A DNA stretch of 64,000 nucleotides from Acidobacteriota bacterium (GTDB lineage Bacteria > Acidobacteriota > Terriglobia > Terriglobales > Acidobacteriaceae), in assembly GCA_031296105.1 (NCBI GenBank), contig JARLGJ010000048.1, forward strand, positions 1-64,000. The letters are read 5' to 3'. Shown piece by piece: positions 1 to 64,000 of this stretch. Made by a program: the position numbers and the translations under genes. Positions within the stretch are counted from its first letter, which is position 1. Each line of letters begins with the position of its first letter. The notes under the pieces were generated by a model. That model did no database searches, was not told the origin of the DNA, and saw only the letters and a list, made by a program, of their open reading frames with translations.

Positions 1-1478
<1,478 letters not shown>

Positions 1479-1594
1479 AGTTAAGGTTCGCAAATTCCGG
1501 GGCAGGCTGTAAAGCGCCTCGCGCAGGCCGCCCGTGGCGCGGCCCGGAGGGCGCGGAAATCAGGAAACGCCAAGTCTTACGATCCCGGAGTGTT

Positions 1595-1631
1595 GTGCCC
1601 CAGGTTCGCGAGTGCAACGAGCTAACCTGGG
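1595..1631 (+). repeat. Dispersed hairpin repeat, CCCAGGTT family (copy 1)
   Basis: Unit begins GTGCCCCAGGTTCGCGAG and ends CGAGCTAACCTGGG. The ends form an inverted repeat (CCCAGGTT / AACCTGGG). It sits just beyond the 3' end of the membrane-protein gene, 19 bases from its stop codon. Further copies lie near 7.8, 14.6, 24.2 and 40.6 kb, all intergenic. Confidence 0.85.
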
Positions 1632-1649
1632 ACGCCCCCGCGGCTTTTG

Positions 1650-2576
1650 CTAAGCCGGCTGGGTCTGCGGCGAGATCGAGGCCGCCGCCGCGCGCTCGCC
1701 TACCGCCATGGCCACCAGGTTCCCTAAACGGCAGAGGTGCAGGTAGTCGGCCAGCACAAAGTAAGCGAGGGCCTCCACCAGCCAGAGCAGCCCCAGCACT
1801 ACGCCGGAAACCCGCAGCGCCGGGGTGGCCACGCCCAGCAGCGTTACCAGCACGGCTGCCGACAGGTGCAGGATGCTGCCCCGCAGGTTGGCCGCCTTTA
1901 ACGCCTTGCCCTTGCTCCGCAAAAAGACGACCGCCTCGCCAATGGCGTCCAGCGGCGACAGCCCGTCGCACGCCACAAACAAAGGGGCCACGCCCAGCAC
2001 GCGATTCACATAGTTCCACGCTAGGAAGGCGGCAAAGAACACCGTCATCGAGACCACCACGAACAGCAGCACGCTGGGCCGCGCGGCCGTCACCAGAGAG
2101 GCTACCAGGATGCCGCCCAGGTAGCCAATCAAAAGGATCAGCAGCATCAGCACCCGGGCCGCGTGCAGCGCAAAGTAACTCGCCCAGCGGCGCGCCGGAC
2201 GGGCAGTTGCCACGCCGCGCGCCGAGGCCTCCCAGGCCACCATGGTGCGCAGAATCACCCCGCGTCCCGTGGCCGCGATCAGCGCCCACAGCAGTCCGCC
2301 AAGGACGTACAACGCGGCAAGCACCTTCAGCGCCACGGGCAGCAAAGGCTCCACAATGGCCATGATCGTCTGCACCAGCAAATAGATCTTCGTGGTGTGC
2401 AGCATGGCCGCGTCGCCGTCGGCGATGTAGAGCGCCGGGCGAAGCTGCGCGTAGGCCCAGAACAGAAGGCCCAACATGCCCAGCCCGAAGCTCCAGCGCC
2501 ACAGCAGTTCCATGGCGAAAAGCGCGGGATGGCCCTGCACCATGCGCCGCCCTGCTTGTTGCGGATCGTTACTCAT
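1650..2576 (-). CDS. Hypothetical multi-pass membrane protein (308 aa)
   Basis: I do not recognise a family. The protein has about six hydrophobic stretches (roughly residues 28-45, 65-95, 135-160, 165-190, 235-262 and 265-285) with short charged loops, so it is predicted to sit in the inner membrane. It lies downstream of leuS on the same strand. A strong terminator-like hairpin ends only a few bases before the first ATG at 2576. The second Met (codon 12, base 2543) has a better ribosome-site context (GCAGGGCGG just upstream) and may be the true start. The codon pattern is host-like. A glycerophosphoryl-diesterase-type membrane domain is possible but cannot be shown from the sequence alone. 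Confidence 0.7.
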   Translation of the reverse strand: MSNDPQQAGRRMVQGHPALFAMELLWRWSFGLGMLGLLFWAYAQLRPALYIADGDAAMLHTTKIYLLVQTIMAIVEPLLPVALKVLAALYVLGGLLWALIAATGRGVILRTMVAWEASARGVATARPARRWASYFALHAARVLMLLILLIGYLGGILVASLVTAARPSVLLFVVVSMTVFFAAFLAWNYVNRVLGVAPLFVACDGLSPLDAIGEAVVFLRSKGKALKAANLRGSILHLSAAVLVTLLGVATPALRVSGVVLGLLWLVEALAYFVLADYLHLCRLGNLVAMAVGERAAAASISPQTQPA

Positions 2577-2579
2577 ATA

Positions 2580-2611
2580 GAAAAAAGGGATAGCGCCCGC
2601 GGGCGCTATCC
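2580..2611 (-). terminator. Rho-independent terminator after leuS
   Basis: A perfect 24-base palindrome (arms GGATAGCGCCC / GGGCGCTATCC, 2588-2611) is followed on the minus strand by CTTTTTT. It starts about ten bases after the leuS stop codon, and its T-run ends about four bases before the ATG of the next gene. Confidence 0.85.
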
Positions 2612-2621
2612 GTTCACCGCT

Positions 2622-5174
2622 TTATCCCTTAATAACGATATTCACCAGCTTATTTTTCACCACGATGACCTTGACCACCTGCTTGCCGGTGAGGCCTTCC
2701 TTGATCTTTTCATCGGCGAGCGCGGCCTGCTTCACCGCCTCGTCATCGGCGTCGTGCGGAACTGTAAGCCGCTGCCGCAGCTTGCCGTTGAACTGCACCA
2801 CGATCTCGACTTCGTCTTCCTTGGCCAGCGCGGCATCGGCCTTGGGCCACGCGTAGGTCAGCAGCGCGTCGGCATCTTCGCCCAGCACGCTCCACAACTC
2901 CGTGGCCAGGTACGGCGCAAACGGAGCCAGCAGCAACACCAGCTTCCGCTGCACGTCGGCACGGAAAGCTTTGGGTGTCGAAGAATTCTCGGCGAACAGC
3001 TCGGGCTTCACCAGGCAGGCGTTGAGCAATTCCATCATCGCCGCCACCGAGGTGTTGAAGTGCCAGCGTCCCTGGAAGTCATCGGTAATGCGCCCGATGG
3101 TCTGGTGCAGCTTGCGCAGCACGTTGCGCGCGTCGCCGGAGAGCGCGGCCACGTCATACTCCGCCGCCTCGCCCGCCGCCAGCTTCGCCGGATTTTCGGT
3201 GATGAAGCGGTACAGCCGCGAGAGGAAGCGATAGACGCCCTCCACCCCTTGATCCTGCCAGTCCAAGTCGCGGTCCGGCGGCGCGGCAAACAACGTGTAC
3301 AGGCGCGTGGCGTCCGCGCCGTAGCGCTCCACCATGTCATCGGGCGAGACCACGTTGCCCAGGGACTTGCTCATCTTGGCGCCGTTCTTGATGACCATGC
3401 CCTGGGTGAACAAACGCTCAGCGGGCTCGTCGCTCTTGATCAGCCCCAGGTCGCGCATGAACTTGGTCCAGAAGCGCGAGTACATCAGGTGCAGAATCGC
3501 GTGCTCCACGCCGCCAATGTACTGATCCATGGGGAACCAGTAGTTGGCCACTTCGCTGTCAAAGGGCGCAGTGGCAATCGGGCTGGTATAGCGGTAGAAG
3601 TACCAGCTCGAATCGACGAAGGTATCCATGGTGTCGGAGTCGCGCTTGGCCACGCCGCCGCACTTGGGGCAGGCCACCTCGTAGAACTCCTTGACACGCG
3701 TCAACGGCGACCCGCCGGCCAGCGTGATCTCGACGTTTTCCGGCAGCAGCACCGGAAGCTGGTTCTCCGGCACGGGAACGATGCCGCACTTTTCGCAGTG
3801 GATCACCGGGATCGGCGTGCCCCAGTAACGCTGGCGGGAGACGCCCCAATCCTTCAGGCGATAGGTAACCGTCGCCTCTCCGAAGCCGTTCTGCTTGGCG
3901 AACCCGGCCATCTTCTTTTGCGCTTCGCCGCAGCTCAGCCCGGTGAACGGACCGCCATCGGCCACCGACGCGCCTTCATCCAGGCAGAACGGCAGCTCGG
4001 GAAACTCCGCGGCTCCGTCTGGCCTGATGACCGGGCGAATCGCGATGCCGTACTTCTTGGCGAAGTCGAAGTCGCGCTCGTCGTGCGCCGGCACGCTCAT
4101 GATGGCGCCGGTGCCGTAATCCATCAGGATGTAGTTGGCCACCCAGATGGGAACTTTCTGCTGGTTGTAAGGGTTCACCGCGTAATGGCCGGTGAAGAAC
4201 CCTTTCTTGTCCATTGCGCCCAGCTCGCCCTTTTCGCGAGCCGACTTCTGGTCGGCCAGCATCTCGTCGAGCTGCGCCTGCCTGGTGGCGTCGTGGCCAA
4301 TCAGCTCCGCAACCAAAGAATGCTGCGGCGCAAGCTGCACCGAGGTTGCGCCGTAAATGGTGTCCACGCGCGTGGTGAAGACCTTGATCTTCGCCTGCGA
4401 TCCGCCCGCGAGGGTGAAATCGACGTTGGTGCCTTCCGAGCGGCCGATCCAGTTGCGCTGCATGGTGCGCACCTTCTCCGGCCAGCCTTCCATCGTGTCC
4501 AGGCCTTGCAGCAACTCGTCGGAGTAGTCGGTAATGCGCAGCGACCACTGCTCCAGGTCGCGCAGCTCCACCGTCACGTTCTCGTGGCGCCAGCAACAGC
4601 CGTCCACCACCTGCTCATTGGCCAGTACCGTGGCGCACTCGGGACACCAGTTGACCTTGCTCTTTTTGCGATAGGCCAGGCCTTTCTCGTAGAGCATGAG
4701 GAAGAACCACTGGTTCCAGCGGTAGTACTCGGGCAGGCAGGTGGTCACCTCGCGCGACCAGTCGTAGCTAAAGCCCAGGCGCTTCATCTGCGCCTTCATG
4801 GCGGAGATGTTGTTGAGCGTCCATTCCTTGGGCTGGCGCTTGTGCTTGATGGCGGCGTTTTCCGCCGGCAGGCCGAACGAGTCCCACCCCATGGGATGCA
4901 GCACGTTGTGGCCGCTCATGCGCATGTAGCGCGCCAGGGCGTCGCCAATGGCGTAGTTGCGCACGTGGCCCATGTGCAGCGCGCCAGAGGGATACGGCAG
5001 CATCTCCACCACGTAATACTTGGGCTTGCCGCAGGAGGGCGGCTCGGGCGCATAGCGCATGGGATTGGACTCCCACGCGGCGGCCCACTTCTGCTCGACC
5101 GGCGCGGGATCGTAACGGGTATCGTCTTCGGCGCGGCCCTGACGGCCGCGAGGTTCATTGGTCGGATCAGACAT
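2622..5174 (-). CDS. leuS: Leucyl-tRNA synthetase (850 aa)
   Basis: Charges tRNA-Leu with leucine; class Ia cytoplasmic enzyme. The HIGH-type motif is HMGH (residues 67-70, in [14 protein letters not shown]). Zinc-ribbon cysteines appear in [14 protein letters not shown] and in VIHCEKCG. The CP1 editing insert is present ([27 protein letters not shown]). The KMSKS loop is seen as [16 protein letters not shown], and an anticodon-binding C-terminus closes the protein. Length fits bacterial LeuRS. The extra, low-complexity N-terminus of about 20 residues is unremarkable. The upstream gap of about 75 bases is too short for a T-box leader and none is visible. Confidence 0.98.
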
Positions 5175-5248
5175 AGATCAACAGCCCTAACAGTGGCGCT
5201 GGATGCGCAAGAGGTAAAAGTAAATTGTACGACATTGAGGGCGACGTT

Positions 5249-5674
5249 CTATTCCCAGGGATTGAAGATCGACACGCCGGTTACGGCCACGTCCTCCACG
5301 TTGCGCGTGACCAGGGTGAGGTCATATTGCTGGGCGGTGGCTGCCAGCAAACCGTCAATCACTGGGAGGATCACGCCCTTCGTAGTCCGTGCCCGCGCCG
5401 CCAGCAATCCCCAGCGCTCGGCAACCGCCGCATCAATCGGAAGCAAACGGCCCTCAAACCTCCGACAAATATCGGAGGAGAGAAAGGCCTCGAGTCGGGC
5501 GCGGCGGACGGCGTCAGGATGCAGGTTGATGCCCTTGCGAATCTCTCCGATGGTGAGCACGCTGAGATAAAGCAGGTCTTCGTCGGTTGCCTCCAGCCAC
5601 CGCACGACGCGGGGAGAGGGCTTGGGCTTGATGATCTCGGAGATGACGTTGGTGTCCAGCAGAAAGCCGCTCAC
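5249..5674 (-). CDS. VapC-like PIN-domain toxin (141 aa)
   Basis: Predicted PIN-domain ribonuclease of a type II toxin-antitoxin pair. The acidic residues that bind the metal in this family are visible: D7 (LLDTNVISE), E44 (TIGEIRKGI), D107 (PVIDGLLAA) and D128 (TRNVEDV). The layout with TRNxxD near the C-terminus resembles FitB/VapC proteins. Translation starts at a GTG that overlaps the antitoxin stop (GTGA), so the two are translationally coupled. The RNA target cannot be read from sequence. Full length with no damage seen. Confidence 0.9.
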   Translation of the reverse strand: MSGFLLDTNVISEIIKPKPSPRVVRWLEATDEDLLYLSVLTIGEIRKGINLHPDAVRRARLEAFLSSDICRRFEGRLLPIDAAVAERWGLLAARARTTKGVILPVIDGLLAATAQQYDLTLVTRNVEDVAVTGVSIFNPWE

Positions 5675-5988
5675 AGCTCAATCTCCCGGCCGTAGTCGCG
5701 CTCACGCTCCAGGTTGAGGCCGATTCCGGCGAGCGGCGACTGGGCAAAGAACTGCACCAGGCTGGTGGACTGCCGCGCCCGCCGGGTCAGCTTGCGATAC
5801 TGCTCCACCGGCAGAATCACCACATCCTCTTTCCCCTGCCGGGTTACAATCTGCGGCCCCTCGGAGCGGACGAGGCGCAGCACTTCGCTGAAACGGGCCT
5901 TGGCGGTCTGCACCTGCCAGGTGCCGTTTTCCCCGGGAAGTCCCTGACGCGGCGGCTTGGTTTTGGCGCTCTTCCTGCGTGTCGGCAT
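5671..5988 (-). CDS. Phd/YefM-like antitoxin (105 aa)
   Basis: Cognate antitoxin of the PIN toxin that follows it. The central part (WQVQTAKARFSEVLRLVRSEG, then a basic strand and VVILPVEQYRKL) matches the Phd/YefM DNA-binding fold, and the C-terminal tail would wrap the toxin. I chose ATG at 5988 because GAGGTGA lies just upstream at ribosome-site distance. The open frame extends 30 codons further but has no such signal. The N-terminal tail is very basic (TRRKSAKTKPPRQ). The pair is flanked by leuS and a low-GC orphan, a usual insertion context. Confidence 0.85.
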   Translation of the reverse strand: MPTRRKSAKTKPPRQGLPGENGTWQVQTAKARFSEVLRLVRSEGPQIVTRQGKEDVVILPVEQYRKLTRRARQSTSLVQFFAQSPLAGIGLNLERERDYGREIEL

Positions 5989-6004
5989 GGCGATCACCTC
6001 TGGT

Positions 6005-6027
6005 CTGACTAGACTGACTATATTGTA
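6005..6027 (-). promoter_or_regulatory. Probable promoter/operator of the toxin-antitoxin pair
   Basis: On the minus strand a -10-like TACAAT (6022-6027) is followed by two direct repeats of TAGTCAG (6014-6020 and 6005-6011, nine bases apart). The repeats lie between the -10 and the antitoxin ATG, a common place for autoregulatory antitoxin binding. No good -35 is visible. Confidence 0.45.
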
Positions 6028-6139
6028 CACCGGAAGGAGTTCGAGGAGGCCTCGAAGGGGCACGGCGCAGAGGGCCAACGTTCATTACGGCACCCGCATC
6101 TGTATGGAACGCAGTAGCATGTCAAATTACCAATCCACA

Positions 6140-6790
6140 TCAATTATCTGAGGATGCATTCCAACCCTCCAGGGTGATTCCGGAAACTGCAATTGGCATG
6201 CCGTTTGGTAATTTTTTTTCAGACGTCTCGACGACAATTGATCTACCATCGCGTAGATAAATATTCCAGACCAGTCCGAAAGGCATAGATGTGTCTTCTA
6301 TCTTCCTGCCCTTGCTGAAAACCAACCTGTCAACATATTTGAGCTGTGGGGTTTTCGATTCACAGGACAACGACCCGTTTTCAATTACGCCAGCATAATG
6401 TTGAATGAAACCGTGCCAACAGTGATCTTCGTCGCACAGACTGGTTGGCAGATCTAAATCTCGGAGAGAATTTCCGAGTTCTTTCCGAAAAGTATTCAGC
6501 CGCAGGAGATTTTTGAACAAATAAGCGTCTTTGATCACATCCTCAGATTGTGTGACAACCCTCTCAGCAAAGTCATCGACCTCTTGGAGAAACGAGATCG
6601 TCGTATTTTGGCGGTCCAAGTCAATATGTAATGCCCAGTGGCAGTAAATTTTCAAAGCAAGTGGCATCGTATTAAGCTGGTATTTATCCATGAGCTTCCG
6701 CAGTTCACAAAGTATGTAAACTACTTGGCACTCACTGTTTATACCTTCAGATAGTACTTTTCGCAGCTTTTCAACAATCTGATCTTTCAT
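6140..6790 (-). CDS. Hypothetical protein, low-GC orphan (216 aa)
   Basis: No family recognised. The protein is mostly helical in its first 110 residues (KLRKVLSEGINSECQVVYILCELRKLMD, then FLQEVDDFAERVV) with a strand-rich C-terminal third. No signal peptide or membrane segment is seen. Base composition is clearly lower in GC than every neighbour (many AAA, ATT and TTT codons), which suggests recent transfer. It follows nfo by about 14 bases on the same strand and could be read from the same mRNA. ATG at 6790 is preferred because GAGGAA sits at proper spacing; the ATG at 6796 is too close to it. Confidence 0.75.
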   Translation of the reverse strand: MKDQIVEKLRKVLSEGINSECQVVYILCELRKLMDKYQLNTMPLALKIYCHWALHIDLDRQNTTISFLQEVDDFAERVVTQSEDVIKDAYLFKNLLRLNTFRKELGNSLRDLDLPTSLCDEDHCWHGFIQHYAGVIENGSLSCESKTPQLKYVDRLVFSKGRKIEDTSMPFGLVWNIYLRDGRSIVVETSEKKLPNGMPIAVSGITLEGWNASSDN

Positions 6791-6804
6791 AGCCATTCCT
6801 CAAA

Positions 6805-7746
6805 CTACGGTTTCACCACGCTCTTCAGTATCTCGATGTTCTTCAAATCGTCCAGAGGGGCGTCAATCGGCGTCTCCAGCAAGAACGCCGCGTGCCTATT
6901 GCGCGGGTCGTTGAGCAGGCGGCGGAAAGGTTCCAGCCCCATGGTTCCCTGCCCGATGTTTTCGTGACGGTCCAGCTTCGAGCCCCGCGCGGCCTTGGCG
7001 TCGTTGCAGTGCCACACGCGCACCTCTGGCAGTCCCACGGTGGAATCCAGCAATTGCATGGTCTCCGCGTAGCCTGCCTCGGTCACCAGGTCGTAGCCCT
7101 TCACGTGGGTGTGGCAGGTGTCGATACAGGCGGCCGTGGGGATAATCTTCTTCAACGCGGCAATCAGTTCGGCCACGCTCTCAAAGCTCGATCCCAGCGA
7201 GAACTCGGCTCCAGCGGTGTTTTCAATCAGCAAGGTGAGGCCGTTTGCGGCCATCTCCAGACCGTCGGCGGCGCGAGCGATGGCCGCGGTGGCGTTGGCC
7301 AGTCCCTCTTCGCGCGACAGGCCGCGGAAGCTGCCCGGATGCAGCACCACGTACTCGGCCTTCAGGGCAATCGCCCGCTCCATCTCCGCCCGCAAGGCGC
7401 CAATGGATTTCTCCGTAATCTCCGCGCTGGCACCGGCCACGTTGATGAGGTAATTGGCGTGGATCACCAGCGGCCGCAGGTCGTACTCGTGGCGCAGGCG
7501 CAGCATGGTCTCGCACTGCGCGGCGGAGACGTCGAAGGGCTTCCACATGCGCGGGCTGCTGCTGAAGATTTGCAGGGCGTTGCAGCCCAGCCGCCAGGCC
7601 CGCTCGGCGGAGGTTTCCACGCCTCCGGCGGTGGAGGCGTGAATGCCCAACCGTATCCCCTTCAGCTGCGGACGGTGCTCCGAGGCGGGAATCAGCTTGA
7701 GAATGTCTTTTTCGTTGGCAGAGGGAGTTTTGGCGGCCCTTGGCAT
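6805..7746 (-). CDS. nfo: Endonuclease IV, AP endonuclease (313 aa)
   Basis: Cleaves DNA at abasic sites during base excision repair, using a TIM barrel with three metal ions. Visible family motifs are GIHASTAGG, VIHANYLINVAG, VVLHPGSF, LLIENTAG, CIDTCHTHVKGYD and VWHCNDAKAARGSKLDRHENIGQG; these supply the usual His, Glu and Asp metal ligands. A basic extension of about 30 residues (KTPSANEKDILKLIPASEH) precedes the barrel. ATG at 7746 is chosen because the open frame upstream runs through intergenic hairpin repeats and carries no conserved residues. Confidence 0.93.
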   Translation of the reverse strand: MPRAAKTPSANEKDILKLIPASEHRPQLKGIRLGIHASTAGGVETSAERAWRLGCNALQIFSSSPRMWKPFDVSAAQCETMLRLRHEYDLRPLVIHANYLINVAGASAEITEKSIGALRAEMERAIALKAEYVVLHPGSFRGLSREEGLANATAAIARAADGLEMAANGLTLLIENTAGAEFSLGSSFESVAELIAALKKIIPTAACIDTCHTHVKGYDLVTEAGYAETMQLLDSTVGLPEVRVWHCNDAKAARGSKLDRHENIGQGTMGLEPFRRLLNDPRNRHAAFLLETPIDAPLDDLKNIEILKSVVKP

Positions 7747-7801
7747 GGAGAGATTGTAGGGCGGAAGCCGTAGGAAACCAACTGGTTCCATCCCTGACGG
7801 T

Positions 7802-7967
7802 GTGCCCCAGGTTCGACGCGCGTATTCTGCGCGGCTAACCTGGGACGGTTGTCCTGTTTGAGAAATGTTCCTCTCCCAGGTTAGCTCGCTGCGCTCGCGA
7901 ACCTGGGGCACAACCCGAACCTGGGGTACAACCCTGAACCTGGGGCACAACTCTGAATATGGGGCAC
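7802..7967. repeat. CCCAGGTT-family repeat cluster between nfo and rpsA
   Basis: One full copy in plus orientation (7802-7844) and one in minus orientation (7875-7911) face each other. Three partial tandem tails follow to 7967, with a 19-base unit like CCTGAACCTGGGGCACAAC. The cluster fills most of the space between the divergent nfo and rpsA genes. The gene start regions themselves (7747-7801 and 7968-8025) lie outside it. Confidence 0.85.
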
Positions 7968-8025
7968 TTTGCCGGGGCGATGGTATCCTTACTGGATAGC
8001 TCCTATTTAGAGGCATTCACCTTTC

Positions 8026-9717
8026 ATGGCTAACCCGAACGATCCGGAAATCCAGCCCACCCAAGAGACCAACGAGTCCTTTCAGGACATCCTCGCCGAG
8101 TTCGAGAAGTCGCACTCGCATAAAGCCGAGAAGGGTTCGACCCCGCAGCGTGAAGGCACCGTCGTTTCCATCAGCGACGAATCCGTTCTGCTCGACATCG
8201 GCTACAAGACCGAGGGCATCCTGCCGCGCAAGGCGTTCACCACGGAGGAGACCGTCGCCGTGGGCGACAAGATCGCCTTCTCCGTCAAGGGACGCAACCC
8301 CGACGGCTACTACGAGCTCTCGCGCATGAAGGTGGCCACCCCCACCGACTGGTCGGCCCTGGAGAAAGCTTTCGCCGAGAAGACGCCGATCCTGGGCACC
8401 GTCACCGCCGTCATCAAGGGCGGCCTCAGCGTGGACGTGGGCGTGCGGGCCTTTATGCCCGCCTCGCGCAGTGGTGAGCGCGACGCCGCCAAAATGGAAA
8501 AGCTGGTGGGCGAGCAGATTCGCTGCCGCATCATCAAGTTGGATACGGCCGATGAAGACGTGGTGGTGGACCGCCGCAGCGTCATCGAGGAAGAAGAGCG
8601 CGTGGTGCGCGAGCGCCGCTGGCACGAGATCGTCGAGGGCGACACCCTCAGCGGCACCGTCCGCTCACTGACCGACTACGGCGCCTTTATCGACCTCGGC
8701 GGCATCGACGGACTGCTGCATGTCAGCGACATGAGCTGGGGACGCGTCAGCAAGCCCAGCGACGTGCTCACGGAAGGCCAGCAGGTCGAGGTCAAGGTTC
8801 TCAAGGTCGATCAGGAGAAGAAGAAGATCTCACTCGGCCTCAAGCAGCTTCAGAAGCATCCGTGGGACGCGGTGCCGGAAAAGTTCAAGGTCGGTGAAAA
8901 GGTCAGCGGCACGGTTGCGCGCCTTACCGACTTCGGCGCCTTCGTCGAACTGGAGCCGGGCATTGAAGGCCTCATCCACATCTCGGAGATGTCCTGGAGC
9001 AAGAAGGTGCGCAAGGCCGCCGACCTGCTCAAGCCGGGCGAGACGGTGGAGACCGTCATCCTCGGCATCAATCCCGGCGAGCGCCGCATCTCGCTTGGCC
9101 TCAAGCAGGCCCTGGGCGATCCCTGGACGGACGCGGCACGCCAGTTTGCCGCCGGCACCATCGTCAAGGGACCGGTCACCAACATCATGAAGTTCGGCGC
9201 CTTTGTGCAACTGGCCGAGGGCGTGGAAGGCATGGTGCACGTCAGCGAGATCTCGGCGGAAAAGCGCATCGAGCATCCGCAGGACGCGCTGAAAGTGGGG
9301 CAGGAGGTCGAAGTCCTGGTGCTGGCCCTCGATTTGGAGAAGCGCCAGATCAAGCTGAGCATGAAGCAGTTGGTCCCCACCGGACTCGATGAGTACATCG
9401 CGGAGCACAAGGTGGGCGACACGGTGACGGGCCGTCTGCTGGAAGACACCTCTTCGGCACATCCGCGCGTCGAACTCGGCGAGGGCATCCTGGCCATCTG
9501 CACCGGCAAGTCACCGGCGGCGGCTCCCACGGAAGCTCCAGCCCCGTCCACGGGCGCGGCCGATCTCAGCGCGCTCAGTGCCATGCTCAAGGACAAGTGG
9601 AAGTCCGGTTCGGTGCCCGAGGCGCGGCCGCAGCAGGCCAAGGCCGGCCAGATCCGCAGCTTCCGCATCGTCAAGCTGGACGCGGCCGCCAAGAAGATCG
9701 AAGTCGAGCTGGCGTAG
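8026..9717 (+). CDS. rpsA: 30S ribosomal protein S1 (563 aa)
   Basis: mRNA-binding ribosomal protein built of OB-fold S1 domains. Five clear domains are present, starting near residues 43 (REGTVVSISDESVLLDIGYKTEG), 122 (GTVTAVIKGG), 207 (SGTVRSLTDYGAFIDLGG), 292 (SGTVARLTDFGAFVEL) and 378 (KGPVTNIMKFGAFVQL). A sixth near residue 465 (GDTVTGRLLED) is degenerate and followed by an Ala/Pro-rich linker. This is like many non-proteobacterial S1 proteins. The ATG is preceded by AGAGG at rather long spacing. The gene stands alone and diverges from nfo. Confidence 0.96.
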   Translation: MANPNDPEIQPTQETNESFQDILAEFEKSHSHKAEKGSTPQREGTVVSISDESVLLDIGYKTEGILPRKAFTTEETVAVGDKIAFSVKGRNPDGYYELSRMKVATPTDWSALEKAFAEKTPILGTVTAVIKGGLSVDVGVRAFMPASRSGERDAAKMEKLVGEQIRCRIIKLDTADEDVVVDRRSVIEEEERVVRERRWHEIVEGDTLSGTVRSLTDYGAFIDLGGIDGLLHVSDMSWGRVSKPSDVLTEGQQVEVKVLKVDQEKKKISLGLKQLQKHPWDAVPEKFKVGEKVSGTVARLTDFGAFVELEPGIEGLIHISEMSWSKKVRKAADLLKPGETVETVILGINPGERRISLGLKQALGDPWTDAARQFAAGTIVKGPVTNIMKFGAFVQLAEGVEGMVHVSEISAEKRIEHPQDALKVGQEVEVLVLALDLEKRQIKLSMKQLVPTGLDEYIAEHKVGDTVTGRLLEDTSSAHPRVELGEGILAICTGKSPAAAPTEAPAPSTGAADLSALSAMLKDKWKSGSVPEARPQQAKAGQIRSFRIVKLDAAAKKIEVELA

Positions 9718-9737
9718 AAATTGCCGTATCCGGGCTT

Positions 9738-9832
9738 TGTCAGGCCACGGCTTTAGCTGTGCCGTAAATTAGCCTTCCACTATGCGGCTTCAGCCGCCGA
9801 GGGTCAGGGTCCAGGGGCGGCTTCGGCCGCCC
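9738..9832. repeat. GGCTTCAGCC-type hairpin repeats between rpsA and aroF
   Basis: Three adjacent hairpins: TGTCAGGCCACGGCTTTAGC with its arm GCTGTGCC (9738-9763), GCGGCTTCAGCCGC (9784-9797) and GGGCGGCTTCGGCCGCCC (9815-9832). The first matches, with wobble changes, the ends of the element at 43764-43921. The rest of this gap shows only the short aroF leader, with GAGGTAACC before the ATG. Confidence 0.8.
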
Positions 9833-9907
9833 TTGGCTTTTTCTCCCGGCTTTGCGCGTTGCCGCCCTTCTGCGGCTTCGTTAGACTAAAGACTCTGTGA
9901 GGTAACC

Positions 9908-10978
9908 ATGCTGATTGTCATGCAGTCCAAGGCCACGCCCGAGCAGGTGCAGTCCATCTGCGAGCGCATTGAGAGTTTCGGATTCCGCGCCCATCCCATC
10001 GAAGGCACGCAGCACTTTGCCGTCGCCGTCACCGGCGACCTGCGCGGCATTGAGACCTGCGGGCTGGAGGAGATGCCCGGCGTGCAGGAGATCGTGCGCA
10101 TCAGCAAGCCCTACAAACTGGCCGGACGCGAAAGCAAGCCGGAAAATACCGTCGTCCGCTTCGCCAACTCCGACGTCACCATCGGCGGCGACGAGTTCGC
10201 CATCATCGCCGGACCCTGCTCGGTGGAAAGCCGCGAGCAGACGCTGCACATCGCGGAAAAGGTGGCCGCCTCGGGCGCGCGCTTCTTCCGCGGCGGAGCC
10301 TACAAGCCCCGTACCTCGCCCTACGCCTTCCAGGGCATGGGCGTCGAGGGCCTCAAAATTCTCGCCGAAGCGCGCGAGCGCACCGGCATGTTGATCGTCA
10401 CCGAGGCCGTGGACATCGAGGCCCTGGAAGCCATCGAGGACTACGCCGACATGATTCAGATCGGCGCCCGCAACATGCAGAACTTCTCCCTGCTTAAGCG
10501 CGCCGGACGTTCGCCTTTGCCGGTGCTGCTCAAGCGCGGCCTCAGCGCCACCCTGGAAGAACTTCTGATGAGCGCCGAGTACATCATGAGCGAGGGCAAC
10601 CGCAACGTGGTGCTCTGCGAGCGCGGCATCCGCACCTTCGCCGACCACTCGCGCAACACGCTGGACCTCAGCGTGATTCCCGCCGTGCACAAGCTCAGCC
10701 ACCTGCCCATCCTCAGCGATCCCAGCCACGGCACCGGCAAGCGCGACCGCGTAACGCCCCTGGCGCTGGCTTCGGCCGCCGTCGGCGCCGACGGCCTCAT
10801 CGTCGAGGTGCATCACGACCCCGAACGCGCGCTCTCCGACGGGCCGCAGTCCATGTTCCCCGAGCAGTTCGCCAACATGGTTTCGCAGTTGCGCGGCATT
10901 CTGCCGGTGGTCAAGCGCACCCTCAGCACCGAGCCTTTAAAGCCGCGGCCGGCGGCAACCCAGGCGGCCTGCAAGTGA
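9908..10978 (+). CDS. aroF: 3-deoxy-7-phosphoheptulonate (DAHP) synthase, type I-beta (356 aa)
   Basis: First step of the shikimate pathway: condenses phosphoenolpyruvate with erythrose 4-phosphate. Residues 1-75 form the ferredoxin-like regulatory domain of the Thermotoga-type enzyme (MLIVMQSKATPEQVQSICER). The barrel follows with IIAGPCSVESREQ, RGGAYKPRTSPYAFQG, IQIGARNMQNF, KRGLSATLEE and ILSDPSHGTGKRD. The ribosome site GAGGTAA precedes ATG 9908. Its TGA overlaps the GTG start of the next gene, so these four genes (to murB) look like one operon. The C-terminal tail of about 20 residues is Ala/Pro-rich. Confidence 0.95.
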   Translation: MLIVMQSKATPEQVQSICERIESFGFRAHPIEGTQHFAVAVTGDLRGIETCGLEEMPGVQEIVRISKPYKLAGRESKPENTVVRFANSDVTIGGDEFAIIAGPCSVESREQTLHIAEKVAASGARFFRGGAYKPRTSPYAFQGMGVEGLKILAEARERTGMLIVTEAVDIEALEAIEDYADMIQIGARNMQNFSLLKRAGRSPLPVLLKRGLSATLEELLMSAEYIMSEGNRNVVLCERGIRTFADHSRNTLDLSVIPAVHKLSHLPILSDPSHGTGKRDRVTPLALASAAVGADGLIVEVHHDPERALSDGPQSMFPEQFANMVSQLRGILPVVKRTLSTEPLKPRPAATQAACK

Positions 10979-12129
10979 CCTTTTCTTCTCTGCACGCCTA
11001 CCGTCCGGCAGTCATGCTGGCCATGGCCTCGGCCGTACTGCTATCCGGCTGCACCAAGCGCGTGGCCGAGCCGCCGCACAGCTACGCCTATGTCGCCAAC
11101 TTCGGCAGCAACAACGTCAGCGTCATCGACTTCGCCAGCATGAAGGTCACGGCCACGCTGCCTTCCGGAGCCAATCCCACGGCCATCGCCGCCAATCCGG
11201 AAAAGGACGAGGTCTATGTGGTCAACTCCGGCGCGGATTCGGTGACGGTCATCGACGCCGCCGCCAACCGCGTCGCCGGACGCATCCCCGCGGGGCGCAA
11301 TCCGGTTTCCATCTCCATCACCGGGGATGGCAAACGCGCCTGGGTGGCCAATCCGTCCGCCAACACGGTCACCGCCCTCGACCTGGAGAGCCATCGCCCC
11401 TCGGGCAGCATCTCCGTGGGCGGCGAACCCATCGCGGTGCGCGTCTCCGCCGACGGCAAATACGCGGCCACGGCCAACCGCGCGGACAACTCGGTGAGCG
11501 TCATTGACGCCGCCGCCGGCCGCGTTCGCGCCACGCTCAAGGTCTGCCAGGCGCCGGATTCCCTGGTGATTCTCCCCGACGGTTCCAAGGCCGTGGTGGG
11601 CTGCTCCGGATCGCGCCAGGTGGCCATCGTCAATCTCAAAAACGCGCTGGTCGAAGCTCTTTTGCGCGTCGGCGGCACGCCTGTCGATCTCGCCATGAAG
11701 CCCGACGGCGGCGAAGTCTTTGTTGCCAACTACGAGGCGCAGACCATCTCTGCCGTCAGCCCTTACACGGACGAGGTGAGCCAGAGCTTCCTGGCCGGAG
11801 ACCATCCCGTGCGCGCCCTGGTCAGCGGCGACAGTTCGACGCTTTACGTCAGCAATATGTCCTCCAACAGCGTGGCCGTCTTTGACGTCACCACCCGCAA
11901 GCTCATCACCACCGTGGACGTGGGCACCGCGCCCGGCGCGCTGGCCCTGAGCCCGGCGGAAAACATGCTGCTGGTGGCCAACTCCGGCTCCGGAGACGTA
12001 GCCGTGCTGCGCCTCGACAAGCGCCATGACAAAAAAGTGCTGGCCCCGCCGCCGCGCCTCTTCATGATGATCCCCACCGGCGACCGCCCCATCCAGATCG
12101 CCGTCAAGACCGCCCGCAAGGCCGGCTGA
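10975..12129 (+). CDS. YVTN-type beta-propeller lipoprotein (384 aa)
   Basis: Predicted cell-surface or periplasmic lipoprotein. The N-terminus has a signal peptide with lipobox LLSGC (Cys 26). The mature part repeats a roughly 42-residue blade with the pattern YVANFGSNNVSVIDFASMKV, at least seven times (VVNSGADSVTVIDAA, VANPSANTVTALDLE, ATANRADNSVSVIDAA, VANYEAQTISAVSP, YVSNMSSNSVAVFDV, VANSGSGDVAVLRLD). This fits a seven-bladed YVTN propeller. Such proteins usually bind partners or carbohydrates; no catalytic motif is seen. It starts at GTG overlapping the aroF stop (GTGA) and ends four bases before the rhomboid gene. Confidence 0.88.
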   Translation: MTFSSLHAYRPAVMLAMASAVLLSGCTKRVAEPPHSYAYVANFGSNNVSVIDFASMKVTATLPSGANPTAIAANPEKDEVYVVNSGADSVTVIDAAANRVAGRIPAGRNPVSISITGDGKRAWVANPSANTVTALDLESHRPSGSISVGGEPIAVRVSADGKYAATANRADNSVSVIDAAAGRVRATLKVCQAPDSLVILPDGSKAVVGCSGSRQVAIVNLKNALVEALLRVGGTPVDLAMKPDGGEVFVANYEAQTISAVSPYTDEVSQSFLAGDHPVRALVSGDSSTLYVSNMSSNSVAVFDVTTRKLITTVDVGTAPGALALSPAENMLLVANSGSGDVAVLRLDKRHDKKVLAPPPRLFMMIPTGDRPIQIAVKTARKAG

Positions 12130-12133
12130 TCCC

Positions 12134-13507
12134 ATGACCAACTGCGCCAGTTGCGGACGGGAATTCGTGGCCTCCAGTGACGCCGAGAACCTCTGTCCGC
12201 AATGCGCCGCGGAAATGCCTCCCGGCGAGCCGCTGCCCGCCACGCCGCAGCAGACTTCCTCCTGGGGATTTCTGCTGCACTCGCCCACCGTCGCGCTGAT
12301 TGCGGCCAACGCCCTGATCTTTGCGGCCATGGCCATCGAGAGCCGCCAGTTCGTCAACTTCGATGTGCCGCTCCTGATGCGCTGGGGAGCCAACTCGGCC
12401 CCGCTCACCTGCGGCGGACAGTGGTGGCGGCTCCTCACTTCCACCTTCCTGCACGCCGGCATCGCGCACATTGCGATCAACATGTGGGTGCTGTTCAACC
12501 TTGGCTGGTCGGCGGAGCTGCTCTTCGGCCGCTGGCGATTCACCCTGCTCTATCTGCTCAGCGGCATCGGAGGCAGCCTGGCCAGCGTCTGCTGGCTGGG
12601 CAATGCCCTCAGCGTCGGCGCCTCGGGAGCCATCTTCGGCGTGGCTGGAGCCTTGCTCCCCGCCATGCTCCTGGAGCACGACCCGCGCCTGCGCTCGGCC
12701 TTCAAGGGACAGCTCATCAGCGTCGCCGTCTTCGTGGTCTATAGCCTGGCGGCCGGCATGCAGCGCAGCGGCACCGACAACGCCGCCCACGTCGGCGGCC
12801 TCGTCATCGGCGCGCTGCTCGGAGCCATCTTCCCCTCCGGCGCCACCCGCCTCAAGCGCGGAGGTCTTCTCCGCGTGCTGGCCGGAGTCTTCCTCGCCGC
12901 GTCGCTGTTTGCCTTTGCCTCGGCCTACGCCATCCGCCGCAGCCAGCCCCTGGTGGAAGCCGACCGCGCCCAGACCCTCAGCCGCGCCGGACACGGCGAA
13001 GAAGCTCTGCTCCACGCCCGCCGCGCCGCCGCGCTCGATCCCGGCAACGCCCACCTCCAGTTCATGCTGGGCACTCTTTTGCTGGAGCAGAAGCAGTATC
13101 AGGACGCGCTAGAGCCCTTGCAAAACACCGTGCGCCTGCTGCCCACCTGGGGCCCCGGCTACGTCAATCTATGCCTGGCGCAGGTTGAGCTGCATCAGTT
13201 CTCCGCGGCGCGCGCCAACTGCGAGCAGGGCGCGAAATTCGCGCCCAACGACACCGAATCCTGGTTCAACCTGGGCCGCGCCCGCTACCTCACCGGAGAC
13301 CGCGACGGAGCGCGCCAGGCCCTGGCCAAGGCCGTCAGCATCAATCCCAACGGCTATGACGAGAATCTGCAATACGCCCTCATGCTGGTGGACGCCGGAA
13401 ACTTTGCCGAGGCCATTCCCTACCTGCAAAAAGCGCACGACCTGCGTCCAGATGACCGACTGGCAGAGCGCCTGCTGCAACACTCGCGAAAGATGACCGG
13501 ACAATGA
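12134..13507 (+). CDS. Rhomboid-family intramembrane serine protease with zinc ribbon and TPR repeats (457 aa)
   Basis: Three parts are visible. Residues 1-27 form a CxxC...CxxC zinc ribbon (C4, C7, C21, C24). Residues 50-275 form a six-helix rhomboid core with the catalytic Ser in GASGAIFG (S164), the catalytic His in NAAHVGG (H219) and the L1-loop-like FLHAGIAHIAINMWVLF. Residues 285-455 form tetratricopeptide repeats. The active-site pair is intact, so it is likely a working protease acting within the inner membrane, with TPRs for partner binding. It is coupled upstream to the propeller lipoprotein, a possible substrate or partner by context only, and overlaps murB by ATGA. Confidence 0.9.
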   Translation: MTNCASCGREFVASSDAENLCPQCAAEMPPGEPLPATPQQTSSWGFLLHSPTVALIAANALIFAAMAIESRQFVNFDVPLLMRWGANSAPLTCGGQWWRLLTSTFLHAGIAHIAINMWVLFNLGWSAELLFGRWRFTLLYLLSGIGGSLASVCWLGNALSVGASGAIFGVAGALLPAMLLEHDPRLRSAFKGQLISVAVFVVYSLAAGMQRSGTDNAAHVGGLVIGALLGAIFPSGATRLKRGGLLRVLAGVFLAASLFAFASAYAIRRSQPLVEADRAQTLSRAGHGEEALLHARRAAALDPGNAHLQFMLGTLLLEQKQYQDALEPLQNTVRLLPTWGPGYVNLCLAQVELHQFSAARANCEQGAKFAPNDTESWFNLGRARYLTGDRDGARQALAKAVSINPNGYDENLQYALMLVDAGNFAEAIPYLQKAHDLRPDDRLAERLLQHSRKMTGQ

Positions 13508-14553
13508 TCGAGATTCAGGAAAACATCCCGCTCGCCTCCTGGACCACCCTGGGCGTGGGCGGCAACGCCATGTACTTTGCCGTGGCCTTCGCCGAAGACG
13601 AAGTGCGGGAGGCTTTGGAGTTCGTCCAGCGCCGCAATGTCCCATTCTTCGTCCTCGGCGGCGGCAGCAACCTCTTGGTCAGTGACCGGGGCTTTCCCGG
13701 CCTCGTCCTGCGCATCGCCATTGGCGGCATCGAGCCGCGCCAGGAGTCCTCCGGCGTTGTCTTCCGCGCCGGGGCCGGCGTGGAATGGGATTCCCTGGTG
13801 GAGCGCACCGTGGCGGCCAACTGCGCCGGTCTGGAGTGCCTCAGCGGCATTCCCGGCAGCGTGGGCGGCACGCCGGTGCAGAACGTGGGCGCCTACGGAC
13901 AGGAGGTCGCCTCGTCAATCGTGCGCGTCGAGGGCGTCGAGATCGCCTCCGCTCGCAAGGTCGCGTTCTCCCGCGAGGAGTGCGGCTTCCACTACCGCCA
14001 CAGCCGCTTCAACCAGCAGGACGCCGGCCGCTACATTCTCACCTTCGTGGAGTACGCTCTACGGCCCGGCGGCGAGCCTCAACTGGCCTACACCGACCTG
14101 AAGCGCCACTTTGCCGATACCCTGGCTGCGGGCGCAAGGCCTTCGCTCGCCGAGGTGCGCCAGGGCGTGCTGGAGATCCGCCGCCGCAAGGGCATGGTCT
14201 TCGACGAGAACGATCCCGACAGCCACAGCGCCGGATCGTTCTTCAAGAATCCCGTGGTCTCCCGCGAGGAGTACGCGCGCATCGCCGCCACCTCCACCGT
14301 GCCGGTGCCGCACTATGACGCTCCGGAGGGACGCATCAAGCTGGCCGCCGCCTGGCTCATCGAACAGTCGGGCATCTCCCGAGGCTTCGCGCTCGGCCCG
14401 GCCGCTGTCAGCGGCAAGCACACCCTGGCCCTCACTAACCGCGGTGGCGCCACCGCCACGGACATCGTGCGCCTGAAGGAGCACGTCGAGGCCCAGGTCC
14501 TCGGGCGCTTCGGCGTCCAGCTTCAGCCGGAGCCCGTTCTGCTGGGCTTCTAG
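13504..14553 (+). CDS. murB: UDP-N-acetylenolpyruvoylglucosamine reductase (349 aa)
   Basis: Second committed step of peptidoglycan precursor synthesis: reduces UDP-GlcNAc-enolpyruvate to UDP-MurNAc with FAD and NADPH. Motifs are TTLGVGGNA, VLGGGSNLLVSDRGFPGLVLR, the FAD loop GIPGSVGGTPVQNVGAYGQE, FHYRHSRF (type I MurB) and SAGSFFKNPVV with the catalytic Ser. It starts by ATGA overlap with the rhomboid gene and is the last gene of this plus-strand operon. It lies apart from the murC/fts cluster at 18.6-24.1 kb, unlike the classical arrangement. Confidence 0.96.
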   Translation: MIEIQENIPLASWTTLGVGGNAMYFAVAFAEDEVREALEFVQRRNVPFFVLGGGSNLLVSDRGFPGLVLRIAIGGIEPRQESSGVVFRAGAGVEWDSLVERTVAANCAGLECLSGIPGSVGGTPVQNVGAYGQEVASSIVRVEGVEIASARKVAFSREECGFHYRHSRFNQQDAGRYILTFVEYALRPGGEPQLAYTDLKRHFADTLAAGARPSLAEVRQGVLEIRRRKGMVFDENDPDSHSAGSFFKNPVVSREEYARIAATSTVPVPHYDAPEGRIKLAAAWLIEQSGISRGFALGPAAVSGKHTLALTNRGGATATDIVRLKEHVEAQVLGRFGVQLQPEPVLLGF

Positions 14554-14555
14554 TT

Positions 14556-14636
14556 GTGCCCCAGGTTGTGTCAGGCTGTGCCCCAGGTGCGCCCCAGGTG
14601 TGCCCCAGGTTCGCGAGCGTAGCGAGCTAACCTGGG
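14556..14636 (+). repeat. CCCAGGTT-family repeat with tandem partial units, 3' of murB
   Basis: A full copy (14600-14636, GTGCCCCAGGTTCGCGAGCG to AACCTGGG) is preceded by three truncated tandem heads (GTGCCCCAGGTT, GTGCCCCAGGT, GCGCCCCAGGT). It begins two bases after the murB stop, so the mRNA would end in a stack of hairpins. Between 14637 and 14761 I see nothing further. Confidence 0.85.
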
Positions 14637-14761
14637 TACATCCTTTGAAGATAATTGGGAGATTCAGACGGACGGAGGGTGTCCGCGCAAGACGGCACGC
14701 TGCCGCGTGGAGGCGGCGCGAAAGAACTGCCCGGCAGCCCTGGCGTGGCTGCCGCGAACGG

Positions 14762-14902
14762 CTACTGCGGCTGTTTTGGACGGCGCAGCTTCAGCACGCT
14801 GCCTGGCATGCCGCGCGTTTCGCTCAACACGGCTACCGTGGCGAGCACGCCCATCACCAGGAACAACGCGAAGAAGATCACCGCAATCACAAGCACCGGC
14901 AT
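14762..14902 (-). CDS. Small single-pass membrane protein (46 aa)
   Basis: A 46-residue frame starts MPVLVIAVIFFALFLVMGVL, has one membrane helix (residues 2-26) and ends in a basic tail (KLRRPKQPQ). The ribosome-site sequence GAGGTGC lies five bases before ATG 14902. The strong hydrophobic helix, positive-inside tail and good ribosome site argue that it is real despite its size. No family recognised. It stands between murB (opposite strand) and a coiled-coil protein gene. Confidence 0.6.
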   Translation of the reverse strand: MPVLVIAVIFFALFLVMGVLATVAVLSETRGMPGSVLKLRRPKQPQ

Positions 14903-14981
14903 AACGCACCTCGGGCAGTATTCTGCGGCGAAAGCAAACACCCTTCGGTGATCTTCGTCACCTATCCGGGTGCGCCTCTGC

Positions 14982-15242
14982 CTAGCTCAGCTTTGCCAGC
15001 TCGCCGTCGATCTGCTCCAGCTCGGAGGAAAGCAACGCCTTGTACCGTTCGTTGCTGGTCCGTTCAAGCTGCTCGCAGATGCGGGCGCGATTCAGTTGCA
15101 AGGCCTGCACCTTGCGCGTTTGCTCGGCATGCTTGCGCCCCTGAATCAGCTTCTCGTCTGCGCTCGCGGCCTCGGGAGTAAGGACCGGCTGCGACTGCTG
15201 CTGCTGTGCTGCTACGGAATTCGGATCACCGCCATTTACCAT
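14982..15242 (-). CDS. Small charged helical protein (86 aa)
   Basis: No family recognised. After a Gln-rich head (VAAQQQQSQPV) the protein is one long charged helix (EKLIQGRKHAEQTRKVQALQLNRARICEQLERTSNERYKALLSSELEQIDGELAKL, residues 30-85) with heptad spacing of Leu and Ile, so a coiled coil is likely. No export signal. The frame is closed by normal start and stop codons. It lies 3' of the outer-membrane pair and beyond their terminator. Confidence 0.55.
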   Translation of the reverse strand: MVNGGDPNSVAAQQQQSQPVLTPEAASADEKLIQGRKHAEQTRKVQALQLNRARICEQLERTSNERYKALLSSELEQIDGELAKLS

Positions 15243-15266
15243 GTGTTGATTATAAAGGGCAAAGGC

Positions 15267-15305
15267 ACTGGAAAGAAAGCGAAGGGGCCGGTTTGCACCG
15301 GCCCC
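15267..15305 (-). terminator. Terminator after the outer-membrane protein pair
   Basis: The hairpin GGGGCCGGTGCAAACCGGCC plus CC (15284-15305) is followed on the minus strand by TTCGCTTTCTTTCC, a broken T-tract, about 25 bases after the stop codon of the barrel gene. Confidence 0.7.
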
Positions 15306-15329
15306 GCGCAGAAAATCCCACTGCGGAAC

Positions 15330-15908
15330 TTAGAATTTAAACACCAATCCGGCCGTATAGCGGAAGGCCCCGCCATGCTTGGCATAGTAGTAGTCAAACT
15401 GTCCCAGACGCACGTTCATGTGCGGGTTAGCCTTCATATCCAGGCCCGCGCCCAGGTCAAAGGCAAAATTGCCACTGTAAAAATCTCCCGGCTGGCCATG
15501 TTTCAATCCCGGAACGCTGATGCGCTGGTGATCGTACCCGGCCAGCACGTGGACAAAAGGCGTCGCCCCTGAATCCGTGGACCGCACCGCGTACGTGGGA
15601 CCGGCCAGATAGCCCCAGCGATAGGCGTTCTCGCCCGACTGCTGCACGTCGCTCTTGGTGAGGCGGGTGACGTCGGCCGTGATGCCCCAGTTGTCGTTCA
15701 GGTAGCGCGTCAACTGGAACGACGGCCCCTTCATGCCCGTGCTGCCCAGTCCTTCGTCCGAGATGCTGGTGTGCGCGAAGCTATAGCCGAGCATCAGGTC
15801 GTACTTCGACAGCATCAGCGGGGCCTGTTCTTCCTCCTGCTCCTGCTGCGCGAACAGCGCCGCGCTCAGGAGCAACAGGGTGGCCAGCAGAACAAGAATT
15901 TTTCGCAT
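15330..15908 (-). CDS. Outer-membrane beta-barrel protein, OmpA-like fold (192 aa)
   Basis: Signal peptide MRKILVLLATLLLLSAALFA, then alternating amphipathic strands and a C-terminal Phe (RYTAGLVFKF), the outer-membrane barrel insertion signature. The size suits an eight-stranded barrel of the OmpA/OmpX kind. It is a tandem paralogue of the next gene upstream: both carry an FQxxxYLxxxxG segment, a GPTY segment, ADRE/GYDH loops and RLGQxDxxYxxHxGxxFRYTxG near the end. ATG 15908 is chosen because the signal peptide begins there; the open frame runs further upstream without sense. Confidence 0.85.
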   Translation of the reverse strand: MRKILVLLATLLLLSAALFAQQEQEEEQAPLMLSKYDLMLGYSFAHTSISDEGLGSTGMKGPSFQLTRYLNDNWGITADVTRLTKSDVQQSGENAYRWGYLAGPTYAVRSTDSGATPFVHVLAGYDHQRISVPGLKHGQPGDFYSGNFAFDLGAGLDMKANPHMNVRLGQFDYYYAKHGGAFRYTAGLVFKF

Positions 15909-15996
15909 ATATTCCGTCTCCCAAAACAACTCCCCGAGGGTTGCCCGCGCCTTGCTGCCGGACTCCGCCAGGGATGAATTTCCCGGTCCCGCGGGC

Positions 15997-16599
15997 TTAG
16001 AAGCGCACCACAATGCCGCCGGTGTAGCGGAAGGAAGCCTGGTTCTTGCCGTAGTGCTCGGTGTAGAGGAAATCAGCCTGCCCCAGGCGGATCGCCAGGT
16101 GCTTGGAGAGATTGCCGTCCACGGTTACGCCGCCCATGACGGCCCATGCATCATCCTGAACCTCATACGTGGTGGCGCCCATTGGCAGCGTAAAATGCTC
16201 GCGGTCCGCGCCCGCCAGGGCATGCACGTTCATGGTGATGAAGCCGAACGACGGCAGGCGGTAGGTCGGTCCCACCAAATATCCCGTACGCTGGCACTTG
16301 ATCCCGGTCGCATCCACCTTGCGGCGCGAGCCGCGCGAAAGGTCCATGGTGTAGCCGAAGGACTTGTGGTTCTTCAGATAGTGGCTGAACTGGAAGTCCA
16401 CGCCATTCAGGCTGGTCTTCTGCACGTCCACCAGTTGCGCCCCACTCACCACGTTGCTGCCGTTGGTGTCGGCGTACTCGTAGAGGTACCCAAGGTAGAT
16501 TTCGTTGTTGGGCGCCACAATCTGGGGCGCCTCCATCTGGGCTGCGGCAAAGGTTCCCAGACACATCAGGCCGAGAACCAGCAGGGTCAATCTGCGCAT
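15997..16599 (-). CDS. Outer-membrane beta-barrel protein, paralogue of the neighbour (200 aa)
   Basis: Signal peptide MRRLTLLVLGLMCLGTFAAAQ and a barrel ending in FRYTGGIVVRF with a terminal Phe. It shares the GPTYRLPSFGF, GADREHF and RLGQADFLYTEHYGKNQASFRYTGG patterns with the downstream gene, so the pair arose by tandem duplication. The ribosome site GGAGGA lies at good spacing before ATG 16599. The genes are 88 bases apart on one strand and likely share a promoter. Function beyond an outer-membrane role cannot be told. Confidence 0.85.
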   Translation of the reverse strand: MRRLTLLVLGLMCLGTFAAAQMEAPQIVAPNNEIYLGYLYEYADTNGSNVVSGAQLVDVQKTSLNGVDFQFSHYLKNHKSFGYTMDLSRGSRRKVDATGIKCQRTGYLVGPTYRLPSFGFITMNVHALAGADREHFTLPMGATTYEVQDDAWAVMGGVTVDGNLSKHLAIRLGQADFLYTEHYGKNQASFRYTGGIVVRF

Positions 16600-16753
16600 C
16601 ACAAAATCCTCCGCAGGCAAAAACCATCACCGGCATCGCCGCGCGAACATCAACACGGCTCCGCGCTCCGAAGATGGATTGCTCGTCTGCTTTCAAGTTA
16701 TCACGGCGGAGGCACTTGAGGGCAGTGCCCGGGGCATTGCCCAACCGCCGATA

Positions 16754-16783
16754 ATGGCAACGGCCCTCCCACCGGGGAGGGCC
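16754..16783 (-). terminator. Hairpin after the penicillin-binding protein gene
   Basis: Perfect nine-base stem GGCCCTCCC / GGGAGGGCC with a four-base loop (16762-16783), about 20 bases after the stop codon. There is no T-run, so termination may be weak or Rho-aided. Confidence 0.45.
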
Positions 16784-16804
16784 GCCGAATCTGCAAACCG
16801 CCGC

Positions 16805-18148
16805 TTACCGCGCCGAGGCCGCGCGCACCGGGCTGGCATTGCCCGCAAAGTAGTGGTCCTCTTCCAGATTGCGGTAGAAGCGGCCCGCCAGTTCCGCGGC
16901 CTTGGGACCAAACACCGCGTGGTCGCCCTGCAGGAAGATCACGGTCACAATGCGTCCGTACTGCGAAGTGGTAAACGAGCCGAACCAGCCGAAGCGCGTG
17001 CCGTCGTTGCTGCACGTGCCCGTCTTGCCGAAGACATCTTCCGCGGTAAAGCTGGTGCGCAGCTTGCGCGCCGTGCCGTATTGCGTGGCGCCCAGCATCC
17101 CCTCGCTCACCTCGGGAATCAGCGGCGCAATGTCCAGGTAGCGCTTGACCCGCGGCTGGAAGTGCGTTGCCTCGGTGGCGTTGCGCGGATGCTGCAGGTA
17201 GTACAGGGTGCCGCCGTTGGCCAGAGAGGCCAGTAGAGCGCCCAGTTGCAGCGGCGTCATGCTCACGCCCTCGCCAAACGAGCACATCCTGCCCACGCCG
17301 CCTTCGCTGGCCGGAATCTCTTCCGTGGGATAGGTGCCCAGCCGCTCGCCCGGAATGTTCCACCCGGCGAGCTCGCCCAATCCGTACTGGTGCGCGTAGT
17401 AGCTCACCTTCTGGAAGCCCAGGCGGCGTCCCAGGGTCTCAAAATACATGTTGTTGGAGTGCGCCAGCGCCTGGTTCATGTTGAGCTGCCAGTTGCCCAG
17501 CTTCACCGGCGTGTCCTTGGTGACAATGCCTTCGCTCAGCGCGGCCAGCGCCACCGAGATCTTGATGGTCGAACACGGCTGCGCGCCGCTCGACAACGCC
17601 AGCTTCTGGTTCACCATGGCCAGAATGCGTCCGTTGCTGGGATCGATGGCCACCACCGTGCCGTTCATCGTGCCCAGGGCATCCACCGCCGCGCGGCGCA
17701 CCGCCGGGTCTTCGCCCGCCGTCAGGTCGCCCGCCTCGGGATTGCCGTCATACGAGCTGGCGGTAAAACGCTCCCACACCTTGGCCGGACGCTTGCCGCG
17801 CGCCGTGCGCAGCCCCTTCGCGCCCTTCTTTGGCGCCTCGGCCACTTCCGCCCGGGACGTGGCCTTGCCCATCCTTGACGCGGCCTTGCCGCCCTTGGCC
17901 GCAGCCTTTGTCTTTCCCGCGGCTTTGCCCTTCGGCTGCGCCTTGGACGCCTTCTGGCTGGTCACCGGACGGCTGTGCCGGGACGCGGCCATGCGCCGCT
18001 CCGTGCTCGCCGATTCCTTGACCTTGCGGTTGCCGCGGCTCTCGCGGCGGGTAGAAATCGACGCCGGAAACGCCTGCAGCACCAGGCAGAAAATCAATAG
18101 GGCCGTAGCAACGGCCCTGCCAGAGCGGGTTGACCAAATACTCAACAT
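16805..18148 (-). CDS. Penicillin-binding protein, transpeptidase domain with Lys/Ala-rich linker (447 aa)
   Basis: Predicted D,D-transpeptidase anchored in the inner membrane and acting on peptidoglycan in the periplasm. A single N-terminal helix (residues 11-30) is followed by a long, very basic low-complexity linker (residues 33-125, repeats of KAAGKTKAAAKGGKAASRMGK type), then the transpeptidase domain. All three catalytic motifs are present: SxxK at S193-TIK (PCSTIKIS), SxN at S231 (HSNNMYFE) and KTG at 375-377 (VFGKTGTCS). There is no class A glycosyltransferase domain and no typical class B dimerisation domain, so it is a reduced class B-like or single-domain enzyme. The basic linker could bind cell wall. 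Confidence 0.87.
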   Translation of the reverse strand: MLSIWSTRSGRAVATALLIFCLVLQAFPASISTRRESRGNRKVKESASTERRMAASRHSRPVTSQKASKAQPKGKAAGKTKAAAKGGKAASRMGKATSRAEVAEAPKKGAKGLRTARGKRPAKVWERFTASSYDGNPEAGDLTAGEDPAVRRAAVDALGTMNGTVVAIDPSNGRILAMVNQKLALSSGAQPCSTIKISVALAALSEGIVTKDTPVKLGNWQLNMNQALAHSNNMYFETLGRRLGFQKVSYYAHQYGLGELAGWNIPGERLGTYPTEEIPASEGGVGRMCSFGEGVSMTPLQLGALLASLANGGTLYYLQHPRNATEATHFQPRVKRYLDIAPLIPEVSEGMLGATQYGTARKLRTSFTAEDVFGKTGTCSNDGTRFGWFGSFTTSQYGRIVTVIFLQGDHAVFGPKAAELAGRFYRNLEEDHYFAGNASPVRAASAR

Positions 18149-18566
18149 GAATCCTTTTCCTCGTGCTTCCGGGCTCGCTCCGGCGATGGCGATACCTAGA
18201 GCAAAACCTAGGGATACTGTGCCCTGTCTAAAATGGCTCAGGGTCGCCGCTCCCTGATGGTCGCGTCAACTCAACCGCGCGGCCTCGGGATACGTTTTCC
18301 CTGGTTTCGCTCTTGCCCACCCCGGTGGTTGGTAACCTGAGACTAGGCCCTATAACGGTTACCAGCAAGCCAAACCTGCCACTTCCGCGCAAAACTCCGA
18401 TCACTGAAGTACATCCTCGGGATCGGTCCCTTGGGATGTCTCCACCCTAAGGAAACACTTCACCGGCACCGCAATGCGCGAGCGGACAAACGTTCATTCT
18501 TGATAGGTAACACGAATGGAGTACACAGGTTGCTAACTGTCTTGGTTCGTCTGGACTTTCGCTCTG
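18149..18566. other. Intergenic region between ftsZ and the PBP gene
   Basis: No gene is visible on either strand in this stretch of about 420 bases. It should contain the promoter of the minus-strand PBP gene, but I cannot pick a convincing -35/-10 pair. A short inverted pair, GGTTGGTAACC (18329-18339) and GGTTACC (18356-18362), is the only structure noted. Confidence 0.5.
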
Positions 18567-18567
18567 C

Positions 18568-18619
18568 AAAAACAGTACGGGCGCGGCCAGAACCGTTGTG
18601 GTCCGCGCGCCGCGCCCGT
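18568..18619 (-). terminator. Rho-independent terminator after ftsZ
   Basis: Perfect 11-base stem ACGGGCGCGGC / GCCGCGCCCGT (18577-18587 with 18609-18619). On the minus strand it is followed by ACTGTTTTT. It starts 11 bases after the ftsZ stop codon and closes the division-gene unit. Confidence 0.88.
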
Positions 18620-18630
18620 GCCTTGCAAGT

Positions 18631-19983
18631 TTAGTTCTGTTCGCTATTGCGTTTACGCAAATAGGCCGGAACGTCCAGTTCGCTGTGCTCGTCGGCCTCT
18701 TCCATATCCTCAAACGACGGCGCGGGCCGCGTGGGCTGCACCGCCTCCCACACCCGCGTCGGCGGAGGAGTGGCCGGAGCCTGTGGCGCGGCGGGCGGCG
18801 GCGGAGTGGGCCTCGCGGCTTCCTCCACGGGAAGCACCGCGGGAGCTTTTTCCTCCGCGGGCTCGTCCGCCAGCAGGTCTTCGCTCTGGAAGGCGTAGAT
18901 GGCGTCGGCCCGCCCGTTGATGCGCGGCTCCGGAGTTGGCCCCTGCAACTGCCTCATCTGCTGAATCGCCGCGGCCGCGCCGGTCAGAGAGCCCCGTGTG
19001 TGCGGACGCGCGTCGGCGCGGAAGCCGGTGGCGATCACCGTGATCTTCACTTCGTCCTTCATCTTCTCGTCCAGCACGGCGCCAAAGATGATGTTGGCGT
19101 CCTCGTGCGCGGCACTCTGGATGATCGTCGAAGCCTCATAGACCTCGGCCAGCTTCAGCGAACTCGATCCCGTAATGTTCAGCAGGATGCCGCGCGCGCC
19201 GTCGATGGCGCCGGCTTCCAGCAGCGGCGAGGCAATGGCCATCTGCGCCGCCTCCAGGGCGCGGCGTTCGCCCTTGCCCGAGGCCGTGCCCATCACCGCG
19301 TAGCCCATGCCCGCCATGATCGCCTTTACGTCGGCGAAGTCGCGGTTGATGATGCCGGGGATGGTGATGATGTCGGAAATGCCCTGCACCGCCTGGCGCA
19401 GAATGTCGTCGGCAATGCGGAACGACTCGAAGAAGCCCGCGTCCTGCGCCACCGCCAGCAGCTTTTCGTTCGGAATCACGATGACCGTGTCCACCGAATC
19501 GATCAGCTCGTTCATGCCGCGCTCCGCCTGATTCATGCGGCGCTTGCCTTCAAAAGCAAAGGGCTTGGTGACCACCGCCACCGTCAATGCGCCCATCTCG
19601 CTGGCCAGCGAGGCGATGATCGGCGCCGCGCCCGTTCCCGTGCCGCCGCCCAGGCCCGTGGTCACAAACACCATGTCCGCGCCTTCCAGCGTGGCAATAA
19701 TGCGGTCCGTGTCCTCCAGTGCCGCCTGGCGGCCCACCTCGGGATTGGCGCCCGCACCCAGCCCGTTGGTCAGCTTCACGCCCAGTTGCAGCTTCTTCGG
19801 CGCGCGCGACATCTGCAGAGCCTGCAAGTCCGTGTTGGCGGCGATGAACTCCACGCCCTCCACCCCGGTCTCGATCATGCGGTTCACCGCGTTGTTGCCG
19901 CCGCCGCCCACGCCGATCACCTTGATCTTGGCGTTGTTGCGGGGCTCTTCGTGAAACTGTATGCGGATGTCCTGCTCTTCCAT
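18631..19983 (-). CDS. ftsZ: Cell division protein FtsZ (450 aa)
   Basis: Tubulin-like GTPase that forms the division ring. The nucleotide loops [18 protein letters not shown] and [12 protein letters not shown] are intact, as is the T7-loop region ([14 protein letters not shown]). The globular domain is followed by a Pro/Glu/Ala-rich linker (residues 335-425) and the FtsA-binding tail [13 protein letters not shown] 19983 is chosen because AGGTGG precedes it and [14 protein letters not shown] is the usual lead-in. The open frame runs upstream over ftsA but is not conserved there. Confidence 0.98.
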
Positions 19984-20021
19984 GCTTGCCACCTTTTCAC
20001 CGGCCCTGGGCCGCTCGATTC

Positions 20022-21245
20022 CTACTCCGAGCCGCCGCGCGCGAACAGCGCCCGCAGCCTGGCTCCAAATCCCATTTCTTCCTTGTTCCGCAGTACGCGC
20101 GTGCGCTGCGTGTAAAACACCATGCCGATAGCCGTGGCAAACTCCGGCTCCTGCAGCTCGGCCGGCATCTGCGCAATGCCCAGCGGCAATCCGATGCGCG
20201 TGGGCCGCCGCAGGATGTCTTCGCAGCTCTCGGTCAGGCTGGCCAGCCGCGCTCCGCCGCCGGTCAGGATGATGCCGCCGCCCAGCATGTCCAGCACGCC
20301 GGCGTGCTTCAGCATGTCGCGGCACATCTCCATCAGCTCCACCGCGCGCGGCTGCAGGATCTCTCCCAGATCGCGCTGCCGCATCATGCGCGGCGGGCGG
20401 TCGCCCACCGAGGGCACCTCAATCTCATTCTGCTCGGCAATGCGCGTCACCATGGAGCAGCCGAACTGCCGCTTCAGGTTCTCCGCCTCCAGCAGAGGCG
20501 TCTCCAGCCCGTAGGCCACGTCGCGGGTAAAGTTGATGCCGCCCAGCGGCACCACGCCCGAGTGCACCACCACGTCTTCCTGCACCACGCAGATGTCGCT
20601 GGTGCCAGCGCCAATGTCGATGACGGCCGCGCCCAGCTCGCGCTCATCGCGCCGCAGCACGCTCTCCGCGGCGGCCAGCGCCTCGTACACCGTGTCTTCC
20701 ACTTCCATGCCCGCGCGGTTCAAGGTGGAGATCACGTTCTGCACCGCCGAGTGCATGGCGGTGATTACGTGTACGTGCACCTCGAGCTGGCGGCCCATCA
20801 TGCCCACCGGCTGGCGCACGCCGTCCAACTCGTCCACCACGAACTCCTGCTGCAACAGATGCAGAATCTCGCGGTCGTCCGGCATGGTGATCTCGCGCGC
20901 CCGGTCGCCGGCGGCCTGTATGTCGGCCTGCGTAATCTCCCGCGCACGCGACCCCATGGCCACTCCGCCACGGCTGTTCAGCGAGCGGATATGCGGACCG
21001 CTGATGCCGACCACCGCCGATTCCAGGCTCAATCCACAAGCCTGCTCGGCCCGCGCCACCGCCTCGCTTACGCTGCGGCTCGCCGTCTCCAGATCCACAA
21101 TCACGCCGCGCCGCGTGCCGCCCGAAGGCGCCACGCCGTGTCCGCGGTAGCGCAGTCCCACGTCCGTGGTTTCCACCACCAGGACCACGGTCTTGGCGCT
21201 GCCCAGGTCGATTACGGTGATGATGTTGTCGTATCGCTTGCCCAT
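20022..21245 (-). CDS. ftsA: Cell division protein FtsA (407 aa)
   Basis: Actin-like ATPase that tethers FtsZ to the membrane. Visible motifs are the phosphate-1 loop [13 protein letters not shown], the SHS2/1C region ([20 protein letters not shown]), the phosphate-2 loop [16 protein letters not shown] and the adenosine motif [14 protein letters not shown]. The C-terminus ([14 protein letters not shown]) is an amphipathic helix that would bind the membrane. It lies 16 bases after ftsQ and 38 bases before ftsZ. Confidence 0.97.
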
Positions 21246-21261
21246 TTTTCCAGCTTTTTAG

Positions 21262-22359
21262 TTAGTGCTTCTTCAACGCCGCTTTCGGCGCCGGATTGGA
21301 AACCGTTTTCTTTGCGGCCGGCTTCTTTGCCACCGCCGCGTGCTTCTTCTTTTCCTGCGGCTTGTCCTGCGCCTTGGCTTCCGCGGCAGGCGCAGCAGCC
21401 GCGGCCGGCGGCGCCGGAGACGCGGTGTCGGGATTCAAAATCACCTGCGGCTCGTAGCGCAGGTCCACCGATCTCAGCTTACCGTGCTCCTGCTCCCACT
21501 TTTGCACATTGGAGAGGAAGAACACGAAGTGCGAGTAATAATTCCCGGTGCCCATGTGCAGCAGAACCGGCGCGCTGCCCCCTTTGGCCAGCACCCGCAC
21601 GTCCTCCGGGTCGCTCAGGTCCACCTCTTCCACGTCGCGCGAGTACTGCACCTTCACGCCCGGCCCGTTATCCAGCTCGCGGATCAGCCGCGTGTAGAGC
21701 TTCACCCGCGCCGCGCGCGTGCTCAAGGGCTCCGCCTCGCTCATGTTCAGCATCACCGGAAACGAAAAGTTCCGCCCCGGCGGATTGTCCATCAGAATGC
21801 CATTGGCGTCCACCAGCACCACGCGATCCGGCAGCGCGGCAAAGGCCACCGGCGTGCGCTCCTTCACCATCACCCGCAAATGGTTGGGCCACAGACGCGC
21901 CACCGCCGCCGACTCCACCCAGGGAATGCGCTCCAGCGACTGCTTCTGCTCGTTCAGCGCGATCTTGAAAATGTTGCGTCCCACCAGCCCGTGCATCTGC
22001 GCCACAATCTGCGCGTGCGCGTTGGGCGTATCGCCCAGCACTTCAATACTGTCGTCGGCCGTCACGCGGAAGCGCGCAGAGGTCATCAGGTAGGTGTACG
22101 TCTCGTATCCGCCGCCGCCCAGCACCGCCAAGGTCAGCACAATGCCCAGAATCAGGCGCACCCGCGCCGCCGTCCGGGATGCCAGCTTGCCCTTGCGCAC
22201 CGGCACCCGCCGCGAGGCTCGCCGGAATTGTTGCTCGTCTTCTTCCCCGTCGTCCTCGGTCAATCCGGCGTCCAGCGGCAAGGCGTCGTCCGTGTAGCGG
22301 CGTCCGCCCGAGCTGCGCCGGTAAAAGGGATCGTCGGAAGTTGGCTGGTTTCGCGCCAT
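21262..22359 (-). CDS. ftsQ: Cell division protein FtsQ/DivIB (365 aa)
   Basis: Bitopic divisome protein. A cytoplasmic arginine-rich head (residues 1-65) is followed by one membrane helix (RLILGIVLTLAVLGGGGYETYTYL), a POTRA domain (SIEVLGDTPNAHAQIVAQMHGLVGRNIF...IPWVESAAVARLWPNHLRVMVKERTPVAF) and the FtsQ beta domain. The C-terminus is an unusual Ala/Lys/Pro-rich tail (residues 310-365, KKKHAAVAKKPAAKK pattern), not part of the known fold and perhaps a wall-binding extension like the PBP linker nearby. Confidence 0.93.
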   Translation of the reverse strand: MARNQPTSDDPFYRRSSGGRRYTDDALPLDAGLTEDDGEEDEQQFRRASRRVPVRKGKLASRTAARVRLILGIVLTLAVLGGGGYETYTYLMTSARFRVTADDSIEVLGDTPNAHAQIVAQMHGLVGRNIFKIALNEQKQSLERIPWVESAAVARLWPNHLRVMVKERTPVAFAALPDRVVLVDANGILMDNPPGRNFSFPVMLNMSEAEPLSTRAARVKLYTRLIRELDNGPGVKVQYSRDVEEVDLSDPEDVRVLAKGGSAPVLLHMGTGNYYSHFVFFLSNVQKWEQEHGKLRSVDLRYEPQVILNPDTASPAPPAAAAAPAAEAKAQDKPQEKKKHAAVAKKPAAKKTVSNPAPKAALKKH

Positions 22360-22692
22360 GAATAAATAGGGTTCGGGCGCAGCGCGCCTTATCCGCTCAC
22401 TATACCTGTTTCTTCCCAGCCGCCGGAGAGTGACTATCCAGAGTCCTCCGCCGGGAATTTGCCGCCGTCCCTACGTGTGGGCCGCGAATTGCACCGTACA
22501 TCACGCAGAAAGTACATACACAGCCGCTTGTGGCGGCCGATCTGCCTCACAATCTCACTTTCCTGACGGTGCCCCATTCAAGCCCGCAGTTGGCTTGAGT
22601 GGGAACCTCTTCACACGACGTTGTCATCCTGAACGCAGTTGGCGCGCGCAGCGTACCAACAAAGTCGAAGGCCCCCTATCGCAAAACCAAAC
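22360..22692. other. Intergenic region between murC and ftsQ with a hairpin repeat
   Basis: No gene seen. A hairpin repeat lies at 22572-22603: CCCCATTCAAGCC, a seven-base loop, then GGCTTGAGTGGG. A near-identical copy is at 24863-24894. After it comes a TCATCCTGAACG-type segment (22624 on) related to sequence at 24918. The promoter for ftsQ would have to be here, or transcription comes through from murC. Confidence 0.6.
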
Positions 22693-24087
22693 TTAGGCCT
22701 TCGCCCGCAACGCCTCCACAATGCGCGGACCCAGTTGCGACACCGAGCCCGCGCCCAAGGTCAGAATCACATCGCCCGGCCGCGCCTGCTCCACCACGGC
22801 TTCAATCGCTGCGTCAAAGCCGGCGGCAAACTCCGCCGGACGCTCGCCGCGGCAGCGCACCTGCCTGGCCAGGGCCAATCCGCTTACGCCGGCAATCGGC
22901 TGTTCGCTGGCGGCATACACATCCAGCACCAGCACGCGATCGGCATCCGGAAACGCCGACTTGAAATCGTCCATCAGCAGGTACGTGCGCGTGTAGCGAT
23001 GCGGCTGGAAGATGACATGAATCTTTCCTTCCGCGCCCAGCCATTGCCGCGCCGCCGCCAGGGTGGCGCGAATCTCCGTGGGATGGTGTCCGTAGTCGTC
23101 CACCACGCGAATGCCGTTGGCTTCGCCCTTCAACTGGAAGCGCCGGTCCACGCCGCGGAACTGCGCCAGGCCTTTGCGGATCAGCTCCACTGGAACTTCC
23201 AGGGCCAGGCCCACGCCGATGGCGGCCGTCGCGTTCAAAATATTGTGTGCGCCGGGCACGAACAGTTGAAAGCGCCCCAGTTCCTCACCGCGCAGGCTGA
23301 CGGCAAACGAGTTGTGCATCCCCTCGTGCGTCACCTCGGTCTGCACGTCGTAAGCGCGCAGCGTGGCGTCTTCGCCGGTGCCGTAGTCCAGCACGCGCCG
23401 CTCCACGCGCGGCAAGATGGCACGCAGCATTTCGTTGTCGGCGCAGGCCACCACCGTGCCGTAGAAGGGCACGCGGTCCATGAACTCGACGAACGTGTTC
23501 TCCACGTCGGCCATGTCGCGATAACAATCCATGTGCTCGCGGTCGATGTTCGTGACCACCGACAGAATCGGCGAGAGCTTGAGGAACGAGCGGTCGCTCT
23601 CATCGGCCTCCGCCACCAGGTACTGCGAGGTGCCCAGCCGCGCGTTCGATCCCATCGAGTCCACGCGTCCGCCCACCACGACCGTGGGATCGAGCTCGCC
23701 GGCGGCCAGCACGGCGGCCACCATGCTGGTGGTCGTCGTCTTGCCGTGCATGCCGGCCACGGCGATGCCGTACTTCAGGCGCATCAACTCGGCCAGCATC
23801 TCGGCGCGTTGAATGACCGGCAAGTGCAGCCGCCGCGCCTCGGCCACCTCGGGATTTTCCTGCGAAATGGCGGAGCTGGTCACGACGACTTCCGCGCCGT
23901 GCACGTTGGTGGCGGCGTGGCCGACAAAGATCTGCGCGCCCAGCTTGCTGAGCCGCTCGGTGGTGGGAGAGTTCTTGAGGTCGGAGCCGCTGACGCCGTA
24001 GCCCAGCGTGAGCAGCACTTCGGCAATACCGCTCATGCCGATGCCGCCGATGCCGACAAAGTGGATGCGTTGAATCTTGGCAAACAT
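22693..24087 (-). CDS. murC: UDP-N-acetylmuramate--L-alanine ligase (464 aa)
   Basis: Adds L-alanine to UDP-MurNAc with ATP in the cytoplasm. The N-terminal Rossmann motif is IHFVGIGGIGMSGIAEVL, the ATP loop AGMHGKTTTTSM, with the central VTNIDREHMDCY and GVDRRFQLKG, and VVDDYGHHPTEIRATL and IFQPHRYTRT in the C-terminal half. Length is typical. It heads the minus-strand division block murC-ftsQ-ftsA-ftsZ. murG, murD, ftsW and other dcw genes would lie elsewhere, since the genes upstream here are unrelated. Confidence 0.97.
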   Translation of the reverse strand: MFAKIQRIHFVGIGGIGMSGIAEVLLTLGYGVSGSDLKNSPTTERLSKLGAQIFVGHAATNVHGAEVVVTSSAISQENPEVAEARRLHLPVIQRAEMLAELMRLKYGIAVAGMHGKTTTTSMVAAVLAAGELDPTVVVGGRVDSMGSNARLGTSQYLVAEADESDRSFLKLSPILSVVTNIDREHMDCYRDMADVENTFVEFMDRVPFYGTVVACADNEMLRAILPRVERRVLDYGTGEDATLRAYDVQTEVTHEGMHNSFAVSLRGEELGRFQLFVPGAHNILNATAAIGVGLALEVPVELIRKGLAQFRGVDRRFQLKGEANGIRVVDDYGHHPTEIRATLAAARQWLGAEGKIHVIFQPHRYTRTYLLMDDFKSAFPDADRVLVLDVYAASEQPIAGVSGLALARQVRCRGERPAEFAAGFDAAIEAVVEQARPGDVILTLGAGSVSQLGPRIVEALRAKA

Positions 24088-24151
24088 ACGTTATGAATTG
24101 TACGGCACCGGGCACGGCCTACACGAGGTGGACGTTTTCCGTCTCCATGGT

Positions 24152-24194
24152 GTGCCCCAGGTTCGGCGCGCGCCTTTTGCGCGGCTAACCTGGG
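24152..24194 (+). repeat. CCCAGGTT-family repeat upstream of murC
   Basis: Full copy: GTGCCCCAGGTTCGGCGCGC, then GCGGCTAACCTGGG. It fills the short gap between murC (start 24087) and the nuclease-like gene (stop 24222). Confidence 0.85.
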
Positions 24195-24221
24195 CCGTAG
24201 CCCGGCTTGTTCAGATTTTCC

Positions 24222-24758
24222 TTACGCGAGGTGGACGTTTTCTTCCTGCTCGGCGGCGGCAATGCCCTCGGGCAGCGCGCCCCCGTTGTAGGCGGCCATG
24301 CGGTTCTTCCACTTGAGGAAGTCGCCGATGCGCTGCGGCTCGATGCGCACTTCCACGCGCCGCAGACTGGCCAGCAGCAGACTCATCTCGTTCATCAGCC
24401 CTTCGGCCTCGCGCAGCTTGCGCAGGCCGCGCTTCACAGGCTTCAGCCCGCGCCCGTCCGCCTCCAGCAGTCCCCAGCCCTTGGGCAGTTCTTCTACCTT
24501 CAGCATTCCCGCCGGCGCGGCAAACAAACGCTCGTTGCCCAGGGCAATGGAGGGATCCTTGCGCCAGGGCTTGGCGGCATCGGCCAGAAAATCCGCGCGG
24601 CTCACCTTGCACTCGATGAGGATGGAGTGGTTCTTCGCCTTCCAGCCAATGGCGTCCGGCATCTCGCCGCTGGAGCACCCTTGCTCGCTGAGCACGATGT
24701 CGCAGCGCTGCCGGCGCAGCCACGCCTCCGCCATCTTGATGAGCCGCTCGTGAGTCAT
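24222..24758 (-). CDS. Predicted PD-(D/E)XK-type nuclease-fold protein (178 aa)
   Basis: No named family recognised. The segment GEMPDAIGW followed about 14 residues later by ILIECKVSRADFLAD reads as a restriction-enzyme-type active site: D35, E49 and K51 with C50 between (PD...ExK). A helix-rich N-terminus (THERLIKMAEAWLRRQRCDIV) precedes it, as in many such nucleases. The C-terminal half is basic and helical. No methylase or helicase partner is adjacent. Its neighbours are murC downstream and the arg cluster upstream, and it appears to be a lone gene between repeat blocks. The catalytic call is inference from the motif spacing. Confidence 0.65.
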   Translation of the reverse strand: MTHERLIKMAEAWLRRQRCDIVLSEQGCSSGEMPDAIGWKAKNHSILIECKVSRADFLADAAKPWRKDPSIALGNERLFAAPAGMLKVEELPKGWGLLEADGRGLKPVKRGLRKLREAEGLMNEMSLLLASLRRVEVRIEPQRIGDFLKWKNRMAAYNGGALPEGIAAAEQEENVHLA

Positions 24759-25254
24759 AGAATTTTTATCTCACAAGAATTTGCGGCAGGCGATAGCAAG
24801 AAGGTTTCGGAGGTTTCGGAGGTTTCGGAGGTTTCGGACAAAAGAATATAAACTTTGCGGTGCCCCATTCAAGCCCGCTGTTGGCTTGAGTGGGAAAAAC
24901 AATTTCCCTCACACGACGTGTCATCCTGACGCGCAGCGGAAGGCCCCCGGCGCGGTCGGCAGTAAGGACGCCGCCCAAAGGTCACCCGGTCGAAAATTTC
25001 CAGTGCCAACTTCCCGGCAGAAGTGACCATGGCACAGCACTGCCTATTTCCTCCGCGCAGGGATCCTTCCCGGTGGATGCATGCGTGTGCATGCATCCAC
25101 CATTCAGGATGACACCACAGAGGCAAAAACAAGAACAACGGCAAAAACAACAACCCCACCCCAGCAACAGCGGCTGGAGTGGGGCACCCGGTGAGTGGTT
25201 TTGGTGTTGCTCTTACCTTGAGACTTTGAAACTCTGAAACCTTGAAACCGTAGT
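24759..25254. repeat. Mosaic of dispersed repeats downstream of argJ
   Basis: No gene seen. In order: four perfect tandem GGTTTCGGA units (24803-24838); a CCCCATTCAAGCC hairpin (24863-24894); a segment with GGCAGAAGTGACC and TTCAGGATGACACC (about 25015-25112); a CAAAAACAAGAACAA-type A-rich stretch; a second hairpin made of CCCCACCCCAGC and GCTGGAGTGGGG (25159-25187); and a degraded GAAACCTTGAAACC tail (to 25248). Parts of the same series recur at 44810-45066. Confidence 0.75.
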
Positions 25255-26457
25255 CTACGTCGAGTAATCCGCGTTAATGTGCACGTACTCCACGGTCAGG
25301 TCGCAGGTTAAAAACTGCAGAGACGTTTTTCCCCGTCCCAGTTCCACCTTGATCTCGTACTCCGGCAGCTTCAGGTACTCGTGCGCCTTCTTCTCATCGA
25401 ATGGGTGCGCCATACCCTTCTTGCACACCTGCTGCGCACCGATGTAGATGTTCACCTTCCCCGGATCGATGGCCACGCCGCTCTTGCCTACCGAGGACAG
25501 AATGCGTCCCCAGTTTGGATCGCAGCCCGCCCACGCGGTCTTCACCAGCGGTGAGTTGGCAATCGAGCGCGCAATCGTCCGCGCCTCTTCCAAGGACTTC
25601 GTCTGTGTAATCTGCAAGCGCACCAGGTGCTGCGCGCCTTCGCCGTCGCGCACTACCTGCTCGGCCAGCGAGGCGCAGATTTCGTGCAGCGCCGTGGCAA
25701 ACTTCTTCTCCACCGCAGACAGCTTCACCTTGCTGGCACCGCTGGCCAAGAGCAGCACCGTGTCATTGGTGGAGGTGTCACCGTCCACGCTGATGGCGTT
25801 GAACGTGGTGTCCACCGCCGTCTTCAGCGCGGTCTGCAACTCCCCTGGCTCGGCGTCGAGATCGGTGAAGAGGTACACCAGCATGGTGGCCATGTTGGGA
25901 TGGATCATCCCCGAGCCTTTGCAAACGCCGGCGATGCGCACCGTCTTTTTGCCCGCGGCAAATTCCGCCGAGGCCAGCTTCATGCGCGTATCGGTGGTCA
26001 TGATGGCCGTGGCGAATTGCTTCAGCGCATCTTCGCTCGCGGCGCGCGCGGCCACCACCTCGGGAATCGCGTGGACCAGCTTCTCCAACGGCAGCGGCAC
26101 GCCGATGATTCCCGTCGAGCTGGGAATCACAAACTCCGGCGCGGCTTCCAGAACCTTGCCCAGCGCGGAGCAGCTATCCTTGGACACCTGCAAGCCCGCC
26201 GGGCCGGTGGCGCAGTTGGCGTTGCCGGCGTTCACCAGCACGGCGCGCACGCGGCCTTTGGTCTTTTTGATGTGCGCCCGGCCCACTTCCACCGGCGCGG
26301 CCGCCACGCGGTTGCGGGTGAACATCACCGCCGCCGAAGCGCCCAAAGGAGCTTCGGCCAGCGCCACATCGGTGCGTCCGCTGGCCTTGATGCCTGCCTT
26401 AACGGCCGACCATAAAAATCCCTGCGGCAGAAATACCGCTTCTTCCGGTCCGTGCAC
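25255..26457 (-). CDS. argJ: Glutamate N-acetyltransferase / ornithine acetyltransferase ArgJ (400 aa)
   Basis: Recycles the acetyl group from N-acetylornithine to glutamate, and in the bifunctional form also uses acetyl-CoA. The self-cleavage site is present (GMIHPNMATMLVYLFTD, with Thr of MATML as the new N-terminal nucleophile). Also seen: VKAGIKASGRTDVAL, AVLVNAGNANCATG, VDTTFNAISVDGDTSTNDTV and GCDPNWGRI. GTG 26457 is chosen because GGAGAAA precedes it and the family N-terminus begins there. It begins two bases after the argA stop. It ends the arg operon. Confidence 0.95.
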   Translation of the reverse strand: MHGPEEAVFLPQGFLWSAVKAGIKASGRTDVALAEAPLGASAAVMFTRNRVAAAPVEVGRAHIKKTKGRVRAVLVNAGNANCATGPAGLQVSKDSCSALGKVLEAAPEFVIPSSTGIIGVPLPLEKLVHAIPEVVAARAASEDALKQFATAIMTTDTRMKLASAEFAAGKKTVRIAGVCKGSGMIHPNMATMLVYLFTDLDAEPGELQTALKTAVDTTFNAISVDGDTSTNDTVLLLASGASKVKLSAVEKKFATALHEICASLAEQVVRDGEGAQHLVRLQITQTKSLEEARTIARSIANSPLVKTAWAGCDPNWGRILSSVGKSGVAIDPGKVNIYIGAQQVCKKGMAHPFDEKKAHEYLKLPEYEIKVELGRGKTSLQFLTCDLTVEYVHINADYST

Positions 26458-26459
26458 GA

Positions 26460-26990
26460 TTATTTCTCCAATTTGATGAGCGGCTGCCGCAGACGCAAAG
26501 ACAACTGCGCCGGACGCGGCAGAATGGCGAACTGCGGCAGCTCGCCGCGGTACATGGCGACTTCGTCGCATTCATGCAGCTTCGGGCAGTTGGCACAGTC
26601 CTTGTAGATTTTGTCGGGCAACTCTTCGCGCTTCGCCTCCAAAAAACCGAGGTGGCCGAAGAACTCCGGAATACGCGTGAACAAACACACGCACTGCACG
26701 TGATGCGACTCGGCTTCTTCCAGCAGCGCGTCCACCACCAGGCGTCCCGCGCCGCGTCCCTTGGCCTGCGGCCACACGGCAATGGAGCGGATCTCCGCCA
26801 GGTGGGTGCCGTAAAGGTGCAACGCGCCGCATCCCAGCAGCGCGTCGCCTTCCACAACCACGGTAAAGTCGCGTATGTTCTCGTAAATCTCCGGCAGAGA
26901 GCGCGGCAGCAGCGTCATGTCGCCGCTGTAATCGGCAATCAAATCGCGCAGTTGTTCCGCGTCCGGCAGAATGGCTTTACGCGTGTACAT
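26460..26990 (-). CDS. argA: Short-form N-acetylglutamate synthase, GNAT family (176 aa)
   Basis: Acetylates glutamate with acetyl-CoA, the entry step of arginine synthesis. It is a stand-alone GNAT domain: acetyl-CoA loop IAVWPQAKGRGAGRLVVDALLEEAE and the family's C-terminal LFTRIPEFFGHLGFLEAKREELPDKIYKDCANCPKLHECDEVAMY, as in the short NAGS proteins that lack the amino-acid-kinase domain. The cysteine group C-x2-C-x5-C may bind metal. ATG 26990 has GAGGACA before it and overlaps the argH end by 14 bases; an upstream TTG (27002) is less likely. Confidence 0.9.
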   Translation of the reverse strand: MYTRKAILPDAEQLRDLIADYSGDMTLLPRSLPEIYENIRDFTVVVEGDALLGCGALHLYGTHLAEIRSIAVWPQAKGRGAGRLVVDALLEEAESHHVQCVCLFTRIPEFFGHLGFLEAKREELPDKIYKDCANCPKLHECDEVAMYRGELPQFAILPRPAQLSLRLRQPLIKLEK

Positions 26991-28377
26991 CGCTGTCCTC
27001 AACCGGCAACAGTTTTTGCAGGCGCGCTTCCATCTCCGCCAGCGCCTGCGCCACGCGCTCGCGCGCCGTGCCGCCCGTTACGTTGTGGCAATCCAGAACC
27101 GCCTGCAGCGTCACGCTCTCGTAGAAGTCCGCGTCGAAGGCCTCGCTGATGCCCTTCAGGTCGTCGATGAGCATCTCGTGCAGTTCGCGTCCCTGCTCCA
27201 GACCCAGCCGCACCGCGCGGCCAATGATCTCGTGCGCGCGGCGGAAGGGCACGCCTTTTTCCGAAAGGTACGTGGCCGCGGCCATGGCGTTCATGTAGCC
27301 CGTCCCGGCAGCCTTCGTCATATGATCGAGGTCCAGCGTCACCTCGCGCATAAAGCCCGCGGCAACTTTCAACATCATGCTCACGGTGTCCGCCACGGCA
27401 AACACCGGCTCCTGCGTCTCCTGCATGTCCTTGTTGTAGGCCAGCGGCAGCCCTTTCAGCGTGACGAGCAACTGCTGCGCCGCGCCGATGACGCGTCCGG
27501 CCTTGCCGCGAATCAGCTCCAGCGCGTCGGGATTCTGCTTCTGCGGCATGGCGCTCGAGCCCGTCGAGTAGCTCTCCGGCAGATGCACGAAACCGTATTC
27601 CAAGGTGGAGAAGAGGATGAACTCTTCCGCCCAGCGGCTCAGATGCACGGCCACAATCGAAAGCGTCTGCGCGAATTCAATGGCAAAGTCGCGGTCGCTG
27701 GTGGCGTCCATGCTGTTCGCGGTCGGCGCCGTAAACTTCAACTCCGCGGCCACCATCTCGCGATCCAGCTTGAGCGTGGCGCCGGCAATGGCTCCCGAAC
27801 CCAGCGGACAATAATTCAAACGCGCGCGGCAATCGGCCAGCCGCGTGGCGTCGCGCAAAAACATCTCGCAATACGCCAGCAGCCAGTGCGCCACCAATAC
27901 CGGCTCGGCGCGCTGCAGGTGCGTGTAGGAAGGCATGGCGGCCATGCCAGCCTTCTTTGCCTGTGCGGCCGCGGCCTGCGCCAACTCGGCCAGTTGCGTT
28001 TGCAACGTGTTGCAGGCGGCGCGCACAAACAAGCGCAGGTCGGTGGCAATCTGCTCGTTGCGGCTGCGTCCGGCGTGCAGCTTCAAAGCCGTCTCGCCAA
28101 TCTCCTGCTGCAGACGCTTCTCCACAAAGTGATGCACGTCCTCGGCTTCCGGATCGTCGAACAGCTCGGGTGCCGTGGCGGCCACGGCCGACAGGCCGCG
28201 CAGCATGTCCGCGAACTCCTCCGGAGAAAGAATGCCAGCCGCGTTCAATGCTTTGGCATGAGCGCGGCTGGCGGCGATTTCTTCCTGGATCAAACGCTGG
28301 TCAAAGGGAAACGACCTTTGCCAGCGCTCGAATTCAGGGTCGAGCGGTTGTCTAAACCGCCCGGACCACATCTTCAC
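26977..28377 (-). CDS. argH: Argininosuccinate lyase (466 aa)
   Basis: Splits argininosuccinate to arginine and fumarate, the last step of the pathway. It starts MKMWSGRFRQPLDPEFERWQRSFPFDQRL and carries HAGRSRNEQIATDLRLF, YTHLQRAEPVLVAHW and the family signature GSSAMPQKQNPDALELIRGKAGR with the catalytic Ser loop. Its ATG overlaps the argG stop by four bases, and its 3' end overlaps argA, so translation is coupled through this part of the operon. Confidence 0.98.
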   Translation of the reverse strand: MKMWSGRFRQPLDPEFERWQRSFPFDQRLIQEEIAASRAHAKALNAAGILSPEEFADMLRGLSAVAATAPELFDDPEAEDVHHFVEKRLQQEIGETALKLHAGRSRNEQIATDLRLFVRAACNTLQTQLAELAQAAAAQAKKAGMAAMPSYTHLQRAEPVLVAHWLLAYCEMFLRDATRLADCRARLNYCPLGSGAIAGATLKLDREMVAAELKFTAPTANSMDATSDRDFAIEFAQTLSIVAVHLSRWAEEFILFSTLEYGFVHLPESYSTGSSAMPQKQNPDALELIRGKAGRVIGAAQQLLVTLKGLPLAYNKDMQETQEPVFAVADTVSMMLKVAAGFMREVTLDLDHMTKAAGTGYMNAMAAATYLSEKGVPFRRAHEIIGRAVRLGLEQGRELHEMLIDDLKGISEAFDADFYESVTLQAVLDCHNVTGGTARERVAQALAEMEARLQKLLPVEDSDVHA

Positions 28378-29597
28378 TTCGTCACCTCGACAGCTTTTTT
28401 CTTCTGCGCGTTCAGCACGCGCGCGCGGGCCGGCAGCGCCAGAATCTTGATGAATCCCGCAGCGTCCTTCTGGTCATACGCTTCACTCATGGTAAACGAA
28501 GCAATGTCGGCGTTGAACAGCGAGTGCTCCGACTGGCGGCTGGCGATGCTCACGTTGCCCTTGTAGAGCGCCAGCTTCACCGTGCCCGTCACCTCCGCCT
28601 GCGTGGAGGCCACAAAGGCATCCAGCGACGAGCGCAGCGGCGTGAACCACAGGCCGTTGTACACCAGCTCGGCATACTTCAGCGAGACGTGCTCCTTGAA
28701 GTGCTCCAGGTCGCGGTCCAGGCAAAGGGCTTCCAGCTCGCGATGCGCCGACAGCAGCAGCGTGCCGCCCGGCGTCTCATACGCGCCGCGCGACTTCATG
28801 CCCACAAAGCGGTTCTCCACCAGGTCGATGCGGCCAATGGCGTTGCGCGCGCCGATTTCATTCAGCAGTTCCAGCAACTGCACCGGAGGCAGCGCCTGTC
28901 CGTTGACGGAAACCGGGTTGCCCTCGTTAAAGCCGATCTCGACCTCTTCCACCTTGTCGGGAGCGGTCTGCGGCGAATTCGAAATCTGCCACGTCGTGTC
29001 CAGCGGCGCCTTGGCCGGATCTTCCAGCTCGCCGCCTTCGTGCGAGATGTGCCAGATGTTGCGGTCGCGCGAGTGGATCTTCGTCTTGCTGGCCACGATG
29101 GGCACATGGTGCGCTTCGGCGTAGTCGATGCAATCCTCGCGCGACTTCAGCGTCCATTCGCGCCAGGGAGCGATGATCTGCAACTGCGGAGCCAGCGCCA
29201 GGAAGCAGTGCTCAAAGCGAACCTGGTCGTTGCCTTTGCCGGTGCAGCCGTGGGCCACGGCCTCGGCGCCTTCTTCCAGCGCCACCTGCACCTGATACTT
29301 GGCGATGATCGGACGCGCCATCGACGTGCCCAGCAGGTATTTGTGCTCGTACACTGCGCCGGCCTGGAGGCACTTCCACACGTACTCGGTCAGGAACTCC
29401 TCGCGCAGATCCTTCACCACCACCTTGCTGGCGCCGGTCTTGATGGCCTTGGCGGCGACGACGTCCATGTCTTCGCCCTGGCCCACGTCGGCCACAAAGG
29501 CGATCACGTCGCAGTCGTAGTTTTCTTTCAACCAGGGAATGATGATGGACGTATCGAGTCCGCCCGAATATGCCAGTACAACTTTCTTCTTCGACAT
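28374..29597 (-). CDS. argG: Argininosuccinate synthase (407 aa)
   Basis: Joins citrulline and aspartate with ATP. The ATP loop VVLAYSGGLDTSIIIPWLKE is at the N-terminus. YLLGTSMARPIIAKYQV, AHGCTGKGNDQVRFE and the C-terminal multimerisation region are intact. Length is typical. It lies three bases after the argF stop and overlaps argH by four bases. Confidence 0.98.
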   Translation of the reverse strand: MSKKKVVLAYSGGLDTSIIIPWLKENYDCDVIAFVADVGQGEDMDVVAAKAIKTGASKVVVKDLREEFLTEYVWKCLQAGAVYEHKYLLGTSMARPIIAKYQVQVALEEGAEAVAHGCTGKGNDQVRFEHCFLALAPQLQIIAPWREWTLKSREDCIDYAEAHHVPIVASKTKIHSRDRNIWHISHEGGELEDPAKAPLDTTWQISNSPQTAPDKVEEVEIGFNEGNPVSVNGQALPPVQLLELLNEIGARNAIGRIDLVENRFVGMKSRGAYETPGGTLLLSAHRELEALCLDRDLEHFKEHVSLKYAELVYNGLWFTPLRSSLDAFVASTQAEVTGTVKLALYKGNVSIASRQSEHSLFNADIASFTMSEAYDQKDAAGFIKILALPARARVLNAQKKKAVEVTK

Positions 29598-29600
29598 TCT

Positions 29601-30608
29601 TTAAAAACTCCTCGCGGGCTGGCGGCGTGCCGCCCCACCCAGCAGTTGCAGCAGGATCGCCTTCTGTACATGCAGCCGGTTCTCTGCCTGGTCAAACACC
29701 ACGGAGGCAGGCGAATCGATCACCGCTGCTTCCACTTCCTCGCCGCGATGCGCGGGCAGGCAGTGCATGAAGACCGCGCCCTCGGCGGCATGTGCATATA
29801 GTTCGGGAGTGACGCGGAACGCATGGAAGATGCGCGCCCGCTCCAGGGTCTCCGCTTCCTGACCCATGCTGGCCCACACGTCCGTGTACACGGCGTCGGC
29901 GCCCTGCACGGCCGCCACCGGATCGTTGACGACCTGGATGGTCGCGCCGGTTCCGGCGGCAATCTTCCGCGCCAGCTCCAGCACCCCGGCCTGTGGCTCG
30001 TAGCCCTTGGGCGTGCCCACCGTGATGTGGCTGCCAAACAACGCCGCCGCCAGCATCAAAGAGTGCGCCACGTTGTTGCCGTCGCCCACGTAGGTCAGGT
30101 GCACCTTCGTCAGGTCGCCGAACTTTTCCTGCAACGTCAGGAAGTCGGCCAGCGCCTGGCAGGGATGCTCGTAATCGCTGAGCGCGTTGATCACCGGGAT
30201 GGACGAGTACTCGGCCAGCCCGGTGACGGTCGAGTGGGCGAAGGTGCGCAGCACCAGCGCGTCCACCCAGCGCTCCAGGTTGTGCGCCATGTCGCTGATC
30301 GGCTCGCGCTCGCCAATGCGCGAGGTGAGCTGATCCACAAACATGGCGTGCCCGCCCAGGGAATAGATGCCGCTCTCAAACGTCAGCCGCGTGCGGAACG
30401 ACGGCTTCTCGAAGAACAGCACAATCTGTTTGCCGGCCAGCGCCTGGCGAAACTCCGCCGGACGCGCCTTCACCAGCGCCGCCAGTTCCAAAAGACCCGC
30501 GGCCATTGCCGGCGTCAGGTCGGCCATCGAAGTCAGGTCAGTCAGCGGCGACGGCATGGCAATCGCCTCGCCCACCAAATTTTTCTCTTCCACGGAGCGT
30601 GTCGCCAT
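29601..30608 (-). CDS. argF: Ornithine carbamoyltransferase (335 aa)
   Basis: Makes citrulline from ornithine and carbamoyl phosphate. The carbamoyl-phosphate loop is FFEKPSFRTRLTFE, the HPxQ motif HPCQALADFLTLQ and the ornithine-binding loop FMHCLPAHRGEEV. SFRTR replaces the STRTR of the E. coli enzyme. The HCLPAHRG loop supports a normal OTCase, but an acetylornithine- or succinylornithine-specific relative cannot be excluded from sequence. ATG 30608 has AAGGAGG at good spacing. The open frame extends upstream across argD in another register and is not coding there. Confidence 0.93.
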   Translation of the reverse strand: MATRSVEEKNLVGEAIAMPSPLTDLTSMADLTPAMAAGLLELAALVKARPAEFRQALAGKQIVLFFEKPSFRTRLTFESGIYSLGGHAMFVDQLTSRIGEREPISDMAHNLERWVDALVLRTFAHSTVTGLAEYSSIPVINALSDYEHPCQALADFLTLQEKFGDLTKVHLTYVGDGNNVAHSLMLAAALFGSHITVGTPKGYEPQAGVLELARKIAAGTGATIQVVNDPVAAVQGADAVYTDVWASMGQEAETLERARIFHAFRVTPELYAHAAEGAVFMHCLPAHRGEEVEAAVIDSPASVVFDQAENRLHVQKAILLQLLGGAARRQPARSF

Positions 30609-30655
30609 GGGAGGTTCCTCCTTGCATTTCAGTTCCGGATCGCGGTCCGGGAACT

Positions 30656-31933
30656 TCATCGTGCCGTGCTCGCAGTTGCCTTGGGGAGCCTCTGCCGAGG
30701 GCCGGCCGCGGGCTTCGCGGCGGCGTCGCCAGATGACGCGCAGGAGGTCAGAATTCGATCGAGCGTCTTTACCACACGTTCTACATCTTTCTTCGTCACC
30801 ACATACGGAGGCAGGAAGCGCAACACCGTTTCGTGCGTCCGGTTGATGATGATCTTCTCGTCCAGCATCGCTTTCTGCACGGCCTTGGCCAGTTCGGCGT
30901 CGTCCAGTTCCACGCCCACCATCAGGCCCACGCCGCGCACGTCCACTATGCTTGCGTGGCGCGCATCCAGCTCGCCGAGCAGGTCCATGAAGTACGCGCC
31001 GGTCTCCTTCACGTGCTGCAATATCTTGTCCTTCTGCATCACGTCCAACACCTTCAAGGCCACGGCACAGGCCAACGGACCGCCGCCAAACGTGGTGCCG
31101 TGCATGCCGGGATGGATCGCCGCCGCCACTTCTTCCGTCACCAGAATCGCGCCCAGAGGCAGTCCTGCCGCCAGCGGCTTGGCCAAGGTCACCACGTCGG
31201 GCTTTACCGCGTAGTGCTGGAAGGCGAACATCTTGCCCGTGCGCCCCAGGCCGCATTGAATCTCATCCAGCAGCAGCAGCGCGCCGGACTTTGCGGTCAG
31301 TTCGCGGGCGGCCTTCAGGAACTCGCGAGTAGCAGGATGAATGCCGCCCTCGCCCTGAACGGTCTCAATGCAAACGCCGCACACCGTGTCGTCGAATTTC
31401 GCCTTCAAATCCTCGACGTCGTTGAACTTCACGAACTCCACACCCGGCATCACCGGAGCAAACGGCTTGCGATACTTCGCCGTAAAGGTCGTCGCCATGG
31501 AGCCGAACGTCCGGCCGTGGAAGCTGTTCTCCATCGCCAGGAACTTCGTGCGCTTCTTCAACCCTTTGCCGCTGGCCACGGCCCGCGCCAGCTTCAGCGC
31601 GCCCTCCCAGGCTTCGGTGCCGCTGTTGGCAAAGAACGCGCGATCCAGTCCGCTCAGCTTCACCAGCTTCTCCGCCAGCAGGCCGGGGAATTCGGTGTAG
31701 AACAAATTGGAAACGTGCACCAACTTCGCCGACTGCTCGCGAATGGTCTTGGTGATCTCCGGATGCGAGTAGCCCAGGGCCATCACGCCGATGCCGCTCA
31801 AAAAGTCCAGGTACTTGCTGCCGTCCTCGGCGTACAGGGTTGCGCCCTTGGCGTGCGTAAACAGCACGGGATAGCGGTCGTAGGTATGCAACAAATACTT
31901 TGCTTCGGTTTTCTGCACCTTGGAAAGACTCAC
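30656..31933 (-). CDS. argD: Acetylornithine aminotransferase (425 aa)
   Basis: PLP-dependent class III aminotransferase that makes N-acetylornithine, and often the matching lysine-pathway step. It has FLSGIGVMALGYSHPEI, FANSGTEAWEGALKLAR, SFHGRTFGSM, LLLLDEIQCGLGRTGKMFA and the PLP lysine in TLAKPLAAGLPLGA. The C-terminus has about 25 extra Ala-rich residues of no known role. GTG 31933 overlaps the argB stop (GTGA), which fixes the start; an upstream ATG lies within argB. Confidence 0.95.
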   Translation of the reverse strand: MSLSKVQKTEAKYLLHTYDRYPVLFTHAKGATLYAEDGSKYLDFLSGIGVMALGYSHPEITKTIREQSAKLVHVSNLFYTEFPGLLAEKLVKLSGLDRAFFANSGTEAWEGALKLARAVASGKGLKKRTKFLAMENSFHGRTFGSMATTFTAKYRKPFAPVMPGVEFVKFNDVEDLKAKFDDTVCGVCIETVQGEGGIHPATREFLKAARELTAKSGALLLLDEIQCGLGRTGKMFAFQHYAVKPDVVTLAKPLAAGLPLGAILVTEEVAAAIHPGMHGTTFGGGPLACAVALKVLDVMQKDKILQHVKETGAYFMDLLGELDARHASIVDVRGVGLMVGVELDDAELAKAVQKAMLDEKIIINRTHETVLRFLPPYVVTKKDVERVVKTLDRILTSCASSGDAAAKPAAGPRQRLPKATASTAR

Positions 31934-32715
31934 GACGCCATCACCTCGGTCCCGCATTCAATCTTGGTTTGATAAAACGTCGGCAGCACCTCGGCCTCCA
32001 GGGCCGGCAGAATGCGCACCCGGTTCACTCCCGAGCGCAGCGCCGACTGGCAAGCCTCCAGCTTCGGCAACATGCCGCCCTGGATCACCGCCGTATCGAT
32101 CAACTCCTGAATCGAGCTGGTGGAGAGCCAGCGGATCACCGCGCCGTCCGCGCCCTTCACCCCCGGTACGTCGGTCAAAAAGATCAGCGCGTTCGCCCCG
32201 CAGCCCGTAGCGCAGGCCGAAGCCATCTGGTCGGCGTTCACGTTGTAGTACTCGCCGTCCGAACCCAGCGCCAGGCTGGAGATGACCGGAATGCCGTCGT
32301 TGTCCCAGATCGCTTCAATCCAGCGCGGATCGACCGAGCTGATCTCGCCCACGTAGCCCAGGTCGGCGCCCTTGGTCTTCTTCTTGCGCGCCAAAAACGC
32401 CGCGCCGTCGCCGCCCGAGAGGCCCACCGCGGCCTGTCCGCAGGCGGTAATGGCCGCCACCAGCTTTTTGTTCACACGGCCGGCCAGCACCATCAGCGCC
32501 ACGTCGCGCGTGTCGCCGTCGGTCACCCGCAGTCCATTGATGAATGTCGATTCCTTGCCCAGCGCGGCCAGCGTCTGCGTAAGCGCCTTGCCGCCGCCGT
32601 GCACTACGGCCACCTTGTGGCCTTCGGCGGTCAGGTCGCTGACGGCCTGCGCACACTTCCGGAGCAGCACTTGATCTTCCAGCGCCGCGCCTCCAATCTT
32701 CACTACGAGCTTCAT
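31930..32715 (-). CDS. argB: Acetylglutamate kinase (261 aa)
   Basis: Phosphorylates N-acetylglutamate. Amino-acid-kinase fold with MKLVVKIGGAALED, VAVVHGGGKALT, GLRVTDGDT, YYNVNADQMA and a LIFLTDVPGVKG segment. It lacks the long N-terminal helix of arginine-inhibited hexameric kinases, so direct feedback by arginine is less likely (inference). ATG 32715 has GGAGGGA before it. It starts two bases after the argC stop. Confidence 0.95.
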   Translation of the reverse strand: MKLVVKIGGAALEDQVLLRKCAQAVSDLTAEGHKVAVVHGGGKALTQTLAALGKESTFINGLRVTDGDTRDVALMVLAGRVNKKLVAAITACGQAAVGLSGGDGAAFLARKKKTKGADLGYVGEISSVDPRWIEAIWDNDGIPVISSLALGSDGEYYNVNADQMASACATGCGANALIFLTDVPGVKGADGAVIRWLSTSSIQELIDTAVIQGGMLPKLEACQSALRSGVNRVRILPALEAEVLPTFYQTKIECGTEVMAS

Positions 32716-32717
32716 CA

Positions 32718-33752
32718 CTAAAATCCCTCCTTCTCGCTCCAGCCCTGCATCACGTTCAGGTTCTGGAGCGCCTGTCCCGCCGCGCCCTTCATCAGGTTGT
32801 CCAGACAACTCACCACGATGAGCCGCTTTCCGTCCGGGGACATTTGGAACCCCACATCGCAATAGTTCGTGCGTAACGAATACTGAATCTGCGGCAATTT
32901 GCCGTGCCCATAAACCCTCACCCATTGGGCATCGGCGTAAAACTCCCGCAGAATCGACTCAACCCCGTCCGCCGTGGCGGCGTGGTCGAGCGTTATATAG
33001 ATCGTCGAAAGAATGCCGCGCGGAATCGGCAACAAATGCGGGGTGAACACCAATTCGTCATCGTTCAGTCCTGCCTGCTCCAGAATCTCGCCGGTATGGC
33101 GATGTCCAAACACGGAGTAAGCCGAAAGGTTGTCGGCCGCCTCCACAAAATGCGTTTTCTGCATGGGCTTTTTGCCCGCGCCGCTTACCCCGCTCTTACA
33201 ATCGCAAATCACGCCGCACTGGCGATTCACCAGCCCGGCCCGCACCAGCGGCGTCAGCGCGCAAATCACCGACGTGGCATAGCAGCCGGGGTTCGCCACC
33301 AGCCGCGCCCCGCGAATCTCTTCGCGATGCAGCTCCGGCAATCCATACACGGCCTCGGCGTCCAGCTTGGCGGCCAGCGCCGCGTCCTGGTCCGTAAAGC
33401 CGTACACCGCGCGGTGCCCGGAGTTCTTCAAGCGCCACGCCCCGCTCAGATCCACCACGCGAATGCCCTTGGCCAGCGCCTCGGGAACCAGCTCGCGCGA
33501 GAGCTCGTGCGGCGTGGCCAGGAAGAGCACCTCAATGCCGCGCCCGGCGAGCAACTCCCACGAGAACGGCACCAGCGGATACGACTTCGCACCGCCGATC
33601 TCCGGATAAAAACTCTCCAGCGTCTGCCCTGCCGCTTCCGTGCCGCGCGCCAGGAACAAAGGCTCGGCCACTTTCGGATGCCGCAATAACAGCTTCGCCA
33701 GATCAAAGCCCGCGTAGCCCGTGGCGCCCAGTACCGCCGTGCGCAGCTTCAC
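32718..33752 (-). CDS. argC: N-acetyl-gamma-glutamyl-phosphate reductase (344 aa)
   Basis: NADPH-dependent reduction of acetylglutamyl phosphate. The Rossmann start is MKLRTAVLGATGYAGFDLAKLL and the active-site Cys is in LVANPGCYAT. GHRHTGEILEQAG and TPHLLPIPRGILSTIY are family segments. Its ATG overlaps the argR stop by four bases, making argR-argC coupled. Confidence 0.97.
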   Translation of the reverse strand: MKLRTAVLGATGYAGFDLAKLLLRHPKVAEPLFLARGTEAAGQTLESFYPEIGGAKSYPLVPFSWELLAGRGIEVLFLATPHELSRELVPEALAKGIRVVDLSGAWRLKNSGHRAVYGFTDQDAALAAKLDAEAVYGLPELHREEIRGARLVANPGCYATSVICALTPLVRAGLVNRQCGVICDCKSGVSGAGKKPMQKTHFVEAADNLSAYSVFGHRHTGEILEQAGLNDDELVFTPHLLPIPRGILSTIYITLDHAATADGVESILREFYADAQWVRVYGHGKLPQIQYSLRTNYCDVGFQMSPDGKRLIVVSCLDNLMKGAAGQALQNLNVMQGWSEKEGF

Positions 33753-34189
33753 TGCATCATCCCCTTGATGCGCTGCGCCACCTTGTGCGCGGCGCGCTTG
33801 CTGGCGGAAATCACCAGAATCGTGTCGTCTCCGCCGACCGTGCCCACAATCTCCGTCCAGCCCTCGGAGTCCACCGCCGCGGCCACCGGCTGCGCCGAAC
33901 CCGGCGACGTCTTGATCACCAAAAGGTTCTGCGCCTCGCGCACCTCGGTGACAAACTCACGCACCAGACGGCCCGCCGTGTAGTAGCTCGGCTCCGTCTG
34001 CTCGCCGCGTCCCAGGCTGTAACCCGTCGCCGTCTTCACCAGCGATAGCTCGTTGATGTCGCGCGACAGCGTTGCCTGCGTCACCTCGAAGCCGTGCCGC
34101 AACAACAAGCGGCGCAGTTGCTCCTGGTTGGCAACCGCTTCCTGTTGCACCAGTTCGAGGATCGTGTTTTGACGCGACAATTTCGACAT
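33749..34189 (-). CDS. argR: Arginine repressor ArgR (146 aa)
   Basis: Winged-helix repressor that uses arginine as co-repressor. The DNA-binding part has RQNTILELVQQEAVANQEQLRRLLLRHGFEVTQATLSRDINELSLVK, and the arginine-binding core has EIVGTVGGDDTILVISASKR. First gene of the arg operon and probably autoregulated, since ARG-box-like sites overlap its promoter. ATG 34189 gives a leader of about 30 bases. The GTG at 34216 in the same frame would leave almost no leader from the predicted start site, but cannot be ruled out. Confidence 0.95.
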   Translation of the reverse strand: MSKLSRQNTILELVQQEAVANQEQLRRLLLRHGFEVTQATLSRDINELSLVKTATGYSLGRGEQTEPSYYTAGRLVREFVTEVREAQNLLVIKTSPGSAQPVAAAVDSEGWTEIVGTVGGDDTILVISASKRAAHKVAQRIKGMMQ

Positions 34190-34200
34190 CGGCGGACTCA

Positions 34201-34257
34201 CGTTTAAATTATTCACGGAACCGTATAATTATGCACGCCAATTCCGGTGCACGTCAA
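34201..34257 (-). promoter_or_regulatory. arg operon promoter with two ARG-box-like operators
   Basis: On the minus strand: -35 TTGACG (34252-34257), an 18-base spacer, and -10 CATAAT (34228-34233). Two AT-rich operator-like sites follow, TGCATAATTATACG (34222-34235), which covers the -10, and TGAATAATTTAAAC (34202-34215), about 20 bases apart. That is close to the 21-base pairing of known ArgR box pairs. The first site is almost a perfect palindrome. Confidence 0.7.
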
Positions 34258-34317
34258 ATTTCGCGAAAAATAGAGGAATCGCTTGATTTCCACAGGTGGG
34301 AGATGAGTTTTTCCGGG

Positions 34318-34346
34318 AAAAAACGGAGGCGGCGCGCAGGCCGCCT
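34318..34346 (-). terminator. Terminator after the bd-like oxidase genes
   Basis: Stem AGGCGGC / GCCGCCT (34327-34346) followed on the minus strand by CCGTTTTTT, about 30 bases after the stop codon. It also shields the arg promoter from transcription coming from the oxidase genes. Confidence 0.85.
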
Positions 34347-34375
34347 CTGTATACATATCAGTGCATATTCATGCA

Positions 34376-35491
34376 TCAGGAGGCCGCTGAGGCCTTCCTT
34401 CCGCGCGCCACCAGCCACAGCATGTATCCCACCGTGGCCAGTCCGCCCACAAACAGCACCAGGAACAAGGCAATCACGCCCCACTGCGGACGCATGGCCA
34501 GCGCGTCCAGGTGCGCGTAGGGTTTTAAATAGGCTAGCCGCAGCAGGTAGCGCAGGCACACCATCAGGAAGAGCGTGGCCAGCACGCAGCCAAAGCCGGC
34601 GTTCACCAGCGCGGAAGGCTTCTCCGACAAACTGCCCAGAAGAATCAGCAGCAGTCCGGCAATCACCGTGATCAGCGCCAGTCCAAACACGCTGCCCGCC
34701 AGCGGATCGCGCAGCAGGCTCATGGCAATCTGGCGCGGAATGGCCATCAGCAGCCACATGCCGAAGACGAATTGCAGCCCCGTGCTGCCGGCAAACACCA
34801 GCGCCGCGCGCTGCACCAGCCAGCGTCCGTAGCCTTCGTCGGACTTCATCTTCCGCATGCCCAGGTGCGCCAGAATGGCCGAGAACACGGCCACCGATCC
34901 GTTCACGATGTGCAGGTAGCGCGGCACCAACTGGTAGTCACCCAGGTTCAAGTCCCATCCGTTGGCGTGCGCGCGGTACATTGCCAGCCAGCGGTCGGGA
35001 CGCACCATCAGCGTCATGTTATTCACGAAGATGAAGGCAATCACCAGCAGCACCAGCACGCTGACGGAGAGCACGCAGCCGGCGATGCCCTTCCCTTTTT
35101 CCGCCGTGTAGCTGAAGTAGTAGTAGCCGTAGTAGGCCACCATCACCAGGGGAATTACCAGCAGCCAGAACGAGCCGATCAAAATGGAGCTGGTGTACAA
35201 AAAGTTGCCGAACAGCACCTGCACAAACAACAAGGCGGCCACGCCCAGGGTGACGGTAAAGGCCAGGAACACCGGCAGCATCTGCGACAGTTCATTGGCC
35301 AGCCGCCGCGAGTACGGATGGTTCGAGTGGCGTCCGCGCAGGTAGTTCCACAAAGCCCACAGCCCGCCGCCCAGCGCGGAATTCATGGCCGCCACGTGCA
35401 GGGTGAACACCACCAGCAGCAGCGCCACAAACAGCCACACCGGACCCGGCAGCGGCATCGGATCGACGTGAGGAATCGGTAGAGTTTGCAT
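34376..35491 (-). CDS. bd-oxidase-like subunit II, multi-pass membrane protein (371 aa)
   Basis: About nine membrane helices, no soluble domain and no cysteine motif. It starts one base inside the stop of the CydA-like gene (TAATG), so the two proteins are made together. Sequence similarity to classical CydB is not evident by eye; the call rests on the coupling, the membrane topology and the first helices (PGPVWLFVALLLVVFTLHVAAMNSALGG), which echo the CydA-type start of the partner. Such second subunits are typical of the cytochrome-c-linked (OR-C) members of the bd family. Confidence 0.7.
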   Translation of the reverse strand: MQTLPIPHVDPMPLPGPVWLFVALLLVVFTLHVAAMNSALGGGLWALWNYLRGRHSNHPYSRRLANELSQMLPVFLAFTVTLGVAALLFVQVLFGNFLYTSSILIGSFWLLVIPLVMVAYYGYYYFSYTAEKGKGIAGCVLSVSVLVLLVIAFIFVNNMTLMVRPDRWLAMYRAHANGWDLNLGDYQLVPRYLHIVNGSVAVFSAILAHLGMRKMKSDEGYGRWLVQRAALVFAGSTGLQFVFGMWLLMAIPRQIAMSLLRDPLAGSVFGLALITVIAGLLLILLGSLSEKPSALVNAGFGCVLATLFLMVCLRYLLRLAYLKPYAHLDALAMRPQWGVIALFLVLFVGGLATVGYMLWLVARGRKASAAS

Positions 35492-37101
35492 TAGCGCACC
35501 TCCTCGCGCGGATTCAACGGCCGTTGTAACTGGGAATGTCCCACGCCGGTTGGCGGCGCCTCGGGCGCCCGGGGATGCGCCAGCGGCAGGTTCGCCTCAT
35601 GCGCAATGTAGAAGCCCAGGGCCTCGGCCTGGTCGGCCGGAGCGTTGAAGTCCGGCATGTTGCTGCTCATCGACCCCAGGGCTGGGAACACATCCTGCAC
35701 CTGCGGTCCGGTGGCGTTTTCAAAGGTGCCGCGCAGCGGGCGGAAGTTGCCGTTCACCGTGTGGCAGTGTCCGCAGCGCGCGTCAAACACCTTCTTGCCG
35801 ATCTCCAAACGGTTGGCGCCGGTGATGGTGAAATGCCATTCGTCATTGAGCGAGGCCAGGTACTTGCCCAAGGCCTTGCGGTCGGTTTCGTCTCCCGCGA
35901 ATGGCGGCATGGTGCCGCGCAGCACGTGAATGTGCTGCAAAATGTCGGCGGCAAAGGCCGCGTCCCAACCGTCCACCCGGCTCTTCATGCCGCGGTATCC
36001 GGTGGCCGCGTGGCAGGAGCCGCACTGCAACTGGAAGACGTTGCGCCCGTACTCCAGGCTTGCGGTGTTGTCCGTGGTCAGGAAGTTCGCCGTCCTGGCG
36101 ATGCCCTTCTGCTGCCAGCTCTCCACCTCGGCGGCGCGCACGTCGTTGGCGTACACCACCGAGTTCACCACCCACGGCTTGCGCAGGAACTCGCGCAGGT
36201 ACTCGCCCGCGCCAATCGAGCCCAGCCCGCAGACGACCATCACCACCACCACCGGCGTGTTGATCCAGCGCGGCTTCGCCAGTCCAAAGACCACGGCCAG
36301 CAGCACGGCCAGCGCGGTAAAGCCCAGCCCGCCACGCACCGCATGGGTCACGCCAATCAGCGAGCCGTTCAGATACAGGTGCGAGAACAAGGGCAGCTTG
36401 GCCAGGTACCAGTAGAGTCCGATGGGCAGCACCACCGCGCCGCCCACGGTCCACAGGGCCGACCAGCGGGCCACTTTCTCGCGCGCCGCGTCGCCCAGGC
36501 GCGGCAGCGTCACGTAGCCGAAGATGCCGGCCAGGAGGAAGCACACCGCCGAGCGCGCCACCAGCGACGGCCAGAAGGTGGGATTGAACATGCCATCCCA
36601 GAAGTTCTGCGTCGTCGCCCAGCGTCCCGGCGTCAGCATGAAGGTCAAAATGCCATTGATGATGAACAGGCTCATCCAGGCTGCGACGAAGTAGATCCAG
36701 CCAATAATCATATGGCTGGAGGCGTCCATCGTCTCCCACGTCTTGGCGTAAATGATGGCCGCGGCGATCTCCACAAAGAAGAAGACCCACTCCATGGCCC
36801 AGGCCCAGACGAAGGCGTGGATCAGCATCGAGGTTGCCTCCGGGCTGACCAGCCCGATGGTGAACCAGATGCCCACGCCGCTGATGGCGCCAAAGACCAA
36901 GGTCAGCAAGGCAAAAAACTTCGAGTGCCGTTTGCAGTAGGCGAGCAGCGACGCATCGTTCTCACGCCGCGCCTTGCTCTCGGTGGTGACCAGGAAAAAG
37001 CCGCCGCCCACCGCGAAGTGAGAGACGAAGACGTGCAGAATGGCCACCACGCCGATCAGCAATCCGCCGGGGAATGCCAGTTGCCAGTGTGGATAGTTCA
37101 A
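35491..37101 (-). CDS. bd-oxidase-like subunit I fused to a C-terminal dihaem cytochrome c domain (536 aa)
   Basis: Residues 1-310 form eight or nine helices of the CydA kind: LHVFVSHFAVGGG (candidate haem-ligand His 23/28), an acidic pair on one helix (E104 and E111 in MEWVFFFVE), and LREFLRKPWVV, recalling the GRQPW-type segment of CydA. The long quinol-binding Q-loop is not visible. Residues 340-505 are a cytochrome c region with two haem sites, CGSCH (360-364) and CGHCH (443-447), and possible axial Met residues (MPPFAGDETD, MPDFNAPADQ). The protein is therefore a cytochrome-c-type relative of bd oxidase, probably on the outer face of the inner membrane. Its electron acceptor is unknown. 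Confidence 0.85.
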   Translation of the reverse strand: MNYPHWQLAFPGGLLIGVVAILHVFVSHFAVGGGFFLVTTESKARRENDASLLAYCKRHSKFFALLTLVFGAISGVGIWFTIGLVSPEATSMLIHAFVWAWAMEWVFFFVEIAAAIIYAKTWETMDASSHMIIGWIYFVAAWMSLFIINGILTFMLTPGRWATTQNFWDGMFNPTFWPSLVARSAVCFLLAGIFGYVTLPRLGDAAREKVARWSALWTVGGAVVLPIGLYWYLAKLPLFSHLYLNGSLIGVTHAVRGGLGFTALAVLLAVVFGLAKPRWINTPVVVVMVVCGLGSIGAGEYLREFLRKPWVVNSVVYANDVRAAEVESWQQKGIARTANFLTTDNTASLEYGRNVFQLQCGSCHAATGYRGMKSRVDGWDAAFAADILQHIHVLRGTMPPFAGDETDRKALGKYLASLNDEWHFTITGANRLEIGKKVFDARCGHCHTVNGNFRPLRGTFENATGPQVQDVFPALGSMSSNMPDFNAPADQAEALGFYIAHEANLPLAHPRAPEAPPTGVGHSQLQRPLNPREEVR

Positions 37102-37202
37102 GAGGAGATCTCCGCCAACAGAAATGAATCAGCGTTATTGTTCACCGCAAGCGCGGCGAATGCAACCCGCAAGACGCGCGGCGCGCCCCGCCCTCGCAAA
37201 AG

Positions 37203-37238
37203 CAAGGCGGCCCGCGCGCGCAAAGGCACACGGGCCGC
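37203..37238 (-). terminator. Terminator-like hairpin after the ferredoxin gene
   Basis: Stem GCGGCCCG / CGGGCCGC (37207-37214 with 37231-37238). On the minus strand it is followed by CCTTGCTTTTGCG. It separates the ferredoxin gene from the oxidase pair. Confidence 0.6.
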
Positions 37239-37270
37239 GGAATCCGGACCCCTCACTGCCGCAGGGCAGC

Positions 37271-37525
37271 TTACTTTTTGAAATATTTCGCGTTAATTTC
37301 GGCAAACTGCGCTTTGCTGGCCGGCAGTTCGTCCGAGGGATAAATCGAGTTGGTCGGGCACTCGACAACGCACGCGCCGCAATCCATGCAATCGTCAGGA
37401 TTGATGTAAAGCTGGGGAACGCTCTCCCAGTTGGCCTCGTCCTTCAGTGGCCGAATCGCCTCCGAAGGACAGGCATCAAGGCAAAGATTATCTTTTTTAC
37501 AGGTGTCTGTAATTACGTGCGCCAT
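37271..37525 (-). CDS. Bacterial-type two-cluster ferredoxin (84 aa)
   Basis: Small electron carrier with two cysteine groups: C-x5-C-x3-CP (TCKKDNLCLDACP) and C-x2-C-x2-C-x3-CP (CMDCGACVVECP). The second is a classical [4Fe-4S] site. The first has wider spacing, as in seven-iron or divergent ferredoxins, and could hold a [3Fe-4S] or [4Fe-4S] cluster. ATG 37525 has GAGGAGAA upstream. The partner enzyme is not evident; it is separated from the oxidase genes by a terminator-like hairpin. Confidence 0.93.
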   Translation of the reverse strand: MAHVITDTCKKDNLCLDACPSEAIRPLKDEANWESVPQLYINPDDCMDCGACVVECPTNSIYPSDELPASKAQFAEINAKYFKK

Positions 37526-37665
37526 GGAATTTCTTCTCCTCGCGTTTCCCCAGAAGGAAGCAGGTGCCGCTCTGTATGAACTTTTCGAGCGTTGGCAATC
37601 ATGATAACGGGTGCACCAGAAGTATTTTCTGTGACGCGAGTCACTTTTTGGCGGATTTGCTTCCG

Positions 37666-38505
37666 TCATTTTCCTCTGCGCGCCATGATGCGCACGTCTT
37701 CCGGAGTTTTGCCCTGTTCGCGCAGCGTGCGCAGTCCCAGCGCGTCGTGCCGCTTGGCCAGCCGCTCGCCGCGCTCGTCGCACAATAATGCGCAGTGGAA
37801 ATATTCCGGCGTCGATAATCCCAGTGCCCGCTGCAAAAGAATCTGCCGCGCCGTGGAGCGCAGCAAATCCGCGCCGCGCACCACTTCCGTGATGCGCATT
37901 GCCGCGTCGTCCACCACCACCGCCAGTTGATAGGCCGGCACATCTTCACGCCGCCAGACGACGAAGTCGCCGAAGTCCTCTCCGGCTACAAAACTTTGCG
38001 CACCCAGCGCGCCATCCACAAACGCAATGCGCTCGCCGTCCGGCACGCGGAAGCGCCAGTTCACTCCGCCCGGAGCCGCGGCCTCCAGCGTTTTGCCGCG
38101 GCAGGTGCCGGGATAGACCGGCTCATCGTGATCGTCGTGCGGCGCGCTGGCCGTCTCCGCCAGCTCCCGGCGCGAGCAACTGCACGGATAAATCCATCCG
38201 CCCGCCAGCAGCCTGCGCCACGCCTCCAGGTAGAACTCCCGCCGCTGGCTCTGCGCGTAGGGAGCAAACGGACCGCCTACGTCCGGCCCCTCCTGCCAGC
38301 GAATGCCATACCACGCGAGATCCTCGAACATGGCCCGCGCATACTGCGGGCGGCAGCGCCGGGCGTCCAGATCCTCATTGCGGAAGACCAGCGTGCCGCG
38401 GCGCTCGAGGGCACGCTCATAGGCCGTCCAGAAGGTGCGCGCGTGCCCCAGGTGCATATACCCGGTGGGCGAGGGCGCAATTCTTCCGCGATAATCGAGG
38501 CTCAT
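37666..38505 (-). CDS. gluQ: Glutamyl-Q tRNA(Asp) synthetase (279 aa)
   Basis: Attaches glutamate to the queuosine base in the tRNA-Asp anticodon. It is a truncated GluRS catalytic domain: GRIAPSPTGYMHLGHARTFW (HIGH motif HLGH), zinc cysteines in YPCSCSRRE and YPGTCRGK, and a KMSKS-like loop RLAKRHDALGL. It lacks the anticodon-binding domain of true GluRS, which fixes the assignment. ATG 38505 begins the conserved region; the frame extends 13 codons upstream without similarity. Confidence 0.93.
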   Translation of the reverse strand: MSLDYRGRIAPSPTGYMHLGHARTFWTAYERALERRGTLVFRNEDLDARRCRPQYARAMFEDLAWYGIRWQEGPDVGGPFAPYAQSQRREFYLEAWRRLLAGGWIYPCSCSRRELAETASAPHDDHDEPVYPGTCRGKTLEAAAPGGVNWRFRVPDGERIAFVDGALGAQSFVAGEDFGDFVVWRREDVPAYQLAVVVDDAAMRITEVVRGADLLRSTARQILLQRALGLSTPEYFHCALLCDERGERLAKRHDALGLRTLREQGKTPEDVRIMARRGK

Positions 38506-38600
38506 GCGTGTATTGTAAGACGCGCCCGGCGTCGCGGCACGCAAGGAGAAAGATGCGCAAACCGCGCGAAACTTGCTACGCTCTTAGCGGAGCGTACATC

Positions 38601-38903
38601 ATGTCTGACTTTAACGATCAGCAGCCCGAGATTCGCATTCAAAACTCCGAAGATTACCGCGAAGGCTACGCCAACAGCGTGCAGATCCGCATGAGCGTGT
38701 GGGATTTCTTCCTCGCCTTCGGACGCGCCATTCCCGGCGAAGGCCCCGGCATCGACCTGTTGAACTTTCAGGGCGTTTACCTGAGCCCGCAGCAGGCCAA
38801 GGCGCTCAGCCACATGCTGACGCAGAACGTGGCCAACTACGAGCAGACCTTCGGCGAAATCAAACTCGATCCGCAATTCGCCCCCAACGGGCCGATTCAC
38901 TAA
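38601..38903 (+). CDS. DUF3467 family protein (100 aa)
   Basis: Conserved small soluble protein of unknown function. The family pattern is clear: YANSVQIRMSVWDFFLAFG, then VYLSPQQAKALSHMLTQNVANYEQTFGEI. Full length for the family. GCGGAG lies upstream of the ATG at 38601. It is followed after three bases by the membrane glycosyltransferase gene and probably shares its transcript. The start regions of divergent gluQ and this gene share about 95 bases (38506-38600). Confidence 0.88.
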   Translation: MSDFNDQQPEIRIQNSEDYREGYANSVQIRMSVWDFFLAFGRAIPGEGPGIDLLNFQGVYLSPQQAKALSHMLTQNVANYEQTFGEIKLDPQFAPNGPIH

Positions 38904-38906
38904 ACG

Positions 38907-40529
38907 ATGAGCCGTGCGGCGAAGCCCGTCCCTCCGCAGACGGGCGCCAGTCGGCGCCTGGGCCTGCGCGTCTTTCTCTTGTGCTTCGCCGCGCTCTGGC
39001 TGGCGCACGCCCCGTGGCTGCGCCTTCCTTACTTCTGGGACGAGGCCGGATACTTCATTCCCGCCGCGCGCGACCTTCTGCTCTACCACCAGCTTGTGCC
39101 GCACACCACGCTCAGCAATGCCCATCCGCCGCTGGTGATGATCTACCTGGCCATGGTGTGGAAGCTCACCGCGTACACGCCGCTGATTACGCGCACGGCC
39201 ATGCTCTTGGTGGCCGCCTCGGGCTTTACTGCCCTGTGGCTGCTGGCGCGGCGCGTGGCGGACACGGCCACGGCCACGGCCACGGCTACGGTGATCCTGA
39301 CGGCGCTTACGCCGGTGGTCTTTTCGCAATCCTGCATGGCGCAGCTTGACGTGGCGGCCTTCGCGCTCGTCATGTGGATGCTCTTGGCCCACATCACCGG
39401 ACGCCGGCGGCTGGTGATCGTGCTAGCGGCGCTGGCCGCCGTCGCCAAGGAGACCACGGTCGTCGTTACCTTGACCTTGTTCGGCGCGGACCTGCTGGGG
39501 GCAATTGCCTATTGCTGGCGTCCGCAATGGGCCGCCCGGTGGTGTTTACCACGGCGCAGCGTGCTGCAATCGGCCGCGTATTTACTGGCCTTGCTGCCGC
39601 TCGCCGCCTGGTACGCCTATCACCACCACGTCACCGGACACGTCTTCGGCAACCCCGACTACCTCCGCTACAACGTCGGCGCCACGGTAACGCCCTTGCG
39701 CATCGCGCTCGCGTTCGTCATGCGCGTGTGGCACGCCGTGGGCTACATGAACCTGTTCGTGCTGACGGCCGCGGCGCTCATGCTGGGCTGGGACGCCCAC
39801 CGCAGCGAAGGCCCAGACCCCGCGCCGTGCCGCATTCCTTGCGCGGTAAGGCTGCTGCTGGCGCTGGTGGTGCTGGCGCAAATCGCCGAGTTCTCGGTTG
39901 TCGGCGGAGCGCTGCTGGCACGCTACATGACGCCGGCCATTCCCTTTGTGGTGCTGCTGGCCACGGACGTTGTGCGCCGCCGCGCGCCGCGCTGGCCGTG
40001 GTGGATTGCCGCCTGCGCCGCGGCCTCGGTGGCCGCGCTCTTCTTCAATCCGCCGTGGTTCATCTCGCCCGAGGACAACCTCACCTGGACGCACTACGTG
40101 CAGATGCACGAAGACGCCGCCCGCTACGTGGAGCAGCACTACCCAGGCGAGCGCATCCTGACGGCGTGGACCGCCAGCGACGAGTTGAATCGCCCGTGGC
40201 TTGGCTACGTGCGGCAGCCGCTCACCATCGTGCGCGCCGAGAACTTTTCACTGGACGAGATGATGAAGGCGCAGAAACAGTCCGATCAGATTGATGTGGT
40301 CGTGGCCTTCAGCACCAAGTACGAACCTGGACGCGCCCTGTTCCAGCGCATCCCCGGCTACACCCGCATCCAGACGCGCTATTTCGACTTCCACCAGGAC
40401 CTGCCGCCGCGCGCCATCGCCGGAATGCTCGGCGGCCGCATCGTCTGGAGGGAAGACTCTCCCGGCGAGTGGATCGCCGTCATCGAGATCGAGAAGGCGC
40501 GGAATGCAAGGCTGGAGTGGCCGCGGTAA
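38907..40529 (+). CDS. Glycosyltransferase family 39-like (GT-C) membrane protein (540 aa)
   Basis: Predicted lipid-linked sugar transferase in the inner membrane. The first external loop carries an acidic pair, PYFWDEAGYFIPAARDLL, the hallmark of PMT/ArnT-like GT-C enzymes. About eleven helices follow and the C-terminal 150 residues are a periplasmic domain. The sugar and acceptor are unknown. The third helix contains a run of Thr-Ala pairs from a tandem ACGGCC repeat (39264-39291), which could vary in copy number. It overlaps nothing and is followed by repeat-rich DNA. Confidence 0.8.
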   Translation: MSRAAKPVPPQTGASRRLGLRVFLLCFAALWLAHAPWLRLPYFWDEAGYFIPAARDLLLYHQLVPHTTLSNAHPPLVMIYLAMVWKLTAYTPLITRTAMLLVAASGFTALWLLARRVADTATATATATVILTALTPVVFSQSCMAQLDVAAFALVMWMLLAHITGRRRLVIVLAALAAVAKETTVVVTLTLFGADLLGAIAYCWRPQWAARWCLPRRSVLQSAAYLLALLPLAAWYAYHHHVTGHVFGNPDYLRYNVGATVTPLRIALAFVMRVWHAVGYMNLFVLTAAALMLGWDAHRSEGPDPAPCRIPCAVRLLLALVVLAQIAEFSVVGGALLARYMTPAIPFVVLLATDVVRRRAPRWPWWIAACAAASVAALFFNPPWFISPEDNLTWTHYVQMHEDAARYVEQHYPGERILTAWTASDELNRPWLGYVRQPLTIVRAENFSLDEMMKAQKQSDQIDVVVAFSTKYEPGRALFQRIPGYTRIQTRYFDFHQDLPPRAIAGMLGGRIVWREDSPGEWIAVIEIEKARNARLEWPR

Positions 40530-41155
40530 AAGTTGCACAGGTTGCGAAAACCCGGAGGTCTGGAGGTTTCGGACGTTTCGGAGGTTTCGAAAGGCAAGAG
40601 CAAAACCCCTCTCCCGGTGTGCCCCAGGTTCGCGAGCAACGCGAGCTAACCTGGGTACCTACACCGGCGGAGTCTCCCAGGTTAGCCGCGCCTGCGGCGC
40701 GCCGAACCCTTCGGCAAGCTCAGGGCAGGCTCTGGGGCACATCATTCTTCTTTTGCGATACCCCCTACCCCCCTGTTTTTTGTCAAAATCATCAAAACAA
40801 ACAGGTTGCCGGAGGTTAATCTGGCAAAATCTTGATTCTGCTGGAGTTAGAGGGAAAATATTGAAAACAAAAGGTTTCGGAGGTTCGGGAGGTTTCGGAC
40901 GTTGCGGAGAAACAGCCCCCTGGGCCTGAACCTTGGTCCCTATATCCAGAATAGCAAATTTGAGGGGGGTATCCCCTCACCTTGAGGTGGGTTTATTTCT
41001 CCTTTCGATTGATAGAGATGGCGGGAAACTTCGGGTTTTGGGGGCTTGACAGCGATTTTCCCTGCGCCGCGGCCCTCCCCATCTTGGCGCGTTTGGCATA
41101 GAGATTGGCGCTCTCTGCATATCGCAAACCACTCTCCTGCATCTAACGTAGGACC
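40530..41155. repeat. Repeat-rich intergenic region: three families plus a MITE-like element
   Basis: No gene seen. In order: imperfect GGTTTCGGA units (40557-40590); a CCCAGGTT-family copy in plus orientation (40619-40655); a second copy in minus orientation (40677-40740) split by CCTTCGGCAAGCTCAGGGC-like sequence; an element bounded by GATACCCCC (40757) and GGGGGTATC (to 40973) with a further GGTTTCGGA run inside; then the adh leader. A TTGACA at 41046 has no good -10. Confidence 0.75.
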
Positions 41156-42211
41156 ATGTACAACGCCAAAGCATATTCCGCCGCCAGTGCAACATCGCCG
41201 CTAGCTTCCTCTGTGATCGCGCGGCGCGATCCAACCGATACGGACGTACAGATCGAGATTCTCTTCTGCGGCATTTGTCACTCGGACCTGCACACGGTGC
41301 GCGACGAGTGGCACAGCGTGATGCCCACGGTGTATCCCTGCGTGCCCGGCCATGAGATTGTAGGCCGCGTCGTGAAGGTGGGCGCGAAGGTCACAAAGTT
41401 CAAGGCCGGCGACCTGGCCGGCGTGGGCTGCCTGGTGGATTCCGACGGAACCTGCCCGGAGTGCCAAGCTGGGCTGGAGCAGTTCTGCGGGCACGCCACC
41501 TTTACCTACAACGCGCCGGACAAACACACCGGCAAGGTGACCTACGGCGGCTACTCCGACAGCGTGGTGGTGGACGAGCGCTTTGTGCTGAGCGTGCCGA
41601 CGAACCTGAACCTGGCCGGAGCGGCGCCGCTGCTGTGCGCCGGCATTACCACCTACTCGCCCATGCGCCACTGGGGCGCGGGACCGGGCAAGAAGGTGGG
41701 CGTTGTCGGCCTGGGCGGACTGGGACACATGGGCGTGAAGTTTGCCCACGCGTTGGGCGCGCACACGGTGGTGTTCACCACCTCTCCCAACAAGGTGGAA
41801 GACGCTCTGCGGCTGGGCGCGGACGAAGTGGTGCTGTCGAAGGATGCCAGCCAGATGCAGAAGCACCTGGGCAGCTTCGACTTCATTCTGGACGCGGTCA
41901 GCGCGCAGCATGACATCAACGCCTACCTCATGCTGCTGAAGCGCGACGGCAACATCACGCTGGTGGGCGCCCCCGAGCAGCCGCTGCCGGTGGGAGCGTT
42001 CCCGCTGATCATGGGCCGCCGCAGCCTGTCGGGCTCGCCCATTGGCGGCATTGCGGAGACCCAGGAAATGCTGGATTTCTGCGGCAAGCACAACATTACC
42101 TCCGACGTGGAAGTGATTCCCATGCAGAAAGTCAACGAAGCCTACAGCCGCTTGCTGAAGCAGGATGTGAAGTACCGCTTCTCCATCGACATGGCTTCGC
42201 TCAGGGCCTAA
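41156..42211 (+). CDS. Zinc-type NAD(P)-dependent alcohol dehydrogenase, YahK/CAD family (351 aa)
   Basis: Likely NADPH-dependent aldehyde reductase. Catalytic zinc site: C38 (FCGICHSDLH), H66-E67 (VPGHEIVG) and a late Cys in LLCAGITTYSP. The nucleotide fold is VGVVGLGGLGHMGVKFAHALGAH. The structural zinc loop reads VDSDGTCPECQAGLEQFC: three cysteines (100, 103, 111), with Asp 97 where the first Cys of this family usually stands. The whole length resembles E. coli YahK, including GGIAETQEMLDFC and DVKYRFSID. It is the first gene of a plus-strand operon with an AraC-type regulator and a cupin lyase. Confidence 0.93.
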   Translation: MYNAKAYSAASATSPLASSVIARRDPTDTDVQIEILFCGICHSDLHTVRDEWHSVMPTVYPCVPGHEIVGRVVKVGAKVTKFKAGDLAGVGCLVDSDGTCPECQAGLEQFCGHATFTYNAPDKHTGKVTYGGYSDSVVVDERFVLSVPTNLNLAGAAPLLCAGITTYSPMRHWGAGPGKKVGVVGLGGLGHMGVKFAHALGAHTVVFTTSPNKVEDALRLGADEVVLSKDASQMQKHLGSFDFILDAVSAQHDINAYLMLLKRDGNITLVGAPEQPLPVGAFPLIMGRRSLSGSPIGGIAETQEMLDFCGKHNITSDVEVIPMQKVNEAYSRLLKQDVKYRFSIDMASLRA

Positions 42212-42213
42212 TC

Positions 42214-43230
42214 ATGAATAAATTGTTCCGTGTCTCGGGGAGACACCTGGCAAAGCTGGAAGATCTGGGAATTCCGCCCACCGCCGTGCTGCGGCGGGCG
42301 GGACTTCCCGCGGAGCTGGCCGGCCAGCCGCGGCTGATGCTGTGCACCAACGACCTGTTCAAGCTCTGGAAAGCCATGGGCGAACTTGCGCCCGATCCCA
42401 ACGTAGGACTGTTGATGGGCGGCGAGATGCGCATGGAGTACCAGTCGCCCACGGCGCTGGCCGCGCTCTCTTCGGAGAACTTCGGCGAGGCCGTGCAGCG
42501 CATGGCGCGCTACAAGCTGCTGACCTGCCCGGAGGAGATCCTTTCGCAGGTGGACGGCAACGAGTGGAGCATTCAGTTCCGCTGGCTGCTGGCCGGTGAA
42601 GTGGAGCCGCAACCTTTAAACGACTGCTGCTTTGCCTGGGTTCTGGCCGTGGCCAGGCTGGGCACCGGCACGCGCCTGTCTCCGCTGCGGGTGGAGTATC
42701 GCCAACCGCGCGGCGAGTTGCAATCCCTGGAGCGCTACTTTGGCTGCCCGGTGGAGACGGCGGGCACGCGCAACGCCATCGTCTTCCGCGCCACGGATGC
42801 GGCGCGTCCTTTTGTGACGCGCAACGCCGAGCTGCTGGGCACGCTGGCTCCGCAACTGGAGGCCGAGTTGAAGGCGCAGCCGCGCGAGGAGGAAAGCTTC
42901 TCCGAGCGGGTGCGGCGCACGGTGCAGGAAAAGCTGACCGGGCGGCGTCCGGCGATTGAAGAGGTGGCACGCACGCTGCACATCAGCTCGCGCACCCTGC
43001 AACGCAAATTGCAGGAGGCGGGATCGAGCTACCAGAGAGTGCTGGAAGAATCGCGCCACCAACTGGCGCGGCACTACCTGAACAACTCCGCGCTGGAGTT
43101 GAGCGAGGCGGCCTACCTGCTGGGCTACGAGGACGCCAGCAGCTTTGTAAGGGCCTTCCGCACCTGGGAGGGCGTGCCCCCGGCGAGGTGGAGAGAGCAG
43201 CAGCGGTCACTGGCCACAATTGCAGGATAA
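42214..43230 (+). CDS. AraC-family transcriptional regulator with N-terminal arabinose-binding-like domain (338 aa)
   Basis: The N-terminal part (residues 1-210) has the layout of the Arabinose_bd domain of OruR/ArgR-type AraC proteins (LEDLGIPPTAVLRRAGLP, LLMGGEMRMEYQSPTALAALSSENFGEAVQRMARY). The C-terminal part has two helix-turn-helix units: IEEVARTLHISSRTLQRKLQEAGSSYQRVLEESRHQLARHYL, then SEAAYLLGYEDASSFVRAFRTWEGVPPARWR. The gene begins two bases after the adh stop and precedes the cupin by 31 bases, so it is probably the local regulator of the operon. The effector is unknown. Confidence 0.92.
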   Translation: MNKLFRVSGRHLAKLEDLGIPPTAVLRRAGLPAELAGQPRLMLCTNDLFKLWKAMGELAPDPNVGLLMGGEMRMEYQSPTALAALSSENFGEAVQRMARYKLLTCPEEILSQVDGNEWSIQFRWLLAGEVEPQPLNDCCFAWVLAVARLGTGTRLSPLRVEYRQPRGELQSLERYFGCPVETAGTRNAIVFRATDAARPFVTRNAELLGTLAPQLEAELKAQPREEESFSERVRRTVQEKLTGRRPAIEEVARTLHISSRTLQRKLQEAGSSYQRVLEESRHQLARHYLNNSALELSEAAYLLGYEDASSFVRAFRTWEGVPPARWREQQRSLATIAG

Positions 43231-43261
43231 GAAGAATCATGAACAATAAGGAGCTTCCGGC

Positions 43262-43657
43262 ATGGAGATAAAACGGGTAGGGACAACGGCTTCCATCAAA
43301 GGTCCGGCGGAGTGGTTCACCGGCGCGGTGCGGATGGATGGACTGATGCGGGCGCCGGAGCCGGCGCGGGTGAACGGCGCCAGCGTCACGTTTGAACCCG
43401 GTGCGCGGACGGCGTGGCATACGCATCCGCTGGGACAGACGCTGATCGTCACCGCGGGTTGCGGCTGGGCGCAGCGCGAAGGCGGTCCGGTGGAGGAGAT
43501 ACATCCCGGCGACGTGGTATGGTTTGCGCCGCAGGAAAAGCATTGGCACGGTGCCACTCCCACGACAGGCATGACGCACATCGCCATTCAGGAGCAGCTC
43601 AACGGCAAGGCCGTGGATTGGCTGGAACACGTGAGCGACGAAGAATACCGGCGGTAG
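43262..43657 (+). CDS. Cupin-fold manganese hydroxynitrile lyase-like protein (131 aa)
   Basis: Single cupin domain closely matching, in length and residues, the acidobacterial hydroxynitrile lyase GtHNL of Granulicella tundricola, which splits cyanohydrins to aldehyde and HCN. The metal ligands known for that enzyme fall at identical numbers: H53, H55, Q59 and H94 ([17 protein letters not shown]). The active-site positions A40, V42, H106 and Q110 also agree. AAGGAGC precedes the ATG. The comparison is from memory of the family. The biological role of these lyases is unsettled, so aldehyde/cyanohydrin handling with the adjacent dehydrogenase is inference. Confidence 0.88.
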
Positions 43658-43676
43658 AAAATTTTGCCGCTACGCC

Positions 43677-43714
43677 AAAGGCCCTGCGCGATGTGCGCGG
43701 GGCCTTTTGTTTTG
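43677..43714 (+). terminator. Rho-independent terminator after the cupin gene
   Basis: Stem AAAGGCCC / GGGCCTTT with an inner TGCGCG-ATG-TGCGCG-like arm (43677-43707), then TTTTGTTTTGG. It closes the adh-araC-cupin operon. Confidence 0.88.
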
Positions 43715-43763
43715 GTGCAGAGAACGCTGCGCTACCCTGGGTAGGCCTGAATACGGTGACGTT

Positions 43764-43921
43764 TGTCAGGGCACGACTTCAGTCGTGCCACCAGGCGAGT
43801 GCGAAACGTCGCGGCTTCAGCCGCCGAGGGGACGTCGCAAGAACAAAAAAGCGCACCCTCCGTGGCTGAAGCCACTGAGTATAGGCTGCTCTTTCGGCAC
43901 GGCTGAAGCCGTGCCCTGACA
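43764..43921. repeat. MITE/BIME-like element with 26-base inverted ends
   Basis: Both ends carry the same 26-base hairpin unit in opposite orientation (TGTCAGGGCACG...CGTGCC at 43764-43789 and GGCACG...CGTGCCCTGACA at 43896-43921). Inside are GCGGCTTCAGCCGC (43811-43824) and GTGGCTGAAGCCAC (43862-43875). No frame of note. 43922-44048 shows nothing further. Confidence 0.8.
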
Positions 43922-44048
43922 AAACCATCTCAGATTCACGTTTTCCCGCAGCCTGAGATTCCGCCTGACAAAGCAACTTTCCATCTAGTTATTCCCGTGA
44001 CATGTTCGGTCTCCGTGGAATAGATCTCGCGACCTGTTCAGTGCTGCG

Positions 44049-44711
44049 CTACAAAATGTTGACCGCGCGCGCTGCGAGCAGTGCGAGCACCATCAGAGAG
44101 ACCAGCGACTGCACCATGCCGGCCAGCTTGGCCCAACGCGAGACGACGGGCGTATCGGTGGGAGAAAACGCCGTGCTGGTGTTGAACGACAGGTAGAGGT
44201 AATCGATGAAGCCGGGCAGCCACTGCGTGTTGGCGTCGCGGGCGAACTGCGGGAAGAAGAACGCGCCGTGGGCCATGGCTCCGGGCAGCTCGCGGCGCAT
44301 GGGACCGCCGGCGTCGAGCTTCCAGTACCAGAGGGCGAAGATGAGGATGTTGGCCATCCAGAGGGCGGCGGCCGAGCGCAGCAGCGCGGTGGGCGTTTCG
44401 CGATGCTGCGGGATGCCCTGGATGAGCAGCCCGAGAGAGGCGATCATGGCCACGGTAAGGATGACGTTGGCCACCAGGATGAGGCGGCGCACGATGTGGT
44501 GGAGTCCGCGGCTGTGAGAGACGGCAATGGGCACCATCAGGATGGAGACGATGGTCAGCGGCAGCCAGGCGGGACCAAGCAAAAGATGCCTGGGCAAGGC
44601 CAGCGAAATGGCGGCGGCGGCCAGCATGGCAATCAGCGCGGGCCAGCGGGGCTCGCGAAAGACATGATGCTTGAATGCTGGCTTCGCGGCACTGGGAGAG
44701 GCGGGCTTCAC
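44049..44711 (-). CDS. DUF1345 family membrane protein (220 aa)
   Basis: Inner-membrane protein with about five or six helices. The family segment DYLYLSFNTSTAFSPTDTPVVSRWAKLAGMVQSLVSLMVLALLAARAVNIL is intact; this part resembles an ion-channel pore helix with a TxTxFSPTD loop, though no transport role is established. GTG 44711 is preferred because the only other in-frame start upstream is a TTG 13 codons earlier with no ribosome site. It is a single gene flanked by repeats on both sides. Confidence 0.82.
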   Translation of the reverse strand: MKPASPSAAKPAFKHHVFREPRWPALIAMLAAAAISLALPRHLLLGPAWLPLTIVSILMVPIAVSHSRGLHHIVRRLILVANVILTVAMIASLGLLIQGIPQHRETPTALLRSAAALWMANILIFALWYWKLDAGGPMRRELPGAMAHGAFFFPQFARDANTQWLPGFIDYLYLSFNTSTAFSPTDTPVVSRWAKLAGMVQSLVSLMVLALLAARAVNIL

Positions 44712-45072
44712 ACGATTAGTGTAGCGGAAGGCGCAGGCATTGCGCGGCAAAGTTTGGTGAGAGGATGCGGCACGAGGGCACCTGTTCGAAAGCAGCGGAT
44801 GGACTTTGCGGCAGAAGTGACCTTAGCACGGGCGCGGCTATTTCTTATGAGCAGGGGGCCTTCACGGCCGTGCCGCGCGCAATGCGCACGACACGTTGTT
44901 CAGGATGACACCGCAGGAACAAGAACAAGAACAAAAGCACAGACAAAGGCAAAAACAACTACCCCACCCTGTCGCACATAAAGACATGCGACAAGGGTGG
45001 GGCAGCCAGGAGGGTGTCTGTTCAACCTCCAAAACTTCCGAAACCTTGGCAACTTCCGAAACCTCTTTCTCC
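44712..45072. repeat. Mosaic of dispersed repeats between DUF3617 and DUF1345 genes
   Basis: No gene seen. From about 44810 it repeats the series at 24.8-25.3 kb: GCAGAAGTGACC, TTCAGGATGACACC, a CAAGAACAAGAACAA-type A-rich stretch, a hairpin of CCCCACCCTGTCGCA and TGCGACAAGGGTGGGG (44963-44999), and reversed GGTTTCGGA units (45025-45066). Confidence 0.7.
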
Positions 45073-45576
45073 CTACTTCGTGGGCAAGGGCTTCACGCTG
45101 CCGCAGTCGGAGCCTTTATAGGCAGAAGTGGAATCCGAGGTCCACTCGACGTCCATGCCTTGCCCGCCGCGGCCGCCCATGGTTCCGGCAAAGTGAACGT
45201 GGGTTTTGCTGTGCGAGGCGTCGAGGACGGTGGTTTCAATGGTGGCCCGGCCGTTCATCGATCCAGCGCAGACCATCTCGGCCTTCATGCCGTTGGACGA
45301 TTTGCGGATGTTGACGATCTGGCAGTCGCGCTGCTCATTGACCGGGGCCCCGAACTTTTCGATCTGCTGCGGCGTCAGGCAGACCTGAGTGGTGTGCGCT
45401 CCTCCGCCGAAGGGCGAGTTGGGCATCTTCGACATGTCCGGCATGTTGGCGAAGGGCGACCTTTGAAAGGTCATGCTGGTGGTGGTTTCCCAGAGGCCGG
45501 GCTTGGCCATTTGGGCAAAGAGCGATGCGGCGAAGAGACAACAGCACAACAAAACTGCGGTGCGTGGGATACGCAT
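45073..45576 (-). CDS. DUF3617 family secreted protein (167 aa)
   Basis: A signal peptide (MRIPRTAVLLCCCLFAASLFAQ) precedes the family pattern PGLWETTTSMTF, TTQVCLTPQQIEKFG, CQIVNIRKSSNGMKAEMVC and a Gly/Met-rich end. Predicted periplasmic; function unknown in the whole family. Four cysteines in the mature part could form two disulfides. There is a 95-base gap to the uracil-DNA glycosylase gene, whose stop lies at 45704. Confidence 0.85.
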   Translation of the reverse strand: MRIPRTAVLLCCCLFAASLFAQMAKPGLWETTTSMTFQRSPFANMPDMSKMPNSPFGGGAHTTQVCLTPQQIEKFGAPVNEQRDCQIVNIRKSSNGMKAEMVCAGSMNGRATIETTVLDASHSKTHVHFAGTMGGRGGQGMDVEWTSDSTSAYKGSDCGSVKPLPTK

Positions 45577-45703
45577 GAACGTCCTCCGTGGTGCGCCAGA
45601 CTTTTGGGCCCGGGGGCGCGGCGCGAACAGGGTACGACAGGCGGCGGCGCAGGGGAAGGGGTTAGGGCAAAAGAATTATGCCGGGGTGCCAGGCGCCATC
45701 GCC

Positions 45704-46408
45704 TTAGATTCCTTCGGCCAGATCCCTGGCGCGCACAAAGACCTTCTCGAACATGGGCACCGTGAGCTTGCCGGTGGCGGTGTTCTGGTTGGACGGGTGG
45801 TAGCTGGCCAGGAGAGTAACGCCCGAGGGTAAAGCGAACTCGGCCAGGTGGGCGAACTTGTAATCCGCACGGCGCAGAAGGGGGCGTCCCTGGGTAGCGG
45901 CGTGGCGGTTCAAAGAGTCAAGGTAAGCATCAAAGGCGTACTTGCCTAGGGCGACGACGACCTTCAAATGCTTGAGCGCGGCGAACTCGCGGTCGGTAAA
46001 AGGGGAGCAGGCGGCCAGTTCACTGAGCAAGGGCTTGTTGTCCGGTGGAGCGCAGCGCACGGCGGCCGTGATCCACATGTCGTGCAGCTTCATGCCATCG
46101 TCGCGGCCGGTGGCCAGGGGCTGCGAGGCAAATCCCAGGCGGTGGAGGATGGGATACATGAAGTCTCCGGAGCGGTCTCCGGTGAAGGGACGGCCGGTGC
46201 GGTTGGAGCCGTGCGCGCCGGGGGCGAGGCCAAAGACCAGCACGCGGGCTGCGGGGTCTCCGAAGCCGGGCACGGGACGCGCCCAATATTCGCAGTCGCG
46301 GTAGGCGCGGCGCTTTTCGCGGCCAATGCGCTCGCGGTACTCCACCAGGCGGGGACAAAGGCGGCAGGCGGTAACTTCGGCATCCAGCAGCTTGAGGGCG
46401 GTGGGCAT
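45704..46408 (-). CDS. Uracil-DNA glycosylase, family 5 (UdgB-like, 234 aa)
   Basis: Removes uracil, and often other deaminated bases, from DNA. The iron-sulfur cysteines begin with ACRLCPRL and continue with RCAPPDNKPL...ELAAC. Motif A is FGLAPGAHGSNRTGRPFTGDRSG, where family 4 enzymes have GEAPG and a catalytic acid. Motif B is SYHPSNQNTATGKLT. The Gly-Leu-Ala-Pro form without the acid, and the HPSxxN loop, place it in family 5 rather than 4. Single gene. Confidence 0.9.
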   Translation of the reverse strand: MPTALKLLDAEVTACRLCPRLVEYRERIGREKRRAYRDCEYWARPVPGFGDPAARVLVFGLAPGAHGSNRTGRPFTGDRSGDFMYPILHRLGFASQPLATGRDDGMKLHDMWITAAVRCAPPDNKPLLSELAACSPFTDREFAALKHLKVVVALGKYAFDAYLDSLNRHAATQGRPLLRRADYKFAHLAEFALPSGVTLLASYHPSNQNTATGKLTVPMFEKVFVRARDLAEGI

Positions 46409-46608
46409 GAGGGTATGGTAGCGCGGGCGGCGAGACCCGGATACGGACTGTCCCGAAAGCAGGGCGAAGCGGCTGGAAACGGAGGACTTCGTTTGACCCG
46501 CGGCGGGCGGCTCTCATACACTGAATTGTTCGCGTTTTTCGCCTTGCCCGGCGGTGCCGGAGGGTGGAAGATCGCGCAGAATTTTCCTGAAAAGAATAGG
46601 CCAATCCT

Positions 46609-47913
46609 TTGACAACCAGCGATTTGACTCCGACTGACGTCCCTGCCGTTGAAATGAAGAAGAATCCCTGCGAGCGCGAAGTTGAGGTGGAAGTATCCGC
46701 CGAGACCGTTTCGCACGCCTGGAAGAGCGCACTTGAGCGCTACCAGAAGCATGCCAGCATCCCCGGCTTCCGCAAGGGCAAGGTTCCGTCCTCCATTGTG
46801 CTCTCCAAGTTTGAGCCGGAGCTGAGGTCCGAAGTGGTGGAGCAGCTTGCCCCCAGGGCCTTCCACGAAGAGGCCAAGAAACAGAACCTGACGCCGCTCG
46901 GCCAGCCGAAGATCGTGGAGCTGACGCTGGAAGAGGATCAGCCGCTGAAGTTCAAGGCCCGGTTCGAAGTGCTGCCGGAATTCACCGTGGACGGCTACAA
47001 GGACATTCACGTGGACGCCGAGACCTCTACCGTGGACGAAGCCGACGTGGAGAAGAGCCTGGAGCAGATGCGCGAGCAGAGCGTCACGTATGAAAACGTA
47101 GACGAGGATCGCGGCCTGGCCGACGGCGACTTTGCCTCGGCGGCCTTCAAGAGCACCAATCCCGACGGCACCGGCGAGCCGGTGGAGATGAACGACGTGT
47201 TGGTGGAGATCGGCGGACCGCAGACCATCACGGCTTTCACCGAGAACCTGCGCGGCGTAAAGCCCAGCGAGACCAAGAGCTTTGACGTGGCCTACCCCGA
47301 GGACACCGAGGACAAGCGCCTGGCGGGCAAGACGCTGCACTACGACGTGGAGATCAAGGGCATCAAGAAGAAGGTTGTGCCCGAACTGAACGACGACTGG
47401 GTCAAGGAACTGGGTCAGGACTCGATTCAGAGCCTGGACGACGTGCGCACGCGCATCCGCGAGGGTCTGGAGCGCGAAAAGAAGCACGAGGCCGAACACA
47501 AGCACAAGGAAGCCATTCTGAAGCAGTTGCTGGAAAAGTTCCCCTTCGACGTGCCGAACGTGCTGGTGGACGACGCCATTGACCACCGTCTGGAGCGCTC
47601 GCTGCGCCAGTTGATGGCGCAAGGCCTGCAGATGGAGATGCTGAAGCGCATGGACCTGAGTTCGCTGCGCGAAGGCCAGCGTGGACCGGCCGCCAACGAC
47701 GTGAGGGCCAACCTGCTGCTGGAAAAGATCGCCGACGCCGAAAAGATCGAGATCACGGACGAGGCCCTGGACAAGGAAATCACCGAGGCCGCGATGAGCG
47801 CCGGGCAGAACCCGGCGGCGCTGCGCAAGCAGATGGAAGAGCGCAACGGGCTGGAGGCTCTGCGCTCGCAACTGCGCTGCGACCACGCGCTGGAGCTGCT
47901 GGCAAAGCAATAG
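46609..47913 (+). CDS. tig: Trigger factor, ribosome-associated chaperone (434 aa)
   Basis: Binds the ribosome near the exit tunnel and folds new proteins. The ribosome-binding loop is GFRKGKVP (in HASIPGFRKGKVPSSIV). The central FKBP-like domain is divergent, and the C-terminal arms are helical (EREKKHEAEHKHKEAILKQLLEKFPFDVPNVLVDDAI). The start is uncertain: TTG 46609 gives a short head (TTSDLTPTDVPAVE) before an in-frame ATG at 46654; neither has a strong ribosome site. First gene of tig-clpP-clpX-lon. Confidence 0.95.
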   Translation: MTTSDLTPTDVPAVEMKKNPCEREVEVEVSAETVSHAWKSALERYQKHASIPGFRKGKVPSSIVLSKFEPELRSEVVEQLAPRAFHEEAKKQNLTPLGQPKIVELTLEEDQPLKFKARFEVLPEFTVDGYKDIHVDAETSTVDEADVEKSLEQMREQSVTYENVDEDRGLADGDFASAAFKSTNPDGTGEPVEMNDVLVEIGGPQTITAFTENLRGVKPSETKSFDVAYPEDTEDKRLAGKTLHYDVEIKGIKKKVVPELNDDWVKELGQDSIQSLDDVRTRIREGLEREKKHEAEHKHKEAILKQLLEKFPFDVPNVLVDDAIDHRLERSLRQLMAQGLQMEMLKRMDLSSLREGQRGPAANDVRANLLLEKIADAEKIEITDEALDKEITEAAMSAGQNPAALRKQMEERNGLEALRSQLRCDHALELLAKQ

Positions 47914-47921
47914 TATTTTCC

Positions 47922-47954
47922 GCGGAAGCGGCCGGCCACGCCTGCCGCTTCCGC
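47922..47954 (+). other. Stable hairpin between tig and clpP
   Basis: Perfect ten-base stem GCGGAAGCGG / CCGCTTCCGC, 13-base loop, no T-run. It begins eight bases after the tig stop. It may limit read-through or protect the tig mRNA end, so clpP expression can differ from tig. Confidence 0.5.
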
Positions 47955-48061
47955 AAGTAAAAGAAATTGAATGGATGCCGCCCGCATGGGGCATCGAATG
48001 AGCATTGGCAGAGATGACAGCAAGCCGGGCGAAGTTGGTCCGGGAAGGAGCCGGTGAAAAC

Positions 48062-48652
48062 ATGCTTGTGCCCATGGTGATCGAGCAGACGAGCAGAGGA
48101 GAGCGGGCGTACGACATCTACTCGCGTCTGCTGCGCGACAACATCATTTTCCTGGGAACGCCGATCGACGACAACGTGGCGAACCTGATCATCGCCCAGA
48201 TGCTATTCCTGTCGGCGGAAGACCCGGAAAAAGACATTTCCTTATATATCAACTCGCCGGGCGGCTCGATTACGGCCGGCATGGCGATTTACGACACCAT
48301 GCAGTTCATCCGCAATGATGTGGTCACCATTTGCATTGGCCAGGCGGCGTCCATGGGCGCCATGCTGCTGGCGGCCGGCGCGGCGGGCAAGCGTTATGCG
48401 CTGCCCACGTCGCGCATCCTGATCCACCAGCCGCTGATCATGGGCGGCGGCATCAGCGGACAGGCCACGGACATCGACATTCACGCCCGCGAGATTCTGC
48501 GTATGCGCGAGCTGATGAACCAGTTGATGTCCAAGCACACCGGCCAGGTGCTGGATAAGGTCGAACGCGATACCGAGCGCGATTTCATCATGAACGCGCC
48601 GCAGGCCAAGGAATACGGCATCGTGGACGACATCATCTATAAGCACAAGTAA
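48062..48652 (+). CDS. clpP: ATP-dependent Clp protease proteolytic subunit (196 aa)
   Basis: Serine protease chamber that works with ClpX. The catalytic Ser lies in [14 protein letters not shown], the His in ILIHQPL and the Asp follows in the [18 protein letters not shown] region. N-terminal processing region [23 protein letters not shown] is standard. ATG 48062 is chosen because the protein then has the usual length and AAGGAGC lies upstream; an in-frame TTG at 48005 would add 19 residues. Confidence 0.96.
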
Positions 48653-48685
48653 TTGAAGTGCTGGACGTAACGTGACGAAAGGCAT

Positions 48686-48705
48686 GGCAGGGGTGACACC
48701 CTGCC
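48686..48705 (+). terminator. Weak terminator-like hairpin between clpP and clpX
   Basis: Stem GGCAGGG / CCCTGCC followed by CTTTACG. The T-tract is short, so partial termination at best. The remaining gap to clpX holds GC-rich inverted segments near 48744-48776 but no gene. Confidence 0.4.
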
Positions 48706-48890
48706 CTTTACGCCTTGCACGAAACGGCGCACAATACCGGTCTTAGGGTCGCGGTACGGGCCGGGCACGGCCCCACCCGTACGGATCCGGCTCTTTTTCG
48801 CGGCGGAGGGCAGGCTCTCCGGAGCCGGCCCCTGAAGCCAGGGCCAGCAAGATATTTCCGGGTATCCGGATGCTATGTCAGGAGTTTTCA

Positions 48891-50168
<1,278 letters not shown>

Positions 50169-50189
50169 ACCGGACAACAACCTTTTCCC

Positions 50190-50220
50190 AAACGCCCAGC
50201 CTGCAAAGCTGGGCGTTTGT
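50190..50220 (+). terminator. Terminator-like hairpin after clpX
   Basis: Perfect stem AACGCCCAGC / GCTGGGCGTT (50191-50200 with 50208-50217) with only TTTGTG after it; a longer T7 stretch follows at 50231. Confidence 0.7.
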
Positions 50221-50556
50221 GCCAATATGGTTTTTTTGATTATTACCATCTGCGAGATTGCGTCTTCTGCTTAATTTGCCGGGCCGCAGAGACGTTACAT
50301 TGAACAGAGCGGCGCCGTGGCGACAAGCCTGCTTGGGGCGCCGCCGCCCCGGAGAAGCCGTTCCGGGGACAGGCGCGGGCCGTCATGATCGCAGTTTCCG
50401 CGAGGACGATGCCCGCCATGCACTGCGGACCAAATAGGATTTAGCGATAGCGGCGGGGGTAGCTTTCCAGTCATTGCTTCTATTGCCGCTACTATACCGA
50501 TGTAGTACGCTCAACACACTGTAAGAAAGGTCCGGGGATGCGCCAGGAGGCGGGGC
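50221..50556. other. Intergenic region upstream of lon
   Basis: No gene seen. It contains a T-rich stretch (50231-50245), a GC-rich inverted segment around GGGGCGCCGCCGCCCC (50336-50351) and the lon leader with GGAGGCGG before the GTG. A possible promoter TTGCCG (50485-50490) is weak at -10. I see no CIRCE or clear heat-shock promoter. Confidence 0.45.
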
Positions 50557-52989
50557 GTGGAACCGGAAGGGGGACTGGGGCCAGTGAGCCTGCCAAAGGA
50601 AAAATTCGAGACACGCCGGCTGCCGTTGATGCCGATCCGCGATGTAGTGATCTTCCCTTTCATGATGACTCCGTTTGTAGTGGGACGCGAGTCGAGCGTG
50701 CGCGCGCTGGAAGAGGCGCTGGCGGGAGACAAGCGGATTTACCTGGCCACGCAGCACGATCCTGGCGTGGACGAGCCGAAGCCGGACGAGATTTACCAGG
50801 TGGGCTGCATTGTGAACATCGTGCAGAGCCTGAAGATGCCGGACGGCAACATCAAGGTCCTGGTGGAAGGCATTGAGCGCGCGCGCATTACGCAGGTGTC
50901 GGAGGCCGATGGCTTCTACACGGCGTCGGTGCGGATAAGCCGCACGCTGCCGGAGCTGACACCGCAACTGGAAGCGACGATGCAGAAGGTGTCGTCGCTC
51001 TTTGAGCAGTACGTGAAGCTCTGCCAGTCGCTGAACCAGGAGACGATTGCGGCCACGGTGCGTCTGGACGACGTGGGCCGTCTGAGCGATACGATCGCCG
51101 CCAACCTGCAACTCTCCATTGAGGAGAAGCAGGAGCTGCTGGAACTGTTCGACCCGGGCGAGCGCTTGAGCCGCGTCAGCGACGTGCTGGACATTGAGAT
51201 TGAAAAGCTGAACATGGACCGCACCATCCAGTCGCGGGTGAAGCGGCAGATGGAGCGGGCGCAGAAAGAGTACTACCTCAACGAGAAGATCAAGGCCATC
51301 CAGAAAGAGCTGGGGCGCGGCGAAAAGAGCGAGTTCGACGAGCTGAAGAAGAAGATCGACGCCGCCGGAATGCCGGCCGACGTGCTGGAAAAAGCCATCC
51401 AGGAGTTGAAGAAGCTGGAGGCCATGCCGCCAATGTCGGCCGAGAGCACGGTGAGCCGCAACTACCTGGAATGGCTGCTGGCGGTGCCGTGGAAGAAGAA
51501 GTCGAAGGAAATCCGCGACATTGATTTTGCCGAGAAGACGCTGAACGAGGATCACTACGGGCTGGAAAAGATCAAGGAGCGCATCCTGGAATTCCTGGCC
51601 GTGCGCCAGTTGGTGAAGAATCCCAAGGGTTCGATCCTGTGCCTGGTCGGACCTCCGGGCGTGGGCAAAACGTCACTGGGCATGAGCATTGCCAAGGCGA
51701 CGGGACGCAAGTTCGTGCGCATGTCGCTGGGCGGCGTGCGCGATGAAGCCGAGATACGCGGCCACCGCCGGACGTACATCGGCGCACAGCCGGGCCAGAT
51801 CATCCAGATGATGAAGAAGGCGGGCACGCGCAACCCGGTGTTCATGCTGGACGAAGTTGACAAGATGTCGAACGACTTCCGCGGCGATCCGTCTTCGGCG
51901 CTGCTGGAGGTGCTGGACCCCGAGCAGAACTTCATGTTCGTGGACCACTACATGGACGTGGAGTACGACCTGTCGCAGGTGTTCTTTATCGCCACGGCCA
52001 ACGTGCTGCACACCATTCCGGCGCCGCTGCAGGACCGCATGGAAGTGCTGCGGCTGCACGGTTACACCGAGCCGGAGAAGCTGGAGATTGCGCGGCAGTA
52101 CCTTTTGAAGAAGCAACTGGAGCAGGCGGGCCTGACGCCGGAGAACATTCAGTTCGAGGACGGCGCGGTGAAAGGCATCATCCGCAACTACACGCGCGAG
52201 GCCGGCGTGCGCAACCTGGAGCGCGAGATCGGCAACGTGTGCCGCAAGGTGTCGCGCTGCGTGGTGCGCGAAGGGGCACAGTACTCGTCCACTATTACGG
52301 CCGACAACCTCGCCGACTACCTTGGCGTGGCCAAGTTCCACGATATGGCGGCCAGCGAGAAGAGCGAGATCGGACTGGTGACCGGACTGGCGTGGACCGA
52401 GGTGGGCGGATGCATTCTGACCACCGAAGTGGCGATTGTAGACGGCAAGGGCAAGCTGACGCTGACCGGCAAGCTGGGCGACGTGATGCAGGAGTCGGCA
52501 CAGGCGGCGATGAGCTATTTGCGCTCGCGCTGGCAGCGGCTGGGCGTGCCGCGCGACTTCTATCGCAACGTGGATATTCACGTACATGTGCCGGAAGGCG
52601 CCATCCCCAAGGACGGCCCCTCGGCGGGCATTACCATTGCCACGGCGATTGCCAGCGCACTGAGCAAGATTCCGGTGCGGCGCGACATTTGCATGACCGG
52701 CGAGATCACGCTGCGCGGCAAGGTGCTGCCCATCGGCGGATTGAAGGAAAAGCTGCTGGCAGCGCACCGCGCGGGAATCATGGAAGCCGTGCTGCCGCAG
52801 GAAAATCAGCGCGACCTGGTCGAGTTGCCGGAGAACCTGCGTCAGGAGATGAAGCTGCACTTTGTGGACTCGATGGACGAAGTGCTGCACATCGCGCTGG
52901 AGGAACCGCTGCCCGATGCCGAGGTCAGCGGCGCGCTGACGGCGTTGCCTCCCGCGGCGGCGGAGACCGAGGCCGAAGCGCGGCAGTAA
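50557..52989 (+). CDS. lon: ATP-dependent protease Lon (810 aa)
   Basis: Homo-oligomeric AAA+ serine protease for damaged proteins. An N-terminal LON domain ([26 protein letters not shown]) precedes a coiled-coil part ([29 protein letters not shown]). Walker A is [19 protein letters not shown] and Walker [11 protein letters not shown]. The protease Ser sits in [19 protein letters not shown] and the Lys in [22 protein letters not shown]. It is LonA type with the usual length. GTG 50557 is preceded by GGAGGCGG. Confidence 0.98.
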
Positions 52990-53006
52990 ATTCATCGCAA
53001 TGTAAC

Positions 53007-53040
53007 AAAAGCCCGGAGGCGAACCCTCCGGGCTTTTGTT
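53007..53040 (+). terminator. Rho-independent terminator after lon
   Basis: Stem AAAAGCCCGGAGG / CCTCCGGGCTTTT (53007-53019 with 53025-53037), then TGTTTG. Works in both directions by symmetry. From 53041 to 53276 I see only the leader of the next gene, with GAGGAAG before its ATG. Confidence 0.92.
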
Positions 53041-53276
53041 TGCAACTTCTACTCGCTGTGCTTCCCTTCTCTTCCCAGATTGAACAAGTGTCCGCGGGAC
53101 CGTCCGGCGGCGCGTCTTATCACCCGGGACAGCGTCATTCATCACAGCCGCCGCGCCGTGCGGAGAGGAAACTATCCTGTTCACACTGCTGGAGCAGTGC
53201 GAGCGCGGCTTACTACACGGCCTGATGCGTCAGGCAAATCTTTTCTATTTATCACTGTTCTTACGAGGAAGAAATT

Positions 53277-54809
53277 ATGTCGAAGATGAACCGTCGCACG
53301 ATGTTGAAGACGATGGCGATGAGCGCGGCCGCCGTGGGTGGCGGGCTGGCGCTGAATATGACAGCTCCCGGCACCGCGGAAGCGGAAATCAAGAAGCTGC
53401 CCGCAAAGTGGGACGAGACTTGGGACGTCATTGTGGTGGGTTCGGGCTTTGCCGGCTTGGCGGCCGCGGCTGAAGCCGCCGGCGCCGGAGCCAAAGTAGT
53501 GATCCTGGAAAAGATGCCGGTCTATGGCGGCAACTCAATCATCAACGGCGGCGAGTACAACAGTTGGGACGACGAGCTCCATCTGCGGCAGAAGCTGGGC
53601 CTGGGCGACGACAGCGCCGAGGTTCACCGGAAAGACACCATCAAGGGCGGCGACTTCTATGGCAGTCCGGAACTGGTAAAGATATTGACCGACAACGCCA
53701 CGCCGGCCCTGAACTGGATGATTGACGACGGCGGGCTGAAGCTGCGCGAGGTGGTGAACCGCACCGGCGGACACAGCAACTATCGCACGCACACCTGCGT
53801 GGAAGGCGTGGGCCGCGGCTACACCGAGGCGCTGAGGAAGATTGCCGAAAAGCGCGGCGCCAAGCTGGTGCTGAATACCTCGATCACCTGGATTTGGCGC
53901 CAGAACGCCGAGGCCGACAGCCCGGTGCTGGGCGTGGAAGTGAAGCGCGGCAAGAAGGTGCTGAACCTGAGGGCGACGCGCGCCCTGGTGCTGGCCTCCG
54001 GCGGCTTTAGCCGCGACGTAGCCATGCGCCAGATCTACAACCCGAGCCTGACCGCCGACTACAACTCGACGAACCATCCGGGCGCGACGGGCGAGACCGT
54101 GCGCTACGCACAGGCCGTTGGAGCGGAAGCCATCCACATGGCATTTATCCAGCTCTATCCTTACGCCGAACCGGAGACGGGACTGCTGGACGCACCGGCC
54201 GTGTATCCGTTCCGCGGACCGGGCTTTGGCATTGTCTATGTGAACAAGCAGGGCAAGCGCTTTGTGAACGAGATGGAACGCCGCGACGTGGTCTCCCGCG
54301 CGGAGATGGCCACCGGCATGAAGCCGACGTTCTCCATCTTTAACGAAAAGATGATTCTGCGCATGGGCACCAAGGAAGAAGTGGAAGCGGGCTTGGCACG
54401 CGGACGCTTTGTGAAAGCCGACTCCATTGCCGAGCTGGCCACCAAGCTGGGCGTTCCGCCGGAGAACCTGGAAGAGACCGTGAAGAAGCACAACCAGTAC
54501 ATGAAGGACGGCCACGATCCGGAGTTCAACCGCAGCTTTACCAAGGTGATGTTCCCGCTGGAGGAGGGCCCGTTCTACGGCATTGCGCAGTGGCCGGCCA
54601 TCCACCACACCATGGGCGGAGTGCGCATCAACAAGGAAGCGCAGGTGCTGGACATCTGGTCGAAGCCGATTCCGCGCTTCTACGCGGCGGGCGAGATCAC
54701 GGGCGGCATCCATGGCACCAACCGGCTGGGCGGCAACGCCACGCCGGACGCCACCGTCTTTGGACGCATTGCAGGCACAAATGCGGCCAAGGAAAAACCG
54801 CTGGCCTAA
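53277..54809 (+). CDS. Tat-exported FAD-dependent enoate reductase, flavocytochrome c flavoprotein family (510 aa)
   Basis: Periplasmic flavoprotein. A twin-arginine signal (NRRTMLK) leads to the FAD domain (VIVVGSGFAGLAAAAEAA) and the family's MPVYGGNSIINGGEYNS. Active-site features shared with Shewanella fumarate reductase Fcc3 are FVNEMERRD (E332, R336), IHHTMGGVRI (H444) and GGIHGTNRLGGNA (R483). By manual alignment, Y294 (FIQLYPY) replaces the substrate-binding His of Fcc3, and the Arg proton donor is not at its usual place (R362 is shifted by two). So the substrate is probably not fumarate; urocanate or another alpha,beta-unsaturated acid is possible. The haem domain is a separate protein encoded next. 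Confidence 0.87.
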   Translation: MSKMNRRTMLKTMAMSAAAVGGGLALNMTAPGTAEAEIKKLPAKWDETWDVIVVGSGFAGLAAAAEAAGAGAKVVILEKMPVYGGNSIINGGEYNSWDDELHLRQKLGLGDDSAEVHRKDTIKGGDFYGSPELVKILTDNATPALNWMIDDGGLKLREVVNRTGGHSNYRTHTCVEGVGRGYTEALRKIAEKRGAKLVLNTSITWIWRQNAEADSPVLGVEVKRGKKVLNLRATRALVLASGGFSRDVAMRQIYNPSLTADYNSTNHPGATGETVRYAQAVGAEAIHMAFIQLYPYAEPETGLLDAPAVYPFRGPGFGIVYVNKQGKRFVNEMERRDVVSRAEMATGMKPTFSIFNEKMILRMGTKEEVEAGLARGRFVKADSIAELATKLGVPPENLEETVKKHNQYMKDGHDPEFNRSFTKVMFPLEEGPFYGIAQWPAIHHTMGGVRINKEAQVLDIWSKPIPRFYAAGEITGGIHGTNRLGGNATPDATVFGRIAGTNAAKEKPLA

Positions 54810-54864
54810 CACCGGCAGGGGCCGGACACAAGCGTCCGGCCCTTCTTCGCTGCGAAGGATTTTT

Positions 54865-55557
54865 ATGACGATGGCAAAGAAGTACTGGCTGATTGCAATG
54901 CTGTGCCTAGGCGTGCTGCTGACGTGCGGCACGGCGTGGGCGATGACCGATCCCTGCGCGGGCTGCCACAAAGACATGTCGAAGGTGCTGCCCAAGGAAC
55001 ATCCCACGGTGGCCGCGGGCGGAGTTGCGCAGTGCCTTGCCTGCCACAACAAAGGCAAGGAAGGCGCGGCGGAACAGAACCCGTTCTCCACCAAACTGCA
55101 CACCGTTCACCTGAGCAAGAAGATTGACTGCGTGGCGTGCCACAACGCAGAGAGCGGCAAATCGTTTGGCCTGAAGGGTGACGTGGTGGACTGGGGCGCT
55201 GTTAAGCCCGAGGACGTGAAGCTGATGCAGGAGAAGATGAACTCCTGGGCCAGCAGCGGATTCACCGACAACCTGCACGCCAGGGCCGGCGTGGACTGCG
55301 CGGGATGCCATGGCAAGAAGGCTCCGGTGAGCGACGACACGGTGGAAAACGCCCGCTGCCTGGAGTGCCACGGCCCGGTGGCGAAGCTGGCGGAACGCTC
55401 GGCGAACAAGGAGTTCCCGAAGCGCAACCCACATGCCTCGCACTACGGCAGCGACATTGCGTGCACGACTTGCCACAAGGGACACGATGCCTCGGTGGTG
55501 ATGTGCGCCGACTGCCACAAACTGTGGAAGATGGAAATTCCCGGCGCGGCAAAATAA
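54865..55557 (+). CDS. Periplasmic multihaem cytochrome c, seven CxxCH sites (230 aa)
   Basis: A signal peptide (KKYWLIAMLCLGVLLTCGTAWA) is followed by seven haem-binding motifs: CAGCH, CLACH, CVACH, CAGCH, CLECH, CTTCH and CADCH. The arrangement recalls the tetrahaem domain of flavocytochrome c but with extra sites. Probable electron donor for the flavoprotein upstream, from which it is separated by 55 bases. ATG 54865 has AAGGAT upstream; a second ATG lies two codons on. High Lys and His content is typical of such carriers. Confidence 0.9.
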   Translation: MTMAKKYWLIAMLCLGVLLTCGTAWAMTDPCAGCHKDMSKVLPKEHPTVAAGGVAQCLACHNKGKEGAAEQNPFSTKLHTVHLSKKIDCVACHNAESGKSFGLKGDVVDWGAVKPEDVKLMQEKMNSWASSGFTDNLHARAGVDCAGCHGKKAPVSDDTVENARCLECHGPVAKLAERSANKEFPKRNPHASHYGSDIACTTCHKGHDASVVMCADCHKLWKMEIPGAAK

Positions 55558-55569
55558 CGCGCACGGCAT

Positions 55570-55601
55570 GGAAAAGTCCTCCGCGCGCGGAGGACTTTTC
55601 C
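55570..55601 (+). terminator. Terminator after the cytochrome gene
   Basis: Perfect palindrome with arms GGAAAAGTCCTCCG / CGGAGGACTTTTCC and a four-base loop, 12 bases after the stop codon. The T4 within the arm serves as the U-tract. Confidence 0.8.
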
Positions 55602-55770
55602 TGTCAAAAGACATGGAAGGAATGCGCCGCACGAGACCTCCCACGGCGCAGGAGAACGCACCGGCGAGGCAGTGGAAGCGTGGCAAACGAGTATGCGATA
55701 CTGACGTATCCTCATGCCACGGATTGCGCGGACCACGAAGGCTCCGTTGAAGACAATTCGTACCCTCTAA

Positions 55771-55859
55771 GCCGGGATGGCGAAATTGGCAGACGCAGCG
55801 GACTTAAAATCCGCAGACCAGAAATGGTTGTGGGGGTTCAAGTCCCCCTCCCGGTACCA
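55771..55859 (+). tRNA. tRNA-Leu (anticodon UAA)
   Basis: Folds as a class II tRNA. Acceptor arm GCCGGGA pairs with TCCCGGT; the D-arm contains TGGCGAAATTGGCAGACGCA. The anticodon arm is GCGGACTTAAAATCCGC with TAA at its centre. A long variable arm (CAGAAATGGTTG) follows, and the T-arm is GGGGGTTCAAGTCCCCC. The CCA end is encoded (55857-55859). It is the probable phage attachment site, as an integrase follows within about 110 bases. Confidence 0.97.
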
Positions 55860-55886
55860 TAGAATAAAGGACTTATATGATTTTAA

Positions 55887-55914
55887 GCCACCTTTCAACG
55901 GGTGGCAATTTTAT
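55887..55914 (+). terminator. Terminator after tRNA-Leu
   Basis: Short stem GCCACC / GGTGGC with an eight-base loop, then AATTTTATT. It lies between the tRNA and the integrase. Confidence 0.6.
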
Positions 55915-55917
55915 TGC

Positions 55918-55940
55918 AGTAGCCAATTTAGTAGCCATTT
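55918..55940 (+). repeat. Direct repeat AGTAGCCA near the attachment site
   Basis: AGTAGCCAATTT (55918-55929) is followed directly by AGTAGCCATTT (55930-55940). Position between the tRNA and the integrase start suggests integrase or excisionase binding, which is inference. Confidence 0.5.
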
Positions 55941-55969
55941 GGTAAGCTGTTTTGCACCGGAGGCGTCCG

Positions 55970-57130
55970 ATGCCAAGAAGGCCGAGAGAGAAGAAACACC
56001 GGGGAGTTTTTGAGCGCGAAAGCGGAAGCGGCATTTGGTGGGTCCGCTTCATGGACCTGGACGGCAAGCGCAAGTCACGTTGCATTGGTGCCTTCAGTGA
56101 TGCCGTTGACTTCTATGAGGGTGAGAAGGTGCGCATCAGAAAGGGCGTCATTGCGCCTGTGGCGAGTCACAGAGGCATACGCTATGGCGTGCTGATTGAT
56201 GACGCGCTCACGTACAGTGAAACGTCCCACAGGGACCAACGGGTCTTTGCTCAGCGGTTGGATGTCGTCCGCGAACAGTTTGGAAATCGCATCGCAGAGA
56301 CAATCACACCGGCTGGCATTAGCGAATGGTTTGCAGCCATGGCGGATGAGCGCGGATGGACGCCCGCCACAGTCAACCGCTATCGCGCCGCAATGTCCAA
56401 GGCATTCAAGATCGGGATTCAGAATCGGAAGGTTAACAACAATCCAGCGCGGTTGGTGCCACAACGCAAGGAACCACCCGGCAAGATTCGATTCCTCACG
56501 AACGATGAAGAGAAGCGCCTAAGAGCCGCGTTGAAGGACCGGGCGTTTTGTGTGCCTCAGCTTGACGTGGCGCTCCACACCGGCATGAGGAAGTCAGAGC
56601 AATTCAGCGTGACGTGGGACCAAGTGGACTTCGCACAGAAATATATTCATCTGGACACAACAAAGAACGGCAGTGACCGTTACGTGAGCATGAATTCTGA
56701 AGTGTTGCGGACGCTCCAGGCCCTCAAAGAAACGCACAAGCGCCTTAGTCTGCCCGGAGACTCCACGCTGTTTGTATCGGGCCAAGGAAAGCCGATGTCA
56801 GACCCGCGTGAGTGGTTTAATGCCGCGTGCGATGAAGCCAAAATAGAGGGTGTGACGTGGCACACGCTCCGTCACACGTTTGCGTCTCGCTTGGTGATGG
56901 CCGGGGTTGACTTGAAGACTGTCCAAGAGCTGATGGGACACAAAACAATTGCAATGACGGCACGTTACGCACACCTTTCACCGGCGCACAAACTGTCAGC
57001 CCTGGAGCGGCTTGTCACCACCCGCAAGCGGGGCCGGGTGGTGGCCACGCGCAAAACGGACCAACTCAGAGTGAGGAATAAGCGTTCTGGAGCCAATGCG
57101 CCGGAAGTGAATCTCACCCCGCGCGAGTAG
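55970..57130 (+). CDS. Tyrosine-recombinase phage integrase (386 aa)
   Basis: Site-specific recombinase for integration at the tRNA-Leu gene. An arm-binding-like N-terminus (GVFERESGSGIWWVRFMDLDGKRKS) and a core-binding SAM-like domain precede the catalytic domain. Catalytic residues are visible: Arg in ALHTGMRKSE, the HxLRH box as HTLRHTFAS, the second His in LMGHKTIAMTARYAH, and Tyr in the same segment. It appears intact. ATG 55970 has GGAGG at good spacing; a TTG six codons earlier is less likely. It reads away from the tRNA, and its 3' end overlaps the opposite-strand HTH gene. Confidence 0.95.
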   Translation: MPRRPREKKHRGVFERESGSGIWWVRFMDLDGKRKSRCIGAFSDAVDFYEGEKVRIRKGVIAPVASHRGIRYGVLIDDALTYSETSHRDQRVFAQRLDVVREQFGNRIAETITPAGISEWFAAMADERGWTPATVNRYRAAMSKAFKIGIQNRKVNNNPARLVPQRKEPPGKIRFLTNDEEKRLRAALKDRAFCVPQLDVALHTGMRKSEQFSVTWDQVDFAQKYIHLDTTKNGSDRYVSMNSEVLRTLQALKETHKRLSLPGDSTLFVSGQGKPMSDPREWFNAACDEAKIEGVTWHTLRHTFASRLVMAGVDLKTVQELMGHKTIAMTARYAHLSPAHKLSALERLVTTRKRGRVVATRKTDQLRVRNKRSGANAPEVNLTPRE

Positions 57131-57208
57131 GTAGGTTAGGCCGCGTGGACTAATGCTCAGCATCCGCGCGGCAGTCTTCCGGTCATACAAGAGCCGGGTT
57201 TCCGTCAT
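56996..57208 (-). CDS. Small helix-turn-helix protein, excisionase-like (70 aa)
   Basis: A single MerR/excisionase-type winged helix: LLYDRKTAARMLSISPRGLTYLLARGEIHFRRIGSRTLIPHSELVRFARGH. This fold is common in phage excisionases and in small regulators next to integrases. ATG 57208 has GAGGTT upstream. It converges on the integrase gene and overlaps its last 135 bases, so the two mRNAs are antisense over that span. Confidence 0.75.
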   Translation of the reverse strand: MTETRLLYDRKTAARMLSISPRGLTYLLARGEIHFRRIGSRTLIPHSELVRFARGHHPAPLAGGDKPLQG

Positions 57209-57448
57209 CGTGTGAACCTCTATGTATGCACTTGTGAGGGTCATTCTCTTGATTACACGTGACTTGGCTTCCTTTATGGTTGAATGGTAGGATGACTGAA
57301 TCGTGGGGATAATTAACAACAAAACTGTGTCTTTTATACCACTTTTTCGAAATTATTCTTGTTTGTGTAAGTAAATGGATTGCGGCGCCTTATCTCAGGG
57401 TCATGTTAGAGATTTAGACCCACCCCTATGCCATTGATTACAAACCAC
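57209..57448. other. AT-rich intergenic region upstream of the excisionase-like gene
   Basis: No gene seen. It is clearly AT-richer than the host and should carry the minus-strand promoter of the small HTH gene. A stretch TTAACAACAAAACTGTG with ATAATT nearby (57309-57330) is suggestive but not decisive. Confidence 0.45.
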
Positions 57449-57901
57449 TTAGAAGAACCACACCTTCTTGGGTGCGAGTGTATCCTTGGCGCACACATCC
57501 GGCCACTGTCCACTGTGCCGCTTGTCCTCATCCGTCTTGGCTCTGTGGCACACACGGCACAGCCCTTGCAGGTTGCTCATGATGTACGCGCCCGCATACT
57601 TGTCCATCTTGTATAGTCCGCTGTCCTGTGCCTGGACTATTGCAACGCCAATAGGGACAATGTGGTCCACGATGACAGACAGCTTGCAACGGCATCGGGC
57701 ACACATAGGCTGACGGCGGAGCACCATTGGGCGGACACGCTTGGTCCAACGTTCGCTTGTGTAAACCCAACCGTACCGCTCACGGTCACTGACCATAGCC
57801 TTAATGCCGTCATCATTCGCTGTCTGTGGTTTGCACTCATCACAGAAGCGCACGTCATCAGGTACAACGCGGAGGCAACCGGCACCACTGCATATTCTCA
57901 T
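57449..57901 (-). CDS. HNH endonuclease, phage type (150 aa)
   Basis: Metal-dependent nuclease of the kind found beside phage terminases. The N-terminus has a zinc site (CSGAGC and FCDEC). The HNH core follows: CARCRCKLSVIVDHIVPI, then NLQGLCRVCHRAKTDEDKRHSG. The central DHIVP supplies the catalytic His. AGGTG lies upstream of ATG 57901. Here it is at the integrase end of the element, far from the capsid gene. Confidence 0.88.
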   Translation of the reverse strand: MRICSGAGCLRVVPDDVRFCDECKPQTANDDGIKAMVSDRERYGWVYTSERWTKRVRPMVLRRQPMCARCRCKLSVIVDHIVPIGVAIVQAQDSGLYKMDKYAGAYIMSNLQGLCRVCHRAKTDEDKRHSGQWPDVCAKDTLAPKKVWFF

Positions 57902-57934
57902 TTTGGCGCACCTATTAGTTTATAAGTTGTACGT

Positions 57935-57978
57935 CTCACTCTCGGTCTTGGGAGGAATAGGATTTGACCGAGCGTGAG
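57935..57978. repeat. 13-base inverted repeat inside the phage element
   Basis: CTCACTCTCGGTC (57935-57947) and GACCGAGCGTGAG (57966-57978) match with one mismatch across an 18-base spacer. It lies between the HNH gene and the HTH-like gene. No T-run, so an operator or processing site is more likely than a terminator. Confidence 0.5.
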
Positions 57979-58051
57979 CGGAGGGAGAATACTTTTCCTC
58001 ACTCTTATGTTAAGGCAGTTTATTTCATGTGTGTTTTTGTGCCTATCCACA

Positions 58052-58480
58052 TCATTCCATTGTAGATACGTACTTAATCGTCATCCAAATACGGTGCACA
58101 TTTTGCAAACTGCATTTGATACGGCGCTCACGGAGCTGCTTGTGTATCTTCCAAGACGGCTCACCCATGTGCTCCCGGACAAACCGGATTGCCCGCTCAT
58201 CAACGTCTTTGGGCATTGACGGCACCTTGAAAAACTGACGGCGCTCATACATCCACCTTTCCGGGTGGTCCTGATGGGGCCCAACGGCTTTCAGAACATT
58301 ACGCAAGACGGCAACAGATGCATCCGGGTTTGCGGCCAACAACAGATAGGCAAAGCCGGGCGTGTCCCGGTAGGCCAGAATGTCTGGAATGCGCGTCTGC
58401 ACGCTCACCGTCTTATTCTTGGCACCACCAAGACCGCGCCCGTCTGTCACGTCAACTTTGATGAGTTTTGGTCTGCCCAC
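58052..58480 (-). CDS. Phage protein with C-terminal helix-turn-helix, function unknown (142 aa)
   Basis: Not assigned to a family. The C-terminal part (DERAIRFVREHMGEPSWKIHKQLRERRIKCSLQNVHRIWMTIK) reads as a DNA-binding HTH like those of small terminase subunits or resolvases. The N-terminal part is basic. GTG 58480 overlaps the upstream stop (TAGTG), suggesting coupled translation; an open frame continues 28 codons upstream to a TTG. A small terminase subunit is a candidate because of the neighbouring HNH gene, but this is unproven. Confidence 0.6.
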   Translation of the reverse strand: MGRPKLIKVDVTDGRGLGGAKNKTVSVQTRIPDILAYRDTPGFAYLLLAANPDASVAVLRNVLKAVGPHQDHPERWMYERRQFFKVPSMPKDVDERAIRFVREHMGEPSWKIHKQLRERRIKCSLQNVHRIWMTIKYVSTME

Positions 58481-58893
58481 TAGACGCCACGCACGCCACG
58501 CTTCCGTGGCTTCTTTCCTTGCCTCAGTTTTGCTAAAGCGGCCACGTCCGGCGACACAATACAAGCCGTCCGGCTGCGCCCCGCGTCCTTACTTTGCAAG
58601 CCATACACGATTACGTCATCTTCCCGTTCCTGCTTGAGCCGCGCCAAGACACCTTCATCGCCTAGGAATGCTAGACCTAGCCGAAAGGCCATTTCAAAAA
58701 CGCCCTCCACAGTCACGTTAACCCCGACATGCCTAGCGTGCAGCATGGCGCGGTGAAATTGCACGGCGGTTGCATCTGACCACCCGCTGTCAAATATCTC
58801 GGCAAGCTGCTTTTCATCACTTTCACACGTGTTCACTTGCTCTTCAGTGAGTGATGTTAGGAAGGCTTCCATGCTCAATGCTTGGTCATCCAT
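58480..58893 (-). CDS. Phage hypothetical protein (137 aa)
   Basis: No family recognised. Acidic, helical N-terminus (MDDQALSMEAFLTSLTEEQVNTCESDEKQLAEIFDSG), a middle part with AVQFHRAMLHARHVGVNVTVEGVFEMAFRLGLAFLGDEGVLARLKQE, and a very basic C-terminus (RQGKKPRKRGVRGV). ATG 58893 has TAGGAG at good spacing. It lies 3' of the tape measure gene on the same strand. Confidence 0.65.
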   Translation of the reverse strand: MDDQALSMEAFLTSLTEEQVNTCESDEKQLAEIFDSGWSDATAVQFHRAMLHARHVGVNVTVEGVFEMAFRLGLAFLGDEGVLARLKQEREDDVIVYGLQSKDAGRSRTACIVSPDVAALAKLRQGKKPRKRGVRGV

Positions 58894-58988
58894 CTGTGTT
58901 CTCCTAGTCTCTTTTAATGCTCTGCAATCGCACACTAAGGCACCGTGGACGCGTTGCTGGAATGCCGGTGAGATACCAGCACGGCTTT

Positions 58989-61157
58989 TCACCTGTTCAT
59001 TTTTCTTAGTGTGGCTTCAAAGTGCTTTTGGAATTTGCCTGAGTGCTTCTCAAGCACCTTGTCCATGCCGTCCGCATCAAGCGCGGATGCGTGCATGTGC
59101 ATGTGCATGGTGACGTGAGCGCGCGGGCCTTGGTCAAAGCCACCGCTCCGGGCCATGTTGCGGAGGCCATCCATGACGCCTCCAGGGACAACGCCTTCAC
59201 CCGGTGAAAGCATCGCGGGCACGGTGTCACCACGGCCCACACCGGGAACACTATCGGTGCCATTCGCAAAGCCGGTGACAGTTGAAAAGGCCAACGCAGC
59301 AAGAATTGGGGCCAAGTAGGGTGCCGTTGGGCCGCCGTTTTCCAAGCCCCAAGTGTAGGCTTTGCGTGCTGCTTTGGCCGCATCTGATTCCTTGCCTATT
59401 GCATTGGCTTCCGCCGTTTTTATGGCGTTCTGAATCGCGCCACTAACAACTTGGTCACCTAGGGACAGAAGCATGTGGCTCCACGTCTGATGACCCATGA
59501 TGGACCTGGTTAGCTCACTGTTAACGCTGTTATTAAATTGCGTGAACGCACCAAGTACCTGCTTGTTGGTAGCAATCTCTGCTTTTTCGCGGATGGCTGC
59601 TATTTCGTTTGCGTGCTGTTGGGTGAGCTGCTTTTCCTTGTTCTGGAGCTGCTTGAGTTTGTTTTCATAATCCTTGCCCGATTGGTCAAGCCCATTCAGC
59701 TCTTTCTGAAGGGCAGTCCACTTGATGATGTACTCAGAGTTGGCAAGGTTTATCTCTTGCTGGATGCGCTCTTCCATGGAGACACGGCGGGCGCTGTTTT
59801 CCATCTCCAAGTATTGCTTGGCGGCAGCAAGTTGCATCATGCCGGATTTTTCCATGTTAGAGGCTTCCTCTTTGGCTGCCTCCGCTGCTAGCTTGCCTTC
59901 CTCTTCCGCCGCTTCCCGGACGGCTTGCACACGTTCTTTTAACAGACTCCGGTAGAAACCCGTTGCCTGAAGGCCCTTGCTGTTCTCTTCCTTGATGGCT
60001 GAGTCAAGAGCGGAGATGCGTGCGGAACTGCCACTCCGAGTGTTCTCAATCTTCTCCCGCTCACTTTCCTGAAGCGCATTAAGAGCCGTCCTGTAAGCCT
60101 CTTCCCTCAGCTTTTCCGCCTCTTCAAGTTCTTTTTTCTGTGCGTCCGCTTGTGCCTTCCACTGCTTCTCTTGGTCCGCGTCTTCCCGGTTGCCCTCTGT
60201 CTGCGTTGCAATGCTACTCTCCAGCTTCTTGATGTCTAGGCTCCGCTGGTGCGCCGCAACCATGGTTTGCAGGGCCGTTACTTGAACTATTTGCGCCTGG
60301 ATTGCCTTGTCATCGTAGTCCACGCCCAACTTCTTGAGAGCAATCCGGGCTTCCTCAAATTTGTTATAGTCTCCACCTTTGCCCACGTCCGGCGCGGCTT
60401 GACTCGCTACAATCTGCTTTTGAAGGGCAAGGATTTTCTCTTCCCGTTTCACTTTTTCGTCTAAGAGGTCGTTGGCACCTTTTTCATCCTTGTTAGCTAT
60501 CAGTGCGTCCCACTGAATCTTGAATGATTCCAATGAGTGCTTGGCACCCGCCGCGCCCGCGCCGAATTGATACCAGCTCGTTGTAAGAGGGCCAAAAGAG
60601 AGGTCTGCCGCTTTTGCCACTTCCTCAAAGGACTTGACCAGCTCTTTCATGCTTTGGTGGTCAATTAGTTTCAACTGTTTTTCAAGGGCAGATAGATGGT
60701 TGCCATTCAATTCGTCAGACCTTATTCCCGCCTGGAGAAGTCTGTCATCCAAGGCATTGAGGACGTTAGCGCATGTGGTCCCAAAGTTGACTTGACTGTC
60801 TGTTAGCTTTTCACTGGCCTCACGCATCTTTCCTAAGTGTTCCAACAACAGCGTTGCACCAACGGCAATGGCTAGGAACGGGAAGGCTGCCTCAAGTGCT
60901 CCGCCAATAGGTCCAATGCTTGCGATGAAGGATGTGAGAGCGCGGGGAAGATGGACGCCAAACTCTTCGCCCAACATCATTACGGAGTGGCGTGCCTCCA
61001 CCATGGAGTAATTGACGGAGCCACCCATCTCACCGGCCCCGCTCTTGATGTCCGTGAAGCTGCCACGGGCGGCCTTGGCCGCATCAGCTAAGCCGGTTTG
61101 AAACGTGGCAGTTTTTGTCTGGAGATCGACGCTCAGAATCCACACAGGTTGGGCCAT
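58989..61157 (-). CDS. Phage tail tape measure protein (722 aa)
   Basis: Sets tail length and forms the DNA channel. The early segment FIASIGPIGGALEAAFPFLAIAVGATLLLEHLG is hydrophobic. Long charged coiled coils occupy residues 240-580 (many KKELEEAEKLREEAY-type runs). The C-terminus shows the usual Gly-rich signature FANGTDSVPGVGRGDTVPAMLSPGEGVVPGG, followed by a His/Met-rich VTMHMHMHAS. With the rough 1.5 angstrom per residue rule the tail would be about 100-110 nm (inference). It lies directly downstream of the capsid gene, with a terminator-like hairpin between. Confidence 0.85.
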   Translation of the reverse strand: MAQPVWILSVDLQTKTATFQTGLADAAKAARGSFTDIKSGAGEMGGSVNYSMVEARHSVMMLGEEFGVHLPRALTSFIASIGPIGGALEAAFPFLAIAVGATLLLEHLGKMREASEKLTDSQVNFGTTCANVLNALDDRLLQAGIRSDELNGNHLSALEKQLKLIDHQSMKELVKSFEEVAKAADLSFGPLTTSWYQFGAGAAGAKHSLESFKIQWDALIANKDEKGANDLLDEKVKREEKILALQKQIVASQAAPDVGKGGDYNKFEEARIALKKLGVDYDDKAIQAQIVQVTALQTMVAAHQRSLDIKKLESSIATQTEGNREDADQEKQWKAQADAQKKELEEAEKLREEAYRTALNALQESEREKIENTRSGSSARISALDSAIKEENSKGLQATGFYRSLLKERVQAVREAAEEEGKLAAEAAKEEASNMEKSGMMQLAAAKQYLEMENSARRVSMEERIQQEINLANSEYIIKWTALQKELNGLDQSGKDYENKLKQLQNKEKQLTQQHANEIAAIREKAEIATNKQVLGAFTQFNNSVNSELTRSIMGHQTWSHMLLSLGDQVVSGAIQNAIKTAEANAIGKESDAAKAARKAYTWGLENGGPTAPYLAPILAALAFSTVTGFANGTDSVPGVGRGDTVPAMLSPGEGVVPGGVMDGLRNMARSGGFDQGPRAHVTMHMHMHASALDADGMDKVLEKHSGKFQKHFEATLRKMNR

Positions 61158-61182
61158 AGAATCCTTCTTTCATGAAATTGTG

Positions 61183-61229
61183 AAAAAGCCCGGCCCTGAT
61201 GGTCTCCCCACACATTAAGGCCGGGTTTT
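61183..61229 (-). terminator. Terminator between capsid and tape measure genes
   Basis: Stem AAAACCCGGCC / GGCCGGGCTTTT on the minus strand (61184-61195 with 61219-61229), then TTT. It lies after the capsid stop (61319) and about 25 bases before the tape measure start, so the latter needs read-through or its own start. Confidence 0.75.
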
Positions 61230-61318
61230 GGAAGGTCGCACACAGATGAGATGAGACACCATGGCAGATGCTCATGCCGGGCTGTGTGCGGGAAAGCGCC
61301 CCGGCAATTTGTTATGCC

Positions 61319-62677
61319 CTACTGCAACGCGCCGGAGGGCAGAACTGTGTAGAAGACTGGCTGATTTGTGGGCGGATTGGTTGCACCTACCAACTCCGCA
61401 AGGAAGTGGTTATCACCCCACGTGGTAGCAACAAAACCCACGGACGTATTGGTTGCCCAATACAGCTCTTGGAGAATGCGCGTGATGATAGGCGTGCGCC
61501 GCAACCATGCGCCCTTGTTCCAATTGCCGTATGCCACGAATCCCGCGCCGCAAACAGCGTCAAAGAATTCATTGACCACATACGGGCGGCCAAGAATGGT
61601 GTCCGATTCAGGGTCAAACATCGGCACGCCTGAGGTGGTGGCGCGGCTGTTGCGGACAATTGCCAACGTGGAGCGGGACAGCATGAAAGAGTTGGTTGGC
61701 TCTTCCAAGCCTTCCACGAGCGCGTGACGCAATGCCGTGAGCTGCCCGTACACATCTGCGGTGACACTGGAGCCACCAATCTGGAGCGGAGCAAGCCCGC
61801 CAATGATGGTGAAGTTGGGCGGAGCGGTGAGCGCGGAGAACAGAGCCGTGGTTGCGGACTTTGTTAGCGCGTTGGCAATACTCACAAGCAACTCATCAAC
61901 AATCATCGGCTGTAAGGGAGTCTCAGTGCTCATGAGGCTCTCGTAATCAGCGATAACTTGACGGCTCTGCTTGTAGGCACCAAACGTGAATCCACTCAAC
62001 CCCATGGGTTGCGACGTGCCTGATGCCGGTCCCTGCCCTTCGGAATACGCGGTTGGAACGGCCCCCGCCGAAAGAATCGGCAGATTGATGCTCCGCATGT
62101 GGTCTGTACTGATGATGGAGGACCCGGCCTTCTCAAACGGACTAAAGGCAAAGTAACTCTTCATGAACGGCAGAATTTGAGTTGGCACAGCAAAACCCAC
62201 GCTGTCCAGGCCCGTGCCGCTGCCCACGCTGATAATGCCGGAAGGACTGGAGGCTTCCATTGCTCCAGACTGTTGGTATTCAGCGTCAGTGCCGGTGCCG
62301 GGCATTTCCATGCCGGTGAGACTCCCCACACCGCGCCGCATCCAGGCACCAAAACGGTTTTTTAACGCGGAAGCCTTTGGATGGTCCAGCGTCACATTCT
62401 TTAGGGCGTTGCCTTCGTCATGCTCTGCCGCGCCTTTACGGACAGCGCTGCCGTCCATAAGCGCAACCGGGTCAAACTGACGGATGGTGCTCATGGCCTC
62501 ACGCTCATTGATTTGCGCCTTAAGTTCTAACTCTTTGCTGAATGCGGCCTGATAGTCAGCACGCTCACTGTCAGTCATCGACCTGCCACCGGCTGCCCTT
62601 GCATCTTCTAGCAGTGTTTCTTTCTTGCTAATGGCCTGTCTGAGTTCTTGTTTCATTTCAAACAATTTCATGGACAT
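61319..62677 (-). CDS. HK97-type phage major capsid protein (452 aa)
   Basis: The N-terminal 115 residues form a helical scaffold (delta) domain (LFEMKQELRQAISKKETLLEDARAAGG...AAFSKELELKAQINEREA). The HK97 core follows with FAVPTQILPFMKSYFAFSPFEKAGSSII, NLPILSAGAVPTAYSEGQGP, the A-domain segment TNSFMLSRSTLAIVRNS and DTILGRPYVVNEFFD near the end. It would form the icosahedral head after cleavage of the delta domain. No protease gene is visible in the window; it may lie beyond the right edge. Confidence 0.88.
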   Translation of the reverse strand: MSMKLFEMKQELRQAISKKETLLEDARAAGGRSMTDSERADYQAAFSKELELKAQINEREAMSTIRQFDPVALMDGSAVRKGAAEHDEGNALKNVTLDHPKASALKNRFGAWMRRGVGSLTGMEMPGTGTDAEYQQSGAMEASSPSGIISVGSGTGLDSVGFAVPTQILPFMKSYFAFSPFEKAGSSIISTDHMRSINLPILSAGAVPTAYSEGQGPASGTSQPMGLSGFTFGAYKQSRQVIADYESLMSTETPLQPMIVDELLVSIANALTKSATTALFSALTAPPNFTIIGGLAPLQIGGSSVTADVYGQLTALRHALVEGLEEPTNSFMLSRSTLAIVRNSRATTSGVPMFDPESDTILGRPYVVNEFFDAVCGAGFVAYGNWNKGAWLRRTPIITRILQELYWATNTSVGFVATTWGDNHFLAELVGATNPPTNQPVFYTVLPSGALQ

Positions 62678-63005
62678 TTTGATAGTTTCCTTTGGATGTG
62701 AGATTCCGGGCGTACCCGGTCTTGCATCCGAAAGTCAATGTGCCGTACTAGCACATCTCTTACGGCCACACGGGGCCTTTTTACCCCGCTGGTTTGGTGT
62801 TTGTGTTGCGCACTTCCCGGTCACTCCCCAGGACCATTGGTGCTTACTCCGTCGCCTCGCAATCCAGGTACTCTGGCAGCCGTCACGGATGGCCCCAACC
62901 CTTTTTAGTTGGGCGGCACTTGACTTAAACTTTTGAGCGGCGCGGGCACTGTACGCGCCACCCAAACGGCATGGTGGAGAACACCACGCCGAAACTTGTA
63001 TGCTG
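62678..63005. other. Intergenic region upstream of the capsid gene
   Basis: No convincing gene. A minus-strand frame of 76 codons (62735-62965) starts only at TTG, has no ribosome site and is Arg/Lys-rich, so it is left out. The segment probably holds the capsid leader; the ribosome-site-like AGGAAAC lies before the capsid start. Confidence 0.5.
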
Positions 63006-63386
63006 CTAATTCACGCGGTTGTCTGGGAGGCTCATCAAGCGTCCGAGTTCCTGTATCTCCGCAGCTTCCACCTGTGCGGTAAAGCTGTCACAGAAGAGCA
63101 CGTGAATGTATGCGAGAAAGGCACCCGCAAGCGCGGAGACTTGCTCCGGCTCAAGTGGCTCTTTGAATGCACAGATTGGCTTCATATCGGAAGAAAGCCC
63201 AACCAAACCCACGGAGCGCAACCCACGTCCAGGCCAACGGGCCTTCAGATCGGCACGCATGTTTTCATCGAATGCTTTTGGCCGGATGGGAAGAAACTCT
63301 GCATCGCCGGGTGCCGCGCCCATCAGGACAAGCACCACAAGGGGACATTCAAGGGCAATCTGACTGGACTGTTCACTGTACGTCAT
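63006..63386 (-). CDS. Phage hypothetical protein (126 aa)
   Basis: No family recognised. Mixed alpha/beta with a hydrophobic segment near the N-terminus (IALECPLVVLVLMGAAPG), then LPIRPKAFDENMRADLKARWPG and a helix-rich end. ATG 63386 has AGGTGAG upstream at good distance; the frame extends 18 codons further. Same strand as the capsid gene. It and the next gene stand where portal, protease or connector genes would be expected, but resemble none by eye. Confidence 0.6.
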   Translation of the reverse strand: MTYSEQSSQIALECPLVVLVLMGAAPGDAEFLPIRPKAFDENMRADLKARWPGRGLRSVGLVGLSSDMKPICAFKEPLEPEQVSALAGAFLAYIHVLFCDSFTAQVEAAEIQELGRLMSLPDNRVN

Positions 63387-63512
63387 CGCTGTCTCACCTT
63401 TCTGAGCAAGCGTGGTCAGCCGTACAATGAAGACGGCCAATCCGCGTGCATTCCCGTGTACTCTGATTTGTGCCCGGCTCCGGTTTGGGTGACAGCCCGC
63501 CCGGAGCCTTTG

Positions 63513-63974
63513 TTATTGCTGCACGGTCCTTGATGCCAATATGTTCCTGTAGTAGTCGAGTAGCTCAAGCGACGTTCGCTTGTCATCCGCGAATTCTGTA
63601 ATCCACAAGATGACGGGCGCTTCAGCTTCTTTTGGGTCCCGGACATCTAGCTGCCATATGATTCCGACAAAATCCACGCGGGTTAATGACGCCAACTCTT
63701 CAAGCGGCGCAATGAATGCGCCGATGTTTCCTGGAGCTGGTAGCGGGTGCATCTGAATGAGCGGCCTCCCCGGAATTTCCGCACGGCAAAGAAGTGCAAG
63801 TCTGATGTCACTAGGGTCTAGGCCATATTTCTGCATCAGACCGCACGCCCGGTCTGCTTCCGTGCATAGGCGCTGGACGGCTTCAAACAGTGAGGGTAGG
63901 GCGCGTGCCTTTGGTTTCCGGCCCGCCTTGAGTTGACGCCGGACCTTCTCTGCCGGTGTTAGGGAATCCTCCAT
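63513..63974 (-). CDS. Phage hypothetical protein (153 aa)
   Basis: No family recognised. Basic N-terminus (PAEKVRRQLKAGRKPKARALPSLFEAVQRL), then an alpha/beta part with IRLALLCRAEIPGRPLIQMHPLP and VDFVGIIWQLDVRDPKEAEAPVILWITEFADD. ATG 63974 has GGACGGAAAG upstream. Complete within the window; the element continues past the right edge. Confidence 0.65.
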   Translation of the reverse strand: MEDSLTPAEKVRRQLKAGRKPKARALPSLFEAVQRLCTEADRACGLMQKYGLDPSDIRLALLCRAEIPGRPLIQMHPLPAPGNIGAFIAPLEELASLTRVDFVGIIWQLDVRDPKEAEAPVILWITEFADDKRTSLELLDYYRNILASRTVQQ

Positions 63975-64000
63975 CGCTTTCCGTCCTTCACTTCTTGCCG

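Follow-up and report, generated by a model that had tools for sequence, protein, structure and literature searches.

The stretch of acidobacterial DNA analyzed here (the window; 64,000 nucleotides) is contig 5 of a 3.45-Mb genome in 74 contigs, which carries one cupin gene. This cupin is the last of three genes on the plus strand, which begin with a YahK-like zinc alcohol dehydrogenase/aldehyde reductase of 351 amino acids (ADH; 41156 to 42211), recognized from its open reading frame (ORF), domains, and nearest structures. An AraC-family regulator of 338 amino acids with PF12625 and HTH_18 domains follows after 2 nt (42214 to 43230; ORF and domain search), and 31 nt further lies the GtHNL-type cupin of 131 amino acids (43262 to 43657), identified by ORF, alignment, and family score. 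The motif AAGGAG (43248 to 43253, plus strand), read from the sequence, probably serves the cupin gene as its ribosome-binding site. Downstream, at 43677 to 43707 on the same strand, folding gave a rho-independent terminator hairpin of 14 pairs followed by TGTTTT; the folding energy of 43660 to 43720 was −32.5 kcal/mol (z, −4.7), and none of 200 shuffles was equally stable. A first-pass annotation had proposed this gene order, the 2- and 31-base gaps, and a strong terminator, all of which were borne out by the ORFs and the fold.

Other features flank the operon. Downstream, 43762 to 43923 holds nested inverted repeats, REP-like or a small insertion, with 28-nt arms (43762 to 43789 and 43896 to 43923, 93% complementary) and an 18-nt pair inside. 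Upstream, between 40559 and 40909, a 9-nt repeat of the GGTTTCGGA type occurs in five copies, arranged in two clusters ca. 300 nt apart. The minus-strand ORF at 37666 to 38544 is presumably a glutamyl-Q tRNA(Asp) synthetase gene, which it resembles.

The solved structure closest to the ADH was E. coli YahK (1uuf), with full-length similarity (446 bits over residues 4 to 349), while the score against the Ahr (YjgB) profile NF047908, 309.9 bits, fell below the curated cut-off of 470. The ADH is thus closer to YahK, from which it differs in having Asp in place of the Cys of the VDSC motif. Among 33 ADH orthologues (L149 to L188 and L299 to L318), Asp followed VDS in 25 and Cys in 2, and the pattern was unmatched in 6; we take this to be a likely structural-zinc position. 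The first-pass annotation had called the enzyme NADPH-type, which is probably correct given that its closest relative, YahK, is reported to be an aldehyde reductase with a strong preference for NADPH that converts many aldehydes and, in the same account, no ketones (PMC3684718); NAD use by YahK is described in another paper (PMC11397123).

The cupin aligned with GtHNL (4bif), for which crystal structures exist, with 108 of 131 residues identical and no gaps (82%). The metal ligands H53, H55, Q59, and H94 and the active-site residues A40, V42, H96, H106, and Q110 are all identical, so that the alignment confirmed the equal length and the eight conserved positions claimed earlier (A40, V42, H53, H55, Q59, H94, H106, and Q110). 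With 204.2 bits it also passed the cut-off of 140 for the NCBIfam family NF049940, “(R)-mandelonitrile lyase.” In fold family, length, and active-site residues the protein therefore resembles the bacterial cupin hydroxynitrile lyases GtHNL and AcHNL, although its own lyase activity would be a prediction from this likeness, and it sits in an operon, whereas the GtHNL gene of G. tundricola is solitary. Across relatives, H53 and Q59 were kept in all 52 operon-linked cupins and all 65 others, and Q110 in 47/52 and 61/65, respectively; the active-site residues did not differ between operon-linked (n = 52) and other (n = 65) cupins.

Cupin hydroxynitrile lyases have been studied and engineered as catalysts. 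In vitro, GtHNL, AcHNL, and their mutants are reported to accept cyanide as well as nitromethane for addition to aldehydes (PMC8097096), while for ketones no cyanide addition by GtHNL was reported (PMC5413884). We read this combination of cyanohydrin and nitroaldol activity as carbonyl-adduct catalysis, whatever the natural substrate. The first-pass annotation had proposed that the lyase releases or traps an aldehyde, which the ADH reduces. On this route the cupin would be a true hydroxynitrile lyase in the cell, cleaving cyanohydrins (cyanogenic plants being one conceivable source) or capturing cyanide on aldehydes. The 82% identity to GtHNL with every named active-site residue kept, the curated family score, and the reported reduction of benzaldehyde-like aldehydes by YahK-type enzymes in E. 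coli (PMC3684718) all speak for such a route. We nevertheless consider it unlikely, partly because good activity was reported to have been obtained by engineering A40, V42, and Q110 (PMC8097096), which hints that these native residues, kept in the window, are perhaps not tuned for the lyase reaction, and partly because of the gene contexts described below.

The nearest solved relatives of the regulator were 5chh and VirS (8rcx). A comparable cluster is E. coli YqhC-yqhD-dkgA, in which an AraC-family activator likewise lies beside an alcohol-dehydrogenase-type reductase and an aldo-keto reductase (AKR), and in which YqhC is reported to raise yqhD-dkgA expression when aldehydes are present. We rejected an identification of the regulator as YqhC, since it has PF12625 in place of AraC_N (PF06719) and aligns only weakly with that protein (22.7 bits). 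The two systems also differ in that the window regulator is the second gene of its operon, the reductases come from different families (a YahK-like ADH and an AKR13-like AKR, described below), and a cupin is added.

Among 150 genomes of the same family, with adjacency counted by eye from coordinates, we found 30 close ADH orthologues (76% identity or more). Twelve were within ca. 50 nt of a window-type regulator, 17 within 5 kb of a cupin (G017 and G124 with partial cupin matches), and 24 beside one or the other; in the next 80 ADH rows (54 to 73%), one was beside a cupin (G116) and one beside a regulator (G038). This enrichment (17/30 versus 1/80) argues against the cupin being a passenger, co-transcribed by chance and unrelated to the reductases, an explanation that we regard as improbable and to which we return below. 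The order ADH-AraC-cupin of the window recurred in G103, of the same genus, and ADH-AraC-AKR-cupin was found in G019, G039, G195, G249, and, with one extra ORF, G096. Together, the same three genes in G103 and the four-gene order in other genera rule out an arrangement peculiar to the strain, and the conserved adjacency that the first pass had proposed to look for in relatives does extend beyond it. Further variants were AraC-AKR-cupin (G050, G066, and G206), ADH-AraC-tautomerase-cupin (G270), and ADH-AraC without an adjoining cupin (G046, where the downstream side ends at a contig end, G141, G007, G117, G098, G133, G109, and G038). In another family of the class, G453 has SDR-second ADH-cupin-tautomerase-AraC, and G448 has ADH-partial cupin-AraC. 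These maps derive from simple ORF picking, which makes unlabelled neighbours and some starts (e.g., L157) unreliable. Among 44 loci chosen for holding the regulator, a reductase gene lay within 4 kb in 40, and the cupin in 15, being absent from the other 29. ADH-AraC is the repeated unit in relatives, and the cupin is optional.

The tautomerase, SDR, DUF2255, and second ADH type seen in some operons would suit a catabolic regulon that lets the cell grow on plant-derived alcohols and aldehydes, aromatic or other, with the cupin and tautomerase acting on intermediates, and so would the presence of plant cinnamyl and geraniol dehydrogenases among the ADH relatives. We judge this rather unlikely, as the gene maps show neither a recurring oxidizing step, such as an aldehyde dehydrogenase or ring dioxygenase, nor a recurring transporter, and reductive enzymes predominate.

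Upstream of the ADH genes that precede the regulator, the pattern TGGCG-N5-TGCAT-N6-TGGCG-N5-TGCAT stands out. In the window it occupies 41085 to 41120 (plus strand) as two direct repeats with a period of 21 bp and one mismatch, predicted from sequence conservation to be the operator of the AraC protein. The first pass had noted neither this site nor the AKR gene that several relatives have between regulator and cupin. The site was the sole match in the window at ≤3 mismatches; shuffled windows held a mean of 0.06 matches, with one in 6 of 100 shuffles. Where the ADH is followed by the regulator, the operator was present within 4 mismatches in 12 of 13 genes, and in the thirteenth (L157) the start was mis-called and the site is perfect. 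By the same threshold it was found before 2 of 25 ADH genes not followed by the regulator (G021, whose regulator is located elsewhere in the genome, and G029, in which we found no regulator orthologue), against 1 of 5,987 random 300-nt stretches. At 38 of the 44 regulator loci a site was accepted; the six without one include L167 (G106), with a site just past the 260-nt limit, and L163, at a contig end.

The position of the operator is fixed as well. Its repeat ends 34 to 35 nt before the ATG in 23 ADH genes, and 20 of these 23 have a TAnnnT hexamer at positions −12 to −7 relative to the start codon (TAACGT in the window, 41144 to 41149, plus strand). Since a −10 box would be expected at this distance from a transcript start at the ATG itself, a leaderless mRNA is predicted. 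An operator abutting the −35 region is the arrangement of class II activation, and AraC-type activators bind two direct repeats with a period of ca. 21 bp next to −35, as in araI and Pm. The window has both features, an AraC helix-turn-helix domain and a conserved direct repeat beside the promoter, and shares the repeat geometry of araI and Pm, while the TGGCG-N5-TGCAT sequence and the fixed 34 to 35 nt to the start codon are its own.

At ≤2 mismatches, 40 genomes of the family gave 27 operator matches versus 2 for the reversed pattern. Such a match was present in 20 of the 25 regulator-bearing genomes, being absent at this threshold from the other 5, and in 1 of the 15 without the regulator; the operator had been defined on genomes overlapping this set. 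The 27 include probable chance matches with no family gene adjoining (G137, G039 C4, and G141 C4), and of the two in G050 one reads the first repeat with a shift of 21 bases. Three-mismatch matches that do not adjoin a family gene are best considered noise, as they are about as frequent as for the reversed pattern.

A further test at ≤2 mismatches used 45 new genomes. Within the family, 13 of the 14 genomes with the regulator had a match, which in 12 lies at the operon of the regulator itself; the match of G195 lies away from its regulator, and its ADH has a 3-mismatch site. The new genomes without a regulator match had an operator in 3 of 17 cases: in G055 the site precedes an ADH, in G179 it is probably a chance match, and in G075 it is an ADH promoter, preceding the first ca. 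90 ADH codons and then an RHS-like repeat protein. In this last locus (L301, 3616 to 5952), the operator and first ADH codons are joined to the RHS-like protein in one open frame, which may reflect capture of the promoter, disruption of the operon, or a junction made in assembly. G323, with a regulator relative of 37% identity, had no match.

Outside the family, 3 of 13 genomes with the regulator matched, two at the operon (G420 and G555), and the remaining 11 had no match at the regulator's operon at ≤2 mismatches; the match of G570, like that of G195, lies away from its regulator. Several loci from these families have sites with 3 to 4 mismatches in which the last half-site is TGCTAGTG, while those of G557 and G466 lack even such sites. 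Two loci from other families of the class (L318, 5218 to 9035, and L314, 5388 to 7857) have TGCTAGTG as the last half-site and a regulator of 48 to 50% identity; regulator and site may possibly be changing together.

In the 3.45-Mb genome of the window, the pattern occurred twice at ≤3 mismatches, and the reversed pattern once. The second site (C6:49686-49721, 2 mismatches) lies on another contig, upstream of an AKR gene whose start codon is 141 nt away, and TAGAGT follows it with the spacing seen for the −10 boxes of the ADH genes. This AKR, with perakine reductase and AKR13B2 as its nearest solved relatives, was the only AKR match of the genome at E ≤ 1e−60. The operator copy before it suggests that the AKR missing from the window operon sits elsewhere under the same switch. 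At the same cut-off, no AKR was found in G103 or in G046. G132 has one AKR (70%), yet neither a regulator orthologue nor an operator site.

Operator sites also accompany cupin operons that are separate from the regulator locus. In G021, the regulator on contig 12 is divergent from an AKR, with one site each, and contig 48 carries ADH-AKR-cupin with its own operator site; in G038, AKR-cupin with a site is on contig 40 and the regulators are on contigs 9 and 52. A site in G106 is followed by a run of reductase genes with the cupin last. At the loci L220 and L221, regulator and AKR are divergent and each has its own operator copy in between. The control by the AraC protein proposed in the first pass thus gains support from a conserved predicted operator that is also found before the AKR of the same genome and the unlinked cupin operons of G021 and G038, although it remains a sequence-based prediction. 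The passenger explanation, in turn, does not sit well with cupin operons that carry the operator at a distance from the regulator.

For the contexts of the cupin across phyla, we surveyed the best 80 of at least 595 confirmed cupin loci. Within 3.5 kb of the cupin, these 80 had an AKR in at least 29, a YahK-like ADH in at least 9, a LysR regulator in at least 10, a YqhC-like AraC_N regulator in at least 8, and the window-type regulator in none; these counts are lower bounds, as some loci are on short contigs. With looser clustering, 32 of 81 loci had an AKR and 14 an ADH. Cases of reductase and cupin together came from Acidobacteriota, Pseudomonadota, Planctomycetota, Verrucomicrobiota, Chloroflexota, and Armatimonadota, and a co-oriented ADH or AKR no more than 2.5 kb away, found in at least 29 of these best 80 of at least 595 loci, is a further point against a mere passenger. 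A second arrangement had a divergent YqhC-like regulator, with 35% identity to E. coli YqhC over 290 amino acids, and ADH-AKR-cupin (e.g., L170 and L040). As for the lyase route, no nitrilase, nitrile hydratase, or rhodanese was among the 25 Pfam families listed for 70 of the 96 unlabelled neighbours at the 80 loci (41 further Pfam families of those neighbours lie outside the 25).

The characterized GtHNL gene has no such operon, which also weighs against that route. In G263, which we take to be G. tundricola, the gene with a 100% match to GtHNL stands alone between what are presumably an ScpB-like gene and a pseudouridine-synthase-like gene, and the genome had no regulator match at E ≤ 1e−40 and no operator; at the loci of seven further close GtHNL relatives (L252 to L258), neither an ADH or AKR nor the regulator was found over 16 kb. 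This solitary gene refutes the idea that the window context holds for all cupin lyases. Within the family, G098, G133, G117, and G141 have the cupin elsewhere, with no operator site at ≤2 mismatches. Many cupins, GtHNL included, are therefore apart from any ADH or AKR, as the passenger explanation would have it, and the 31 changes of context (four labels) required by a tree of 116 cupins also favor that explanation; with shuffled labels the figure was 48.0. From this tree, the contexts are clustered yet appear to have moved many times. A single origin of the regulator-linked cupins was tentatively rejected, since the starred branches force at least 4 changes of this label, although in an alignment of 131 columns and with 51 of 112 inner branches open.

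We therefore favor, as the probable explanation, a small carbonyl-reductase regulon of the AraC type with this operon at its core. It would probably disarm reactive aldehydes, and the cupin would have joined it repeatedly but not always. On our best reading, it would work like E. coli YqhC-yqhD-dkgA, with an AraC regulator of an unrelated type. The AraC protein would bind the repeat at 41085 to 41120, abutting the −35 region, and activate rather than repress the promoter, with a transcript probably starting at the ADH ATG; by way of the second repeat copy it would also control the AKR on the other contig. The trigger would most likely be a reactive aldehyde or related electrophile, which the ADH and AKR would reduce with NAD(P)H, while the cupin may remove or convert a carbonyl compound or adduct on which these two enzymes act poorly. 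The mechanism is firm for the reductases and uncertain for the cupin and its substrate. The regulon would serve defense and not catabolism; a report that yqhD protects E. coli from glutaraldehyde and yahK does not (PMC8262776) counts against the explanation.

A more tentative extension, for which we see perhaps one chance in three, is that GtHNL-type cupins are inducible carbonyl-stress enzymes that naturally make, break, or rearrange an adduct of a reactive aldehyde or ketoaldehyde, with hydroxynitrile lyase activity as a side reaction, and that PF12625-type and YqhC-like regulators separately brought them under the control of aldehydes. Among open-access titles and the beginnings of abstracts, we found no account of how cupin lyases function in the cell or in which gene contexts they occur, which is weak evidence of absence given that the subscription literature lies mostly outside. 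The operon would offer a testable cellular setting for an enzyme known mainly as a laboratory catalyst, and the natural function of cupin lyases could be addressed with a named operator, co-regulated reductases, and, as controls, relatives in which the cupin lies outside the regulon. The regulator and its operator are, in addition, a candidate aldehyde biosensor.

What the first reader, a model, noticed from the sequence alone, without database searches (positions are those of the whole stretch)
55970..64000. Phage element with compressed and reordered structural genes
Seen: the capsid gene is followed directly by the tape measure gene, with only a terminator-like hairpin between. No connector, neck, tail-tube or chaperone genes stand there as in usual tailed phages. 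The HNH and HTH (possible small terminase) genes lie at the integrase end, downstream of the tail gene. Two unknown genes sit where portal and protease are expected. Inference: a rearranged, decaying, or unusual minimal prophage, or a capsid-bearing satellite-like element with novel connectors.
Basis: partly seen in the sequence, partly recalled or inferred. Interest (0 to 1): 0.66.

Follow-up and report, generated by a model that had tools for sequence, protein, structure and literature searches.

The report
Phage satellite with own capsid, tape-measure
This is a complete 9.9-kb phage parasite in an Acidobacteriaceae chromosome, one of a conserved family, that carries its own head-shell gene, its own tail-ruler gene and a copy of the related phages' probable DNA-packaging site, and so probably borrows every other virion part from a helper phage.

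Summary
A 55-bp repeat of tRNA-Leu bounds a 9,927-bp element (contig 55800-65781); the window cut off its last 1.8 kb. Capsid (MCP) is followed directly by tape measure (TMP). Profiles from related phages find no terminase, portal, connector, tail tube, chaperone or tip gene in it. It is not a decaying prophage: seven att-bounded relatives in other Acidobacteriota, at various tRNAs, are 9.0-9.9 kb with the same plan (regulator, two unknown proteins absent from the phages, MCP, TMP, primase or primase-like HTH gene, integrase). Related ~40-43 kb siphophages carry homologous TMP (58% identical), HNH and MCP. Their HNH-TerS intergenic site, presumably cos, recurs beside the element's HNH gene (E 1e-19; only copy in 3.45 Mb) and in most relatives, including four not used to build the model. 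Best explanation: a satellite that builds chimeric virions (own shell, own TMP) with helper terminase, portal, neck and tail. Precedents: SaPIbov5 Ccm (capsid homologue) and V. cholerae PLEs (own TMP). The TMP-plus-MCP combination without packaging genes appears undescribed. Packaging, small heads and helper identity are untested. The supposed small terminase is a primase-related HTH protein.

The parts
55800..55854 (+). attL: 3' part of tRNA-Leu(taa) (gene 55771-55859), 55-bp perfect direct repeat; attR copy lies beyond the window at contig 65727-65781
55952..57130 (+). tyrosine integrase
   Evidence: Pfam PF00589 E 1.6e-34; PHROG 1 3e-69
56996..57208 (-). AlpA/HTH_17-type regulator or excisionase (ORF open to 57322; likely start 57208)
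   Evidence: PF12728 1.2e-8; family found in most relatives, usually next to int
57315..57440 (-). conserved non-coding site, presumptive packaging (cos) site, directly 3' of the HNH stop codon
   Evidence: homologous to the HNH-TerS intergenic site of phages G445, G446 and (held out) G449; leave-window-out nhmmer E 2.6e-17; only hit in own genome E 9.7e-20
57449..57901 (-). HNH endonuclease of the kind encoded beside TerS in the related phages
   Evidence: PHROG 144 8e-21; about 52% identical to the G444 phage HNH
58052..58564 (-). HTH protein sharing a segment with the C-terminus of the phage prim-pol primases (not a small terminase)
58480..58992 (-). unknown, relative only in L031; sits where some members have an unrelated 165-aa protein
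58989..61157 (-). tape measure protein, 722 aa
   Evidence: 58% identical to phage G445 TMP; alignment A1; genomic position in phages
61319..62677 (-). HK97-fold major capsid protein with delta-domain-like N-terminus
   Evidence: TIGR01554 3e-18; at most 29% identical to the phage MCPs, long branch
63006..63386 (-). satellite-specific protein (u63006 family, 13 satellites, 0 phages), alpha/beta fold, no known relative
63513..63974 (-). satellite-specific protein (u63513 family, 11 satellites, 0 phages), alpha/beta fold, no known relative (ORF open to contig 64019). Beyond the window the element continues to contig 65781 with four small genes (64037-64261 -, 64563-64814 +, HTH regulator 64824-65069 +, 65053-65550 +) and attR

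Best explanation
A complete, integrated phage satellite. After a helper siphophage of the Acidobacteriaceae is induced or infects, the element excises at its tRNA-Leu att sites. Helper terminase recognises the satellite's cos-like site beside its HNH gene and packages its DNA. The satellite's MCP forms, or co-assembles into, the shell, probably a small one sized for about 10 kb. Its TMP is built into tails whose tube, chaperone, neck and tip come from the helper, giving virions chimeric in both head and tail. Shown: element limits, gene content, absence of packaging, neck and tail-tube genes, conserved family plan, homology of TMP, MCP and HNH to one phage group, shared non-coding site. Inferred: that the site is cos, that helpers are of this phage group, that heads are small, and the chimeric assembly.
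For: Exact att repeats, 9,927 bp. No TerL, portal, neck, tube, chaperone or tip profile hit in this element or in 15 relatives; protease only in two, L021 and L034. Eight att-bounded MCP+TMP elements including this one, 9,008-9,940 bp, mean 9.70 kb, SD 0.33 kb, at tRNA-Leu, Thr, Ser, Pro, Val and Lys. Two protein families in 13 and 11 satellites and in no phage. TMP 58% identical to phage G445 while MCP is at most 29%, as expected if the TMP must fit helper tails while the shell diverges. Satellite and phage TMPs are intermixed on the tree, at least three changes forced. The site lies HNH-site-TerS in phages G445, G446 and held-out G449 and HNH-site in the window (E 2.6e-17 leaving the window out); it is found in four held-out satellites and otherwise mostly marks further integrase/primase elements. 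Precedents: SaPIbov5 Ccm, an MCP homologue, redirects head size (PMC8569155); PLE satellites build chimeric tails with their own TMP, and tmp deletion cuts transduction by 96-99.9% (PMC12987554).
Against: No induction, packaging or virion data. No related helper prophage is held in this genome: the only portal found is on contig C30, in a prophage of another type. No satellites were among the IMG/VR contigs found, which are ordinary phages. Two family members, L026 and the truncated L035, lack a detectable site, and seven of eight further phage records searched, most of them fragments or more distant, show none. The site could be a promoter or operator rather than cos.
Confidence: 0.72

Rival explanations
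1. Remnant of a siphophage prophage: deletions removed terminase to portal, MCP to TMP, and the tail tip, leaving a decaying relic.
For: Every element gene with a known relative (int, HNH, MCP, TMP, regulator, primase-like HTH) has kin in the related phages, roughly in circular phage order.
Against: The same gene set is found at six different tRNA types with intact ORFs and a narrow size range; two satellite-only families are kept; the non-coding site is kept. Independent decay would not converge on this.
Confidence: 0.08
2. The satellite makes no small heads; it packages as a concatemer (about four copies, 4 x 9.7 = 38.8 kb) in full-size helper heads, and its MCP and TMP act mainly as poisons of helper assembly.
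For: Four element lengths come close to the helper-type genome size of 40-43 kb; PICMI satellites package concatemers without remodelling heads (PMC10803314 abstract).
Against: A full MCP kept in 12 satellites is more than an inhibitor needs; TMP keeps full length and both ends. Volume scaling from T=7 to T=3 gives 11.1-12.0 kb, also consistent with 9.0-9.9 kb.
Confidence: 0.12
3. The TMP is an entry passport: it lets satellite DNA into cells whose exclusion or defence proteins recognise the helper's TMP. The chimeric tail exists for delivery, not for assembly control.
For: TMP is the phage protein associated with inner-membrane passage and is recognised by injection-stage defence (SNIPE, PMC13190303); some members carry TMP without MCP (L028, L035, L069, L071); TMP lengths overlap the phage range, so shorter tails are not the aim.
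Against: Compatible with the best explanation rather than exclusive of it.
Confidence: 0.25
4. A cf-PICI or autonomous minimal phage with unrecognised portal and terminase.
For: It has MCP, HNH and a cos-like site; some cf-PICIs also encode TMP (PMC12987554 Extended Data Fig. 10).
Against: No ORF large enough for TerL or a portal remains unassigned in 9.9 kb; phage-derived profiles find none.
Confidence: 0.02

Closest known systems
Vibrio cholerae PLE satellites (PMC12987554)
   Same: satellite-encoded TMP with helper parts otherwise; expected chimeric tail
   Different: PLEs also encode a tail assembly chaperone, remodel the helper's capsid instead of carrying an MCP, and parasitise a lytic phage with a contractile tail; homology of the TMPs was not tested
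SaPIbov5-type cos SaPIs with Ccm (PMC8569155)
   Same: satellite-encoded HK97-fold MCP homologue with delta domain and no portal; cos packaging
   Different: only Ccm was found as a satellite protein in those particles, no TMP; Ccm needs helper CP to form shells, untested here; different host phylum
Capsid-forming PICIs (definition as in PMC10690885; TMP-bearing ones in PMC12987554 ED Fig. 10)
   Same: own MCP, HNH, small integrated element; some carry TMP
   Different: cf-PICIs encode portal, connectors, protease and both terminases; this family has none of these except a protease in two members
PICMI satellites of Vibrionaceae (PMC10803314)
   Same: minimal gene content, dependence on helper packaging
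   Different: PICMIs carry no capsid-remodelling gene and package concatemers
Acidobacteriaceae siphophages G444, G445, G446, G449 (IMG/VR)
   Same: homologous TMP, HNH and MCP; primase, regulator and HNH-site-TerS order in those members where each was available
   Different: 28-43 kb records with terminase, portal, neck and tail genes

Membership tests
phage satellite (general) | small integrated element with int and att sites | tested here: met
   9,927 bp between 55-bp tRNA-Leu repeats, tyrosine integrase
phage satellite (general) | lacks genes needed to form and fill virions alone | tested here: met
   no TerL, portal, neck, tube or tip by profile
phage satellite (general) | carries a packaging signal of the helper group | tested here: inconclusive
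   site shared with phages G445, G446, G449; that it is cos is inferred from position
phage satellite (general) | mobilised by a helper phage | not testable with these tools
   needs induction or infection experiment
capsid-forming PICI | encodes portal, connectors and both terminase subunits besides MCP | tested here: not met
capsid-forming PICI | encodes MCP and HNH | tested here: met
Ccm-type capsid redirector | MCP homologue encoded without portal | tested here: met
Ccm-type capsid redirector | changes helper head size by co-assembly | not testable with these tools
   needs particle analysis
PLE-type tail chimera | satellite-encoded TMP | tested here: met
PLE-type tail chimera | satellite-encoded tail assembly chaperone beside TMP | tested here: not met
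   no similarity of u63006 or u63513 to the phage chaperone profile, no chaperone profile hit in the element
autonomous prophage | complete head, packaging and tail modules | tested here: not met
   element complete to attR

The most novel reading that the evidence does not exclude
An Acidobacteriaceae satellite family whose virions are chimeric in both head and tail: the satellite supplies shell and tape measure, the helper everything between and below. TMP is carried even without MCP in some members, which would mean that changing the tape measure (for assembly priority or for passage into defended helper lysogens) matters more to these satellites than changing the head; the two satellite-only alpha/beta proteins would be the factors that favour satellite shell and TMP over the helper's.
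Probability: 0.4. Interest if true: 0.78.

Novelty: new variant of a known kind. Interest (0 to 1): 0.63.

Why it matters
Satellite-encoded tape measures were first reported in 2026 in cholera PLEs, and their benefit is unknown. Here a distant bacterial family shows TMP as a recurrent satellite gene, paired with a lone capsid gene and, in most members, the related phages' presumptive packaging site, in elements of nearly constant size. That makes it possible to ask, in soil bacteria such as Granulicella and Terracidiphilus, why satellites replace the tape measure. The conserved non-coding site also works as a probe that finds further satellites of this group.

Tried and rejected
(1) Single-sequence searches with MCP found nothing in IMG/VR or INPHARED and only distant HK97 proteins in relatives; TMP was the useful probe, although it too has no match among INPHARED phages. 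(2) u63513 as a viral-contig probe and u63006 as a single-sequence genome probe: nothing beyond the window itself. (3) Fold searches of the two unknown proteins, modelled well (pLDDT 85.5 and 89.4): no match at E <= 0.001 in PDB (both) or BFVD (u63006 only); the weak MPN-domain hit of u63513 has TM 0.31 and no conserved catalytic residue, rejected. (4) u63006 as a missing tail chaperone: no profile similarity, and it also occurs with MCP but no TMP in L126; left open. (5) Shorter tails: rejected as a general aim, satellite TMPs span the phage length range. (6) Prophage on contig C30 as helper: different type, incomplete contig, cannot tell. (7) TerL Pfam PF03354 in own genome: none. (8) u63513 and u63006 as one family: not supported by profile comparison, although both models show the same helix-strand order.
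Full report
WHAT IS THERE. The window is G000:C5:1-64000 of a contig that ends at 66509. A tRNA-Leu(taa) gene stands at 55771-55859. Its 3' 55 bp are repeated perfectly at 65727-65781, so the element runs 9,927 bp from repeat to repeat. G+C is 0.54 against 0.62-0.65 in host stretches of equal length. Genes: integrase (+); then on the minus strand, read from the right: a 74-aa protein (contig 64037-64261), u63513, u63006, MCP, TMP, u58480, a 170-aa HTH protein, HNH, an AlpA-type regulator; and at the right end three small genes on the plus strand (contig 64563-65550), one an HTH regulator divergent from the capsid operon.

THE OBSERVATION. MCP is an HK97-fold protein. The 722-aa downstream protein matches no family library, but has full-length relatives in 28-43 kb phage contigs and shorter fragments from IMG/VR, where it stands between the neck/chaperone genes and the distal-tail genes, the place of a tape measure protein. 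Those phages have the ordinary order HNH-TerS-TerL-portal-protease-MCP-adaptor-joining-terminator-tube-chaperone-neck-TMP-distal tail-tip; PHROGs confirms TerS, TerL, portal, terminator, major tail and neck proteins. Profiles for these functions find nothing in the window element or in any of 15 related satellite loci, all ORFs of 40 aa or more in six frames; within the elements only a prohead protease appears, in L021 and L034. The missing genes are truly missing.

A FAMILY, NOT A RELIC. A TMP profile found relatives in GTDB genomes titled Acidobacteriaceae, Granulicella, Terracidiphilus, Terriglobus and Candidatus Sulfotelmatobacter and in 27 of 399 genomes of the class at E <= 0.001, many of those weak hits or ordinary prophages. 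Many strong hits lie in small elements with one plan: regulator divergent from [u63513 - u63006 - MCP - TMP - sometimes an extra protein - primase or primase-like HTH] and an integrase, mostly next to a tRNA gene. Direct repeats give lengths of 9,927 (window), 9,851, 9,871, 9,940, 9,008, 9,865, 9,373 and 9,781 bp at Leu, Thr, Ser, Pro, Val and Lys tRNAs (statistics). One relative with a protease and unidentified extra DNA is 15.6 kb. One with MCP but no TMP is 9.2 kb. Four (L028, L035, L069, L071) have TMP but no MCP; L035 is cut by its contig end. u63006 (13 satellites) and u63513 (11) occur in no phage examined. Intact ORFs at 45-65% identity, at different sites and in a narrow size range, argue against independent decay of prophages.

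THE PACKAGING SITE. The intergenic stretch between HNH and TerS in phages G445 and G446 has homologues in most satellites. A profile made without the window finds a single site in the 66.5-kb contig, 57315-57440 on the minus strand, E 2.6e-17, next best 5.1, with nothing comparable in shuffles. It begins right after the HNH stop codon, as in the phages. The full model (R1) hits nothing else in the 3.45-Mb genome. It finds four satellites that were not used to build it: L069, L071, L027, L032. It also finds a held-out 42.9-kb phage, G449, with the order HNH-site-TerS, and among 399 genomes of the class its good scores are all in Acidobacteriaceae, with only marginal hits outside that family. 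Of the new loci read, most carry integrase, AlpA and/or primase (L125-L128, L130-L132, L134), two carry primase alone (L133, L135), one carries a TerS of the phage type (L129), and the weakest (L136) shows nothing. I read the site as cos, from its position beside HNH and TerS. A regulatory role is not excluded.

HOW IT LIKELY WORKS. Shown: a self-contained integrating element with capsid and tape measure genes, an HNH gene and a presumptive packaging site of one phage group. Inferred: a phage of that group supplies terminase, portal, neck, tail tube and tip, and the satellite supplies shell and tape measure. Two features fit. The TMP is 58% identical to a phage TMP and satellite and phage TMPs are intermixed on the tree, as if the TMP must keep fitting helper tails. 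The window MCP is only 29% identical to phage MCPs and sits on a very long branch, as if the shell had changed; several other satellites have MCPs 50-58% identical to phage ones. A T=3 shell scaled from a T=7 shell holding 40-43 kb would hold 11-12 kb, enough for 9-10 kb; this is arithmetic, and four copies in a full-size head would fit as well. The stem-loop between MCP and TMP may keep TMP expression low relative to MCP; the terminator scan does not support it statistically.

KNOWN RELATIVES IN KIND. SaPIbov5 Ccm is an MCP homologue that redirects helper head size (PMC8569155). PLE satellites of V. cholerae put their own TMP into helper tails and transduce poorly without it; [quoted passage not shown] TMP identity goes with the route through the inner membrane and TMP is recognised by injection-stage defence (PMC13190303), so a private TMP might also help entry. 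Membership in cf-PICIs is excluded by their defining portal, connector and terminase genes (definition in PMC10690885). I found no description of Acidobacteriaceae satellites or of the MCP+TMP set without packaging genes in the open library; subscription papers were not searched.

THE UNKNOWN PROTEINS. 63006 and 63513 are predicted with confidence (pLDDT 89.4 and 85.5), both as helix - two strands - helix - two strands - helix, without a match in solved structures, viral models (63006 only) or PHROGs, and no similarity to phage head or tail profiles. Neither shows a conserved catalytic pattern. They may be assembly factors that favour the satellite's shell and tape measure; this is a guess. 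58052 shares a segment of about 45 residues with the C-terminus of phage prim-pol primases. 58480 is nearly private to this element (one relative, L031).

LIMITS. Gene calls outside the window rest on a simple ORF picker plus profiles. The loci are drafts. Helper identity is inferred from shared genes and the site, not observed. The TMP is assigned by position and homology, not by a curated family.

Noticed in passing
contig C5 65890-66509 (L002 10890-11509): Right after attR stands a C-terminal fragment of another tyrosine integrase (minus strand) and an AbiEii-like reading frame (recognised by eye), suggesting a second or older element in the same tRNA; the contig ends there.
   Followed up: no
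L028 14576-14698; G103:C2:171242-171424; G307:C5:567742-567927: The presumptive packaging site occurs as an inverted, overlapping pair in some satellites.
   Followed up: no
L129 (G304:C3) 6562-10046: A locus with the site and a TerS homologue of the phage type but no recognised TerL: perhaps a satellite that redirects packaging with its own TerS.
   Followed up: partly
L127 5193-14568; L132 700-11150: tRNA-Pro-bounded elements of 9.4 and 10.5 kb with the site and a primase but no MCP or TMP; L132 carries frames that look like a DNA methyltransferase and a DUF262 protein (by eye).
   Followed up: partly
L085 562-635 and L029 14163-14235: A second conserved non-coding stretch (84% over 74 bp) between primase and HNH in a phage and near the site in a satellite; possibly a replication origin.
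   Followed up: no
L034 1488-17172 (Granulicella aggregans M8UP14): A 15.6-kb member with prohead protease, MCP, TMP and full prim-pol primase, and a large unassigned frame between MCP and TMP: a good laboratory candidate.
   Followed up: partly
G000:C30 (L098): The same genome holds a 16.6-kb contig of a different tailed prophage (portal PF04860 E 6e-47); helper role unknown.
   Followed up: partly
L023 (G189:C1): A cf-PICI-like element in the same host family: TerS-, TerL- and portal-like genes, MCP and integrase but no tail genes recognised in the stretch read.
   Followed up: no
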